Positions 1 to 64,000 of a DNA stretch of 64,000 nucleotides are shown here, piece by piece. The notes under the pieces were generated by a model, which ran no database searches, was not told the DNA's origin, and saw only the letters and a list, made by a program, of their open reading frames with translations. Numbering within the stretch: position 1 is the first letter of the stretch; each line of letters begins with the position of its first letter. Position numbers and translations under genes: made by a program. The stretch lies in the NCBI GenBank assembly GCA_963170055.1, contig CAUJGJ010000003.1, positions 2,019,069 through 2,083,068 on the forward strand, given 5' to 3'. The stretch comes from Halisarca cf. caerulea. Its lineage: Eukaryota > Porifera > Demospongiae > Chondrillida > Halisarcidae.

Positions 1-161
1 GCTGAACTTGAACGATTTAGCATTAGGCAAAATCGATTTTCGCAAATCGCGTCTGGTAAATCGATTTTGCAGAAACGGTTTTCGTTCATCTCGCGTGTAG
101 CCTAGGTTTTGTCGCATTCGGCGTTCCATAAGCGATGTCCTAATGCGTGTTTCTCCGTAAA

Positions 162-542
162 ATGGCTGTTTTTCAGTTTACTCTGAAAACAGCAATTCGA
201 GGCTACCACGTATATAAGGACGTTTGGACTCCGACAATCGGTGATGAATTTGACTGTAGACAAGAGCCTAACAACGTGGAGGATAGATATGCTGTAGCAG
301 TTTATGGCGACTCAGAAAGCAGTGATGTGCTTGGACACCTCCCAAGAGAAATTTCTCAGGTATCTTTTTTCTTTTTGAAACACGATGGCAGTATCACTGG
401 TAAAGTGACAGGTAAAAGATGCTACTGTCGCCAGAGGGGTGGGATGGAGATTCCATGTGAGTTAACGTACACTGGGAAACGAAAGAACATTCGGAAACTC
501 CAGGACTTCTTTCAAAGGCAACATTTTGCATGCATTGATTGA
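162..542 (+). CDS. small HIRAN-domain protein (transposon cargo)
   Basis: The 126-residue product is almost entirely one HIRAN domain: IRGYHVY near the N-terminus, then the RQEPNNVEDRYAVAVY segment (the family's E-P-x-N-x-x-D-x-x-A-V core), then LGHLPREIS, and a C-terminal strand region ending ELTYTGKRKN. HIRAN domains occur in HLTF and Rad5, where they bind the 3' end of single-stranded DNA, and also stand alone. The ATG at 162 gives MAVFQF directly before the fold; the in-frame ATG at 147 adds five residues and cannot be excluded. No intron is needed. The gene converges on the pogo transposase at 709-2397. The frame is intact, unlike most genes nearby. Role in transposition or DNA-end handling is inference. 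Confidence 0.7.
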   Translation: MAVFQFTLKTAIRGYHVYKDVWTPTIGDEFDCRQEPNNVEDRYAVAVYGDSESSDVLGHLPREISQVSFFFLKHDGSITGKVTGKRCYCRQRGGMEIPCELTYTGKRKNIRKLQDFFQRQHFACID

Positions 543-708
543 TATTGCCAGCCAGGACGACCTGTGACATTATAGGACGTTCAACATTTTTGTTATCATA
601 GTAATTACTGATCAGTTCACAGAAAGTATAATAATGGAAGTAATTAGGCTTACAATATAACACTATACTGAGAAAAACAAATTAATAAAAGATGTTCACA
701 ACACAGTT

Positions 709-2397
709 TTAGTTTTCTACATCTTCGTCTTCTTCATCCTCCTCATCCTCATAATCTTGCTCTTCTTCCTCATCGGTATCTGCAAAGATATCCTCATCTG
801 ATTCACTTTCCTCAGCTGATACTCCATACGGGATGGTAAACTCTGGTAGTTCTTTGGCGCATCGAATTAGATGGTTTTCAGTTCCATCCAGAGCATTGGT
901 AAGGCCACAGACCTTGAATGATTTTGTCACACAGTTCCCCTGGGTACTAAGCAAGGTATTAGCTCTGACAATCCAGTCCACGATGTCATCTTTTGACACT
1001 GATGGTGCACTCGAAGTAGTACTCTGGTTGACATGCTGAACCATGAGATCTTCCCACAACCCTCGGACGATATCCTTGATAGGCTTGTTCAGTGACACGT
1101 CAACAGGCTGCACCTTGCTGGTGCAGCCCCCAGGAATGACAACAACTGTTGTATTCACTTTTGCAAGGGACTGGAGAACTTCATCTGTAAGGTGGGCACG
1201 GAATGAATCGAACACCAGAAGACAGTGTCTGCCCTTCTTGTGGGGTGTAAGGATACTTTTAATCCACTTTCGCATGATCCCTTGATCCATCCATCCCTTA
1301 GCCTGAAAAGTAACCAAAACATCCCTTTCCCTTTGCTTTGTATTTTTGAGAGTTTGTTTGTTTTTGCCCTTGAAAATAACCATGGGTTTTAGCATTTCAC
1401 CCGCAGCTGAACATGACACCACATACGTCACTCGTTTTTTTCCTCCTTTGGTGCCACGAATACGTACTTCCTTGGCACCTTTCCCTGTGACTGTACTTGA
1501 TTGAGGCATGTAAAAGAAAATCGGTGTCTCTTCCATATTGATGATTAAATTGTCAGGGAAGTTGTACTGCTCTCGGAAAGTCTTCACTTCATCAATGAAC
1601 TTCTCCAGTTTTTTTTCAAGGTCTGCTGGAAGCTTCTGCTGGATGGATGTGTGTCTGTGCAGAGATAAGGATTTGCGTCGCATAAACTTTTGTAGCCACC
1701 CATCTGATGCACGGAAGTTGGGATGCTCTGGTGAAATGATAGCCATGGCCTTGCGCTGAATCATTTTCCTCTGCACAGGAAGTTGCAAGTCTCTGGCTTC
1801 TAAAATCCACTGGACAATGAGTTGTTCCATGTCGGCATTGTAACTCAATGGTCGCCCTGCACCTCTGTGGGCATGCTTTCCTTTCTTTGTCAGTTTGGCT
1901 TTATTTCGAGGTAAAGCACTCAAACATTTCCAACCACGTAGAGTTGTTCTTGGGATGCCAAAGTGTTTTGATGTCTGTGCCTCGCTATAAGCCTTCACAT
2001 ACTCGAGCACCTCCAGCTTCTGTCTGAAACTGTATGACGTGTAGACAGTTTTCCTCTTTCGAGAAGCACTTCCTGGTACTACATTAACTGTACCTGATGT
2101 CAAGCTACTACTGGTACTTGAACCTGGGTCAGCCGTGTCTGTAGAGTGGGTAGATGAGTTATAAGACGGCTTGGTACGCGGAACATCTCTTACAAATGGT
2201 AGAGTATCAGTACTTCGACGAACCGGCGTGAAATAATCCACAATAAGCTTCTTCTTTGCCTTTGGCGGATCTTCTTCTCCGTCACTTAGGGTGATAGTAG
2301 GCGGTTCATCATCCCAATCAGGGCCTGGCAGTTCAGCAACAAATTCAACTGAGCTTCCAACAGACACAGGAGAATCTGGACACAATTCTCGATCCAT
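709..2397 (-). CDS. pogo/Tigger-type DDE transposase, intact frame
   Basis: A 562-residue uninterrupted frame with the order expected of pogo transposases. An acidic and Ser/Thr-rich leader includes the PIP-like stretch KKLIVDYF near residue 49. A Psq/Brinker-like helix-turn-helix follows (about 120-157, with HFGIPRTTLRGW), then a CENP-B-type second DNA-binding domain (about 178-248, with SDGWLQKFMRR), a DDE nuclease core, and a Glu/Asp tail. The core shows NMEETP (residues 287-292), LLVFDSFRAH with D397, and VQPVDVSLNKPIK with D433. The first position is usually Asp (NMDET); here it is Glu289, which may impair catalysis. D397 and D433 are 36 apart. Identification is strong; activity is doubtful because of Glu289. 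Confidence 0.9.
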   Translation of the reverse strand: MDRELCPDSPVSVGSSVEFVAELPGPDWDDEPPTITLSDGEEDPPKAKKKLIVDYFTPVRRSTDTLPFVRDVPRTKPSYNSSTHSTDTADPGSSTSSSLTSGTVNVVPGSASRKRKTVYTSYSFRQKLEVLEYVKAYSEAQTSKHFGIPRTTLRGWKCLSALPRNKAKLTKKGKHAHRGAGRPLSYNADMEQLIVQWILEARDLQLPVQRKMIQRKAMAIISPEHPNFRASDGWLQKFMRRKSLSLHRHTSIQQKLPADLEKKLEKFIDEVKTFREQYNFPDNLIINMEETPIFFYMPQSSTVTGKGAKEVRIRGTKGGKKRVTYVVSCSAAGEMLKPMVIFKGKNKQTLKNTKQRERDVLVTFQAKGWMDQGIMRKWIKSILTPHKKGRHCLLVFDSFRAHLTDEVLQSLAKVNTTVVVIPGGCTSKVQPVDVSLNKPIKDIVRGLWEDLMVQHVNQSTTSSAPSVSKDDIVDWIVRANTLLSTQGNCVTKSFKVCGLTNALDGTENHLIRCAKELPEFTIPYGVSAEESESDEDIFADTDEEEEQDYEDEEDEEDEDVEN

Positions 2398-2710
2398 TGG
2401 CTAATTACAGAAACCTGTGATTGCGTTCTTCCAATAATCGGTCAACTATGTTGAACAAGCTATACTCTCGGTATATACTATACGTTCACAAAGAAATGAA
2501 AAGAACAAAGGCAACAAAGAGTCCTTGTCTTGCTGAGCCACGTGCAGCTGCTAGCCGGACGAATAATTAGATTGTTTCCTGTCATGATGAAATTTAGGAG
2601 TAAATTGGAGGAAATTAGAGCGGCTGTAAATCATGATTAGGGTACCTTTGAATGGATTTTTTTTTCCTGACGAAAATTAGAAGTGACGAATTTTTAGAGC
2701 GGATACGGTA

Positions 2711-3141
2711 GTTTGAATCCTTCGTAGTAAGAACTTCGAAATCTTAGCGGACGGCAATGTATGGCTACGCAAAACCAGCACCATTTAGTCAGGCAGGTGA
2801 ATAGTTTTAGTGTCTTTCTTACAACATTTAATTTGCATGATTTATAGTATCACATAATGATGTGACATTAAAACCAATAAGCTTAGCCTATGCTCTGTTT
2901 GCTTGGCAGGCACTTTATTTAGGGACATGATTGTATCCCGAGGTCCTCATCCTGTGCCCTGGAACCAGACCTGTCTGGTACCACAGGCTGAGAGGGATGC
3001 TATGCTTTTAGCAATGACACATGCATTATTACTAAGTTCGGTTCACAACTTAGGCAAATCTCAATGAAATTAGGTTTTATTGAAGGAATAAAATAGTACA
3101 CTTAACAAACAGTATATTTAAAGGAAAAACTGCATGAACAA
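2711..3141. other. intergenic, nothing recognised
   Basis: AT-rich sequence with no coding segment of convincing composition. Its last 20 or so bases (from about 3119) are similar to those before the second foldback at 51877, so the dispersed repeat may begin slightly upstream of the inverted arms. Confidence 0.5.
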
Positions 3142-3556
3142 GGGTGTATAAAAACCATTTAAAAATGGTTAAAGGATGTAGGATTGACGCAGGACTGTGC
3201 AAAAAGGATCCTCCAAAAACCCATGGAACAAGGGTAGATTGCGAAACCGGTGCAGGGCTAGGTGGGCAAAGGGCAAGACGGGCATAGGGCTAGACGAGCA
3301 CTGTGCAAATTCCTATATCCCGCAGCACATATATATTATGATATATACATATGTATATACAATGTGCTGCACATGTGGGATGTAGGAATTTGCACAGTGC
3401 TCGTCTAGCCCTATGCCCGTCTTGCCCTTTGCCCACCTAGCCCTGCACCGGTTTCGCAATCTACCCTTGTTCCATGGGTTTTTGGAGGATCCTTTTTGCA
3501 CAGTCCTGCGTCAATCCTACATCCTTTAACCATTTTTAAATGGTTTTTATACACCC
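3142..3556. repeat. 415-bp foldback element
   Basis: Two nearly identical arms of roughly 180-190 bases face each other across a short AT-rich centre near 3330-3365. Each arm runs from GGGTGTATAAAAACC at the outside, through a mini-hairpin (CCATTTAAAAATGG) and ATGTAGGATTGAC, to TGCACAGTGCTCGTC near the centre. Because the arms mirror each other, the same apparent 60-residue peptide can be read on both strands; neither is a gene. A related foldback with longer arms lies at 51877-52420 and a single arm at 52434-52707. Confidence 0.9.
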
Positions 3557-3850
3557 TTAATAATAATAACAAGATGACGAAAAGTTGCCCATATCTCGGC
3601 TCATGCCTCTTAGGAAATAAACGAATTGTTGTTTTCCCATTAGGGTAAGGTGTGCATTAACCATCGTAAAACATCGAAAGCCTTCAAAAGGACGTTTCAT
3701 AGATCGCTTGAGGCTTTTTGTTCCGCAAAACGGTCGTTTCCGGCGAAAATGCGCTTTAGCCTAATGTATGGCGGTCATGTTTTTTTCGGTGTCAATCCTA
3801 CATATGGAGTACTACCGTACTCCATAATAGGGTTCTAAGTAGAACCCTAT
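3557..3850 (+). repeat. dispersed repeat with terminal hairpin
   Basis: Low-copy repeat ending in GTGTCAATCCTACAT (3789-3803) followed at once by a perfect 22-base hairpin (3804-3825, stem ATGGAGTA/TACTCCAT) and AATA. The last 60 or so bases recur inverted at 49498-49560, where they end a gypsy fragment. The rest has no recognised coding content. The left boundary is not defined. Confidence 0.6.
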
Positions 3851-4050
3851 ATTGTATTAGTAGGGTTCTAATACTAGTTGTGAATAGAGTTCAGAACCTC
3901 GCTGAAAAGTAAAACTCGAGGACAAGGATTATGATTAGCTGGTTGTAAGTTTACAATGATTGTAATTAAATGCATGCATTGAGTGATTCTATGGGCCAGC
4001 CTATCTCGTCTCCATTTTATATTGCGATGTCATTTGATCAACGAGAAGTA

Positions 4051-4623
4051 CCGTACATCGAGAAATTTTCGCAACCAATAATATTCGCGTTTTTCACGAA
4101 TTGACACGAAACGCGAAAATATCTATCGCGAAATTTTCCGCACTGGATCAATCATGAACAGACGCTAAGATGGCGACGTTGAAATCATCGAAGTTGCAGC
4201 CGCTCTACAGATCTCTTTGTTCCATTGTGTCACTTGATAATACTAGTGGTTGTTATAACGTCGGTGACTTGATCGGAATGTCTGATATTTGACAGTATTT
4301 AACCGACAATCGCGCCTTGGCTGATCGTGCTCAGCGTACCGATCAGGAGTCATGTGGATTGCCTGTTTGCTGTTCGCATTCAAGAGTTTCGTCCAGAGCA
4401 GGAGTCCAAATATCCCGATACCTCTGACACAAGAGCTGAAACTGAATTCACCTTCCATCTTTTTCTACAGCTACTAAAAGTTCTCACCTTGTGGATGTGA
4501 ATGATGACTTCATAAGATGCCTTGTGGACGACTCGCGAAATTTTTTGTCGCGAAATTTTCTGCCTGCCCTTTTTCGGGCCAATTCGTGAAATTTACTGTG
4601 CGCGAAAATTTCTCGATATACGG
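4051..4623. mobile_element. MITE, CCGTA...CGAGAAATTTTCGC family, copy 1
   Basis: Inverted ends CCGTACATCGAGAAATTTTC (left) and the complement of GAAAATTTCTCGATATACGG (right), each flanked by TA, which fits a Tc1/mariner/pogo-type target. Internal repeats of CGCGAAATTT and GAATTTCGCG motifs follow on each side. No transposase coding. Related copies: 4802-5349, 31879-32387 and a worn one at 53756-53956. Confidence 0.8.
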
Positions 4624-4696
4624 TATAATACTCGCCATTGTTAGCTGACGTCATTAAAATGGAGGTACAAAGCTGTTTCACTTCAAAATGGTAGTC

Positions 4697-4798
4697 TGCT
4701 AGTCTCGTACCCAGACTGTCACTTGGCCGCCATTTTTTATATCCGCCCTAGGGCTAGGATATAAAAAATGGCGGCCGAGTGACGGTCTGGGTACGAGA
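4697..4798. repeat. 100-bp foldback MITE
   Basis: Near-perfect inverted repeat: TAGTCTCGTACCCAGAC outside, GGCCGCCATTTTTTATATCC inside, about 46 bases per arm around a GCCCTAGGGC centre. It fills the gap between two copies of the CCGTA MITE family. Confidence 0.85.
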
Positions 4799-4801
4799 CT
4801 A

Positions 4802-5349
4802 CCGTATATATAGCTAGAAATGTTCGCGGATAAAATTTTTTGCGAATTTCGCGAATGGTCTTCCAATCGTGAAAATTATTTTTCGCGAAATTCACCAGTA
4901 CATTCCGCTATTATAATTATACACCCAGCTCCCAGATCCTTTCCGTCGACGCCATTTTTCGCCGCATAAGACTCGCACAGGTTCAGTGGTTCGCTGCTTT
5001 GCCTCAGTATTTGTTCTTCGTTCAAGTTCAATCGCTTCAAACCTATTGTTCAGTTCAGTATTAGTTCGATTCATTTCCTGCTAAACCTCTTGCAAGCTGT
5101 TTGTACGTCGAGTTGTATCTTGGAGGGTATGCCGACTCTTTTCAAGTACTTCAAGCATAGTGGCCTTGCCGCGAAGGACTCAAAAGTACTCTCAAAACCA
5201 GATGGGCCCTTGGCATCTTTAGTACCATCTTACAATGTTTGCAGACAAAAAACTTCGCGAATGATCACATCCGCGAAATTTATTTTCGCGAAATCCCTAC
5301 AGTCACGATTCGCGAAATTTTTTGTCCGCGAAAATTTCTAGCTATACAG
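4802..5349. mobile_element. MITE, CCGTA family, copy 2
   Basis: Ends CCGTATATATAGCTAGAAAT (left) and the complement of ATTTCTAGCTATACAG (right) with TA on both sides, and internal CGCGAAATTT-type repeats as in 4051-4623. The interior (about 4900-5240) is unique and shows no credible protein. Confidence 0.75.
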
Positions 5350-5499
5350 TACCACACAGAACTAGGACAAAATTGTTTCAGTTATACAAACCACACTCAA
5401 AATAGTTCAGTAGAGTGAATCTGTGTTGCTGATGCTCTTGAGCTTCTCTTTCCACAGATTCACATGATGGATGTGCGGAGCAGGGCAAAAGAGATTTTG
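5350..5499. other. short spacer, nothing recognised
   Basis: Between the MITE cluster and the reverse-transcriptase remnants; no coding segment or repeat end seen. Confidence 0.4.
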
Positions 5500-6890
5500 C
5501 ATCGGATCCATGCAATGACTTGGCTATATGGTAGACCATTCTTTTCACTAATCATGGATGCTAGACGACAGTAAAAAGTCGTGGCAATCAATGGGTGCCA
5601 TTCCTCCAGTGGTCGACATTACAAGTGCATGGTGTAAAAGTGCCATGCTCTACTTTAAGCACTCTTTGCTCATACTGCCTTTTCTTTTCTTTCTCGTGCT
5701 TTCGGTAGACTGACAGCAATTGGTAGGTGAACGATTTGATCGGGCGCATGGGTTAAAAACCCTAATGTCAAAGAATGACCTTTCAAATCGTCCTCCCCAT
5801 ACACCTCTTGCCGACACATCCAAGCATGCAGCATCTTCACAATTTGCTGATCTAAGGTCCATCTTCTTCCCAGTCAAAGGTTGTAGATGGGGTTCCACAG
5901 CGACATCATGGCAAACTTGTTGTAAAAAACTTGCTGTGAGATCCCTCACTTCGTTGTGACGAATAATGGGATAGCCACCAGTGGGACAGGACAAGGCATG
6001 TTCCACGTTGAAGATATACTTCCACACTTGCAATGGGATGGTACACGAGATAACGGTAGATCGTAGCAAAGAGCAATAGCATCTCTGAATTCAGATTTGT
6101 GAAGAGAAACATTATGCTGATCTAAAGGGAGAGTGGTTAGCCAGATTGATGCTCCTTTCTCTTGTGATAGCTGCATACAGCGTTGCAAAGAAGATGATAG
6201 TCTTGGTGTAAGCTCAGCGATCTTCTCTTTCAGCATGGAGGATTTTCTTTTCTTTGCTTCAGATTTTTCTCTTTGTTGTGTACTATCACAATCTGTGTAT
6301 CTTTCTCCTGGTTGCTGATGCATGGATATTGTTGACTAAGGGGGATGTGATTTGACAAGATGCTTGGTATTGCAAACTTGCAGAGTCAACAGGGTTGATA
6401 AGGCCAAGGCCTCCAAAGCTGGGAGGTAATACGAGCAGCTCTCGAACTTGACCACTTGGTGAGGCTTGACCAGTTAGGCTTTGGAAAAGTTTCGTTCTAA
6501 TTGCATGCTCCAAAGGCTTCAAAATGCTTGACCCTGATTCTTCCAGATTGGTAACCCGTAGCGGAACATTCAACATAATTCCACTTGGCCATAATGCCAT
6601 GAGTGAGAGCTGCATAAGCGGCATGTGGTTGTGATTGAGCAAAGGAAGAAAGTGACTCCAATTCTGCTATCCATTCTTCAACTTTGTTCGCAACAAACAT
6701 TTTACGAAACAACTCACTGCCTATTGTGCCTCCTAGGTACTTTCCTCCTTCGGTAGTGATTTGTATACCTGTGTCTCCAAAAAGTTCAGTGGCCCTGCTT
6801 AGAAAAAGGTGTCTTAGCAGTTTTGTTTTTGAACTGTTGGGATAATAACCATAAAGAGGACCAACCCATGATAGTTCTTCCTAACCAATG
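5500..6890 (-). pseudogene. non-LTR-type reverse transcriptase element, 3' half, copy B
   Basis: The minus strand encodes, in several broken frames, the part of the reverse-transcriptase polyprotein downstream of the catalytic motif: YGYYPNSSKT near 6860-6830, AQSQPHAAYAALTHGI, GGLGLINPVDSA, QEKGASIWLTTLPL, HNEVRDLTASFLQQVCHDV and then DLRSANCEDAACLDVSARGVWG followed by FFDIRVFNPCARSN. The last part resembles a PD-(D/E)XK-type nuclease region (LDV...FFDIRVF), as inferred from the family layout. There are at least four frame changes. The 5' portion including the polymerase active site is absent. It lies head-to-tail behind copy A. Confidence 0.8.
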
Positions 6891-7013
6891 ACGTAAGCTC
6901 CCTCATTAACTTTGATATAATAAAATGTAATATAAACCACAGCAGCAATACATGGTGACATAATAATGTAAACATCCATGTTTGATAAATATTAGGACAG
7001 ATAATGTCTATTG

Positions 7014-9890
7014 TTATTGCCTAATTTGGCCTTCCACAACTACAAGAGGGATCTGAGCAGGTTCGAAGGCAGGTATTCGATGGTAAGAAGACCGGCTACC
7101 TCTTAGGCACATGACTGCCAGGCAAATGAGGGCAAACTGGATGGAGCAACGGATCATTTTCATCACAGGGGCATAGGGTTGATTGCTTTTGGTGGCGATA
7201 AGGGAGGCTAGACGCTTGTAAAAAACAAGACATTCTTTGGCCATTCCTCCAGATGTTGTGAAAACAAGCGGGGTAAACACTCCTCTCTCAACTTCTCTTA
7301 CTCTCTGCCCGTATTGCCTCTTTTTCTCATTTTCATGCTTCTTGTATGTGGCTGAGATGGATTTAGAGCTGTTTGAGGAAGCTGTTGGATGAAATATCCT
7401 TACGTCAAAAAATGCTTTCTGCAATCGGCTCCAGAATCCAGTTGCTTTGATGTCTAGCCTGGCCTGATCGTCTTTGATGGCAGATTGATGCTGGAAGGAT
7501 TCCTGTGTGATAGGCTGTAGGCAAGGTTCTCAGGCTACATTGTGGCAAACCTCTGATAGCAAGTTGGCAGTGATGTCACGAACTTCATTATGTCGGATTG
7601 TGGGGTAGCCTCCAGTATGGCAAATCAGGGCATGATTTGTTGTGAATTTGTTCCCGCAAACACAAGAGCTGGGAAGACCATCAAACTGCCACCCATACCA
7701 GAGACATAGTGCATCTCTAAAGGCACTCTTGTGGAGATCAAATCCTTGAGCTGCAATAGGCACTGCTGAGATCCAGGTGGAGGCTCGTTGTTCACATGAT
7801 AACTCTAGAAAGCGTTGTTTGTCAGGACTCAGATTTTTCTTGAGTTTTTCCATGATGTCTTTTTGTTGGTCAAGTTTCTGTTTCTTTATTTTCGCTTTAG
7901 CTTCAGAGATTCTTGAGTCCTCTGGCTGTGTAATGGCATCTTGAGAGATTATCAATTTGACCAAGGGAGCTGTGATTGTTTTGGAGGCTTCAAAAGGATC
8001 AAATACATCAGAATCAGGTTTACCGATTCCTAGTCCTCCCATTCGAGCTAGGAAGGAGAGAAGGAGCCTTTCATCATCAGAGCAGGGAGCTCGACCTGTT
8101 AGTGCCAGAATGAAGTTGGAATGAATTACATTCTCAAGCGGTTTGAACAGATCAGATGTATTTGCAATTGTCCTAGATAAAATTGTCCATCTGCTGGAGA
8201 AGCCATGAGTGAAGGCTGCAAGTGCCTCATGAGGATATGATAAGGCAATCTTGGACAGGGCCTGGAGTTCTTCTGCCCATTCTTGTACTTTGATTGAAAC
8301 ATATTCTTCTATAAAGGCATCAGAACCTAGGGCAGCTCCAAGGTGGCGTTTTCCTGAGGTGGTGATCTTGATGTCGGTGTCGGTAAATGCTTGTTCTGCA
8401 CTTGAAAGGTATTCTTCCTTGACTATTAGGTATGTTTTGGCCGCATTTGGGTAATAACCATACTTGGGTCCTTCTTGTGAAAGCCTGTCCCACCAATGGC
8501 GAAGGTGACAACAAGTGGCAGCTGCACTGGCATCATCGGCAAACCAAACCTGTTTTGTGAGCCGACATTCTTCTTTGAGCTTGAGGATGAGTGGTAGAAT
8601 GCCTATGGCATACATTGCCGTCCCAAGGGGATCCCCCTGAGTTGTAACTTCCGAAGAGGCAATTTCTCCATGACCTGAGATAATGAGCCTTGGTGGTGCT
8701 TGGTAGGTGTTCTGTAGAATAGTGGACAGTGCCGGACACAGAACACTGATGTTATGTAATGCTGCTTGTCGGTTCAATGAATTGAAGGCATTTGATGCGT
8801 CAACTAGCAGTGCTCCTTCTACATCGTAAGAGTTCAAAATTTCACGCATTGCATGAACAGCTCAGTGCTTCAGAGCCAGCTTCTTGACCTGCGCATGTTT
8901 GAAGTGGACCTGCCACTTTCCTGATGTCTTCAGCAATAAGATGTATTGCTTTGGAGATGATTCTTCTTGGTACTTCTCCGACCCCTATAGGGCGTACTCC
9001 TGGATGTTTGTTAAATGGGATTAGACGGCTGGCAATAAGTGGGCTTAAATTATTAGGGTCAACAAGTGATGTGGAAATTCGCCTGGCAACAGCAGCTAGT
9101 GAGGTACATAGGTTTGTTGAAGCAGATTTGAATGAAGTACACATTCTTTTCCAAATTGAAGCATCAAGGCCTGAAGGACCTGCAGACCCATTTGTACGAA
9201 GAGCACTTTCTCTTATACGTAGTTGATGAGTCAAGAGAATCGAAGATAAAGTTCATTCCTGTGGCCCGGATGGCAAATTGTCTCCTTTTGGGAGGAGAAT
9301 TTGATCGTTTGGTGTCTTTGCTGACGGATGTTTTTCTTTCAGTAATTCGAGAGTGGATTTACTGTTACTTAAGGTGACAGGGATTTTTTCATCAAAATGT
9401 AGAACACCTTTTGCAGATTTTCTATTGATGAAATTGATGGCTTCTCGAACTTTTCCTAAGAGCATGAGACGGCTGAAAACTCTATTGATATGATCCAGAT
9501 TGTCTTGCTTTGTACTTCGATTGAGACGGTTTTGAATGCATCTTCCTTCGCTAAGTAAAGACTGGAATTCTCCCTCTGACCATAAATGAAGCCTACGTTG
9601 AAGGTGATTGCTATGATCCCGCGATTTACTCTTCTTAGATGGCTTTTGAAGAAGTAAAACTTGACAAACAAAACAAGCTTTTAGAGCGATACTTTCAAGA
9701 GAAGACTGGTCAGCATAGGATTGAAACAACCGAGCAATTTCTGAAACAAAAGCTTTTCCAGCATTTCCAGAAGGAATTTGAAAAATATTCCTCTGCCAAT
9801 GAATGATTTCTTCATAGATTGATGAGATTCGATTGAAAGCAGAAGAGCCATCCAGGCTTCCTCAAGAGGAAGAAACCTCATCATTACTAA
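7014..9890 (-). pseudogene. non-LTR-type reverse transcriptase element, nearly complete, copy A
   Basis: Read leftward from about 9884. An N-terminal helical region (ESIALKACFVCQVLLLQKPS, LINRVFSRLMLLGKV) is followed by RT fingers (SAGPSGLDASIWKRM, RLIPFNKHPGVRPIGVGEVPRR), palm (VEGALLVDASNAFNSLNRQ, TTQGDPLGTAMYAIG, WFADDASA with the catalytic DD), and thumb (ALAAFTHGFSSRWTILSRT). A Cys/His motif follows (CVCGNKFTTNHALICHTGGY then RHNEVRDITA), and a C-terminal nuclease-like domain (ARLDIKATGFW, FFDVRIFHPTASSN, FTPLVFTTSGGM). Lesions: in-frame TGA near 9253 and near 7530, and a frameshift near 8845. Relationship to RLE-type non-LTR elements such as R2/NeSL/Hero is inference from the zinc knuckle plus nuclease order. 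Confidence 0.85.
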
Positions 9891-10650
9891 TCACAAGTAA
9901 TAATAAGATACAAAATAGCCAGATAAGAGTTACTACTTACTAAACCTAAAACTACTCTCTACTTATGATTCTCTTATCTAGCCAGCCTCGGACACAGGTT
10001 TAAATAGGAGTCCATAGACAGCCAGGGGCTGTGTTGGGGTGTTCCTTAGAGCCTGGCAAGGCAGATGGGTGGCAGTGACCGCTGGTCTAGGACACTGGGG
10101 TTGAAGTACAAATACTTCCCAGGCAAGGCCGGAGTTCGAACAAGCAGCATTTCGTTTGCAAACTGATCAATCAGTATGGTGGTAGCAGTGCTAATTCGCG
10201 TAGGGATTCCCAAAATTGTTACCACCATCCTCCTCGATTCTCCTTGGTCAAAGTGCTGCTTCAACTCCTGGTCACTCTTCTTGTCTTCCTCGTCATTTTT
10301 TGTGGTTGTCTTTATCATCATAATTCTTCATCCTTTTACTCATTACCACGTGGTGGTAGACGCTGAAGGCTGTTGTGATGTAGACTGGATTGTCTGAGAT
10401 GATCGCTGTAACGGATTGAAGAAAGGACGCACAGATACGTAGATTAGGTTGGTCATTTTCACTAGAAGGCAATTCATTTAGCTGCGAATCATTTGATAAA
10501 ACCTGTTGAGGGGAATTTTCGGTCAGCTGTGATTTGGAATGGCTAATCTGAGATGGTAGCAGTAACTGAGGAACTGGTAGATTACGCTGGTCATTGAATA
10601 AAACAGATTGAGAGGAATTTTCCGTATGTCGAGGAATGGATAAGTCGAGA
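9891..10650 (-). pseudogene. probable 5' region of reverse transcriptase element A
   Basis: Upstream of copy A in the same orientation. Between about 10650 and 10294 the minus strand keeps one open frame of about 115 codons, without a start codon, containing two copies of a Gln/Asn-rich unit (LTENSPQQVLSND and HTENSSQSVLFND). A second frame follows (about 10321-10046, DQELKQHFDQGESRRMVV). Copy D at 18509 also has a repetitive leader before its RT region, which suggests but does not prove that both are leaders of the same protein. Cut at 10651 by the Merlin element end. Confidence 0.4.
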
Positions 10651-11138
10651 CTCCTTGTACAGAAGATCCCGTGGACGCAGCGACTTCAGACCGGAAGTAT
10701 GTTGTCATCATCACGTGACTAATTGTATAACGTCATAATTTCGCCACAACTGTGCCTCACTTCCAAGATACTCGAAATACAGCGTTTCCCAGGAACGTAT
10801 GGGCTTCACACCGGCAGTATGACGTTAATAGTGCATGTATGACTGATTTTTGCTATTATTTCACAGTTTTATTGTTTTGCCATCGTTGAGGTTCGTGATC
10901 GCCCACATATAGTATATTGTACACCTGCATGTTGCGAGAAGCCGCATGACGTCATGTTCTTACATCAGCATAATTATAATAACCAAATAAAGTAATAAGC
11001 TACCAAACCCTTACAAGTGCACGTGCGTTAGCGGCAAATTGGCGGGGAAAGCGAACTTGATTGGAAGGTAAGCAGTTATATACAAATATTCATGAAATGA
11101 TACAATTGAACTCAACACAATATAATAATATATTATAG

Positions 11139-12176
11139 ATGGCACAAAGCAGTGATAATTCCCTTAAGAGTATGGGTCCCATAATGTTTGGTGGAAAGGA
11201 TAAGGTGCTGGAGTGGTTCCAGGGTAAAGGAATAGTCCCTGCAACCAAGCTGTGTGAGAGGTGCCCGAACAGTCAGCAAATGGTTTTGACAGTGAAGTCT
11301 GATGTAGCAGATGGCTACAAGTTCCGGTGTCCAGCCTGCAAGACTTTTAAGTCTGTGAGGGGTGGTAGGAGTCAAACTGGTCAACAGAGCTTCTTCCACA
11401 ACTCAAAGATATGTCTGCAGGTCTGGATGATGATAATGTGGATGTGGTCAAGGCAGTGGCCGGTGACCAAGGCTGCAGAGGAATGTGGGATCAACGAGGG
11501 CAATGCCATCGACTTCTACCAGTTTTTCAGGGATATTTGTTCCTGGAAACTGGTAAACACCATCATAAAGTTGGGTGGCCCTGGTGTTGTAGTGCAAATT
11601 GACGAGTCTCTCATGACGTACTCACCTAAGGTAAGCAAACATGTCAATAATAACTGTTACACTTGCAATTCATTTCACGTACCACACTGTTGACTTGAAT
11701 ATCATTATGATAGTATCAGCGTGGATGAGCACCAGCAACAGAGCAGTGGGTTTTTGGAATGGTGGATACATCAGTTACTCCATCCCTTGGCTATATATAT
11801 GGAAGTGGTTCCTGACCGCACCGCACAGACTCTGCTCCCCATCATCCGCAACCATGTCCACCAGGGAACAGAGATTTGGAGTGATCAGTGGCGGGCATAT
11901 AGCCAAGTTTCCACCATTTCTGGCGTATCGAGTCATCAGACTGTAAATCATTCCCTACACTTCAAAGATCCCCAGACTGGTGTCCACACCAATAATATAG
12001 AAAGCTACTGGAACAGAGTAAAGATTAAATTTAAAAATATGAAAGGCGTCAGCAAAACAACCCTGGCTAGCCATCTAGATGAGTTCATGTGGCGCGAACG
12101 CTATGGCAAAACGTCATCGGATGCACTGAACAATCTATGTAGCCATATGGCGGCATGCTACCCCCCACCCCCATGA
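11139..12176 (+). pseudogene. Merlin/IS1595-superfamily DDE transposase, two exons, disrupted
   Basis: Exon 1 (11139-11630) encodes an N-terminal zinc ribbon (CERC...CPAC, near residues 40-69), a helical region (QWPVTKAAEECGINEGNAID) and the first catalytic Asp in VVQIDESLMTYSPK. A GTAAGC donor at 11631 and a TAG acceptor at 11711-11713 define an 83-base intron. Exon 2 continues with WVFGMVDTS, then IWSDQWRAYSQV (second Asp) and HTNNIESYWNRVKIKFK (Glu), 38 residues between them. Lesions in exon 2: an in-frame TGA four codons after the acceptor, and a surplus ATAT at about 11793-11800 that shifts the frame. Family assignment is firm; the protein is dead as read. Confidence 0.85.
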
Positions 12177-12373
12177 TATGGTTTTACTTACCACGTATCT
12201 GTAGTTTTTTTTAGACTTTGTTTGGTTCTTGACTATGCTTGTAGTGATTTTAGATAGCTTGTACCCAAAATCTTCTTGGGATCCCTGCCACATTCCCTCT
12301 TGTGTTATTTCTTTGGCTTTCTAGCTTTGTTTGATTATAATTTATAACTTTCTTTGTGAAATCGTGACTAACT

Positions 12374-13043
12374 TTTTTATTTTATTTTATTTTTTTTTAT
12401 TTTTTTTATATTTTTTTCTTTTTTTTTCACTGTGCCACCAAATTAATTAATTAATCTTTACAACAAGGTAAAGTTCAAATAGACAAATACTTTGCAACTG
12501 CCAATCGTGAAGAGCATGCCAGATCAGACATCAAAGCAAGAGGATTTTGGGGATCCAACCGTCAATGTGCATTTTTTGACATTAAGGTATTTAACCCTAA
12601 CGCACAGTCAAATCGACGGACAACTCTTGAATCCTGCTACAAACGAGAAGAAAAGAAGAAGAAGCGCTGCTATGAACAAAGAATCTTGGAGATTGAGCAC
12701 GGCACTTTCACTCCACTTGTGTTTAGTACCTCTGGGGGCATGGGAAGGCTTGCGAAGACTTTCTTTGCTAGATTGGCTTCTCTCCTGGCAAACAAACGAC
12801 AGGCCAAGTATGCCACAACAATGGGACTGATCAGATGCCAAATCAGCTTCTCATTGATGAGATCCGCAATTATGTGCCTTCGTGGAGCCCGATCCAGCCG
12901 CCATCATGCAAGCAAGGTCTGTGACAGTATACCACTAGCTGTCACAGAAGGAAGATTTTCCATCTAAACAATATTGTACATATTTGTCTATTTGAACAAT
13001 AATAACTATTACATATTTGTCTATTTGAACTTTACCTTGTTGT
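12374..13043 (-). mobile_element. retro-inserted segment with poly(A) and 14-bp target duplication
   Basis: Flanked by exact direct repeats AATCGTGACTAACT (12360-12373 and 13044-13057). Read on the minus strand it ends in an A-rich run (the T-rich tract 12374-12430 on +), the usual signature of target-primed insertion of an RNA copy. Inside, a roughly 30-base inverted repeat (ACAAGGTAAAGTTCAAATAG near 12466 and its complement near 13020) brackets an antisense reverse-transcriptase fragment. Confidence 0.75.
12480..12966 (+). pseudogene. reverse transcriptase element 3' fragment, copy C
   Basis: Encodes only the C-terminal nuclease-like tail of the family seen at 7014-9890: RQCAFFDIKVFNPNAQSN, then EIEHGTFTPLVFSTSGGMGR, RLASLLANKRQAKYATTMGL and IMCLRGARSSRHH, ending at a natural stop after TEGRFSI. 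One frame change near 12690. It sits inside the retro-inserted segment in the opposite sense to that segment's poly(A). Confidence 0.8.
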
Positions 13044-13252
13044 AATCGTGACTAACTACGATCTTAATGCGCTAGTGACATCATACTTCCGGTGTGAAGC
13101 CCATACGTTCCTGGGAAACGCTGTATTTCGAGTATCTTGAAAGTGAGGCACAGTTGTGGCGAAATTATGACGTTATACAATTAGTCACGTGTTGATGACA
13201 TCATACTTCCGGTCTGAAGTCGCTGCGTCCACGGGATCTTCTGTACAAGGAG

Positions 13253-13642
13253 ATCCAAACAAGTTCCTTTGCGATTACAGCGACAACAAGACATCGCAAT
13301 TCTATTGGATTGGTATTCTTCCGAAGAGGCCGAATGTCATCCGTTGTCCGCCATTTTTCATTCAGTCACTTAGTTCATTAACTCCGTTTACCTCCGTAAA
13401 CTCCATTTACTTACGTAGTACAGTGTCAATAATTATACTGTTAACATAGGCGATATGAGCAATTTAAATAGACTTGACCGTTTTAAGGTACTTACCCAGT
13501 GTGTATTTGCCATTCGCCTCAGTGCCTTCGTTGAGGAAATTCTCTTGATTTTGCCGAGTTTGTTGTACGTTTGGTATAGTTCATATCACTGGTGTTGATT
13601 GTATATTGTCTTCTACTGTTTTTTTTTGTTTTTTTTTATATA
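13253..13642. promoter_or_regulatory. possible 5' flank/5'UTR of the signal-peptide exon
   Basis: Non-coding stretch right of the Merlin element and upstream of a candidate first coding exon. It ends in a long pyrimidine tract and TATATAG at about 13642, an acceptor-like boundary, which would make part of this region a 5'UTR exon plus intron. No specific promoter element was identified; assignment is by position only. Confidence 0.3.
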
Positions 13643-13728
13643 GAAACGGAAAGAGCGAGCGATTATTATGTTGTCGTTCGGATACCTAACTTTAGTATCC
13701 GTTTTTGGCATTGTATGCCAAGTTTGTG
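13643..13728 (+). CDS. candidate signal-peptide exon
   Basis: After an acceptor-like T-rich tract ending TATATAG, a short leader precedes ATG at 13668. It codes 20 residues, MLSFGYLTLVSVFGIVCQVC, a hydrophobic signal-peptide-like segment. The frame runs into a strong donor, G|GTGAGT, at 13729 in phase 1. Secreted and membrane receptors often have such a first exon. It could begin the gene that contains the Ig exon at 44868. However, that exon needs a phase-2 intron upstream, so at least one further exon would have to lie between, or this belongs to another gene. Only the short frame and splice signal support it. Confidence 0.4.
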
Positions 13729-14028
13729 GTGAGTCACTTTTAAGTGAATAGTACATTTCATGTGGAAGAGACATCATTATTTAATCTTGCAATACTTATG
13801 GTGATTACATGTGGTAATTAAAGTGCAAGATGAGCTAGTGATGTGTACGCAAAGTTACCTAGGACACACGTTTGAACAGTGGAGTGTAAAATACAATTGA
13901 ATCCCTGATCTGGCAAGGTACTGTGTGTGTAAGTGATTTGTGTTTAAATTTAATATGAAATTCTCAAACCCATCTACTATTTCCTGCTAAAACTTAAAGC
14001 TAGAAGAAACAGTGTCCTCATCCAAATT
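13729..14028. other. nothing recognised
   Basis: AT-rich presumed intronic sequence downstream of the donor at 13729; no repeat end or coding segment seen. Confidence 0.4.
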
Positions 14029-14234
14029 TACCGTATTTCTTCCAATTAGCGCCCCCCAAAACCACCACTTGTATGCCGTTACTGCAGTTCACCGTCAGGA
14101 GGATTCCAATTACTAAGCGTCCCTAAAAATATATTCCTTGTCTGGGAGGCTCTTCTTTAGAACGAAAAATATTATCTTTGAGTCACAGGGGCGCCATCAT
14201 TAGAGAGGTGCGCTAATTGGAAGAAATACGGTAG
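14029..14234. mobile_element. 206-bp MITE, TACCGTATTTCTTCCAATTA ends
   Basis: Inverted ends TACCGTATTTCTTCCAATTA and its complement at the right (TAATTGGAAGAAATACGGTA), with about 24 paired bases. No coding content. The first five bases match the CCGTA ends of several other elements in the window. Confidence 0.85.
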
Positions 14235-14800
14235 TGTTGATCAGTGGGGTGAACAGCAGTTGCTAATTCACGTCGGGGTTCTCTTTTGCTGCTGCCATCT
14301 TCAAGTTGCACCTTAGACTGCTCCTCTTAACTTTTCCTCATCTCATTCGTTGGTTGTGGCCATGTACTCTTTTTCCTCACAGTTCCAATCTTCATGAGTG
14401 TCACATGTTGGTAGCCATTTTGTTCACATCATCAATGTTATTATTATTACTATTATTTCACAGTGACGGTTTCCCCTTTATCCAATGGGTGGTAAGGTGG
14501 TGTGTGTGTGGGGGGGGGGGGGGGTAATTTAAAATGGGGTCTGTAACTTTAGTTTTAAGTTAATTTTGAAGCCATTCTTGCCACTGCCAAACTCCCACTT
14601 CATATACTGGTAGACAATACAGATGAGAAATAATGGATATACCTTGTGGTTGACACTGCTTTTGGCCTGACTGTTCTAAATTACCTGCTGTTCCAAATTT
14701 CTCAACTGTACCTTATGAATGGTGGATTTGCTTGATTACAACAAGTATCTAAGCACTCTAATTATAACCTACGCAAATAATGTAGGGATATGTGTAAAAA
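14235..14800. repeat. non-coding, with one dispersed repeat
   Basis: Contains a G homopolymer run (14511-14524) and, at about 14610-14710, an 80-90 base segment (GACAATACAGATGAGAAATA ... TGGCCTGACTGTTC) that recurs inverted at about 25215-25300. No protein-coding evidence. Confidence 0.6.
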
Positions 14801-16145
14801 TATCTTGAGTGATGCTCATTTTTCTATTTGTCGCTTATTTAAAGAGTTATTCTAGTTCAAAGAATCAAAGAAGGCCCTGTGATGTCACCATTTTGAGCAC
14901 CACGTTTTCTTTGCCGACAATGTCAAATGACGCAATTGGTAGCATCCTACCATTCGCAAAGTATGGCACGCTCACTGTCGAATTTAACCAAAACTACGTT
15001 GTATTTGGCTGTGAGAGCAGCAGTAGTGGATTTCGCCCAGTAGAACTTTCGATTAGTTTTCAGTGAAGTATTCAAAGTAATTCAAGTGGTAGTGAGCCAA
15101 TGTAAAGCTCAAAAATGTGCACTTTGTCTAATGTCACTCGTAGGTGCCCTCCAATCGCCTCCTTCCTCCCTGTTTGGCTACTCAAAAGGGCTTCTTCAAG
15201 GTATTCCTAAGCGGCCGAATAGTTTAAGCAGCCATTCCAACGATATTTTTATTGGCTTTGTCGTGCAACCAGTGAACAACGTCTCGCAGAAAAAGAACTG
15301 CAGCCAAATGCAAAGTTGAACCGTAGACGGTCGTTACGATCGATTTGTCGTTTATGTCACAGATTGCCAGCATAGTTTTAAAGGCAATTTGTACCATTTT
15401 CTTTTCAGCAGAATACACAAATGATTTTAAGAACTGAGCTTTCGTATCTTATGCAATGTGAACACAGTATGACAGTACAAGCAGGCATAATTGCTTTCTA
15501 AGTCTTGAGTGAGTGCTTCAGGTAAACAACCTGAATTGCTGGACAGTCTGGTGTACAAGCTATGCAATGAGCACTTAAGATGAGACAGCAGTATGACTAT
15601 GCATTGAACTAGGTGATATGGCTTTAAAACCTACTTTAGTCATACCTACCAAAGCTTTGAGCAGTGCTGTCACCAAGAAAGACTGCTTAAAAGTATGTGT
15701 GATCAACAATGCACAAAAACGCTCTTGTGAAAATAGTGAAACATTGTGTTTTGTGACCACAAAAAGCAGGTCATTTAGGCTGTTTTTTGGCACAAACACA
15801 AAAGGAACATTCAAATCGCATCTTTTAATGATTGCAATAATGTGCTGTTTGTCACTAAAACCGAAATCGTCTTATTCGTGCCATTCTCTATGGTTAAAAA
15901 GTGCTTCCAAGTTGTTCAGCCGTATCCCTTCCATACAAACAACCAGCGAATTGGTAACAATGACGTTTTCTGACGTCACGCCCGTAATATAACATGGCGC
16001 TTGAGAGGCGGAAGTTTGAGGTCGCCATATAACTCGAGGATGATCGCAAGCAAGTTTGAATACTTGTTTTGAGCCTTTCGAAGTATATTTTATCGTTTGG
16101 TAACATAAGAAGGACGTGAAAAATTTTGATGTCAGTTCCCCTTTA
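14801..16145. repeat. non-autonomous element or repeat ending in GATGTCAGTTCCCCTTTAA
   Basis: The right end (16126-16144, GATGTCAGTTCCCCTTTAA) is the complement of the left end of another repeat at 45913 (TTAAAGGGGAACTGACATT). A third related end is at about 37796-37813. The left 150 bases (ATTTTGAGCACCACGTTTTC, GGTAGCATCCTACCATTCGC) resemble 61740-61910. Open frames here (for example about 15618-15992) have no recognisable domain and are probably chance. Confidence 0.45.
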
Positions 16146-16670
16146 AGAAACTACTGGTACTCATAAAATCCCATTTCACTATACTACTAAAACAAGACTT
16201 GTACAGCTATGCTTACATATTTCAATATCACGTGCGCGATCGACCACTGACCAACCGTTGACCTAATGACCGACCAAACAACTGAAAGCGTTAAGATTTC
16301 TATTGAAAGTACTGTTTGTCAAAATCAAACTCAAAGAGGAATATTCTAGTAATATTGTTTTCATTTCAATTGTTGCTAGAGGTGGCTCAGTGTATCTGAT
16401 ACTTGTTTACAGTGTCAGTCAGAAGTTTTGGAACCATTGTAAAGTGTGCAATAATTGCATGCCTTTACATAAATGATTAAAAATTGTCATTGCAAATTTA
16501 TATGTAGTCAATTTGGTATCTTAAATTTGTTGACTTATATAATATTATGTAAGTTTTAAGTTACTAATAATGATACTTTCGTCACTTCCCCTTTTAAAAC
16601 TTGCAAGTGATTAGGAAGTACGTATGTGTTGTTTCCTACTTATGTACTAATATATTATTCTATAATGGTA
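16146..16670. other. nothing recognised
   Basis: AT-rich sequence without coding signal or evident repeat structure. Confidence 0.4.
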
Positions 16671-17836
16671 CGGTATGTGTCATAAAAAAATTCACACATC
16701 GTAATCGTAATACAATGCAATTACGATATGCTACGATGCCAAATACGATCAATTTACGATCGTAATACGAGTACGATATACTACGATCGTACTTGGGGAA
16801 GATTTTATTACGATGATATTTCTAAAGACATTGAATTGTTATCACTGATTAAAATGATCAAAATGTGATCATTGTTCGTACGTGGTGATTTCAAATACGT
16901 ACGTGCACAAGCTAGCTCAGTCGCCATCTTTATCGGCGGACCGGAATTCGTACGCGGCAGCAAACAAGCCTTTTGCGTACCAAATAACGACGTAAACAAT
17001 AAAATATAGCTTTAAGTACTATTTCTAATGCTTCTGCTTATCTGAAGAGCACTCAAAACTGTTTTGTCAGTCATCGCGGATATTTGCAGCATTCCTCTAC
17101 AGCTGCAAAACGTCAAGCCGCCTGTGGGTCTCTAATTGTACAGTAGTTTCGTCCATAAAGATGGCGTTCATGATAAGTCGCTGTCTTTTTTCTCCTTTGC
17201 CCAAGCTATTCGCTTCACCCTGTTCTGCTCTCAAACGAGCTGACAGTATGCAGTACCACAGAAACTCCATACAAGTCGCCGCCTTCGGCATTGTACTATA
17301 ATAATAGCACTCTTCGAAAGATGGTGGTTGTATCTCTCGAGCAACTTCTGGAGTTTCGCAACCGTCGTTTTGTCATCAGCCTGCATTTGCTTCTCAATGA
17401 TGTCCTCGACCTCTCCGGTTACTTTAGACCGTCGCCCCAACCCTTCCTTCCTGCATATTGAGCCTGTCACTTCGTACTTCAACAGAAACTTGTAAACTCC
17501 CTCTCTTGTACAGCTAAGGCCTTCTGAACGAAGTTTCTTACAGATTGACAGCGCTTTAAGTCCTTCGTTTCGCCAGAACACTATCCTCTGCTTCTTGTAA
17601 TCCGAATAAACCATTCCTTCTGAACTTGAACAATTGCTACCTCGCAGAATCGATTTTTTTCACTTAATAAATATGATCATTACGACTATAATTACGAGCC
17701 ACGTTCACGATCGTAATTAATCGTGTTTACGATCGTAATAGGCCCAATTTCGATCGTAGTACGACGCAATTACGATCGTAATACGATGTGTTTACGATTA
17801 CGTTACGACATGTGAACTTTTTTATGACACATACCG
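16671..17836. mobile_element. deleted Tc1/mariner element with ACGATCGT-rich ends
   Basis: Exact terminal inverted repeats CGGTATGTGTCATAAAAAA at both ends, each next to TA (16669-16670 and 17837-17838). The subterminal 120 bases on each side contain many copies of palindromic ACGATCGTA and TTACGATCGTAATACGA-type words. The interior holds only the N-terminal third of a transposase, so this is a deletion derivative. Confidence 0.9.
17097..17614 (-). pseudogene. Tc1/mariner transposase, N-terminal third
   Basis: The minus strand starts MVYSDYKKQRIVFW and encodes two helix-turn-helix units (LKALSICKKLRSEG, SCTREGVYKFLLKY), a GRRSKVTGEVEDIIEKQM linker and the conserved WSFCGTAYCQLV segment. After a frame change at about 17280 come GEANSLGKGEK, then NAIFMDETTVQLETHRR, which carries the first catalytic Asp. 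The frame then stops and the element end follows, so the remaining two acidic residues are missing. The start is the conserved MVYS of this family. A second copy of the same MVYSEY start lies at about 31240-31275. Confidence 0.8.
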
Positions 17837-18237
17837 TATTTGTTAGAGTAATGTATGTATATAACTGTTTATGTATCCATGGTATGATCAAGTGTGTTCT
17901 TTGGATTCAGCATGTTCTTTGGGTCAGGTGTGGTACGTACTTACATACGTAGTTGCCCTAAGCTTTGCACTATCTTTTGATTGTATTTTTGATTTTACTT
18001 TATTAATGACATATGTACCTAGAAATTTGGATCTACTATTGCATAGAAGCTGCTACACACCATTCCAGTGGTATAGTTATGTGATGAAATATTTAGCTAA
18101 TGTATCTTTAATTCTATTTAGGTGGAATAATGAACTACTGTATATGCATGCAGGCTGCTTTAAGCAGTACTTGATTTAATTGTCTACTCTTTGTGTTGAT
18201 TTGGGTTGAATTTGTGACCTGAACTCCCACTAAAGGC
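17837..18237. other. nothing recognised
   Basis: A 100-codon open frame at 17871-18179 has no recognisable domain and hydrophobic composition typical of AT-rich chance frames. Confidence 0.35.
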
Positions 18238-18500
18238 ACTATGGATACTACCGTTTTTGTGGTATGCGACATTTTTAGGCTTGCGAAATCCTATAGCTGA
18301 GTGGACAATTCCAGGATTTCGTCGGCGAAAACCAACATACTTTGCGTGATTTAGTCAGAATCACTCAAAAATCTCTCTAATGTGATTCCCAGAAGTCAAA
18401 GCGGCTAAAAAAATCACCATTTCCATTTCACCATTTTTCACCGAAAGTGTTAAGTATCATAGTCATGTGAAAATTACCAAGTTTCCAGTACTGGTTACGT
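18238..18500. repeat. ~250-bp dispersed repeat, copy 1
   Basis: Starts GGATACTACCGTTTTTGTGG and includes TTAGTCAGAATCACTCAAAA and GTGATTCCCAGAAG; the same order with substitutions is at 44493-44745 in the same orientation. No coding content and no clear inverted ends. Confidence 0.7.
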
Positions 18501-18508
18501 AGTATATA

Positions 18509-19280
18509 GTGTCTATGGTTTTACTCTCATCAGTGGTGCTTAATATACCCATTTCATCTGCATTTGGTTTATCCTTACCAGTTCAGTCTGATGTACTCAT
18601 TTCACCTGTTTTATGTTCATCAGTTCTGCCAGATGTTTTTAGTCTATCTGTTTTATCTTCATCGCTTCAGCCCAATGTACCCACTCCACCTGTTCTATCC
18701 TCGTCAGCTCAGTCTGATGTACCCAATACATCTTTTTTGTCCTCATCAATTCAGTCTGATGCACCTGTTATATCCACATTGCCCTCCTTCACGTCAGCGC
18801 AGTTACCCAACTTCAACTGAGGCGAAGTGGACGGCCCTATGATTGTGAATATTTTTGACCAATGTTACGATGAAATTGTGCACTGGAAAAGAAATATCTT
18901 CCAAGTACGTACCTTCTGGAAAGAGTGGCAATACCTTCGTCCGTAAGATATCTCCCCTTCTCAACACATTTGCTGATGCATCTGCCTTGGAGGCTATAGC
19001 TGTCAAAGCAGCAATGGTCATGCCAGCACTGCTTTTACAAAAGCCCCATAGGAAATCAGAAGCAAAGGAACATTCATCCCATCTTAATCATCATCTGGCT
19101 TTGCAGAATTCAGAGAACATCATATGGATTTGATCAAAGAAGTATTCAGCATCATACGTATCACGCAGAACAGCCACAAATCCTCAGAAGAACTTGCCAG
19201 ATCTTTCTCAGAAATGATGATCGAGGGTAAAGTGAAAAAAAGCAATGAAATTGCTTTTTTTCAAAATAGAAATGAGAACA
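18509..19280 (+). pseudogene. reverse transcriptase element 5' fragment, copy D, with repetitive leader
   Basis: 18509-18820 encodes a Ser-rich leader of about five imperfect 45-48-base repeats (consensus VLSSSxQSDVPxxP). 18855-19270 encodes the N-terminal region of the reverse-transcriptase family: GKSGNTFVRKISPLLNTF, LEAIAVKAAMVMPALLLQKP, KEHSSHLNHHLAL, then SEELARSFSEMMIEGKVKKS, with stops and frame changes. It ends near 19270, just before the unrelated insert at 19280-20200. Together with 20205-21325 and 24159-24740 this may be one dismembered element. Confidence 0.65.
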
Positions 19281-19688
19281 CACCAACATTCATAAACTAA
19301 TTCTAATATTCATATATTATTATAATATTCATTTTAATCGAGGTATATGGAGAGAAAAAGATTATAATGTATGACAGTGACATCTACAAACTGCAAAAAA
19401 AACAAAAGACATGAACTACTTAGAGGGGCATGTTCGCTTAGTGTGGCCTTCCTACCCACAACAACTGCAGGTGACAGTCCTTTTTTGTTTGGCAGCAGAC
19501 TAAGATGATGTTGCTGTTGATGTGTTGTCCTCATCTTCTCAGAGCATTAATCTGTGCCACAACAGCAAGATCCAATTCATTTCTAGTGAGCTGATGACAG
19601 TCATTCCTGGTGGTCGAAATCAGCTCTTTAGATAGTGCTGTGGAGCAAGATGTGCCGTTTGGACCTTGCTGGCACTTACGTACATGAA

Positions 19689-19931
19689 TCAGCAAGGAAT
19701 TGATGTACCTTCTGTATTTCCTTCTCGTCGTTGAAGCTTGTTTTTTATCACGACTGAGTTGCTACTCGTGTCCGCAAGTTCACTATCAGTGGTGAATTCG
19801 GCCTCTTCTTCAAAATAGTGGTCATTCTCCTGTGTAGCAAACATCATCACATGATCCTTTTCAGCAATATCAAATTCTGGTTCCAGAGTTTCAAAAGAAT
19901 CATTCAAAGAGAGATTCAAGTCGGTCGACAT
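19689..19931 (-). CDS. unrecognised acidic N-terminal fragment
   Basis: An 80-residue frame starting MSTDLNLSLNDSFETLEPEF and rich in Asp/Glu. It looks like the start of a regulatory or transposon protein, but no family is recognised. Downstream on the same strand (19680-19400) the frame breaks. A possible CCHC zinc-knuckle (a C-x2-C-x4-H-x4-C spacing read across a stop) appears near 19430-19470. It lies inside the interval that interrupts the reverse-transcriptase element. Probably a transposon remnant. Confidence 0.3.
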   Translation of the reverse strand: MSTDLNLSLNDSFETLEPEFDIAEKDHVMMFATQENDHYFEEEAEFTTDSELADTSSNSVVIKNKLQRREGNTEGTSIPC

Positions 19932-20204
19932 ACCGTATGAAAAATATTCACTTTAACTAGTCTTAAACTAAGAACAAGGAATTAAATGATTAGTAATGTG
20001 GCCGAATCATATCGATCGTCTAGAGTATGTTCTCATACTTCGTCCGCTATGTTCTCATTTTTTGTCGTATCTGCACGGAACAAAGATCGAACTGAAGCCC
20101 TAGTTCTGCTTGACATTATGTCCAAATCGCATATTTCTCACCTACTCGTTCCACAAAATTACCATTTTACCCTGACTACACATTTTCGCTTGGTCGTCCA
20201 CAAA

Positions 20205-21325
20205 TAAAGAAGCAGCAATGCGAAACATCTCGGCTTTGTGCCCATCCCTGGCCACAGTAATCATCAACACCTACCGCAAGGATATCCCAATGTTCATTGA
20301 TAGTGAAACCCTATTTTTCAAAGTAGGAAAACACAAGGAGATCCCATGGCGATGGCAATGTATGCCATTGCCACCGCTCCCATGATTCAACAACTCCAAA
20401 AAACATTCATTTATCAGGTATGGTTTGCTGATGATTGCTCCACCACACCTACCTTCCCAAAACTAAAATCTTGGTGGGATCAACTTACTCATATTGGTCC
20501 AAACTTTCAAAATCAAAAATCATGGCTGATAGTGAAACAAGACAAATATGATCAGGCATGTTTCACCTTTGAAGGCATAGGCATCAAGATCAATACTGAT
20601 GGCCAACGATATTTTTGGGGTAGTTTGGGAACAGCCTCCTTTGCAGAAAGTTACACTCAATCTAAGATAGCCATATGGGAGAAGGAACTAACTAGTCTCT
20701 GCAACATAGCCATTTCTCAACCACAGGCTGCTTATGCAGCCTTCACTCATGGCCTAGTCCACAAATGGAGTTTCTTGTCATGTACCATCCCAAACATTGG
20801 ACATCTCTTTCAGCCACTGGAAACCATCATTCGAGACAAATTAATCCCAGCTCTAACCAGAAAGCATGCAGTAAGCGACGAAATCAGAAATCTCTTGACT
20901 CTTCCAGTACGATTGGGTGGACTCGGCATTGCAATTTCCGTCCAACAAGCCCAAAGCCACTACCAAACTTCCAAAAATATTACATCAACTATTTCATCAA
21001 TGCTAAAGGAGCAAGCCATGGCCATCCTCCAGAAATGAACGAAGCCATCACCACAGTCAAAAAGGAAGCTAAAGCTAAGAATAATGAGTAAGGAAACCAA
21101 AACAGTACAGGAATTGTCAGAAAAAGGAAGCCATGATTTGCAGTGTTCAATAGCTTTATCAAGGGAGAAAGGAGCTTCCAACTGGCTGACTGTGTTACCA
21201 CTCACAGAATATGGATTTGCTTTACACAAAGGCGACTTTCGTGACGCACTTTGTCTAAGATATGGATGGAGACCACATCTTCCCACCAATTGTTTGTGGC
21301 AAGTCCTTTTCTGTGGAACATGCAC
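20205..21325 (+). pseudogene. reverse transcriptase element, middle part, copy E (left of Harbinger)
   Basis: Begins at the RT palm (MRNISALCPSLATVIINTY, then TTQGDP with a frame break), carries QVWFADDCSTTPTF with the catalytic DD, the TYTQSKIAIWEKELTSLC region, AAYAAFTHGLVHKWSFLS, VRLGGLGIAIS and [19 protein letters not shown]. It ends within the Cys/His knuckle at [13 protein letters not shown], where the PIF/Harbinger element begins. The same element resumes at 24159. Frameshifts at about 20340 and 21035. Confidence 0.85.
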
Positions 21326-21529
21326 TGAGGCCTCGGTTACACTAATACGTTTAGCGCAGTATACGGATAGTTGACGTCTATGTTTTCGTTGTGTTTACAC
21401 AAAGCCGCCTGTGCGTTTACAGTAAATACCTGTGTAACCGTACCTAGTGTTTGTCACGCATCATTCACGTGCATTACGTAGCTGTATTGTCAACCGCGCG
21501 CGCGCTAGCTGTCAGAGATATCGAAGCCT

Positions 21530-22531
21530 TCAAGCCAGAAGAAGGAATTTCAGTGGACTGACGACGAAGCAGAGCTTTTGCTACACTCTACCCATCTTTA
21601 CAAAGTCAAAAAGTCGATGGAAAACATTGATTGGGAATCGGTCAAATCTAAGTATTCTCGACATAATGCGAAAGGAACTACCCGAGACCGCGGAAGAGGC
21701 TGCACTACTAACGAAGGAGTATTCCCACACAAAGGAAGAATTAACGAAGGCTATTCTAACAACTAAGCTGAAAAATATTTGCCTAAAATACAGAAAAGCC
21801 GTTGATTCAGGGCGAAGGAGTGGTCACGGCCGCGTAGTTCTCCTCTACTACGAGCTATGCGACAAAATCTGGGGTGGTAGTCCAGCTACCGAGCAAATTG
21901 AAGGCGGTCTGGAAACCTCTGATATAACAGATGTGGATCCTCCATCTAATTCACCACAATCCTTGTCATCTGCAACAAATACCAGTACTGAGCCTGATGA
22001 GAATGGGAGCGTACCTGGGACACCATGCACAGAACCAGATATCGCCGCCACTCCAACAGAATCTGATGACAGGCAAGTAGTACCTTCAAGCACTGTTAAT
22101 CAGAGAAGGGAACTGCCAGACAGTACACTGAAGGACTACAGGCCAAGATGAAGCGAAAGCTTCCTATGGATGCTCAGCTTGTTGGAGTAGCTAGAGAGGA
22201 GTTGGCATTAAAGAAGAAGCTAGTTGAGCAGATGGAAAGAACAGAGAAGCAGCATCATGACAACATATCACAACTGTTTTCCAGTATGGAAAAGATCAGT
22301 GGCTCCATTGCTGATGGCTTTTCTTTATTGAAGACTTTTTTGCTCCCGCTGCCAACCCATCACCAGCCACAAGTATACACACCTTACCCGTATACTGTAC
22401 TGCCACCTCCTGGTCCTGGATCTTATATGGATGGTGCTCAGCACTCCGGGCTCAACTCTCATGTACCAGAACCAGGTCCTATTCCCACAAACCAAATGCC
22501 ACCCAATAATAACAATAATTGCTCCTCTTAG
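21530..22531 (+). pseudogene. Harbinger Myb/SANT-like DNA-binding protein, frameshifted
   Basis: The first segment (about 21530-21665) encodes EFQWTDDEAELLLHSTHLYK and NIDWESVKSKYS, the start of a Myb/SANT-like domain. A frame change leads into AEEAALLTKEYSHTKEELTK and LLYYELCDKIWGGSPATEQI (to about 22145), then a Ser/Thr/Pro-rich linker. A second change returns to the first frame for a coiled-coil-like C-terminus (ELALKKKLVEQMERTEKQHH) and a Pro/Asn-rich tail ending at 22531. In PIF/Harbinger elements this accessory protein brings the transposase to the ends and the nucleus. Two compensating frameshifts make it non-functional as read. Confidence 0.8.
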
Positions 22532-22644
22532 ACGTAAACATAATTATAATGCAATTAAGTACTTTACAGTTTTGTTTGTAATGTTTTACTATTCTAGTTG
22601 ATGTTACAATGTATACTCCTAAATGAACTTCAATTTCAGCTGTG

Positions 22645-23983
22645 TTATGGGTCAAAGTACTTTGTCAAGGTTCTCCTGACTTTCTTTCCCTCCGTTTCCC
22701 TTGATGTCGTCACTGATTGGAAATCCCTTTCGTATGCAATTGCAGATTGCACCTTTTCTTCATTCACAGATTCCCCATTCATTTCGCAATAGTTGTGCAG
22801 GACGAAGCAGGCATAAACTACGAATGGCAAGTCATCAATATTTATGTCCATTGCACGCCTGCATGAGAGCGCTGAACCTTGCTTTCAAGCGTCCAAATGC
22901 ACACTCGATAACATTCCTGGCACTACATAGCTTATATCCAAAATATTGCTCCTGTACAGTTGAACCTCCATTTGTGTATTCTTTCATTAAATACGGCATC
23001 AGAGGATATGCTGGATCTCCCAACAAATACACTGGGATAGGGTCATTGTCTTCCAGTACACTTCTCCTACAGGCAGGAATCTTTTCCTGCTGCAAGAGTT
23101 GGCTCAATCTTGAATTAGCAAATATTCGAGCGTTGTGAACACTACCAGGCCATTTTACCACAACGTCCATAAAACAATGTCGAAAATCGCAACAAGCTTG
23201 CACATTCAAAGAAAAACGACCCTTCCTGTTAATATAATCTGTGGCGTTGATCGGAGGCTGCTTGATTTCTATATGCGTGCCGTCTATGGCACCCAAACAT
23301 TGCGGCACAGAATAAAGTCTGTAAAAGTTGCTCACTTTTTCAAGCACCGCATCCTCAGTCATTGGAAGCTTAATATAAATGGGACTCATGTGAAATGCAA
23401 TTGCACGTGTAACTCTTCTTAAAGCAATTGACACATACGCTCTGGAAAGACCAAAGGCATTGGCAGTTTTTCGTATGCGACCTTCATCAGACAGATAATA
23501 TAGAGTAAGTGCCACTTGCCTTTCCACATCGATAGGAGAATGCATGGAAGTTGTCTGTTTTCGGATATATGGAGACAGTTCATCGCACAGCTTATAGAAA
23601 TTCTCCTTACGCATTCTGAAGTTTGCTTTCCATGCCTCATCCACGACAGTGCCATTTACAAAGTTGGCCCACCATTCCTGCGATCGCCCGGGATTTATCC
23701 AGTACCTCCTCTTCCTCCGAGTCCGTTTCGTAAGTACTTTGCTGCTCGTTCTGGCTGGTTGGGCCAACGTTTCCATCGCTCTCGTCAAAAGTACTCTTCG
23801 CTGATGATACAGCATGTAATTAAACACAAACAAAAGACCAGTAAACTGGTATAAGGCCATCAATTGGATCAATATCGTCACAATTGCAAGTACCGCCACT
23901 TTCTTCTCCATCGTTACGTCAAGCTTCAAGTATATCGCGCCTTTGCAGTCACATGACACACACGAGAACAATACACGTTTCAC
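22645..23983 (-). pseudogene. PIF/Harbinger DDE transposase, one late frameshift
   Basis: The main frame (23983-22835) gives a 382-residue DDE_4-type transposase. It has an N-terminal hydrophobic segment after [20 protein letters not shown], a basic stretch, the helical [20 protein letters not shown] region, [16 protein letters not shown] (first Asp), [46 protein letters not shown] and [17 protein letters not shown] (Glu). The stretch usually WPG..HD reads HN here. After a frameshift at about 22840 the C-terminus continues in another frame (DDLPFVVYACFVLHNYCE) to 22645. The start may be the MEKK methionine near 23912 rather than the first ATG. Confidence 0.9.
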
Positions 23984-24158
23984 CCGTTTACACTGTCGTC
24001 AGTATACAGCGATTCGGAACTTACATGCTTTGAAAGGTGGCTTCGGAACGATGTGTATTACGTAATCGTTTACGGCGAATTCTTATAAACGGAGCCCCCA
24101 AACGACTTGATTCTAACACGTTTTACAGGCTAAACGTACACGTGTAAACGAGGCCTGA

Positions 24159-24740
24159 GTTGCAACTGTGGTGGACTCACAATTAAGAGACGATGAAATC
24201 AGGTATCTCACTGCAGAACTATTAGATGAAGTTTGATTGGTGTGGGTATTGAACCAACACTCTAACCACTCTCATATGAGCATCTACGGCTGGAATCCTC
24301 AAATTGTAAAGATGGTGCCAGGCTTGATGTTGTAGCTGTTGACTTCTGGGGCACGAAGCAACGTGCATTTTTTGACATAAGGGTTTTTAACCCGTTCACA
24401 CCAAGTTTTGTCAGCACTCCAGTTGCCTCACTCTACCATCAAAAAGAGCAAGAGAAACGTAGAGCATACGATGAACGGGTGAGAGAAGTGGTGCATGGCT
24501 CATTTACTCCCCTTGTTTTCTCCACATCAAGTGGACTGGGATCAACTGCTGAAGTAATCTACAAGAGGATTGCATCCATGATAGCAACAAAGCAGAAGCA
24601 CTATTCCACGACCATCAACTACATTCAGTGTAAATTGACATTCTATCTGCTCAGCCAACTTTAGACATTCTGACCATTCCTCTTGAATTCACTGTGACAG
24701 CAGCAGCAGACTGGTCCTCTGACAGAAGCAGGGGTGAAAA
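24159..24740 (+). pseudogene. reverse transcriptase element, C-terminal part, copy E (right of Harbinger)
   Basis: Continues the copy cut at 21325: SCNCGGLTIKRRXEIRYLTA-like knuckle and linker near 24165-24230, then TKQRAFFDIRVFNPFTPSF, EQEKRRAYDERVREVVHGSF and TPLVFSTSSGLGSTAEVIYK. Several stops and frame changes. The same domain order as 7014-7530. Confidence 0.8.
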
Positions 24741-26360
24741 TTAACACTCGCCTGCCAGCCCAAGGCGGGTAGATTCTACCACAGAGTAAAACTTACAAAG
24801 ATGGGTGCCCGTGTGGCCAGTATGACTACCCTTCCAACGTGGCTGCTCTAAGTTTTCCAGACATAGCTTTGATAAGAATTCAAGTACAGTTACTTAAGTG
24901 GCAATGAAGGAAGCTTAAGATAAGTATCCTTCAAAAGTAAGACTGTAATCAATTTTATTAAAGTAGTTTTTGAATACGTCCAGATAAATTCTATTTTTGT
25001 ATAAGAGAAGCCTTGGGCACTTAGCAGGCTTCTGCACTCATGATGTCATAGGTCTTTTGGTGAGTAAATGTACAATGACGAAGGGGCCCCAGACCTCGCT
25101 GAATATTAGTGTCATCTTCAGCAAGTTATTGAGTTTTACTTCTAGTGCCAGGGAACACGAGGGTCTTGACTACAAAAGTAACAAATAAAACTAAATATCA
25201 TTTAATTATTAGTAAGGTGAAGGAGGGTAATTTGGAACAGTCAGGCCAAAAGCAGTGTCAGCCACAAGTAACATCCAATATTTCTCATCTGTATTGTCTC
25301 CATGAAGGGGGAGTTCAGCAGTAGCAAGGATAGGCTGGGCAACTTAACCACAACAAAAATTACAGGCCCTGTTTCAAATCACTCCCTTTACCTTACCCAA
25401 AATTTTTCGTACGTACCGTCATTCACACAATACCCAGGAGGTTTAAAGAGGGTATTTTGTCCCCCACCCAGCCTCCTTCCTCACTTCTATTCCTGTAACA
25501 CACATGCACAATTGCAACAGACTAATCTATGTATGTGTGGTGGATTTGTATTGCTCTTGTTGTATATTGTTGCACGATGTGTATACTCCATGTCCGTATT
25601 ACGTACTTCTAATTATTATTTCCTGTATTTACTCTTTCACACATTAACACACATGTGCACAACTATTAGCCACGTGGTTGTTCATTCATTCAGTGATTGA
25701 CACAGTGACCATCTCGCTGTCACGCTCGACACTTCTACATATGTCTTCAGTCTGTCTTCAGAAACTGCTTAAGTGGCACAAAGGAGCCTCAAGGAAACTG
25801 TTTAAGCCCCACCCCCTACATCACTATGCCCATCTCCTTTTTGTACTATGCCTACATTGATTTGTAGGCAAAGCATAATAATCAAATGAAAATAACGGAA
25901 GCGTGCATGGTAAGAATATTAACATAGAGTGGTGTATCAGGGTAATACTGTATGATACTGAAGACTCAAAGACCAGTCTTAGCAAACATTCCAAATAAGC
26001 CTGAGATTGAAGTATAGATCAGCTATTGCTGAAATCTTGTACAAATTTTTCTGAATATACCTAATGGTTATCTTAAATCCCCTTTGCAGACATTCACATC
26101 ACACAATGAACCCTTGCAGACATGAATACATTAGTTACTAACGAGTACTAAGTAGGATATTAATGGCTATATCAACTGGGCTAGTAAATGAATACTTGAG
26201 CTGGTATCATTTGGGTGTCACTAGCCCAGCTGGCTAGTAAAGGAAAAAGTTAATTTACAGCCCTGTTTCTGTAATCTCTTGTGGACCAAACACATCAAGT
26301 CAATATTTCAATCATGCAGCTTAATAGTCCCTATATCTAATAAAAAGGTATTCATCGGTT
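24741..26360. other. non-coding, one dispersed repeat
   Basis: About 25215-25300 is an inverted copy of 14610-14710. The other open frames (25302-25860) have no recognisable domain. Otherwise nothing seen. Confidence 0.45.
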
Positions 26361-26369
26361 AGTACAACT

Positions 26370-26600
26370 GTCCAGTTAGATCGAAATTAACTTACTGCTC
26401 CCAGTTCTGGAGACCATGTACTATAGTCGACATCACCTCCATGGAGCACATTCAGCGAAGAGCCACTAAGTTTATCACATCCAGCCACGATTTCGACTAC
26501 AAGAGGAGATTAGCTACCCTGCAGATCCTGCCATTGTTGTATTAGCTTGAATTACAAGACATACTCTTCATGGTCAAATGCCTGCAGAGTTCATCCCATA
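26370..26600 (+). pseudogene. LINE (CR1/L2-like) reverse transcriptase C-terminal fragment
   Basis: Encodes LTYCSQFWRPCTIVDITSME and HIQRRATKFITSSHDFDYKR then LATLQILPLLY, a stop, and LELQDILFMVKCLQSSS. This is the conserved segment after the RT domain of CR1/L2/Jockey-type LINEs (YCSQVWRP...ERVQRRATKFI). 5'-truncated and interrupted by one stop. It is a different family from the elements at 7014-9890. Confidence 0.75.
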
Positions 26601-26879
26601 TCATTATTAGATTAATTATATATCCAGGGCCGTGGCACCCACTCCGGCAGGTCCAGCCATGGCCGGACCGGTTTTTGGCTAAGCACTTAAAAATTGGAAA
26701 AAGAAGAGCTGGCATTTTACACATTTTGCATAGAATGGGGTATACATAGAAATACTGACCACACCAATATTCATTTACATCGGGTTTCCCTTTAGGAACC
26801 TGTTTAACAGAGATACGTATCTCACAAAACGAGCCGAAAAATCCTAACGTCAGCGAAGCGCGACTAAAGAAGCTGTTTC

Positions 26880-27138
26880 AATGTTGTACGCATGCAAGAA
26901 AAATGGCTTTTTGATTTTCCTGTAAAAAGCGTACGATTCGTTGAAAACTGTTTATCAGCTACCAATTTCCCTAATATTGGTAAAACAGCTTATGAATCTA
27001 AAGATTGTAGTTTTCCTATGCAGGAATTTGGTAAAACTAAACCTGTTCAGAGATCTCAATTCTGTGGTTTTCTAATAGTGTGTTTTGGCTGTATTGTGAT
27101 AGTACTCGTGGGCTATATGTGTGTGTATTATATATATA
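26880..27138. other. nothing recognised
   Basis: Interior of the CAGGGCCGT element left of the HIRAN transposon. A short open frame at 26892-27155 has no recognisable domain. Confidence 0.35.
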
Positions 27139-27729
27139 CAGTGCTCCAACCCTAAAGGTTCCATTCTTAATAGTATAGGAAAATGGCTTGTTCAGCTACA
27201 GGCTGGCTTGAAACATGCGATATTACCCTTCTTTGGGTTTATGGGTATTAATTTTATGAATGATGGGCGTGGCATGAGGTCACGTGATACTGTCTGTGAA
27301 TTAATTAGCCATAATTAAAATCCTGTTTTTAGATCTTATTTGTGTAAGAAATTGTAGATAAGACCCCAAATTCCCAAAAAAGCATTATCTGAACATCTTA
27401 CAACTTCTGCCTGGTCCACATTCTCACATAAACCTCTGGGGGGTAGTTACTAGCAAAAATGTTAAATATTTGCACCAAAAGTGTTTAGATGGGATTTCAC
27501 GATTGCTTGCGAGTTAAGAGCCCCAACGACGTAAGCGAGTACTCGAATAGTTGTGCAATCATTAAATAGTATTCATTGGTTTACCATTATAACTGCTATC
27601 ATAGTACGCTAACGATTAGGCAATGCCAAGAAAAAATTGCGCTTGCGGTAACAATTGTTCACGTCACGTCACATGAAGTCACGTGTTGAATAGCACGTGC
27701 ATATTATTTCGCACCTTGTCGGCGAAGAA

Positions 27730-28560
27730 ATGGATTCTGTCGTGTTGGCTTCTTTTACAACTTGTGCTAAAGGTATCAAGTTTTACGATGTTTCGCTGCG
27801 GTCTTTAGTTCCAGGGATCAGTGTAATTCTCCGGAGACAGCCAAGTCGTTTTGATGCTAACGCTGTCGGTCTTATACTGCCATTAAGAGGATTCGCTTTC
27901 TTAGGACACCTGGACAAACAAGCAGCACATTTTGTAACAAAAGTGTTATCAAGTCCGAGATGGGAGACGAAAGCGTGAGTTATTCCTATCCAAATTTATT
28001 AGAAAACTTTTTGTGCACTTGTGAGATTTTGTTGCAGGTCCGTGTCTTCGCGGGAATATGCCTTGGGTGGACGTAGGCAGTGGGGTCAGCGAGTATGCGA
28101 CCTCAGCATCAGAGTAGAAGGTCCATCTTCCTCCTTGTGTCTACTGCGAAGAATTCTAGAACCAGCTGTTCATGTTTTACGGGATTTAGAGGTATGAAAT
28201 AGCTGTTGTTAGAAGTTTCACTTCACGGGTAACTGGTTGTGTGTTACATTCCTACAGTTCTGGCAAACACCAGAGAGTAGCAGTGACTCAGATGTGAGCA
28301 GCACAGCTAGCACAGTGACTATAGAGGACCAAACACCACGTCCTCCAGATGATGTACGTGTGCTGGTCAGGTCTACGCCAGGGAACAATGTGGAGGCGCT
28401 CTCAGACACTGAAACATTGTCAGACAGCAGCACAGAGACACTGTTGAGTAGGAGCACGGGGACACTGTCGGACAGCAGCACAGCGACACTGTCAGACAGC
28501 AGCACGGAAACACTGTCTGACAGCAGCACAGAGACACTTTCAGGCAACGAGACATGTTAA
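27730..28560 (+). CDS. three-exon HIRAN-domain protein, transposon cargo
   Basis: Exons 27730-27974, 28038-28191 and 28258-28560, with GT-AG introns of 63 and 66 bases. Exon 1 encodes the HIRAN core: KGIKFYDVSLRSLVPG, RRQPSRFDANAVGLILP and FAFLGHLDKQAAHFV, matching the family's R-x-P-x-N/D-x-x-D-A-N/A-A-V and LGHL elements. Exon 2 finishes the fold (RVCDLSIRVEG) and adds a helical stretch ending VLRDLE. Exon 3 is a Ser/Thr-rich tail with at least five copies of an 8-residue unit (TETLSDSS), encoded by 24-base tandem repeats. An upstream ATG at 27697 is in frame; 27730 places MDSVVLASF like the MAVFQF start of the gene at 162. All splice junctions keep frame. The HIRAN fold is clear; cellular role unknown. 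Confidence 0.75.
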
Positions 28561-28671
28561 TTGTAAGTAAATGTACATTTTCATTGATATACACGTCTGT
28601 GAGATTGGTATGTTTTCACAACACAGTCAATGTCAAAAGCACAATGTCCCTCCCTATACCCCTTTTCGTAA

Positions 28672-30363
28672 TCATAAACAGTCAAAAAAAAATTTCTTGA
28701 TTAGACTTGCATCCACCGAGTTAAGTGACTCAGGCACTAACTTTCGCAGTCGCACTATAGTTCCATTGGTGTACTTAAGTACCTTCTTTTTGGCATCACA
28801 CCATGCCCTCTCTATAGGGTTTAATTCACAGTGGAATTTTGGTATAAAAATACATTTGTGACCTTTCTCTTCCACCAATTTCTGCACTATAGGTTTCTCA
28901 TTCAGAAAATCCTGATGTGATGCCAACTCCTCCCGCATCTGTTTTGCAGTCCAGCCACTTGTATCAATGCCACGTTCTTTAAGAACAATTTTCATTCCCT
29001 TTGGTTGACCATCTGGGAGGATGAGGCTCTGTATTTCTCCTTGCCAAATAGTATCTCTCATCTTCATCTGTTTTCCACCTGGACCCACATTCATTGAATT
29101 GACGTTCAGTGCATCACTTGATAATTTCCTGTGTGAGGGGGTATTGTCAAATAGAAAGATGGCTTGGACACCAGGATACTTTGCCTCAAAGATGTCAATG
29201 GCTTTCTCCACTTGTACCACAAATTGTTCATTGGTGAAATATCCATCTTTTTGATGCTCCAACATTTTTCTAGCTTCCATTGCATCAATTTTCAGATAGC
29301 CATTGACCTCATCGATGAAATCCGACACCATGATGGCTTGTCCTATTGATTTCTGCCGTAAAACTGTGTTTGTGCCATCGTTCCAATAGGATGACTGCTG
29401 TGCATTAGCATAAAAGGTGCTTTCATCGTGGTAGACACGGATTGTCGGGCGCTCTTCCTCATTCAAGACATTTTGGCAGCCGTAACGTCTTTGATCAACA
29501 TCATCAAGAATGTCCAAGTTATTCATTCCTGGCAGACACAACATCGTCTCGCTCATGGCCATCAAAATAGACTCCTTTCCCTGTGCTCTTTTGTTTGAAT
29601 CCTAACTTTAGGAGCCATTGCTGAGCTGTCTCTTCATGTACCTCATGACCCCAAGTATGTGCCACCCAATCTGCAAAGGACTTGCAGGTCATATTTGGTG
29701 ACCCTTTTTTGTTGGCATTCAACTGTACGTACTCTCGTGCCTCATTTTGAAACTCGACACATGCAAACAATGACACAGTTTTGACGTGGTTTCCTCGTAA
29801 GCTAGACATCAAATCCTGAAGTACATCCCCATCTATTGGGCATGACTGGCTAACTTCCAGGAATTCTGTTGTCCAGTTTCGTACAGTTCTGGAACTTACA
29901 CCTGTGATTTCAGCACTCAAATCTGCTGCTTGGAGGATTCCCATGCCAGTCTTGTGTGCTTGTATAAATGTATGTATTGCCAAAGCCTTTCTTGTTTCAG
30001 TTGTCAACCTCCTTTCAACAAACACTGCTAGGGTCTCAGTAGTTCCACTGTTTGTTTTTTTCAGTAGCGTGTTAAGTGTTGGGTTGGTTGGCTCACTGTG
30101 GCTTGTATTTTTCTTTATAATTCTCTGATTTTGACAGCTTTCTGAGGGTTACCTCTAGGCTGTTTTGTTGCAAAGGATGCAGTACTTTCAGAGAGCTTCA
30201 CATTTGCTTGCACAGATGATTCTCTCTTTGCAGGTAGCTGTCCTGTGATCTGGACTTCGGACAGGACCGCATGAATACCCCTCTTCCGTCGTTTGGTGTT
30301 TAAAAACACCGTTTTTTGGTGTTCAGAAACACCGTTGTTCAAAAAATTGCTAGCATTCTCCAT
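28672..30363 (-). pseudogene. DDE transposase (Tc1/mariner-group-like), frameshifted
   Basis: Three frames on the minus strand. 30363-30115 gives a basic leader (NTKRRKRGIHAVLSEVQITG). 30090-29519 gives an HTH-containing region (GILQAADLSAEITGVSSRTV then RNWTTEFLEV) ending GVYFDGHERDDVV. 29565-28672 gives the catalytic part: IRVYHDESTFYANAQ (first Asp), AIFLFDNTPSHRKLSSDALN (second Asp), MNVGPGGKQMKMRDT, QPKGMKIVLKERGI, and CIFIPKFHCELNPIERAWCD (Glu). The 29519/29565 junction needs a one-base change; the leader junction could be an intron or a frameshift. Similar proteins with HDESTF, FDN.SNH and FHCELN motifs are widespread in fungi and invertebrates as DDE superfamily endonucleases. Confidence 0.8.
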
Positions 30364-31239
30364 CGCTGTATTCTCCCGTACAATCCATCGAAACTCCCGC
30401 TTCCAAAATATTATTGGTCACATGCTGACATGTGATCACGAACGTCATTCATTACAAATAACTGATTTCGCCTATTCTTCAGTATGCGATTTTCGAGAAA
30501 ACTCGCGAAGAGTAATCGAAGGCTCGTATTCATCAGCGAAGACCGGTTTTATAGAATTGAGCTCATTTGTAGGAGAAAGAGGAAGTTTGAAACGATCTAT
30601 ATGTTGTTTCCCGAAGGTGGAACCTTTAGGATTGGAGCACTGTATATATATTATGCATAGATATGGCCGGACTGGTTTTCAGATGCTTCCTACGGCCCTG
30701 AATATCACATTAATTAATATTAGATTATATTACATATCACTTATCGTTTATTATTAGAAGTGAGTTGGCCTTTTGTCAAGCTTTTAGTGCTCTACATTAA
30801 AGTTGAATTTTAGCTATCCAAGATTATAGGGGGACGCAGTACCCCCCTATATATATATATATAGTAGGCATCACAAAAAGCTTTACGTATTGTAAATACA
30901 GTACGGCAGAATAACGAATTTATAACGCCGTTATTACAGAGCAATAACAGATCGTCGATTGAGAACTACAGCTCAGGGTACAAGTCAGCTACAGACGAAC
31001 TACAGATAAACTACGAGAATTGTAACAAACGAACTACGATTGTAGTACAAAATGGTAGGAACAATAAACTACAGCCGTTCAATCCTTAAGCCTGGCTCAC
31101 AATATTGCGCTTCCATGTGCAGTTATGATAGCAGCTGGTCCGTTCGCGTCTATCGCTCTACATCGATTTTTTTCTTAAAGTTTCAAAGCGCCTTTCAACG
31201 ACAGTTTACTACGATGACGGCAAGAACTGTATAAAATAC

Positions 31240-31275
31240 AATTCTCTGCTGCTTGTACTCCGAATAAACCATTTC
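31240..31275 (-). pseudogene. Tc1/mariner transposase, first codons only
   Basis: Encodes MVYSEYKQQRIV, matching the start of the transposase remnant at 17614. The following sequence (leftward to 31080) is degraded (for example FKKKIDVER) and no longer shows the HTH clearly. Confidence 0.6.
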
Positions 31276-31878
31276 TGCAGTACATTCGCTCAGAACAAAT
31301 TAATGTGCATATCCGTTGAACGACCTCTTTGTGTAGGTGTGTAGGTGTATGCGCACGGTGTACGCTCTTCTCTTCTGATGTGGCTGAAAGCGTTTATCTT
31401 GTATCGGTTTACGCTAGGATCGAATTACACGAGATAGAATTACAAATTTAGTACAAACGAATAGCAATTTGTAACTACAGAGGTAATACAGTCAAACCTC
31501 GTTAACAAGTACACCACGGGACATTGGAAATATGTACTTGTTATCAAGAGTACTTGTTAAACATAAGCCAATGTAATCAGTATAGTATGCCATGACATAT
31601 CATGTATTATAATATCTAGCAGTATATCCTAACAAAATCTATGTAGAGGTTCCATGGGTACATTATGCACCCAGGGTTCTATCCAGTGGGGGGGGGGGGG
31701 AAGCTTCCACCCCAAACTCCCTAGCTTCCACCCCAAAGAATTCCAACTGCAATACAAATTACTATGGATTAGGCCCTACTTGAGTGTCAAAATTTACCTT
31801 GAATGATCTAAAATGGCCTCAAATACAACCTAGTATAACCTAAAAACTCAAATTTTTCCTAGGGAGGCATTGGAAGTA

Positions 31879-32387
31879 CCGTATAGCGGGAAATTTTCGC
31901 GGAGTAATATTTTTGCGGATTTCGCGGTTATTCCAACATTTGCGAAACTTTTAATCCGCTAAATCTTAGTACTAGACATGTACATCCACAGCTACGTTGG
32001 GCTCAGGTAATACGTACACGCTAGGCCCCTGCACCATTATTCTTTTGTGTGAGCAGTAGTTTCTGGAAAAGCTGGTCGTGCTATATATACGTCGCTTTTT
32101 CCCTACTTCAAACGAAACGATTAGGCAGAGCGTGCACACCTGAAAGTTTCAAGGCCCATTAGAAAGCAAAAGTAACCTCAAATCTTCCACTGAAGTGTAA
32201 ATGGTGTAAAAGGCTTCAACTTGTGCCATTTCGTTCACACGATACACTCAAAAGCTACTTTCCTACCATCGCCTAAGAAATAAAATGGCATCCTGAATTT
32301 TAGGGATCTGCGAAAATGTTATCCGCGAATTTCAGGAAATAAGCCATTCGCAAAAATTTTATCCCGCGAAAATTTCCCGCTATACGG
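31879..32387. mobile_element. MITE, CCGTA family, copy 3
   Basis: Ends CCGTATAGCGGGAAATTTTC and its complement (GAAAATTTCCCGCTATACGG), flanked by TA. Contains the CGCGG/ATTTCGCGG internal repeats of 4051-4623. Confidence 0.85.
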
Positions 32388-32429
32388 TATGTATTTTCCT
32401 GCACTCCATAATATATATGGGCGTGCACA

Positions 32430-32520
32430 AACACACACACAAACACACACACACACACACGCATGCATGCATGCATGCACGTACACACATGTGTGCACAT
32501 GTATACATACAGGCACTCAT
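32430..32520. repeat. CA/GCAT microsatellite
   Basis: ACACAC tract followed by GCATGCATGC units; apparent Cys/Val- or His/Thr-rich peptides here are artefacts of the repeat. Confidence 0.9.
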
Positions 32521-32989
32521 TTTATTACTATAAAGAAGGCCCTACTTGAGTACTTGAGTGTGAAAATTGGCCTTGAATGGTCTAAAATGGCCTCAAAAGC
32601 AACATTATCTCACCTAAAAACTCGAATTTCCCTGGGGGGGCATGCCCCCAAATCCCCCTAGTTTCATACATATACATGCACCCATGCACGTACTTCGTAT
32701 GCATATCTGCATGCATCTATTATCACTGCACTGCATGTGTTTTATAAATGTCTAGGATACCACATATACATGCATGTACCTGACCCCCCTACTATACTTT
32801 GTAATTATCTCCCCCCCCCCCCCATCACCCTGCTACATACATAAAATACATGGATCAAATCTATGTGCATATCTTGTGCAGCAGTCATTCACTGAACTAC
32901 TCAAGCTTCCCCCCCCCCCCAAAAAAAAAAAAAAAATCCTAGATAGAACCCTGGCACCTGATATGTAATAATAACAAAACTGTAGTTAA

Positions 32990-33235
32990 CTAAAAAAATT
33001 CTGTTAATTTGGTTTGCCTCTTTGCTTTGAGTATTGTGTGAATGATTTTGTCCTCTAATGAATTGATCATTCTGATATCATCATCAGCACCAGGCTGAGA
33101 TTCAAAAAAGCGACGGGCCACTAGCAAAGCCTCTGATGTTTCTGTAGCAGTAGGTGGGGGAGGGGGAGGCTCAGAGTCATCTGGGTCTTCCACTTCTGTC
33201 TCCAGCTCCATGTCTTCATTACTGAGTATGGACTC
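32990..33235 (-). pseudogene. pogo transposase C-terminus, separated by a LINE insertion
   Basis: Encodes ESILSNEDMELETEVEDPD, a Pro run, SEALLVARRFFESQPGADD and the extreme C-terminus KRQTKLTEFF followed by a stop. The last eight residues QTKLTEFF fit the PCNA-interacting (PIP) box Q-x-x-(I/L/M)-x-x-F-F. Pogo-family transposases are known to bind PCNA through such a motif. The frame connects to 33834 once the LINE insertion is ignored. Confidence 0.8.
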
Positions 33236-33240
33236 TACAA

Positions 33241-33833
33241 ATGTTTGCCAAACTGTTTAGAAGTGCTTATCTCTACAATCACCTACTTATCTTAACAACC
33301 TTTTTTCCACACCAGCCTCTCATTATAATACTCGAGCATCTTCTACTTCACAATTAAACCTTCCACGTTTTCGTACTTCCCTTGGCCAGAAGGCATTTAG
33401 TTTTGTTGGCGCATCATTATGGCGATCACTACCAAATAACATCCGATGCTGTGCGAACTTTCGGGTGTTCACTAAACTATGTGAAAATCACTTTTTAAAT
33501 GAATAACTCATTGACAATATGATTTTGTTCATATGATCAATCAGTCACTATTTTCATACTCATGCACCAATAATCTCATCTCATTACAGATTGAATTTAT
33601 TCCATTCACTAATGTCTCTCTCACTAAATTTATAATTTTTGCTCATCTATGCACCTTAATACAAACCTCGAACTCTTTTTGTTGAATCTTTGTACACCCC
33701 CTTTGTTGTTTTTTTGTTTTTGCCTTTTGTCCCTTTTCTTTTCTGGGTGCCACTTACAGTAGCCTCTGGCTAAAGGTTCCCCAGGTTAAATAAGAATACC
33801 CTATACCCTACCCTATACCCTATACCCTATACG
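33241..33833 (+). mobile_element. 5'-truncated LINE 3' end with (TACCCTA)n tail
   Basis: Inserted in the pogo transposase with target duplication TACAA (33236-33240 and 33834-33838). It encodes the last residues of a CR1/L2-like LINE ORF (SHYNTRASSTSQLNLPRFRT, LGQKAFSFVGASLWRSLPNN then KLCENHFLNE and stop at about 33503), then a short 3' UTR ending TAAATAAGAATACCCTATACC and repeats. The short tandem-repeat tail and tiny remnant are typical of CR1/L2 insertions. Confidence 0.85.
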
Positions 33834-35126
33834 TACAATGTCGTCATCAGTCATCTCTTGTGTGGTAATTATCTCTTCATCCACTGCAACGAAATCCTCA
33901 AAGTCTACACCTTGTGGCATAGCACAATCTGTGATGGTAGTTTCTACTTCCAAATCACCTGGTGTTAATTTGTGTGGCCATGGGACAGGTGTCATTGCTG
34001 GGGATCTTAAAGCCTGAGTGCTGAAAACAATTGGCAATAGTCTGCTCGCTGACCTTATCCCATGCTACTTGAAGGATACGAAGTGCATCCAACACATTGA
34101 CTGAAAATCCTTCATTTTTGTCTATTGCCATTACCCTTTTCTGCAAAAGGATATGCCGATAGTGCACTTTTAGATTTCGAATTATTCCCTGGTCACTTGG
34201 CTGCAGTAGAGATGTAGTATTGGGTGGCAAAAACACAAGCTTGATGGCTTGAAGCTGTGCTTGAAGATTTGGATGTGCAGGGCAATTATCCACTACCATT
34301 GCCACCTTTCGTCTATTAGACTGAAACTTTCTGTCAAGTTTCAGGAGCCACGTGGTGAAAATATCTGACTTCATCCAGGCTTTCTTATTGGCTTCATAGT
34401 GTACAGGCAAAGTTTGCACACCATTGAAGCATCTGGGTTTAGCAAATTTACCTATGACTAACAATGGAAGTTTATCATTTCCACTCATATTGGCAGCCAC
34501 AAGCACAGTCAATCGCTCCTTGCTGAGCTTGCCTCCTTTGCATGCATCTCCTTTCATCGCAAATGTTTTCTCTGGTGGGCATTTGTAAAACAGCCCAGTT
34601 TCATCAGCATTGTATATGTTGTCAGAGGTAAATTCAGATAGCAGAGAAGGAAGGCTACTGAGGTCCATTCATGGGTTATTGCACTTGTTACAGTGCTGGA
34701 TTCTCCAACAATATGCTTGAATTTTATTCCATGTCTGCTTTTGAAACGTTCTAGCCACCCAGAGCTACATTTGAAATCACTGCACCCAAGTTTTTGTGCC
34801 AGTGAGTCTGCTTTTTCCAAGAGAATTGGTCCACTAAGTGGAACATTCATACTCCTTGCTTGTCCTATCCATCTCACCAGCGCTTCCTCTACGTTTTCGA
34901 ACGCTGCTGCCCTTAAGCGTTTTCGCTGCGGATCGAACTTCGATTGCTCGAAAGCGTCCTTGGTTTTTTCCTTATTCTTTATTATAGTGGACGAAGTAGT
35001 CTTAGGTATGCCAAAATCCTGAGCGATTTGTGTCTTAGTTCTGGTCTTTTCGCGATCGTTCTTCTCTACAGCTGCTATAATTTCCAATTTCTTAGACAAG
35101 GTTAGAGCAGATTGCTTGCTAGCCAT
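33834..35126 (-). pseudogene. pogo/Tigger transposase, main part
   Basis: Starts MASKQSALTLSKKLEIIAAV. It encodes a CENP-B-type HTH (KTQIAQDFGIPKTTSSTI), the second CENP-B DNA-binding domain (ENVEEALVRWIGQARSMNVP and SSGWLERFKSRHGI), then the DDE core: DNIYNADETGLFYKCPPEKT (first Asp), KVAMVVDNCPAHPNLQ (second Asp) and TTSLLQPSDQGIIRNLKVHY (third Asp). All three catalytic Asp are present. Frameshifts at about 34670 and about 34005. The acidic tail ends TQEMTDDDIV at 33835, where the LINE lies; the C-terminus is at 32990-33235. Confidence 0.9.
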
Positions 35127-35502
35127 TTTCTAGAATAATCTATAGGCTGTCACGAGGTGTACGTGTTAAGCATAGGTATAAGTACAGGAAGAGTGTTCTT
35201 GGGAAATGGAAATCTGTACGCCATAACCGAAGGTACGCGTTAAGCGTGTTCGTGTTAAACGGCCATTTTGCATTGTACTTGTATGGGTTTGTGCTTGGGA
35301 ATTTCAATTATGTACGTGGTAGCTGGTATTACTTGTTAACCGTGTTCGCCTTAATGAGGTTTGACTGTACAAAAAAATATTCTCCACTGCGCTGATTTCG
35401 TCGTTCGACACCATTTGTAACTACATTACAAAACAGCGCCATTAACATTATGCAACAACGTAATAACAATACATTACGTAAAGTTTTTTGTGACGCGTAC
35501 TG

Positions 35503-36830
35503 TATATATATATGCTTTGCTGTAGTTGCGTGCCTCTTGTGTGAAATTGTAAACTCCTGTTACGTCTATAGTGTGCTTTTTTCTTTTCTTTGTACATTAT
35601 CATTTTTCTTAATAAGTATAATTGTCCTATTTAAGTTTCTTGACTTGTCAATGGTCAATGTTGTGTAATTATTGTTTTTCCATGTATATGTATGAATATT
35701 GTTTTGCATGTGTTTATTTGCTCACCTGTAATCTGTTCCTATGTCCATGTGTACTGTAGTTGTGTTACTCTGAATTTTGTATCATATATACCCACTCATC
35801 TTCCACTTCACTAGCCTGATTTCTTTACACCTCTATAAGTTCTGGCCACATCAGATGTTGATGTTGGACCATCAATCACATTTATTTCATTTTATCAGTA
35901 ACTGTAACAATATACTCATGATCTTATCTCTGTGATTTTAAAGCTTTAGTAATAATAGTAGTGGTAATTCCGCTCTTTTTAATAGTAACTGAAGCACGCT
36001 GTAAAATTGACTGAAAATCCATTCCTGCACTTCTATACCTGATGAGCAATTAACATTGAGCTAGCCCCAGTTTCGAAATGTGATCTAATCTCTATGTGAG
36101 CTAGACCATCTCCGGGCCGCCCCCTCTCGCCTATAGGGTGCTTGTGGAGGTGGGCTAGCTGGTTAGACTAAGTCATTGATTGGCCACTTTACTGTATAAT
36201 ACAAAGAAATAAAGTAATTTGCAAACAATAAATTCACCGACTTTGGAAGCCTTTAAGTTCCATAGATACTCCAACAATGGGATTGGCAACTCTCAATACT
36301 GCATATGATTTTCTACTGTTTATATTATGTGAAATATGTAATAATTGGTGATGAGATCACCGTATCGGATTTCTGTGCTTGTTACGCTGAGGGGAAAGAA
36401 GAGAATCCAGCGCAGGTCAAAGAATGTGTTTTTTGGGGGAACTTGTGATCACCTTGAGGTGAAATATTGGTCATTACATGTCCTAAATACCGTATCATTG
36501 GTTAGATCTTTGTTTGATCACGTCACTATCCCATTCGCTGCTTTTTTCTATGAAGATGGTGGTAAAACAACTCTTATCATACTTGTAACACTTTTCATCG
36601 TCATTCGGAGATGTTTTGTTCTAAACTGTACAGATTTTACAATGGTATACCCTTGGTTGTGCACTAATTGATGACTTTAATGCTTGGAAGCGGGTGTAGT
36701 GTGTTTCTTCAGAAATCTCTTTAAGGAACTTTACAGAGAGATATTGGCCTGAAAACATAAGTTTTCAAGTATAAACTAACAGCGAGTTAGACACCTGTGT
36801 TTTATGCTTTATAAAATCACTGTATAATTG
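35503..36830. other. nothing recognised
   Basis: AT-rich; the open frames at 35450-35668 and 36345-36671 have no recognisable domain. No transposon ends identified. Confidence 0.4.
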
Positions 36831-36850
36831 TACTGTTACCATGGTAACGG

Positions 36851-36917
36851 ATGCTATATTATCTTATATATTACTGTTCACTACCGGTGATATTATCTTA
36901 TATATTACTGTTCACTA
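36851..36917. repeat. tandem duplication of ~37 bp, then hairpin
   Basis: The unit ATTATCTTATATATTACTGT...TCACTAC occurs twice in direct succession. About 70 bases to the right (36983-37024) is a hairpin with stem AAAGCAGCAATTA / TAATTGCTGCTTT. Function unknown. Confidence 0.7.
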
Positions 36918-37264
36918 CTTGTACACTCGATATAAAGGATCAGTGGGATGAATGAGGTCCACCTGAACTAAAGCAATCCTTGAAAGCAGCAATTATGTAC
37001 TTCATGAAGTAATTGCTGCTTTGAGGATGCATGAAGCATAGACACTCTAAACTACGTAACCGCTGCTTTTGAAGATGATTCAGTTCAAGAAAACCTTATT
37101 CATCTGCTTGAGATGTATACCAGGTAGAAACACCAAAGAATTATGCAATGCCATGCAAGGAGCAATCTGTATTTAAGGAGATATATCATCTTTCCTTTTA
37201 CGAAAGGCCATGCTGAAAGCAGAGATTTCTCCCTGGGTGGCCTATCGCCGTGGATGGAAGCCGA

Positions 37265-37551
37265 GTACCCCAAGTTTCTCATCTCTGACTGAAGGAAACA
37301 GTGCTGGGACGAAGCCACGCTTCAAAAAACGAGCTTTTTGCTACCTAGGTCTAAGCTTCATCCTCATTTGAACCTCCTACCCGTTGCAATCCTTCGTGAA
37401 ATAGAGACTGCACGCTCCGTAGGTCTATCCCACTAGACGCTGTGTGCACGAACAGGTCTCGTTCGTTTATCACGTCCTTTGGGAACAAACGTAGGCTGGA
37501 CCCATCACTTGTCTTTCTAGAACACAATACTGCTACGCAAGTCTTAGGCAT
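37265..37551 (-). pseudogene. degenerate THAP zinc-finger domain
   Basis: The minus strand begins MPKTCVAVLCSRKTSDGSSL then RLFPKDVINERDLFVHTASS, the usual start of a THAP domain (C-x4-C, F/L-P-K-D, R..W position). After a stop and frame change, LKRGFVPALFPS appears at about 37320-37290, the usual THAP ending before the LxxxxVP-F motif. The central C-x2-H pair is not visible. THAP domains serve as DNA-binding parts of several transposases, including the one at 38947-40260. Too damaged to tell its element. Confidence 0.45.
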
Positions 37552-37813
37552 CGATTTCGTTCGGCTGCTATAGCCCTTTGATCACCTCGCTTTCAACCGA
37601 TACATTTTCGTTGTTCAGTGGGGAGTGACGTCACACAGAACTGTTATACACGTCATTTCCGACATGGCGGTTTCAAACAAGACGCCGACCAGTAGTTTAC
37701 GATTTTCTTGCAAACGAAAGATGTGGAGTCACTCTTTTGCCAATTACTGGTTATCAGGTAGGAATATCTACCACTTGAGACCAACTTGTATGAGCGTGTC
37801 AGTGGCCCTTTAA

Positions 37814-38942
37814 CCCTCCTACCCTCCCCATACATGTGGCACTTATACAGATATGCATAGCTTTTAAAGGTTATACCATCCCAAACTTGTGCCACCTGCA
37901 AGTATAGCATATCAAAAGAAAGCAGACAAATTGTAGATTATGATGCATCATTCAAAAAGCGTTACCATGACGACGATTACGTCATAGCACATCAACAAAG
38001 AAAATGGCACCCAAAGTTGTGGTTTTAGCAAACTTTTTGAATTTTTTCTAGCCAGCGCGTGTCTTCAACTACTTCAAATTGGGTATCAGTATAAAGCTAT
38101 ACATTTATGCTGTTCATATAAGAAAACGAAACTTCATTTGAACAATCACGAGGCGAGTTATTGTCAAAAATCTGGTGTAGTGTAAAATCGTGACTAAGAA
38201 ATATTATTTTTGAAAAGAATACTGTTGAAGAACATACAATAACAGGTAGTAGATGTTAGAGAAATGGATAAATGTTATAGTCTGACTCTAGATCGCCTTT
38301 TATTGATACTTCCCGTAGGTCTGCCATAACGTTGTCGTCGTCCGTGTGCATGCATTCATTGATGTCGTCCATGCACTCCTTGTCGTCGTCTGTGCATTCA
38401 TTGGCGTCAACTGGTACTTTGCTGAAGTTTGGACACGATTTTGGATAGTGGACAGCCACATCGTCGCCACGTTGTATGGAAAAGCAGGTGTGATTCTCGC
38501 TTTCGCAAATCTTTTCCTCATCGCTGACTTCCTGAGAATCGCCATCATCTTCGAAGGCTGATAAATCAACTCCCATATACTCTGAGAACGATTCCTCAGC
38601 TGCGCTGTCTTCCTCGTTCGATGAGACATCTTTGCAAACTAACAATACTATCTCTTCCATAGTGAGCTTCTTACGAGCAGCCGCCATCTTGAGAAGATTA
38701 TACGGACATATACAAAAGTTATACGGATATTTACGCTGAACAATGGGCTTCTCAGTACGTGTGAATTAAGTGTAATTTACACGCTCTAATGAGGCTATTC
38801 AACAGGGTTTTACCCCTTATCTGAATTGTACAGGATCTGCTCTACATTTTGATACCAATGTCGGATGGATTCCGCCAACGTAGCGTTTGGAAAAAATTGA
38901 AGAACTAGTACCCAAATTTGGGTACTGCGGAGGGTAGGAGGG
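37814..38942. mobile_element. non-autonomous piggyBac element
   Basis: Ends CCCTCCTACCCTCC (left) and its complement GGAGGGTAGGAGGG (right), each flanked by TTAA (37810-37813, 38943-38946), the piggyBac signature. It is inserted in the 3' part of the DDE_Tnp_4 transposase gene. Only an N-terminal-like reading frame remains inside. Confidence 0.9.
38256..38687 (-). CDS. acidic protein, probably N-terminal piece of a piggyBac transposase
   Basis: 143 residues, MAAARKKLTMEEIVLLVCKD onward, very rich in Asp/Glu/Ser (NEEDSAAEESFSEYMGVDLS), with Asn/Asp/Glu/Cys/Met repeats ANECTDDDKECMDD near the C-terminus. The start and acidity resemble the N-terminal leaders of piggyBac transposases, and it lies within piggyBac ends; the DDE core is absent. 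The frame is open. Whether it is translated or regulates transposition is unknown. Confidence 0.5.
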   Translation of the reverse strand: MAAARKKLTMEEIVLLVCKDVSSNEEDSAAEESFSEYMGVDLSAFEDDGDSQEVSDEEKICESENHTCFSIQRGDDVAVHYPKSCPNFSKVPVDANECTDDDKECMDDINECMHTDDDNVMADLREVSIKGDLESDYNIYPFL

Positions 38943-38946
38943 TTAA

Positions 38947-40260
38947 GGTATGCACAAACTGCAAATATCTCTGAAGCATTGGCGTAAACTCCTGTAGTAT
39001 TCTGTAGTTCTTGATCCATCCAATTGCTCTTCTGTGTGTATGCGTACTTTGACAATCCTCCATGTTGCGGTCTCCTCTCCTGCTGACATTGCTGGTCTGT
39101 TATCCATGAAAGGGGGTTTGTTTAGGATAACTCCAAGTGTGGCAAGCAAATCTTGGATATTGAAACCTCTATGCGCCATAGCCATACGTATCTCCCTCCT
39201 CTAGAAGGGAAAGTGATCCACTAATCTCTCCAGCACATGCCCACCCCACAGTTCTACGATGAAGGATACAACACCATTGGGTGTAATTCCTACTAAAACT
39301 TTATAAAATGAGAATGTTAAAATCTGACTTTGTAATGATGACGACCACTGTATTAAAATCTCTGTACAATCAATGGTAAACATTGTTTTTGGATACCTGG
39401 CAAATTGAGTAGTTAACTTGGAGCAGACAGCATCTTGGCTAGGCGAAGAAAATGTTTTTAACTCTGTGTGTAGAATTCTAATCCAATTCACAAATATCCA
39501 CGAATAGGTTAAAACAGACCTGTCAGCCACGTCATCACATAGTAGGCCTAAACGAAGACACATTAACATTGCCAAAAATCATCTATAATTTCAAGTGTGC
39601 ATGGCCTACCAGGTTTCCTTTCTTCAGAATCTGAAGTTGCAACCAATGAACAGCTACTTTTGATGTATGTTAAAAGGGCAAGCAATACTGAAAAAATTGG
39701 TAGCCCTGTATTAAACCTTAATTTTTGATCATTGTCTGCATTTCTCTTCATACCCATTGAGAAAGTTCTACATTCCTAGCTATCAGGCAACTTATTTCCT
39801 TTTCCATCTCAAGAAACGAAACATCAGTGTTCATCTCAGCATCCACACCAAAGCTGCAAGCTTGTGACTGTACACCTAACGTACAATCGTGTTTGAAGAT
39901 GTAGCAAATTCACACAGAATTTTGGCAGCCTCGAGTGTGTCATTCGTACTTTTGGTCCTCTTAGGCAGCCTTTCCCCTCGTCCTGGTGACCTAAGAGATG
40001 CGCTCTGCTTCTTCCCATTCTTGAACACGGTTGGGATGTAGTCCATGTTGTTAGGGTCTTTTGATGACTTGCCTGATACAAAAATGTCCACTGCACACGT
40101 AATGGTGGTCCTTTACTTCCCACTTGTCACGCGATATAGCTTGCGCTCACTTCTGTTTTCTCTACATCTTGGGATATTCGATGGAAAGTGACATTACTCT
40201 CCTTGTTAAAGTGATTAACCACAGTCAACAGCATAGCAATTAGTAACATTGGTGTCATTG
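38947..40260 (-). pseudogene. THAP + HTH_Tnp_4 + DDE_Tnp_4 transposase (IS5/ISL2EU-like)
   Basis: Starting near 40255, TNCYAVDC then (after a one-base shift) NHFNKESNVTFHRISQD, DKWEVKDHHYVCSGHF and FVSGKSSKDPNNMDYIPTVF form a THAP domain. Next, LRFNTGLPIFSVLLALLTYI and CLRLGLLCDDVADRS with SWIFVNWIRIL match the HTH_Tnp_4 region. TMFTIDCTEILIQWSSSLQS (first Asp), FYKVLVGITPNGVVSF, MAHRGFNIQDLLATLGVILN (where MADRGF carries the second Asp in relatives; here it is His) and ATWRIVKVRIHTE match DDE_Tnp_4. Multiple frame changes. The C-terminal end is cut at 38943 by the piggyBac insertion; its remaining end is probably 37796-37809. Confidence 0.8.
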
Positions 40261-40462
40261 GTGGTAGTGGCATTTTTGAAAGTCCGAGCGAAAAGTCCTA
40301 CCCAAATGGTGTCCGCGTTTTTCTTTTGCCAACTGCAAAAAACCACGTGTAATGATTGTCTAGTTATGAAAAATGTTTATAGTAAGAACATACAAAAAAT
40401 GCAAAAACCACGACTACTTGTAACAGTAATCATTATTAATAAAGGAATTGTGTTTATTGCAG
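40261..40462. other. spacer, nothing recognised
   Basis: Between the THAP transposase start and the piggyBac pseudogene end; no feature seen. Confidence 0.35.
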
Positions 40463-42046
40463 TTAGGGTGTAATGTAGCTAGTCTCCTTCTGTTCTGTGT
40501 TCCAAAGATGAAAGTAAGGATCAATGTACAAGTACACTGGATCCTGAGGGTTTGCATGAGGAGCACTTGTAAGATGTTCTTCTACAGGCTCCTTTAAGGC
40601 TGCACAGGAGGCATCGGAAGCTCTTCTCACTCCTTTTGGTGAAGTGCTGGCCTGTATAATGTGTGGAGGGAACTGGCTAACCAGAAGGATGGGGTGGACG
40701 CTTTTGTGCATTGAAGACCCATCAATTGATCGCTCAGTTCGAAGATGAACTCCTTTTGGGTGGTCCTTTTTGCACAATAAGGTCTCTCAGCCAGATGGAT
40801 GTAAGTATTCACAACGGATGCATCAAGCAAGTAATAGAACAGTGTATGCCACCACTTTTCAGAACGGCGACTACAGCTGTAGGATTTCCGTCTGGCATTT
40901 GCTAGATCTACACCACCCATGTGTTGGTTGTAGAGTTTTACCAACTCAGGACAAGGAATGCAAGCTGTCTGACCATCCTTCCCTGTACTCTTCACCATAG
41001 TTGTTGCTATTGAATTGGATATGGTATTGATCAAAATTGACATCCTTTGTATCCTTCCATACCGGACACTTGCCCGTCCCCACTTCAAGAATTTTGGATT
41101 GATTTTCACCTCTTTGGAGTCTCTTGTTCATGGTCTTCAAGTTGATCAAGTTGATGTATTCTCATGGCCAGTATCATGTCAACAAACAGCTGCATTTCTT
41201 GTGCATTGGTGTCATTCCACTTGTAACTTGTCCCCGGTGGTGTTTGCAAAGCATATACGTAGGTTAGTCCGGTTGGAAGCAGCTGGAAGGTATCTTCTCC
41301 AAAGTGTAGCATGAGTGCATCAAGTGCTGTTGCTGAACTGTCCATATGCATGTTTTGGCCCACTGTTTGAAGAATGGCAAAGGAGAAAAAGGTGTGCTGT
41401 TTGTTGTGGATGGAACTGATGATATGGGGATGGGAAGCGGTGTACTAGGAGTAGGTGTTGAAGTGGTGTGAAGTGTGGTCCTTGGAGGGAGGGGGGGTCA
41501 CTTGGAGCAAGTACAGGTGTGGTGAAATGAAGGGTGCTAGGAGCAGGTGTTGGAGGGGTAGAAAGTGTGGTCCCGGGAAGGGATGTGCTAGGATCAAGAG
41601 TTAAAATGTTTGAGAGTGTATTCCTGAAAGGAAGGTACAAGCAGTGGTAGTGATGGAAATTGTGTCTTTGGGAAGGGGGGTACTAGCACTGGTGATGGAG
41701 AGTGTGTTCTCTGCTAGGGAGGTACCGTTGGTGGGAGTGATGGAGATCTTGTCCCTGGGAAGGAGTGTACTGGCAATGGTGATTTCTAATACACTTATCT
41801 CTTCACTCTTTTCATCTAGAGTATTTGAGATTTGGGCTAAAGTCAGGTGATCAGAGCGGGTCCCACCATGGTGTTGTCTGCAGGGTCTTCTTTATCCTCA
41901 AAGTTTTCCCAATCAACGTTATCATCAATATCAAATTGTTGCAGCACAGCTTCAACAGAAATTGCTTGTTTCGTGCCATTTTTTGTGTCTACTAGGGGAG
42001 AAGGCGGCCTTCGGCCTTTTGTGTCTACTAGGGGTGATGGGTGCAA
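40463..42046 (-). pseudogene. piggyBac transposase, internally deleted
   Basis: Read leftward from 42046: leader VDTKNGTKQAISVEAVLQQF and DNVDWENFEDKEDPA; a repetitive Pro/Thr/Ser region (about 41810-41400) made of a minisatellite; then HFGEDTFQLLPTGLTYVYAL and QEMQLFVDMILAMRIHQLDQ, the start of the DDE_Tnp_1_7 domain. The central catalytic part is missing. The C-terminal part follows: NNYGEEYREGW-type segment, CPELVKLYNQHMGGVDLANA, YSCSRRSEKWWHTLFYYLLD and NTYIHLAERPYCAKRTTQKE. The tail to 40463 is frameshifted. Family identity is firm; no TTAA-flanked ends were located for this copy. Confidence 0.85.
41400..41810. repeat. minisatellite within piggyBac leader
   Basis: Imperfect tandem units of about 45-55 bases of the form GGTGTTGGAG.GGTAGAAAGTGTGGTCCCGGGAAGG..TGTGCTAGG, coding a Pro/Ser/Thr-rich repeat on the minus strand. 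Confidence 0.7.
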
Positions 42047-42210
42047 CCCTTATATCAAGTAAAGAGGTTGTATAAAGTAAATTTTATTGATTTGAGTGTA
42101 ATTACTATATCAAGAAAAGCCCGTAGTAAGCTAGTGCTATGCTGTAACAATTGTTTTATAGGCCAATGTTTAGCATTTGACTTCCTTTTCCCCTAGTTAG
42201 TCACATAGGT

Positions 42211-42297
42211 GCAACCCTTATGTCAAGTGTATAGTAGATATACATGAAGTGAAGTTCTTGTTTTCAAAAATGCTTTGAAGCTGTTTTATCGTGCACT

Positions 42298-42343
<46 letters not shown>

Positions 42344-42440
42344 CACACACACCACACACACACTCACACTCACACACATGCGCGCGCGCGCACACACACA
42401 CGCACACACACACACACACACTCACACTCACACACATGCG

Positions 42441-42515
<75 letters not shown>

Positions 42516-42560
42516 ACACCCCCACACACACAAGCACACACACGTATACACACCTGCACT
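42211..42560. repeat. (CA)n microsatellite with CGCG interruptions
   Basis: Roughly 260 bases of ACACAC from 42299 to about 42555, with two ATGCGCGCGCGC interruptions spaced 60 bases apart, suggesting one larger duplication. Alternating purine-pyrimidine sequence of this type can adopt Z-DNA. All long frames here are low complexity. Confidence 0.95.
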
Positions 42561-44492
42561 CTCACACACACATGCGCGCGTGTGCATATAGTACATGGAG
42601 TTTGGTTCTTATATGCAAAACTTCTTTGTAGCTAATTAATCACATAATATAGATCACACTATCCCCCCCCCCCCCCCCCCACACACACACACATTCACAC
42701 AGAAACATCTATGCACAAAGATACAGATACATCAGTTTTGTCACACGTACAAGCTACTTATTCCCAAAGTAAAATTTTAATATTTGAAAGGATTCTTCTA
42801 TTTGTATTTCGCAGCATTATTTACGTAGCCTTCGACAGGAAACCCGTATTCTCACAACGGATACCATTGTGCACAAGCATGACTGTTGGCATCGTTTTTA
42901 TCACTGATGCCCCTTTTAGATTTCCATACGAAAATCATTCCGTTACATACGTAGATAAGGTCACTCACCAGGTATATTGAGGAGCATTAGCCACAGTTAC
43001 AAAGCACTCGCATCCTTTTCCTAGGAGGAGTTAGCGGAAAACTGTTTCGAAGGTAAAAGTTGTATTCTAGTCAGGATTCGTCCGTACAAGAAATATGGCA
43101 ATTGGTAGGCTTATACGGGCTATTTTTGAAATTTCTCCATTTCGCAAGTAAGAGTAAAAAGAAGCCCTCAAGGTCTCTTTCTAGACACAACAGTGAGCTA
43201 TCGTGAAGATTCGCCCGCAATCACTCGAAGCGCATGTCAGCGAACTGCAAACAAAAATTGGCCTATCTTTATTAAAATAGGATTGTAGAAATTATATAAT
43301 ATAATAATAGATATGTACATCGAGATTATAATCACCAAAATTTTTGTATAATTGTTTAGTCTAGCTTTCTGTGAGCAAAGATTGAATGAAACCAGCAAAG
43401 AAGAGAACATTTCTCAGTTATAACTGCTTGTAAACTAAACACAATGGATTTACACAACAATAAAGTTGGCTCGATTGGTTGTCTTATAGGCATCAGATAT
43501 ATGACAAGCATGCATGTGTTTTTGTCTAAAAAAGTAATACAAAAGGAACAAATTACCAGTCAACAGAGAGCAAAGAAATGCCAAAAAGACTAAAAACAGA
43601 GAGACGGAACTGTCGCAAAGTTTTTCTTTGTTCTATACTGACTGGCGATAAATGAAAAAAAGTCAACAGATCATTAATCGTGTATTAACAAATTTAGCCT
43701 ACGATGATAATTTGGCACAAAAACATAGCCATTTTGGGTGTTCTAGAGCTCCAGCACCGTTCTGAGTGCTAGAGTACTTTAACTACCCACGGTTTTGTAC
43801 CCAAATATAGGCCGTACAAAATAAAGGGTACGTGAAAATTTGTAGCACAAATGGAAAAGGGTTAATTAGGGGAAGAGATTTGGTCAGTGCTTAGATACTC
43901 TACATATACTACACATATGTACCCGGGACTGGAATTTTCATGCAAGTATTTTGTATTGGAAAGTATTATGATAATGCGTACTTTGTGTATGTAATATTAC
44001 ATGACATCACTTTCTATGTGACCACAATACTTTACACTTTTTCGAGGAAGGCTTTAGGTAATTACTTTATATCGTCCAAAACAAAGCTAAACAGCTTTCC
44101 ATTACTAAGCATCATGCATCTGTCACAAAAGTAAGATAAAAGTCAAGACGATGTACAATTGGTTCTACCCTAGACATCTGTAGCAAAGAAAACAGCACCA
44201 TACAAAATCAACTGAAATGGGTTTAGATTTCACATTTTTGTCACAGTTACCAAAATACTGTACTTTGAACGACCTTGAATTGGTCCTAAGCACAATCTTC
44301 ACATTACCGTGCATGTACTCATCCACGTTAGAAGTCTCAAATCCTTTAGAGAACAAAGTTAGGATAACTTTTTACTCCAATCGGCATTGTCTCACTAATA
44401 TCACTGTATTTTTGTCACTTTTCTCCCAATGGATTCTATTCCTCCTTCAAATTGTAGCTCATCTAACACTGCATGCACTGCACAGACATATT
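42561..44492. other. no gene recognised
   Basis: Contains a C run and short CA tract at 42663-42690. On the minus strand near 43040-42970 a short Cys-containing frame (GKGCECFVTVANAPQYT) runs into a GTGAGT donor-like site, which might be an exon of an antisense gene; evidence is too thin to call. Otherwise AT-rich and featureless. Confidence 0.35.
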
Positions 44493-44745
44493 TCCATCAG
44501 GATACTACCATTTTTGCAGTATATGACATCATTATGCTTGCAAAATCCTTCATTGGTTAAAACAATTCCAAGATTTTGTTCATAAAAAAAACTACACACT
44601 TCACTTGATTTGGTCAGAATCACTTGAAAAGCTCTTGAATTTGATTCCCAGAAATGTATGGATCTAAAATCATATCTTTGCTCACTCATTCTATTTCAAT
44701 TTTGCCATTTCTTCGCCACACGTGTAAAGTATTGTGGTCACACTG
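44493..44745. repeat. ~250-bp dispersed repeat, copy 2
   Basis: Same order of words as 18238-18500 (GGATACTACCATTTTTGCAG, TTGGTCAGAATCACTTGAAA, TTGATTCCCAGAAATG), same orientation, clearly diverged. It lies just left of the Ig exon. Confidence 0.7.
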
Positions 44746-44867
44746 TGGTCAACCTGTTAATTAATGCTCCATTTTCTTAGTGTAAGTTCCTCATTGGACA
44801 TACGTTATTATGTAAATAGGAATTTGTATATATGTCTGTTTCATTTTGTCTTGTTTTTACCACCCAG

Positions 44868-45259
44868 CACTCAATTTAATCTATTAGGTCAAACGGCAGT
44901 CTTAAGTGGTACCAACTATGTCAGTGGTAGTGGATTCTGTTTTGGTGATCAGCCTATGAAGGAAGGGAATCCATTCATAGCATGTACAGCTTCAGGATTC
45001 ACTGAACCAGTGGCCTCATATTCCATATTATGGTCCATTGATGGTGGCTCTGTCTTAAATGGGGATGAATTGGAACTCGCGTATCCTGATCATTTTGATG
45101 CTGTGACACCAAAACCAGGAGAGTTTCGACTGAACATTCTCAATGTTACTAGCTTGGGGGTGTCCTCTGTTGCCTGTAGGATAAGAGGCATTAACAGTAT
45201 TGGAGATGACGTGGGAGCAACACCACTATCAACACCAGAGAATATCTCAGTTGTTAGCA
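44868..45259 (+). CDS. Ig-like domain exon of an extracellular mosaic protein
   Basis: Acceptor TTTTTACCACCCAG ends at 44867 and donor GTAAGT starts at 45260. The exon encodes about 130 residues: TQFNLLGQTAVLSGTNYVSG, NPFIACTASGFTEPVASYSI with the first Ig cysteine, LWSIDGGS with the core Trp, GEFRLNILNVTSLGVSSVAC with the second cysteine, and NISVVS at the end. This is an Ig-like fold. The upstream intron is phase 2 and the downstream intron phase 1. The donor remainder (A) joins the AT at 53007 to make Asn, in frame with the FN3 exon. Likely a cell-surface or secreted receptor or adhesion protein. The exact protein is not recognised. Confidence 0.7.
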
Positions 45260-45912
45260 GTAAGTAAATGTGCAGTACATCTTATTGTGTGCATATTAAC
45301 TGGGAATAGTGTACCATGTACGTACGTATGTCGGAGATTTTCTAAGGAACTCACTAAAGGCAACATACATACAGCCAACTCTAGCCTCCTTAACAGACCC
45401 AGTGGTCATGAAAGTCGGAGATAACCCAGTCTAACCTACGTAGTTAGCCGGGAAAGGAGGTCTTACATCCTCCGCAGTAGACCTAATAATCGAATAAGTA
45501 TAGGACAACCAAACCTAGTATAGCCTATTTAGTCTTCCAGCAATCCTACATACCTTTTATTACTATTGTAGTGATGTATACCTTCTCTATTTGGGGGGTG
45601 AAGGCCATTAGAGAATATAACAAAGGCGCTGAAGTGCTTTGTGAATAACAGCGTTCCCTGGATGCCCATTTTGGTCATTGCACTCAAGACTGAGCTGAAT
45701 TTTCACTCATAGTGTTTCATCTGGTGAATATTTGAATACGTAATGGTACAGTACAAATCATTGAAAACTGAACTTTTTGTCCAACACGAGACGGACACGA
45801 GGTGTGAATGAAGCGGGCATCCTGTGGTGTCTGTCTCTATCCATCCTGCATTCACACCTGTTAGTACTTGATAAATTTTGATTGAAGAGTATTTAGTGAG
45901 ATTCTCTGTAAT
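45260..45912. other. intron sequence, nothing recognised
   Basis: Start of the long intron between the Ig and FN3 exons; no repeat ends defined. Confidence 0.4.
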
Positions 45913-46455
45913 GTTAAAGGGGAACTGACATTAAAATTTTAGGTGTACTTTTTATATTAGTATAATAGAGTATTTAGTATAAAACCTCCACAATAGACAA
46001 ATTTATCCTTCTGCGCCCACCATCTGAGGAATACGGCGGCTTCAAAGTCACACCTACTGACCACCATGGGTTTTTTTTCAGTTAAACATCACAACATGTC
46101 ATCTGGTAGCATCCGTCTCGAGGCGTCCGTACTAAAGAATATGGCAGGAGTCGTTCCCTATCAATTCGAGCTGGTTTATAACCCCAGCGAACCTGTTCAA
46201 GAGCGAGATTCTAGTAGTAGTGATGATGAATCACCCTCTGTCCATGGTTGAAGGGAAGATAACGAGTTATCTTGGTGTTCCTGCAGGAAATGCGCCTGAA
46301 TGGACAAGGAGGTGGAGTGCTTGTGCTGTCGTGAGATAGCGCAAGTTAACTCTAAGCTCTAAAGTTCAGGAAAGGCCTGCATTACGGAATTACCAGATTT
46401 GCAGTCGGTCTGTTTAGATCCTAATGTCCTGGAGATGGTTCTTGTGGTACTGGAC
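45913..46455 (+). pseudogene. P2RX7_C-like zinc-domain protein, transposon-derived, broken
   Basis: The element begins TTAAAGGGGAACTGACATT (45913), the end type also seen at 16126-16144. From about 46100 one frame reads VVPYQFELVYNPSEPVQERD then a Ser/Asp/Glu run, a TGA, REDNELSWCSCRKCA, a TGA, MDKEVECLCCREIAQVNSKL, a TAA, and GKACITELPDLQSVCLDPNV. The spaced Cys pattern (WCSC.KC ... ECLCC.E ... CIT ... VCL) matches the zinc-binding domain named after the P2X7 receptor C-terminus, found in many transposon-linked invertebrate proteins. Three stops lie in the one frame. It ends where the pogo remnant begins. Confidence 0.6.
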
Positions 46456-47337
46456 AACAGATTGTACATCAAATGCCTTGGGAAAACAGCGTGGTCTAGC
46501 TGACTTTGCGATAACTACGCTGCTTGCACTTTTTTGTACCTGAAATCGGTCCTGTTGCAAGGGTCTTGTTGGGCTCCAATCGGAAGAACAAACCAGTCTC
46601 ATCCATGTTGTATATACAATCTGGTGCATATTCACACAAGACCTCCTTCAGTTTCCTCCTCCGATCCTCAACAACTTCAGCATTCACACTGGCTGACTCA
46701 CCATGAACAACTCATACCTTGATCCCATGGCGCTTTTTGAAGCCTTGCAGCCACCCACTAGAATAAGTGAGTCCAACAATTCCCAGAGATTCCCTAAACT
46801 CTTTGGCTTTCACCCTCAGCATGTCATCTGAGATGGCCAGATTTTGTGAACGAACATTGCCGAACCAAGTCCAATGAGCTTCCTCAAGTTGTGTGAAACG
46901 TCCCTCAGATTTCTTAGTGGAGCTAGAATCATCAGTACTAAAGCCACTTGTCCGAGTCACGAAGGATGTCGCTGATGGTCGTTTGTCCTATCTCCACGGA
47001 ATCTTCTTCGCAAATAAGCATACGTATTTCTTCTTGTGTAGCCTTAGGATGATTCTTCTTGTAGCTGCAGATCTTCTTAACGTTACTGAAATGGAAACTC
47101 TGGGACACTTGGAAGAAACTTTGGTAACCATCCGTGTGACGGATATAGCAGTAGAACAACATACAGAGAACTAGCAATTCATTCCCACGTGGCCATGTCG
47201 GATACGGATAACTCAGCTCCGGATAACTCTGTATAATTTACCATACTTATGTATGCTAAAATTTTTGTTCCTTATCCAATGAACCAGTTATATCAGATTT
47301 CCGGGTAAATCAAGGTCGGATAAATCAGAGCTTTCTG
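46414..47337 (-). pseudogene. pogo transposase 5' part, truncated
   Basis: Right end near 47337 starts TACAGAAAGCTCTGATTTAT, a pogo-type terminus. The minus strand then encodes KKICSYKKNHPKATQEEIRM and TTISDILRDSDKWL (CENP-B N-terminal HTH), FTQLEEAHWTWFGNVRSQNL and YSSGWLQGFKKRHGIKV (second DNA-binding domain), and YAPDCIYNMDETGLFFRLEP (first catalytic Asp), then ARPRCFPKAFDVQ. It ends there; the second and third acidic residues are missing. Frame changes at about 46950, 46700 and 46550. Confidence 0.85.
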
Positions 47338-47344
47338 TATATAG

Positions 47345-49497
47345 AAAACTACAACTGTCAAACGCTGTCATAAAATGTTGAAAACACCTAATCAATAATG
47401 TTCAATAATGTTTTCTTGTTTGACCTCCAATCCACTGGCTTCAGCATACACAACATTTCCCTCCGACTTTAATTCCAAGATGCATGCAGTCTGTTGGGAG
47501 GATGACTTGCACGGGTTGATCGTCTTATTGGATTAGTTACATCATTTCCTGGAATGGGACTGGGTAGGCAATCATCTGAGGTTCGAGCTGTAGATAAGAA
47601 TCTTCGCACTTGATCAAAATGTCGATGAAGAACACACCCGTCTTCAGTTTGTACATCGATATTGGTAGATCCTTGGACATCAACAATTCCAGGAATCCAT
47701 CTTGGTCCCGAGGCCCAATTACGCACATACACCAAATCACCAATTGAGAAGTCAGGAGATTTCTTCCTTTGCTATGAACCATTTTCTGCTGTAACAGTTT
47801 CAACTTTACACGCATCTCCATGTTTGGTCTCATCAATTGCAAATGTGTTCTCATGCTTCTCTTCAAGAACAGTTCCGCTGGAGATACTCCAGTAGTAGTA
47901 GTTGGTGTGCTTCGATAGTGGAAGAGAAAACGTGCTAGGTTTGTTTCTACATCTGTAGAATCACTAGCCTTCTTCATCGCCTGCTAAAATGTTTGAACTG
48001 CCCTCTCAGCCAGGCCGTTACTGGATGGATGATATGGTGCAATGGTAAGGTGCTGTATGCCATTTCTTTGAGTGAATTCATGAAATTCAGCACTGGTGAA
48101 TTGAGTTCCATTATCTGAAACTATTAGCTGTGGTAAGCCATACCTTGCAAACATGGATCGGAGTTGCTGAATGGTATTAGCTGCTGTGGCTGAAGGTACT
48201 GAAACAACTTCAATCCACTTTGAGTGAGCATCTACTACCAACAGGAACATTTTCCCAAGAAAGGGACCAGCATAATCTATATGTATCCTCTTCCAAGGTT
48301 TGGTTGGCCACTCCCAAGGGTGAATTGGAGCAGCTGTGGGAGATGTAGCCTTCTCCTGGCATGAAGTGCACGTCTTGACAGACTCTTCTATTTGATCATC
48401 GATTCCAGGCCACCAGACTACACTTTTTGTCAAACTCTTCATGTGAGTCATACCCCTGGATGTCCATCATGTAGGGGTTGAGCGACAGCCTTTTGCCCTC
48501 TAGCTGGAATCACCACTCGGTTGCCCCAGAGCAAGCACTGGTCCTCCACCGATAATTCATTCCTACGTTGATAGTAGGCTTGGAGCTCTCCCTCCACAGA
48601 TGAGGGCCATCCCTGCAATACCATGGTTTTCACCTTTGACAGGATTGGGTCCAATTTGGTCCATTTCCTGATGGTACTGGCTGTAATTGGCGAGTTGTCC
48701 AATACTTCCATCAGATGAAGTGATTCACCAACAATGGGTATGTCCCTTGGCATTATCTTTAATGGCAGTCGGCTTAGTGAATCTGCATTGATAAGGCAAG
48801 AACAATGTTTGTACTTCAGACAATAATCATATGCACTCAATGATGAGGCCCATCTCTGGGTACGAGCGGATGCCTTGGTGGAGATATGGCGTGAAGGATT
48901 TAGAATACTCTGCAAGGGCTTGTGGTCGGAATAGATGGTAAATTTCCTTCCATACAAGTATTGGTGGAATTTCTTTACTGCCCACACTATCGCCAATCCT
49001 TCCCGTTCCAACTGTGAATAATTGCATTCGGATGTAGCCAATGAACGGCTAGCATAGGCTACTGGCTTCAGGTGTCCTGGTCCCGGATGCGAAAGGACAG
49101 CACCAAGTCCATAAGGTCAGATGTCACATTCTAGGACTAAGTCCTTATCAGGATCATAATGTACCAACACGGAGGCAGATGTAAGGCTGGATTTGGCTGC
49201 TTGAAAAGCTTCCTCTTGAGCTGCAGTCCTCTTCCATTTGGTATGCTTCTCCAGGAGCTGGTACAAAGGTGCAAGCTGAGTAGTCAAGTCAGGTAGAAAC
49301 TTAGCATAGTGTGATATCATCCCCACAAAGGATCTTAGCTGACTAAGATTCTGAGGTGTGGGTGCTTCCTTCACTGTCTTGATCTTTTCCTCTGTGGGGC
49401 TCAATCCTTCTGCAGAGATAGAATGACCCGAATATTCAACGGAGGATGCAAAAAAGGTACACTTACTCTTCTTCAATTTCATTCCACAGCACTTATT
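47345..49497 (-). pseudogene. Ty3/gypsy retrotransposon pol remnant
   Basis: From 49497 leftward: end of reverse transcriptase (CGMKLKKSKCTFFASSVEYS), tether and RNase H (LRSFVGMISHYAKFLPDLTT, then LEREGLAIVWAVKKFHQYLY and TIYSDHKPLQSI). Integrase follows, with zinc-finger remnant (CTSCQEKATSP), core (IHIDYAGPFLGKMFLLVVDA, LIVSDNGTQFTSAEF, APYHPSSNGLAERAVQTF) and a C-terminal region to 47469. Lesions: TGA near 49117, frameshift near 48450, TAG near 47984, frameshift near 47735. Gag, protease and most of the polymerase are absent, cut at 49497 by a hairpin-ended repeat. A purine tract (GGAGGGAAA) followed by TGTTGTGTATG at about 47465-47445 marks the probable start of a 3' LTR, itself cut at 47345 by the pogo end. 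Confidence 0.9.
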
Positions 49498-50010
49498 ATG
49501 GAGTACGGTAGTACTCCATATGTAGGATTGACACGAAAAAACATGGCCGCCATACATTAGCGAAAATTTGTTTTCACCAAAAAACTAACGGGATGGTGAC
49601 TCCATCGTTTTCAAAAGTAGATTTTGGTGCATTTTGACACACCAGCTACAAGGAAAAGTAGTTTAAAAGCTTCGTAAAGCTATCTCTTCGAAGAAATGCG
49701 AAGTACACTCGCTGAGGTATGGGTCCGCAACACCATAGCATTTTAAGATTATTCTTCTTCTTCTTCTTCTCGTCGTTTTTTTGAACTGAGCTACAGGTCG
49801 CCAGGAAGGTTGTATAGCTCTCATCTCTCGCCAGTGAGTTCTTATTCCTAGCGTGAAGTGCCTTTTTGTAGGTTTTGAAGCAACATGTACATTTCTGATG
49901 CGAGAAAATTTTCAATAGGCAAATCCCATACATTCGTCGGGTCAGCCATTTTGGGACAAATGTGACGGTTACGCGAGACCAGTCAAATTGAACACATGTT
50001 ACACAGGCCA
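49498..50010. repeat. hairpin-ended repeat plus dispersed 370-bp unit
   Basis: 49498-49519 is a perfect hairpin (ATGGAGTA/TACTCCAT) followed by ATGTAGGATTGACAC: the inverted counterpart of 3789-3825. From about 49620 to 49990 comes a 370-base repeat recurring inverted at 54590-54965 (GAAGTACACTC, TTCTCGTCGTTTTT, GGTTTTGAAGCAACA, GGCAAATCCCATA). Its last part also occurs at 51575-51770. No protein recognised. Confidence 0.7.
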
Positions 50011-50436
50011 AACCTTGAGCGGTCGTGACTGTGTGAGCATCTAATTTATACGCAATTTTTCAGGCGAGTTTTCTGGATGATGATCAGAACTGGCATGATT
50101 GCGCTACGCTATTAATATTTTGGTGCTGGTGCAGTTTACTTGTTAGCCAAAGTTGATTTCTGTACATGTGTTGTGTTTAGTCTGTTAATGCTGGCTGTTA
50201 AGACAAGATATAAAGTATCCAAGCTTGCTCAGATACCAGTCCTACTTTAAATATCCTCAGTTATGTGTGTATTTATGAGTTTAAATGACCTGTAATTAAT
50301 GTAAGCCTTCCACCTATATCACTATTGTGTTATGTAGCATCACTTGTATTACAGTACTACTTGTCTCATCATTACTTCAATTAGTATCTTGCTTTGTACA
50401 TCAGTGGCATAAATGACAGTCATACAATAACATGTC
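50011..50436. other. nothing recognised; 3' flank of the Gly/Arg-rich gene
   Basis: AT-rich, no repeat boundary seen. On the minus strand this would contain the 3' UTR of the neighbouring gene; no AATAAA was identified close to the stop. Confidence 0.35.
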
Positions 50437-51024
50437 TTAATAAAAGTTAATGTTATATATTTTTGCTCCCCTCCTACCTACACGACCTCGATATCCACCT
50501 CCATGACCTCCACGACCTCCACCACCACCTCTACGACCTCCACCACCATCTCCACGACCCTGACCTCCACCACCACCTCCACGACCCCGATAACCACCAC
50601 CACCTCCATGATCCCAACCTCCACCACCACCTCCACGACCCTGAGCTCCACCACCATTGCTCCAACCTCCTCCTCCTTGACCACCACTCTGACTTCCATC
50701 TCTTTGATCTTCACCTTGCCCCTGACTTTCTTTCTTCTTTTTCCCCTTCCCTCCTCTTTTTCCTCTGGCCCTCTTCTCTACATCTTCCTCTTCTTCATTA
50801 TCTACCTTCCTTCTCTTTGCAATTCCCACCTCACTTCCATCCTCATTGCAACTGCCTCTCACATCTAAATCTTCTCTTTTGCTCTCTTCATTACAGCTAA
50901 CACTGTCACTGTCATCATTAGTCCTCCCCTGTACTTCAATTTGCTCCCCCACTTCCTCCTGGACCAACTCCCTCAGCTCTTCTGTAGATATGTCGAGGCT
51001 GTTCTCCTGCTCCGAGTAGTCCAT
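50437..51024 (-). CDS. Gly/Arg-rich (RGG) nuclear protein, single exon
   Basis: About 195 residues from MDYSEQENSLDISTEELREL. An acidic N-terminal half (QEEVGEQIEV, NDDSDSVSCNEESKREDLDV) is followed by a classic basic nuclear-import stretch AKRRKVD, a Glu run, a Lys/Arg block (KRARGKRGGKGKKKKE), then a Gly-rich region of RGG/RGGGG and WDHGG units ending GRVGRRGAKIYNINFY. RGG tails bind RNA and are common in nucleolar and RNA-granule proteins. An upstream in-frame ATG at 51084 would add 20 residues; 51024 gives a more typical acidic start. The composition is not transposon-like and the frame is intact. It lies antisense in the intron between the Ig and FN3 exons. Specific orthology is not recognised. 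Confidence 0.6.
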   Translation of the reverse strand: MDYSEQENSLDISTEELRELVQEEVGEQIEVQGRTNDDSDSVSCNEESKREDLDVRGSCNEDGSEVGIAKRRKVDNEEEEDVEKRARGKRGGKGKKKKESQGQGEDQRDGSQSGGQGGGGWSNGGGAQGRGGGGGGWDHGGGGGYRGRGGGGGGQGRGDGGGGRRGGGGGRGGHGGGYRGRVGRRGAKIYNINFY

Positions 51025-51084
51025 AATTTTGCGTATATGTACAGCTGCAATCGGACCCTTACATGCCTGTGACACGTGAAACAT

Positions 51085-51435
51085 GGCTGCAACCGTTTTC
51101 TTTTCGCTAAAGTGGCTGTCGATTTAAAAGCTCAGTAAAAGTGCACGAAGAACGCGAGAAAGTTGTCGAGAAGCAAATTTTATAGTACTTGCAGCGGAGG
51201 AAAGTTTGATCTCAACCACCGGTACGGTTCCTTTTCTATACCCCTCACGCAATTCACCATGGACATGCGTTTGGTTCGGTTACGTAGTATAGATAACCTG
51301 TGGTTCTGCTCTATGCAGACAGAGCTCGATCCCAAGCATTCGATTGGTATTACAAATAATATTATAGTATCTGTTATTTTTTAAGAGCGGATCGAGAGCA
51401 TGCAAAGCAAGTTTAATTTATGTAGTCTCAACTTA
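51085..51435. promoter_or_regulatory. presumed upstream region of the RGG gene
   Basis: Directly 5' of the minus-strand RGG gene. No TATA box or other specific element was identified; assigned by position only. Confidence 0.25.
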
Positions 51436-51876
51436 GTACAGTGGAGCCCTTCTATTCCAGACACCTTGGGAACCAGAAAGGACCATCCTGATTATCGAGG
51501 TATTCTTATTTCAGGGGTTAAAGATGTTATGTACTATTATTATAGGCCTACACTTCTAAAGCATGAAAAAATTTAATACGCAAATCCCATATATTCGCCG
51601 GATCAGCCATTTTCAGATCGGCGATATGGCTAGGCGAGACTAGACGTACGCATACATACAAAGGTCTGTACTTAGATGATCGCCGACTTCAGCACTCTTT
51701 TTGTTCTAGCATTTGTTTTTAGATGGGTACATTGACGTACATTAGTCAGGTAACTGCATAGATTTTTAGTTTCTTCGTCTTGCAAGATTTGATCGTGTTC
51801 CTTCTCAACTGCAGTGGAACTTGAACCTATTCAAGCAACCGTTAATTCGCTATAAAAGGAAAAACCACACGAACAA
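51436..51876. repeat. Tigger-like end and partial 370-bp repeat
   Basis: 51440-51480 reads CAGTGGAGCCCTTCTATTCC then AGACACCTTGGGAACC, resembling a Tigger-type terminus, but no matching partner end was found. 51560-51770 resembles the end of the repeat at 49620-49990 and 54590-54965 (CGCAAATCCCATATATTCGC, GATCGCCGACTTCAG). Confidence 0.5.
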
Positions 51877-52420
51877 GGGTGTATAAAAACCATTGTAGGA
51901 TTGACACAGGATCGTGCAAAAAGCCATTATCAAAAAAGGATTCTCCAATAACACTTGGAACAAGGGTAAGTTGCAAAACCGGTAGAGGGCTAGGTGGGCA
52001 AAGGGTAAGACAGGCATGGGGCTAGATGAGCATAGGGCTACACATACATGAGGCTAGACGGGTATAGGGCTAGACAGAGTTTAGTTGGACTGAGTGCACA
52101 CTGTGCGAATTCCTACATCCTGCATGTGCAGCACATTATACAGTACATATGTGCTGCAGGATGTAGGAATTTGCACAGTGTGCACTCAGTCCAACTAAAC
52201 TCTGTCTAGCCCTATACCCGTCTAGCCTCATGTATGTGTAGCCCTATGCTCATCTAGCCCTATGCCTGTCTTGCCCTTTGCCCACCTAGCCCTCTACCGG
52301 TTTTGCAACTTACCCTTGTTCCAAGTGTTTTTGGAGAATCCTTTTTTGATAATGGCTTTTTGCATGATCCTGTGTCAATCCTACATCCTTTTACCATTTT
52401 TAAATGGTTTTTATACACCC
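51877..52420. repeat. 544-bp foldback element
   Basis: Arms of about 250 bases around a centre near 52135-52150. Outer end GGGTGTATAAAAACCATT; inner end TGCACAGTGTGCACTCAGTC. Homologous to 3142-3556 with about 80 extra bases per arm (ACATACATGAGGCTAGACGG region). The left arm lacks the ATTTAAAAATGG mini-hairpin that the right arm keeps. Confidence 0.9.
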
Positions 52421-52433
52421 TGTACTGTATAAT

Positions 52434-52707
52434 GTGCTGCATATGCGGGATGTAGGAATTTGCACAGTGTGTACTCAGTCCAACTAAACTCTGTCTAGCC
52501 CCATACCCATCTAGCCTCTTGTATGTGTAGCCCTATGCTCATCTAGGCCTATACCTTTCTTGCCCTTTGCCCACCTAACCCTGTACCGGTTTTGCAACTT
52601 ACCCTTGTTCCAAGTGTTTTTGAAGAATCGTTTTTGATAATGCCTCTTTGCACAATCCTGTGTCAATCCTACATCCTCTTACCATTTTTAAATGGTTTTA
52701 TACACCC
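52434..52707. repeat. solo arm of the foldback family
   Basis: A third arm in the same orientation as the right arm of 51877-52420, from GTGCTGCATATGCGGGATGT to the ATACACCC end, about 14 bases after that element. It shows that single arms occur as units. Confidence 0.85.
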
Positions 52708-53006
52708 TTTTTACCTGTTAATTTGTAGTAATTTGAAAGGAGTACACACTGAATTGTTTGATCCATGTATTGAATGAATTTGTGGAAGTAAAATGTACCC
52801 TTTTGTTTTTTTGTTTTTAATTTTAAGCTTCTGAACACTTGAGTAGTTTTCTTTGGGTGTTTTATCTCTGCCATTGTGTATTATGATGTCACTGTGACTT
52901 TTAAATTTTGTTCGAAAAGCAGAATGCACACATTTTTATACACAAATATAGAAGTACAATTTATATGTATGCGTACTAGGGTTTTCTTCTATTGTTTTTC
53001 TAATAG
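52708..53006. other. intron sequence upstream of the FN3 exon
   Basis: AT-rich, no repeat boundaries seen; ends in a pyrimidine-rich acceptor (ATTGTTTTTCTAATAG). Confidence 0.5.
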
Positions 53007-53303
53007 ATATTTCTGCTCCTGAGATGCCCAGAGTTACTCCTTCCCACGCAAGTGTTGAGGTTACAGTCAGTAAACCAAGTGGACTGTGTGAAGGTTTTAG
53101 GAGTAGTCAGATAATCTATGAATTCAAGGTGTACAGGAGTAATAGTTTAGTGACAACTGAAAATGTAACCACCTCTGGACCAACTGCAACTGCTACCTTA
53201 TCAGGTCTCAACAGTGCTACAGAATACAGAGTTGAAATTCGTGTAATCATTGATGGGATCAGCAAGAGTATGTCAGTATCTGAGACTTTTAATACATCAT
53301 CTG
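53007..53303 (+). CDS. fibronectin type III exon
   Basis: Acceptor TTTTCTAATAG at 52996-53006, donor GTAAGT at 53304. The 297-base exon encodes one FN3 domain: ISAPEMPRVTPSHASVEVTV, then YEFKVYRSN, TSGPTATATLSGLNSATEYR (with the conserved L.....Y.V pattern) and VEIRVIIDG, ending SETFNTSS. Both introns are phase 1, so the exon is symmetrical, typical of shuffled extracellular modules. It joins the Ig exon and the EGF exon in frame. Confidence 0.8.
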
Positions 53304-53558
53304 GTAAGTTTGATATACATACAGTATGTATGTGTGTTGTATACAGTAAATAGTTGATATGCTATCACCCATGCATTTTCTTACCAATTACCAATACCAA
53401 GTTGAGTGTGTACTTATATGGATAATACCTCATTAATACTTCACGGTTATACATAGATTATTCTCTTCTGTCCATCCTAGCATTTGTGAGCATATAATAT
53501 GTAAATCATGAGTATATTAAACGGTAATCATCAAGTTTTGCACGATGTTTGCTTATAG

Positions 53559-53690
53559 ATGTTGATGAATGCAGCTCTAGTACAACTAATAACTGCTCAC
53601 ATTTTTGTAATAACACTATTGGAGGTTACATCTGTTCATGTCCTAATGGTTACATCTTAGCATCCAACAATTTCACCTGCAAAAGGGAAG
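53559..53690 (+). CDS. calcium-binding EGF-like exon
   Basis: Acceptor TTGCTTATAG ends at 53558, donor GTGAGT starts at 53691. The 132-base phase 1-1 exon encodes DVDECSSSTTNNCSHFCNNT and IGGYICSCPNGYILASNNFT then CKRE. There are six cysteines with EGF spacing, the calcium-binding D-V-D-E-C start, and the C-x-N-x4-Y-x-C consensus for Asn hydroxylation. Follows the FN3 exon after a 255-base intron. Confidence 0.88.
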
Positions 53691-53755
53691 GTGAGTAGTA
53701 TTCAGGTCTGTATGAACTGGTATGCACAATGTTTGAAGGCTTTTAATATAAAGTA

Positions 53756-53956
53756 CCGTATAGCAATTAATTTTTGTGGAACTTAACTTACGCGTTTTTT
53801 GAGGATGAGGCCTGGAGCGTGAAATTTGCGCACCACGAAAAAATGGCACACTGTTTGGTGGTAGCAGTTGAAGTACAGACCTGTGAATTTTTTTTAATTT
53901 TTTTAAAGGTGACCAGCCATAAAAATTGAGCTCCTCAAAAATTTAGCACTATATGG
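53756..53956. mobile_element. worn MITE, CCGTA-like ends
   Basis: Ends TACCGTATAGCAATTAATTT and, complemented, TACCATATAGTGCTAAATTT; 200 bases, no coding. Probably a diverged or related member of the CCGTA MITE group. Confidence 0.5.
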
Positions 53957-54589
53957 TATTTTACAGGTTAGCTGTGCTGACTGCAGTGAGGACATGTGTG
54001 TGTTTATGTCCTTCCATATGTGTTGCAACTACAGTATACAATACTGGCTTGAACACACCATCAATGCTAGACTAAGTATGCACTGCAGGTTAATATTTTG
54101 TGCAGTACAGTTGCCTACTGTGTTAAGGAATATCACCAAGAGTGCAAATATATATTCAGTGCATTAGTTGTACATAATAAATGTATATAATGAAGTTTTA
54201 GCATCTGTGGTTGTATGGGTTGTTTCTTTCTTTTTATGTTTAGAGCATTCATGTTAGATTATCTTGTACAGTATATCAGTATGTTTTTGTGTGCAGTGCT
54301 TGTACAGGTTATAAAAGGATACTTTGACTTTGTATGCAAGGAGATTGGTTTTGTGTCAATCCTATTAGTGTACAGTACTGTAAATGGCACCCTAGTTTGT
54401 GCGGTTTTCCCTTTTAAAACGAAATGTTTGCTTGAATAGGGGCTGTTAAAGGTTTCAACTGCAGTTGAGAAGAACCACAATCAAATCTTGTAGGATATTT
54501 TAAAAAAACTAAAACTCTGTAGCAACCTGACTAAAATCAATGTACCCATCTACGTAGATACTAAGGCTCGAACAAAAGAGCTCTGAAGT
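53957..54589. other. intron sequence, nothing recognised
   Basis: AT-rich; no further EGF- or FN3-like exon was found here. Confidence 0.4.
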
Positions 54590-54965
54590 CAGCGATCATC
54601 GAACACTTGGCCTCTTGTACATACTCGTACGCCTAGTCTCACGTAGCCATTTCAGTGATCAGAAAATGGCTGGTCCAGTGAATATATGGGATTTGCCTAT
54701 TAAGATTTTTCTGACTTTAGAAATATAGGTGTTGCTTCAAAACCTGCGAAAGGCATTTTTAATAATCAGAGCGTACTGGTGGAAGATAAGACCTCTGGAA
54801 CCTTCGTGACGACCTGGACCTCAGTTCGAAAAACGACGAGAAGAATAAGAATGATCTTAAAATGGTATGAGTATTGCGGACACATACTTCAGAGAGTGTA
54901 CTTCAAATTTCTTCAAAGAGATAGGTTTATGAAGCTTCTAAACTGCTTTGTCTTGTAACTGGTCT
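54590..54965. repeat. 370-bp dispersed repeat, inverted copy
   Basis: Reverse complement of 49620-49990 with substitutions: starts near the CTAGTCTCACGTAGCCATTT words and ends TTGTAACTGGTCTGTC. No coding potential. Confidence 0.75.
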
Positions 54966-55001
54966 GTCAAAATTATTGAACTGTGTCCCACCATGAAACT
55001 G

Positions 55002-55004
<3 letters not shown>

Positions 55005-55081
<77 letters not shown>
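55005..55081. repeat. (TG)n microsatellite
   Basis: Uninterrupted GTGTGT tract of about 75 bases. Confidence 0.97.
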
Positions 55082-55082
<1 letters not shown>

Positions 55083-55694
55083 GTATGCCCTCTGTAATTG
55101 GAGAAAATGGCAGCTATATCTATAGGAATGGCAGTAAAAATGTACCTCTAAATCTACCAGTGAAGAAATCAATCTAACCTTTGCAAGAACCATGGATTGT
55201 AACATAAATTTGTTTAAATTATTTCCCATTTAAATTTACCCAAAGTGATAACAATTTCTTCAAGTTGTACAACTCATTCTGTTTGCCAATTATTTCCATT
55301 CTTTTTTTGTATGCAATCAGCTGGGAATATCTGTCCTCCGTAAACCTGTTCATGATTCATTGTTGTTACTGGGAGTGCAAAGCACAGACCATTTCATGTG
55401 CAAGTCTTTAAAAAGAAACATAAACAGTACATTGAACTATCCATTTGATACCCATCAAGCCCATTTGTAAATCCTATACACCATGTATGATTCCAGTATT
55501 TTGGACAGAGCTCCTTTGCTGGATGTATTGCAAATCATAACATAACCACCAGGAAGAGGACAATAGTGTGTTTATGGTAGCCCTGCTTATCCATTTTAAC
55601 CACAATTGAAAACACCGCACCATGAGCCACTTAGTGTACAGGAGAAGAGGTTCAACTCTGAGCAGTGATGTATTATCTTGGTACAAGGATTTGC
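55082..55694. other. nothing recognised
   Basis: No coding segment or repeat end seen between the microsatellite and the left pogo terminus. Confidence 0.35.
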
Positions 55695-57536
55695 CAAGTG
55701 GAATCCACTTAATTGGGATATTTCTTGCGGATCAGATTTTATGCATTCGGATTTGTTCTGATAAAGGGGGCACCACTTGTGATAACAGGGATATTTATCA
55801 TGATAACATAAAACAATTGACTATGATTATACCATGATCGTATGTACTCACTGACAAATAATATCCCAAAAATGGCCTATTTATCAGACTGGCTAAGAAA
55901 AGAATCTAGTGTACTCTGTTTTTTGTTCTCTGTCACTTGGGCAAACACTTCCCTTTCTACCTGATGGAGCATATAACATCCCGCTTTCTTGAATGAATCT
56001 CCGCAAGTCAGCAACCATTCTCATTTTCATTGGAACGGATCCTGAATTCTATCAGCATCATCTCCATCAGATGAGCTCCTCGTTTTCTAAATTATGGGTG
56101 TCCTGTTGCACTGCCTCCAGTAGGTCTTCATTTGTAACATCACTTACAATCTCTAAGCTATCATCCATTGTTACAAACATATCGAACTCTTCTACAGTCA
56201 TGTTCACAGGTGTGTACATCAAAAAGTGCATTATCTTCACTTAAAGTGGTATTGCTTACAGCAAGAAACCCCTCTTTCTGGAAACAATGTGCTATTGTTT
56301 GTTGGCTTGCAGATTCCCATCATTGCTTTGCTCAAAACAAAGCATCCAAAAGAGAAAAACTTTTTCAATGTCGAGAGTTCAACAATCAGGGTTGGAATAA
56401 AGAGAAGCAATGATTCGTGTATTCAGCATACTTCTATAATGACCTTTCCAGTTCTTGATGACACCACTGTGCATAGGCTGAATCAAACTACATAGTTGTG
56501 TTTGGTGGTGAAAATTTAAGTTCACTGTTTGACACTTGTACATTAGCAGGATGAGCAGAACAGTTATCTACGAGCAAACACACGGTTCGACTTTGCTTTT
56601 AAGAATTCTATCCCACTTCATCAGCCATTTGGTGAACAATTCACCAGTTATCCAAGCATTCTTACTGCTGCAGTAGTCAACTAGTAAGTGTGCAAAGTTT
56701 TTTTGGGAAACAGCATGGTTGCTTACTCTTACCTATCACCAAAAGCAGAAGCTTCTCTGAACCTGTCATATTTGAACACAACAGTACAGTTATTCTGTCC
56801 ATGGCTTTCTTACCCTCTGGAAGGTCTTGGCCTCTTTGACAAAAACCTTTATCAGGAATTCCACGATAGTAAAGACCAGTCTCATCTGCATTGAAGATGT
56901 TATCAGGATTAAACCTTTCCAAAATCTCCGGTAAGATGTCTTTTTGCTAGTCAGATGCTCCTACCTTGTGAGCACTTTGTTTTTTTCCCCTGCTCCCTTT
57001 TAAAGACAATATTGTGTTTTAATTACCTTCCACCTTGACAACCAGCCATCAGAAGGAGTAAAATCCGTGCCTTTAGTCAATGCTAATTCAGTTGCCTTTT
57101 GTTTCAGCAAAGGACCAGACAGAGGAGCACCTTGGGTTATCTTCTGTTGAAACCAGAGAAAGAGGGCATCTCCAACGTCGTTCTCTTTTGAGGCTCTCTG
57201 GCGTTTCCTAGTTTGACTTCCACCCACTTCGAAATCTCGGATTGTATCATCTTTCACCTTAATTATTCTAGAAAGCTGTGATGTTGATACCCCAAATTTC
57301 TTCACAACTTGTACCTGGGTGATACCAGGCAACTTCAATTCATTTACAATCTTCACTTGGTCAGCTAGAGACAGGTCTACACACTTTGAGGTAGCCATAT
57401 TGATCGCTTACACGTGGTCAAACCTGTATATTTCCGTATAAGCTTTAATATGCGTGTACTAGGGTTTAAGGGGATTGCCGCTTAATAGGGATTTTTCCTC
57501 TGCTCCCCTGCTGTCCCAATTATCTGGATTCCACTG
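55695..57536. mobile_element. pogo/Tigger-type transposon, fourth of the window
   Basis: Right end, complemented, CAGTGGAATCCAGATAATTG; left CAAGTGGAATCCACTTAATT, both continuing GGGA. TA follows the right end (57537-57538). The left flank does not show TA, so that boundary may be off by a few bases. Holds one broken transposase gene on the minus strand. Confidence 0.8.
55990..57398 (-). pseudogene. pogo/Tigger transposase, broken
   Basis: Starts MATSKCVDLSLADQVKIVNE. CENP-B-type HTH (ITQVQVVKKFGVSTSQLSRI), second DNA-binding domain (ENDVGDALFLWFQQKITQGA, FTPSDGWLSRWK), then after a frame change RFNPDNIFNADETGLYYRGI (first Asp), a further stretch with LVDNCSAHPANVQVSN (second Asp, near 56570), and SLIQPMHSGVIKNWKGHYRS near 56490-56440. 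At that place relatives have QP.DQGVI, so the third Asp appears as His. The C-terminal acidic part is traceable to about 56000. At least three frame changes. Confidence 0.85.
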
Positions 57537-57566
57537 TATTGCAGTATTTGAGTTTTCTGATTTTAA

Positions 57567-58244
57567 TACCGTGTTCTCTTTAAAATTTAGTCACCCCTGT
57601 CTTCCTTTCAAATAGAATAGGATTGACCTAAATTTTTTTGCCCTGATGAAAATATAGAGTTTTCAGATAAACATTAAAGTATGATGAATATTTAGAAAGC
57701 TACTCTCAAATCTTAGAATTCCAGTTTTTAGTGATGGCGGATACACCATTTTTACCCTCTCACGTACAACGAACAGAAATCCCCAAAGTATGCCAATTAA
57801 TATGAATGCAAGTGTTGTGTACAGTAAAACCTGTCTTAAAGACCACCTGTCTATAGAGACCATAGTAGGCTGGCTCATTGTCTACCTCGGTGTTACTAAA
57901 GCACCTCCGTACAAGGACCACCTGTCTACAGAGGCCAGAATTACTTGGTCCCTGAAATGGTCTTTATATACAGGTTTCACTATATTTCCTTCTTTAGTGT
58001 TGGTATGACTTGGTGTCTACAAGAACAAAATACACCCGTTGAATTTGTTCATCACAACCGAATTCGCATAGTACTGTGGGAAGATGATGAATAATTAGAT
58101 CACTTCCGGTATGTGGAGAAAATTTGAGTCACATGATGGAAATTAGAATGGCTGCAAATTTGACAGGGTTAGAATAGAAATAAACCAAAGAATTGGGCCG
58201 GGTGAAAATTATTAGGGGTGACTAATTTTAGGGAGAATGCGGTA
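57567..58244. mobile_element. MITE related to the ends of the 1-2710 pogo element
   Basis: Ends TACCGTGTTCTCTTTAAAAT and, complemented, TACCGCATTCTCCCTAAAAT, both continuing TTAGTCACCCCT. The right terminus at 2710 (TACCGTATCCGCTCTAAAAA then TTCGTCAC) has the same layout. 678 bases, no transposase. A second MITE lies inside at 57822-57980. Confidence 0.8.
57822..57980. mobile_element. nested 159-bp MITE, CAGTAAAACCTGT ends
   Basis: Left CAGTAAAACCTGTCTTAAAG, right complemented TAGTGAAACCTGTATATAAA, both into GACC, with TA at the flanks. Internal duplicated words (GACCACCTGTCTA occurs twice). Tigger-like ends. Confidence 0.8.
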
Positions 58245-61200
58245 AGAACCAAAAGCTCCTTTTACACTTTTCACTCCATTTGCAAGTAATCATTTTACTA
58301 CATTACTGCTCGCTAACCTTAATACTTGTAAATATTGTTTTGAGGCATCTGCACACTTCACTATTCAGCCATGAACACATTGATATTTGTCCTGATTATG
58401 CAGTTGTATAAAAATACATAAGTAGCAATTCACACTATCTGATAATGTTGTACTAGCTAATAATACTGTTACTTCCTTTGGTCTACTGTCTTAGCTATTA
58501 GCTGGGCCATGCTATACCATTTTGTTTGACTTACAGTACTTCAAACTTCATACACTCCTAATACAACACTTGCTGTCTAAATTCATCTCCTTTGCTCTCT
58601 TTTCTTCAAATATTCATTGATTGGAATAATAACACAGATGAACTGCCAAGTGAAGGATTGCACATTTCCACTGATTTTTTACCTCTGTTCTTCCTCCCTA
58701 CTTTTCCTCAATTTTACTATTTTTTAGAGTACATACATTAAGTGTATGTACCACACAGTGGCCGAAATACCGATAAAACAAACCAAATAAACGTGAAACA
58801 AGACATTGGGTTAGGCAGGGAGATCGCAGGTAGTCATGAAGCCTAATGCACAACCCTATCAGGGTACCGTGCTCTATTTTATACGTACATTGAACTCCAG
58901 GTCAAACTTTAGAACGCATGACCTAACGTGGCCTAACAGCCATGCATAAGCAGCAGACTCAAGCTGGGGAGGCTAAAAAAGGAAAACTACACCAGTACAT
59001 TACAATCGACTGGGGCTACGGACATTCCGTAGGCACTTACGTCATGATAACACAACAAAGATGGAGATACTTAGCGTCGGCAGCTACAAAATATCTAAGG
59101 AAGGACTATAGGCATTCACGATACATGCACATTCTTACCCGCAAGATTACAAGATAGCATTGAAGTGGCCAATTTCCGAAAATAAACCATTACTTTGACG
59201 AGCAGCTGGGAAAAGGCGAACTATCTTCGCTTGAATTGGGAGGGGCATAGGGATATTTGCCACGAGTTGATCCCAAGGGGGTATCCATGACTTTGTTCTT
59301 ACAACCAACCGTTAATTCGCTCTCCAAAATAACACTTAATGTACTACTATTATACATTGAAAATACCAGCTTATTAGTACATCGCCATTTTTACTCGCAT
59401 GAGTAACAATTCTACTCACACGAGTAGTATTTTACGCTCGTGTCACACGCGTGTAGCATGGCTGCCTATCTTTAATCAATACTGTATTTGTGATTCATTA
59501 CTTTTTAATTCTGCAAAGCTACAAAGCATGTGTATCAAATGGATATTTGATAACTGGTTATCCCTATGTTATTGCACTCTTGTTTTGAGTGTGAACCCTT
59601 CAAGGTCTTGCAACTGATTATCCAGTCAACAATGGTAACTTGTGGTGACATATTTGCTGACCCCTGTCATTGATTTGACAGAATCAAACAGTTTGCAGGA
59701 TATTCACTGTTTTGCAGAATGTTTGTTGCTCATTCCTCAAAGGAAGTAGTTTACCTTGCATTAGTAGAAAGTTTGGATGATAATAGGAAGAACTGTAGAA
59801 GTTTTCAATTGAATTGGCAGCTAAATATTCCACTAAAGCAAAATTTGACAGTTTGCAGTAATATGAGTTTAGTGCAAGAATCTTCTATCTTTTCCTTCAG
59901 TGATTTGCAGGACATTAGTAGGACCAGATGCATTTCCAGCACTGTTTTGCAGAAGAAGGGACATTTTTTGGCTATGTGATGAATGCTTTATTCGCATCTC
60001 TCAATGGCCCTTTGTGCCAACGACCTTTAATTGTGTTCTGATGTTTGAGGAGGTAGTATTGGCTAAAGTCATGTTTCTAGATCTTGATGAAACTTTCACT
60101 TTTTGAAGATGTATGTATGTAAGAGAGCTACCTTCATCAATTTTTATTGAACAAAAGAAACTATGAACAAAAGATTGCTAAATTATTCCTTATCACTTAC
60201 CTTCCTTTGCTCGCTCTGTGTTTTTTATATAAAATATATGAAATAATAAGTACCAAGCCATTTCCAAAAGCAGTATTTTAATCTTCTTCTTTCTTTAGTG
60301 GCGTAGCAACTTCTAAAATGATTGACTTACCTCTTTTATTTAATGCTTTATATTTTAGAACCATTATCGAGTGTTCTTGTATCAATATTCATGGGTTTGG
60401 CCATATTAAACAGTATCAATTAGTTGAAATAACTACAGTCAGGAGACATGTGCGAGTTCATGGAAGAACCGGATGCAAGTCTAACTCAATATGCAGGTCT
60501 GAACCACAGGATATTGCAAAAATGGAATATACAGTGCTGATTGAAAGTAACTTGTCCTTAACCCGAGTTGAACATGCACATAGTCCGTACGAGTGTGGAA
60601 TTTCACCCTCACTTTCAGTATGTGAGTACCTATAGATAACATGTGAAGTGCTAACATTTCTATTGACTCAAGTGTTGTTGTGGCTTGGAACACGAATTGC
60701 CAAATGTTGAGAAAAGTGAATGAAATACTTGTAGAGTGGTTGGAATCAAGGGATAAAATGGAACAAGAACCAGGTAAACATCTTAAATATAGGAAGTTTA
60801 GATGAGATTGTTGATGGAGAAGAAATCGTGGTTAAGTTGAATGCGAAGCAATATCGAGCGCTGGAAATCTCTTGGACTAGCTGGATCTTCTTGCCAAGCG
60901 AGAACAGTTTTGGCGCATAAATATTTGGAAAGTTTCTTTGAGCTTTGAAGCATTGCGGAATAGGGTCTGTCCCGCTGTAGCCACCATTTTCTTCCCTATA
61001 AAAGGTGATAATTATCACTCACACAAGGCTCGCACATGCAACACAGGACGCACAGTCGACACCCATATGGCAAAGCTAGTTACTTTTAATCAATACAGTA
61101 TGTGCGCTTTGCAAACCCACTGGTATTTCTATGCGAAGAAGTGATAGCAAGTAATCCTTTGGTGGAGACCTGAATTTATATCATACAAAGACTAATTTTC

Positions 61201-61329
61201 ACAGGGCATATACGTATATTGCAAATAAAGAACTTGGCTGTAATTTGCGATTTTAGTTTCACGGATGGACCAATCCGTACTATATTTGGGACTAACATTC
61301 TATGTATCTAACTGAAAATTAGTAATAGT
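58245..61329. other. no gene recognised
   Basis: AT-rich presumed intron. Open frames at 58942-59157, 59719-59979 and 60318-60635 have no recognisable domain. 60497-60618 is bordered by an acceptor-like and a donor-like site but its phases (2 and 0) do not match the FN3/EGF exons. Confidence 0.4.
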
Positions 61330-61442
61330 TATTGTATGACCAACTATACATTGGTGTATTTATTGCTCGAGTTCCCAAATGTGCAAAGTGCCTGAGGGGC
61401 AAGTGCAGTATAAAGAGCCTATGCATAGTTGGTCGTACAATA
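61330..61442. repeat. ~113-bp inverted repeat
   Basis: 20-base ends (ATTGTATGACCAACTATACA and near-perfect complement) around a unique centre; a small foldback or MITE. Confidence 0.7.
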
Positions 61443-61688
61443 GCTTACTTGGTGTGGGCACAAACTTGCTGTTCCTATTTGACTGTGTTTTGTGTCACAT
61501 TTGGAGGTGTTCTTGGAGATAAATTGACTTAACTAACAAAAGGTAATTGCTATCAGAACACTAGGCACTTGTTTGATACTGCACACCTTTTGACGAAAAG
61601 TTACCAATATGTGCAGTATCAGATGCAAATGCACTATTTCCTTTGATGTTTTCCACATCATACAACAAGCGCCGTATACGGTATTTCT
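61443..61688. other. nothing recognised
   Basis: No coding segment or repeat end seen. Confidence 0.35.
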
Positions 61689-61920
61689 TTTAAAGGGTAC
61701 TGAACCCAAAATCAATGGGGCATGCTTGAAAGTAACTCAGGTGTTGGTCATTCTTGCATATGTCGCTTAGTTTGGGATTTATTTGAGCTCAAAGCCCTGA
61801 AAACAGCCACATGACGGCACATTTTCGAGCACCATGTTTTTTCCGTGACGTCGACGAAGTGACATAGTTGGTAGCGACCTACCATGGACAAAGTATGGCT
61901 TTCACCTGATATCCCTCCTT
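61689..61920. repeat. dispersed repeat related to 14801-14960
   Basis: Starts TTTAAAGGGTACTGAACCC. Shares TATGTCGCTTA, TTTTCGAGCACCATGTTTT and GGTAGCGACCTACCATGGAC-type words with 14820-14970. Likely the left end of the same repeat family. Confidence 0.55.
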
Positions 61921-63830
61921 ATTTCTTTGCTTTTGCCCACAGCAGTGGCAGAGACGGATTATTTCCATGAGTTACCCTCCATCATCTCACTGTAAAGGTT
62001 TTAAGGCGATTTGAGGAGCAATTAGCTTCTCTGAAGCTCAAAAACCCACCCCTCAACAACTTAAACAAATGACTTTGTTTTCGTTTCGTTTCTTTGTGAA
62101 AGGAACCTTACACATGTGGTATAGCCAATACTACCCCCGTAATAGAATACCACTTACAGTACATATGTACCTTTGCTTACAGTGTTATGTACTTCAGCCT
62201 GCCATTATTTCACATCCAAGTAATGATGGCACTTTTAAGTTTTTGAACTGAGAAGAGTATCACAATCTTCAGCAAGGGGTGAACTGGATAGGCCCACCCT
62301 GGTATCATTCTTTATACAGTAGGAGGTGTAAGCTTGGTCACATTTTGTTTTTACAAAAACCAATACATTTTCATTCTTACGCAAGAACGTACAGAAATGG
62401 AAACAAGTGAAAAATCATAAAACCACCAAGATGGTAGGACAAATACAAGCTGTCGAATAGAGCATTTTCTCCCTTGATGATTCCACCCTAGCACTTTTTA
62501 CAATATAGAGATTATAATTTTGAGCGACAGGCTAAAGCCTTTCTCTTGGAGCTTTCAATGGATCTGGTGATTGGTTTCCTTTCGTCATCTTCTCCTGTGA
62601 ATTCATCTTCTAGCTTTCACACTTCACTGTTATCCTACAACAGCCACCCAGACACTCGCTTTCTTAGAATTATAGCTGTGAAGTTATCCCTCTCTATATT
62701 TTCACTCCCTTGATGTGTCAATTCCTCCTTTCCAATGATAATGCCTGATTGTTCGAGCTGATAACTCACATAATTGAAAGAATGAGAACCTACTTTTGTT
62801 GCACTTGCTAAAATAGCCTTTTGAAGTTCGCTAATCAAAGTTAAAATCGCACTTTAATGTCCAATGATGGTTAGCTATCTCTAATGTGTGTGGAATTTCT
62901 TCACACTTAACACAGTACACTGAAGCAGTGCACTACAAAGAGGAAAGCTAAAATGAATCAAATGCTATAGCGCTTTGTATCTGTTTGTTCTAAACGTAAT
63001 GTGACCAAACTTTTACCTCTACCTAGTCTAGCTGCTTAGTGCTAGCCCCTGCTTTTACCCTTTGTGTGGGCGGGAAAAGTAGGGTCTAGCAACTTTTGTA
63101 GTTTAACACCTCTCTGTGACCAATCAGATTGCATTGCACTGACATCGATGCAATACAACCTTATTGGTCAATTGAAATAAGAAGCCGAAAATGGGTCTCT
63201 ACGGAAGGCTTTATGTTTGTTCCTTGTTCTTTATTCTGCCGTTCGAGATGAATGCCTCTTCAAGTCATTTTTATCAGTAGATTACGAACCTTCGAGCAGC
63301 ATGGTGCGGCTGTGATGTATCTTGTGACAGAGATGTTTCCCAACCAATTCCAGCAAATCAGATTTTGACATCAACCATGTCATATCTGTAGCAGGCAAAA
63401 ATGTAATATATATATCCTTTGCAAACTGACGGAATACAGCATTGATAATAATACATGCCTAGCCTTGCGTTAATGAGATGTGGTGTCAAAAGTACAAAAG
63501 TCACTAGACCATACCTTCTAGCTCCTCACCCACACAGGAGAAGTACCGGGCTAGCGGCTAGACGAACCTCCACCATATATATTTGGGCGTATACTTTCCG
63601 CACAGTTATGTTTTGTATAATTTGTTTTTGTACTGTAGCAGAATATGTAATATTTGGTGATTTTCTTTTTGTTGTATCACTTTGGATCCCTGTGCTTGGA
63701 TACTGTTGCATATACGTACCTTATAAACTTTTATGAAGAATGAATATAATTTTGCCATTTATGTATCTTCTCATTGAAGCTGTTGTTGAAGTACTCAGGT
63801 CTATCCTGAATTTCGTCTGTATTTTTGCAG
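61921..63830. other. no gene recognised
   Basis: Presumed intron; nothing with domain character on either strand. Confidence 0.4.
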
Positions 63831-63866
63831 AATCTCCTACAACAAATCCTTCACCCTCAATTCCAG
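63831..63866 (+). CDS. candidate 36-nt linker exon
   Basis: Acceptor CTGTATTTTTGCAG ends at 63830 and donor GTACGT starts at 63867. With a phase-1 remainder G carried in, it reads ESPTTNPSPSIP and leaves a phase-1 G. A Pro/Ser/Thr linker with phase 1-1 borders is exactly what could follow the EGF exon. Support rests only on splice signals, phase and composition, so chance is possible. Confidence 0.35.
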
Positions 63867-64000
63867 GTACGTATGTATACATCTCTGATTTACATGTTTT
63901 GCAAGGACATTGCGTTTTTTCAGTGAATGATTTTGGCAATTATACGGTTGTCCAAGACAGCTAAACTTCTCGTGAACAGTCACAATTAGGACAGTAAAAG

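Follow-up and report, generated by a model that had tools for sequence, protein, structure and literature searches.

A sponge DNA transposon carries a HIRAN gene as standard cargo, and so does a second transposase lineage

Transposons of the Tc1/mariner type are regarded as single-gene elements; in this genome, two lineages of the wider group keep a HIRAN gene as standard equipment. In the window, the 64,000-nucleotide stretch of sponge DNA analysed here, positions 27139 to 30642 are a complete transposon that encloses a HIRAN gene and a transposase gene in convergent orientation. Across the genome, HIRAN is standard cargo in this conserved convergent position, an unexpected pairing for a cut-and-paste group. 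The best overall explanation, to which we give a probability of roughly 0.6, is a two-gene transposon with an accessory HIRAN protein whose most likely site of action is 3' DNA ends. That HIRAN serves the element as accessory cargo is very probable, because structure, recurrence, co-divergence, and purifying selection are all observed; that it acts through 3' ends is proposed tentatively, by analogy.

The terminal 25-bp inverted repeats of the window element are identical at 24 of 25 positions, with no similarity further inward, and the termini read CAGTG..CACTG. These ends are not a chance match because the same ends recur beside TA at other insertions. They delimit two further complete copies at unrelated sites, L002 (flanks AAAATA and TATGCG) and L003 (AGCGTA and TACGCG), and also lie next to TA at the observed ends of the remaining three insertions (L004, one end; L005/L007; L008/L006). 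The window insertion lies inside a (TA)n run, so only the other copies show the target duplication clearly; at C4:1564649, a related empty site, the repeat that surrounds the window insertion is unbroken. The sequence-only reading of this DNA had described a complete transposon with matching 25-base ends and TA flanks, containing a three-exon HIRAN gene convergent with a DDE transposase, and the genome comparison bears out each of these features. All six insertions with these ends carry HIRAN, whole or in part. A genome search with the terminal ends returned no copies lacking HIRAN, and three single end-like matches with three mismatches (L020-L022) adjoin neither gene. L002 and L003 differ at 2 of 3496 bases; the two-gene unit therefore moved recently, which places a fork-repair-type gene in recently moved copies of a eukaryotic transposon.

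Table 1. Coordinates of features of the two HIRAN-bearing elements in the window.
Feature	Position	Strand	Basis
Second HIRAN gene, single exon, 126 aa, pogo-type element	162..542	+	Pfam 29.4 bits (PF08797)
Pogo-type transposase, convergent with second HIRAN	733..2397	-	DDE_1 1.6e-28, HTH_Tnp_Tc5 6.7e-13
Right inverted end of second element	2683..2708	-	Matches TIR pair of C412 copy
Target-site duplication TA, left	27137..27138		Sequence; same TA at ends of other copies
Left terminal inverted repeat, CAGTGCTCCAACCCTAAAGGTTCCA	27139..27163	+	Same ends on other copies
HIRAN exon 1, bulk of HIRAN domain, ATG at 27730	27730..27974	+	Gene model, Pfam, relatives
HIRAN intron 1, GT..AG	27975..28037	+	Intronless L042; same site in C345
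HIRAN exon 2, C-terminal part of domain	28038..28191	+	Gene model; L042; C345
HIRAN intron 2, GT..AG	28192..28257	+	Missing from P0121; same site in C345
HIRAN exon 3, acidic S/T/E/D-rich tail, stop	28258..28560	+	Gene model; C345
Transposase gene, split into three frames in window copy	28581..30417	-	Gene end placed by comparison with L002
Right terminal inverted repeat	30618..30642	-	Inverted-repeat comparison
Target-site duplication TA, right	30643..30644		Sequence; ends of other copies

The predicted HIRAN protein of the window element has 233 amino acids and matches Pfam PF08797 at E 0.023 (14.9 bits, below the 24.7-bit gathering cut-off); we assign it to HIRAN because relatives at 30-49% identity exceed that cut-off. 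Both predicted splice sites are supported three ways. The intronless relative L042 continues through the position of junction 1. The HIRAN gene of the C345 copy, which shares 49% identity with exon 1 along 74 residues, is interrupted by introns at both corresponding positions and has a conserved tail. The database fragment P0121 fuses exon 2 with exon 3 precisely at the predicted junction; its joined sequence is absent among 81 genomic loci, and intron 2 is present in all five genomic copies that span the junction (L001-L005). The frame of the window copy is intact and both of its predicted junctions are supported, as had been claimed. The exon-1 structure model is of low confidence (pLDDT 69.5), and its first 13 PDB rows are all HLTF HIRAN or lp_0118, which has the same fold (E 0.08-0.23). 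By reading of the alignments, K17 stands at HLTF R71 and F41 at Y93, and D42 and H60 are kept, but N90/N91 of HLTF are not. The transposon proteins read here have in common with HLTF/Rad5 HIRAN a GH motif, an invariant Asp, and, for the second window HIRAN, the fold, but they come without SNF2 or RING parts, and R71 is not constant: the aligned proteins have K, M, R, or H at this position, and the database protein P0024 has, by eye, A, so that end binding may differ from that of HLTF. Together, they offer a naturally diverged set of HIRAN domains.

The transposase is of the IS630-Tc1-mariner (ITm) type, with a DDE triad, TA duplication, and terminal inverted repeats. Catalytic D330, D423, and E535 (numbered on the L002 frame) are invariant in the 17-row alignment A3, and D423 and E535 are spaced by 111 residues (DD111E). 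DDE_3 is matched above the Pfam cut-off (E 2.6e-9), a candidate helix-turn-helix region in front of the catalytic domain matches HTH_33 (6.2e-5) and HTH_Tnp_Tc3_2 (9.7e-4) below theirs, and the IS630 NCBIfam model scores 53 bits against a cut-off of 100. The element shares its DDE_3/IS630-like transposase, inverted ends, and TA target with Tc1/mariner and IS630; a second, spliced gene is standard here, whereas Tc1/mariner elements typically encode transposase alone, according to passages of PMC12242761. The same passages describe Oxytricha TBE elements, which likewise combine a Tc1/mariner transposase with accessory genes under purifying selection; the accessory proteins named there, one of the zinc-finger/kinase kind and another in which no domains are predicted, do not include HIRAN. 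We rejected membership in Sailor (DD82E), for which passages of PMC8533490 give a D-to-E spacer of 78-111, duplications that are predominantly TATA, and ends that are usually GT/CC: the long spacer is shared, but the element here has TA and CAGTG.

HIRAN lies in the same convergent position at at least 17 of 59 related transposase loci, and it was undetected within 6 kb at 42 of the 59. Genome searches scored the best candidates (72 of 102 for related transposases, 150 of 437 for DDE_1), so pairing counts are lower bounds. In the transposase tree, which included 12 of the 42 HIRAN-less loci, these 12 split from 11 HIRAN-bearing rows with support of 1.000. Six families have both genes between matching terminal inverted repeats that each adjoin TA: that of the window element, C226/C301, C345, C40, and pogo-type C124 and C412. 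Of the best 30 HIRAN loci, 29 lie next to a transposase on the opposite strand, 27 of them convergently. No transposase was seen alongside 76 of 129 HIRAN loci, in part because 150 of the 437 DDE_1 candidates were scored. A search with the HIRAN alignment A4 gave 247 matches, the best 120 of which are listed, without genomic context, and the full-length HIRAN protein as query gave one fragment, probably as its repetitive tail filled the 8000 candidates. In P0024, a single predicted protein unites HIRAN with DDE_3, and the P0024 transposase branches separately from every copy here. No relatives of either transposase were found in viral_contigs; genome_contigs held L054, a transposase relative in apparently sponge DNA within a symbiont MAG, on a contig that ends 389 bases beyond the transposase and hence leaves HIRAN presence not assessable there, and L055, a distant match. 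HIRAN as standard cargo, suggested before from a single copy, is thus upheld, at a scale that the sequence-only reading had missed: a second transposase lineage also carries HIRAN, and one copy lies in the same window. Literature searches, with Repbase and Dfam outside their scope, found nothing on HIRAN-carrying transposons.

This second element, whose left end lies outside the window before its start, belongs to the pogo superfamily by its DDE_1 domain, CENP-B/Tc5-type helix-turn-helix, and TA target. DDE_1 and HTH_Tnp_Tc5 are above cut-off and CENP-B_N is below it, and TA stands at both ends of pogo-type C124 and C412. Its HIRAN protein exceeds the PF08797 gathering score (Table 1) and, in structure comparison, has the HLTF HIRAN fold, matching HLTF and Rad5. 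DDE_1 loci form at least 29 pairs with HIRAN within 3 kb, 23 of them convergent, against 0.65 expected, and we reject chance adjacency on this basis. While DDE_1, CENP-B/Tc5-type DNA-binding domains, and TA target are shared with pogo/Tigger, the elements here differ in their convergent HIRAN gene, whose protein in some cases extends into an Ulp1-like (C48) C-terminal region. Expansions of HIRAN or Ulp1-like families in genome annotations may therefore be transposon cargo.

We propose that the window element is an ITm-group DNA transposon with two genes, whose transposase would cut and paste it at TA, and whose HIRAN protein, long co-inherited with the transposase, would act in the life cycle of the element itself. 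Cleavage of the Tc1/mariner type produces short 3' overhangs, and in Tn7 the accessory protein TnsE recognises 3' ends at forks. HLTF HIRAN recognises 3' ends, according to source passages on R71E, and from HLTF we infer 3'-end binding by transposon HIRAN. Its ligand could be the 3' overhangs on the excised element and donor gap, or else the 3' ends found at replication forks; the outcome could be to steer repair, to steer target choice, or to bar host HLTF/Rad5-type factors. Such elements offer a way to test if transposons of the simple cut-and-paste kind manipulate the reversal of forks, the repair of ends, or the choice of targets.

Of these outcomes, competition with the host's HLTF/Rad5 at stalled-fork 3' ends is possible, though not probable: with fork reversal or PCNA modification blocked, the element would be copied or repaired favourably. 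HIRAN that lacks the SNF2 and RING parts found in HLTF could compete in this way, the match of the second window HIRAN fold to HLTF and Rad5 is in keeping with it, and the Ulp1-like region of some pogo-type proteins could edit SUMO-like marks at forks; the inconstant key HLTF residue argues against it. The search for the host HLTF gene itself gave one candidate, L076, without a readable frame of 150 residues, and the gene was not identified. Somewhat doubtful is a role in repair or end protection, in which HIRAN would bind excision 3' overhangs and channel donor-gap closure or end synapsis. Such overhangs are the type of ligand that HIRAN takes, which would explain why HIRAN is common to two ITm lineages, but relatives without HIRAN exist. 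Target selection, with HIRAN guiding the transposase to fork 3' ends in the way that TnsE guides Tn7, appears unlikely: 3'-end recognition by HLTF HIRAN and the keeping of a separate gene with two different transposases speak for it, whereas Tc1/mariner elements typically lack accessory proteins (passages of PMC12242761). A broader reading, which we consider rather doubtful, is that HIRAN, by itself or together with the Ulp1-like region, is a 3'-end reader encoded by the transposons and couples both ITm lineages to forks or excision ends as a functional counterpart of TnsE and antagonist of host HLTF/Rad5. The likeness to TnsE is the idea of an accessory 3'-end reader. If this reading held, HIRAN copy number in such genomes would be a transposon trait and not a repair trait.

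HIRAN is under purifying selection between families, where synonymous sites are saturated and nonsynonymous sites are not. Of 11 HIRAN pairs from outside the window element's family, 5 show far less nonsynonymous than synonymous change (p 9e-13 or lower; the pairs share sequences), and the other six have few changes and no significant constraint, among them L037/L048, with omega of 1.09 for HIRAN versus 0.16 for transposase. Within the family, all three pairs are constrained over exons 1-2 (omega 0.13-0.22, p 0.008-0.021). HIRAN and transposase co-diverge across 18 families (rho 0.83, permutation p 0.0002, with near-duplicate L037 left out of the tests). A recent single capture is rejected by this co-divergence and the conserved introns. 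It is also very unlikely that HIRAN is a simple passenger, a piece of a host HIRAN gene picked up by chance: transposase relatives without HIRAN, near-identical pairs without clear constraint, and a broken HIRAN in two of the six family insertions fit this, but place and orientation are conserved across families, introns and tail are conserved in C345, the two genes co-diverge, only synonymous sites are saturated between families, and the same arrangement recurs in a second transposase lineage.

Earlier, the intact HIRAN frame beside a frameshifted transposase had been taken as a sign that the cargo may be the part under selection; selection between families stands, but the step to selection on the cargo of this copy is not supported. 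The transposase frame is indeed broken in the window copy and forms a single 610-codon frame in L002 and L003. Neither a full-length copy without HIRAN nor a separate conserved host HIRAN locus, the two findings that had been named as counting against the cargo claim, turned up; the genome search with the window-element HIRAN gave transposon copies, relatives, and weak low-complexity matches. Adoption by the host, in which HIRAN of the window copy would serve the host while the transposase decays, had also been raised from the two frames and is barely credible, given that L002 and L003 keep both genes, HIRAN is broken in L005, copies 95-98% alike in their matched parts lie at unrelated sites, and that search met no single conserved host locus. 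In L005, HIRAN is frameshifted and the transposase is also interrupted by other DNA, and in the second C369 copy part of HIRAN is gone and the transposase is broken. Because L002 and L003 are intact in both genes and these two copies have a broken HIRAN, decay strikes either gene, and the state of the window copy is ordinary decay.

A gene for a HIRAN domain, known from HLTF and Rad5, and a transposase together make up a stable two-gene kind of transposon. The borders proposed for the window element from the sequence alone held up: its 25-base inverted repeats, with one mismatch, adjoin TA on both sides, and similarity ends outside them. Genome searches, which covered the 194-Mb assembly that contains the window (probably eukaryotic, judging from its transposons and spliced genes), recovered complete copies on contigs C226 and C281 (2 differences in 3496 bases, with unrelated surrounding DNA), a copy on C182 interrupted by an assembly gap, and two on C369, one split by other DNA and the other with an internal deletion. 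The window copy sits inside another repeat, for which an uninterrupted copy on C4 supplies the empty site; the enclosing repeat has inverted ends of its own, and there are 31 other matching stretches in the genome.

Features of the window (positions in nucleotides)
Feature	Position	Strand	Remark
Transposon	27139-30642		two convergent genes
HIRAN gene	27730 (ATG) to 28560 (end)	+	233 residues encoded
HIRAN intron 1	27975-28037	+	
HIRAN intron 2	28192-28257	+	
Inverted ends of enclosing repeat	26611-26633 and 30692-30714		
Pogo-type element, HIRAN	162-542		element (not this gene) truncated by window start
Pogo-type element, transposase	2397-733		
Pogo-type element, right end	2708		
Further DDE_1 transposase match	34024-34521		no HIRAN paired within 3 kb

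The same reading had proposed that HIRAN is part of the element itself, and HIRAN was found, whole or partial, in all six insertions that bear these ends. Searching with the end sequence at up to 3 mismatches gave 15 matches, 11 of which had at most 1 mismatch and came without exception from the six insertions. The other four had 3 mismatches: one belongs to the related family on C345, and three (L020, L021, and L022, each at 1501-1523) are single end-like sequences, chance matches or remnants, with no relative of the HIRAN or transposase gene found within 1.5 kb. The HIRAN frame is whole in the window, C226, C281, and C182 copies, frameshifted in the split C369 copy, and partly deleted in the second copy there. 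A further HIRAN match adjoins the C281 copy (locus L003, 834-1004), which may have landed beside or inside another HIRAN element.

The HIRAN protein of the window element itself falls below the Pfam cut-off (E = 0.023), and its identity follows from relatives that score above it, namely, one on C345 (49% identity over 74 residues) and others on C226, C301, C452, and C369 (∼38% by tblastn, 30% in the alignment). Three lines support its introns: an intronless HIRAN gene (L042) whose frame continues through the first junction; the C345 gene, which has both introns at matching sites and an S/T/E/D-rich tail; and the database fragment P0121, in which exons 2 and 3 are fused at the predicted junction and the end of intron 1 is retained, as expected of a partly spliced transcript; P0121 probably derives from RNA.

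The transposase, on the minus strand, matches DDE_3 (Pfam, E = 2.6e-9) and the IS630 family profile (E = 2.6e-14, below that profile's cut-off); its sole PDB match is Sleeping Beauty (E = 0.015). Catalytic residues D330, D423, and E535 are invariant across a 17-row alignment, giving DD111E. The frame is interrupted in the window copy and runs as one 610-codon frame in the C226 and C281 copies.

A protein search with this transposase gave, among the matches listed, 73 that merged into 59 loci, and 17 of these have a convergent HIRAN domain within 6 kb, at 0.36 to 0.66 kb in 16 and at 4.8 kb in one; at the C281 copy an additional HIRAN match lies 1.9 kb off on the same strand. HIRAN was not detected within 6 kb of the remaining 42. 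A phylogeny built on the catalytic half parts 12 of these HIRAN-less loci and four database relatives from 11 HIRAN-bearing rows and nine others, at a branch support of 1.000; of these nine, the database protein P0024 was the one that could be checked for HIRAN. P0024 holds HIRAN (residues 29-97; Pfam 2e-4, below cut-off) and DDE_3 within one predicted model, and its transposase branches separately from the copies in this genome. In the C226/C301, C345, and C40 families, the two genes lie between matching ends, each of which adjoins TA and begins CAGTGC.

Nei-Gojobori counts point to purifying selection on HIRAN between families. Outside the window element's family, 5 of 11 pairs are diverged, and in each of the five synonymous change greatly exceeds nonsynonymous (p ≤ 9e-13), with synonymous sites saturated or nearly so and sequences shared between pairs; the other six are close pairs that do not reach significance, and one of them has omega 1.09. 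Within the family, exons 1 and 2 have omega 0.13 to 0.22 (p = 0.008 to 0.021; three pairs with shared copies). Across families, HIRAN identity rises and falls with transposase identity (rho 0.83 for 18 families; pogo-type, 0.68, 15; convergent pogo-type, 0.46, 13, p = 0.004), and the association is therefore old rather than remade by repeated random capture.

Conservation of HIRAN inside a mobile unit strongly suggests a role in transposition. The protein may act by binding 3' ends, which could aid repair, steer the choice of target, or counteract host HLTF/Rad5. One gene is the norm for Tc1/mariner elements, and a known exception, the TBE elements of Oxytricha, carries different accessory genes (PMC12242761). 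Literature searches on HIRAN with transposons or transposases, pogo or mariner, found no work on a HIRAN-carrying transposon, judging by titles and abstract openings.

A second, pogo-type lineage (DDE_1 with a Tc5/CENP-B-type HTH) also carries HIRAN. Its ends, of CCGTA or CCATA type, adjoin TA and enclose both genes in copies on C124 and C412; the truncated element at the window start has a copy at C412:3893430 (transposase 97.6% alike over 296 residues). The genome holds 129 HIRAN matches at E ≤ 10, at least 53 of them with a transposase, both lineages taken together. With 150 scored DDE_1 loci out of 437 candidates, 29 HIRAN-DDE_1 pairs (28 different HIRAN loci) lie at most 3 kb apart, against 0.65 expected under even placement; 23 are convergent, 5 divergent, and 1 on the same strand. 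Among the 30 best HIRAN loci, which are not independent (L048 to L051 are near-identical, as are L042 to L044 and L047), 29 adjoin an opposite-strand transposase within 1.5 kb on each side, 27 convergently and 2 divergently. The divergent two (L031 and L053) adjoin a CENP-B-type DDE_1 transposase and are possibly a third group. No transposase was found within 1.5 kb on either side of the thirtieth, L046 (2135-2800, minus strand), where an opposite-strand ORF matches a C48 protease above cut-off and, weakly, PHD fingers. HIRAN proteins of 346 to 399 residues run on into a Ulp1-like cysteine protease region at L025 (718-1755, minus), L032 (1402-2598, plus), and L033. Apparent sponge transposon DNA also occurs within a Cycloclasticus symbiont MAG (L054, 4553-4873, minus), where the transposase is followed by an S/T/D-rich ORF in convergent orientation and the contig stops before any HIRAN could appear.
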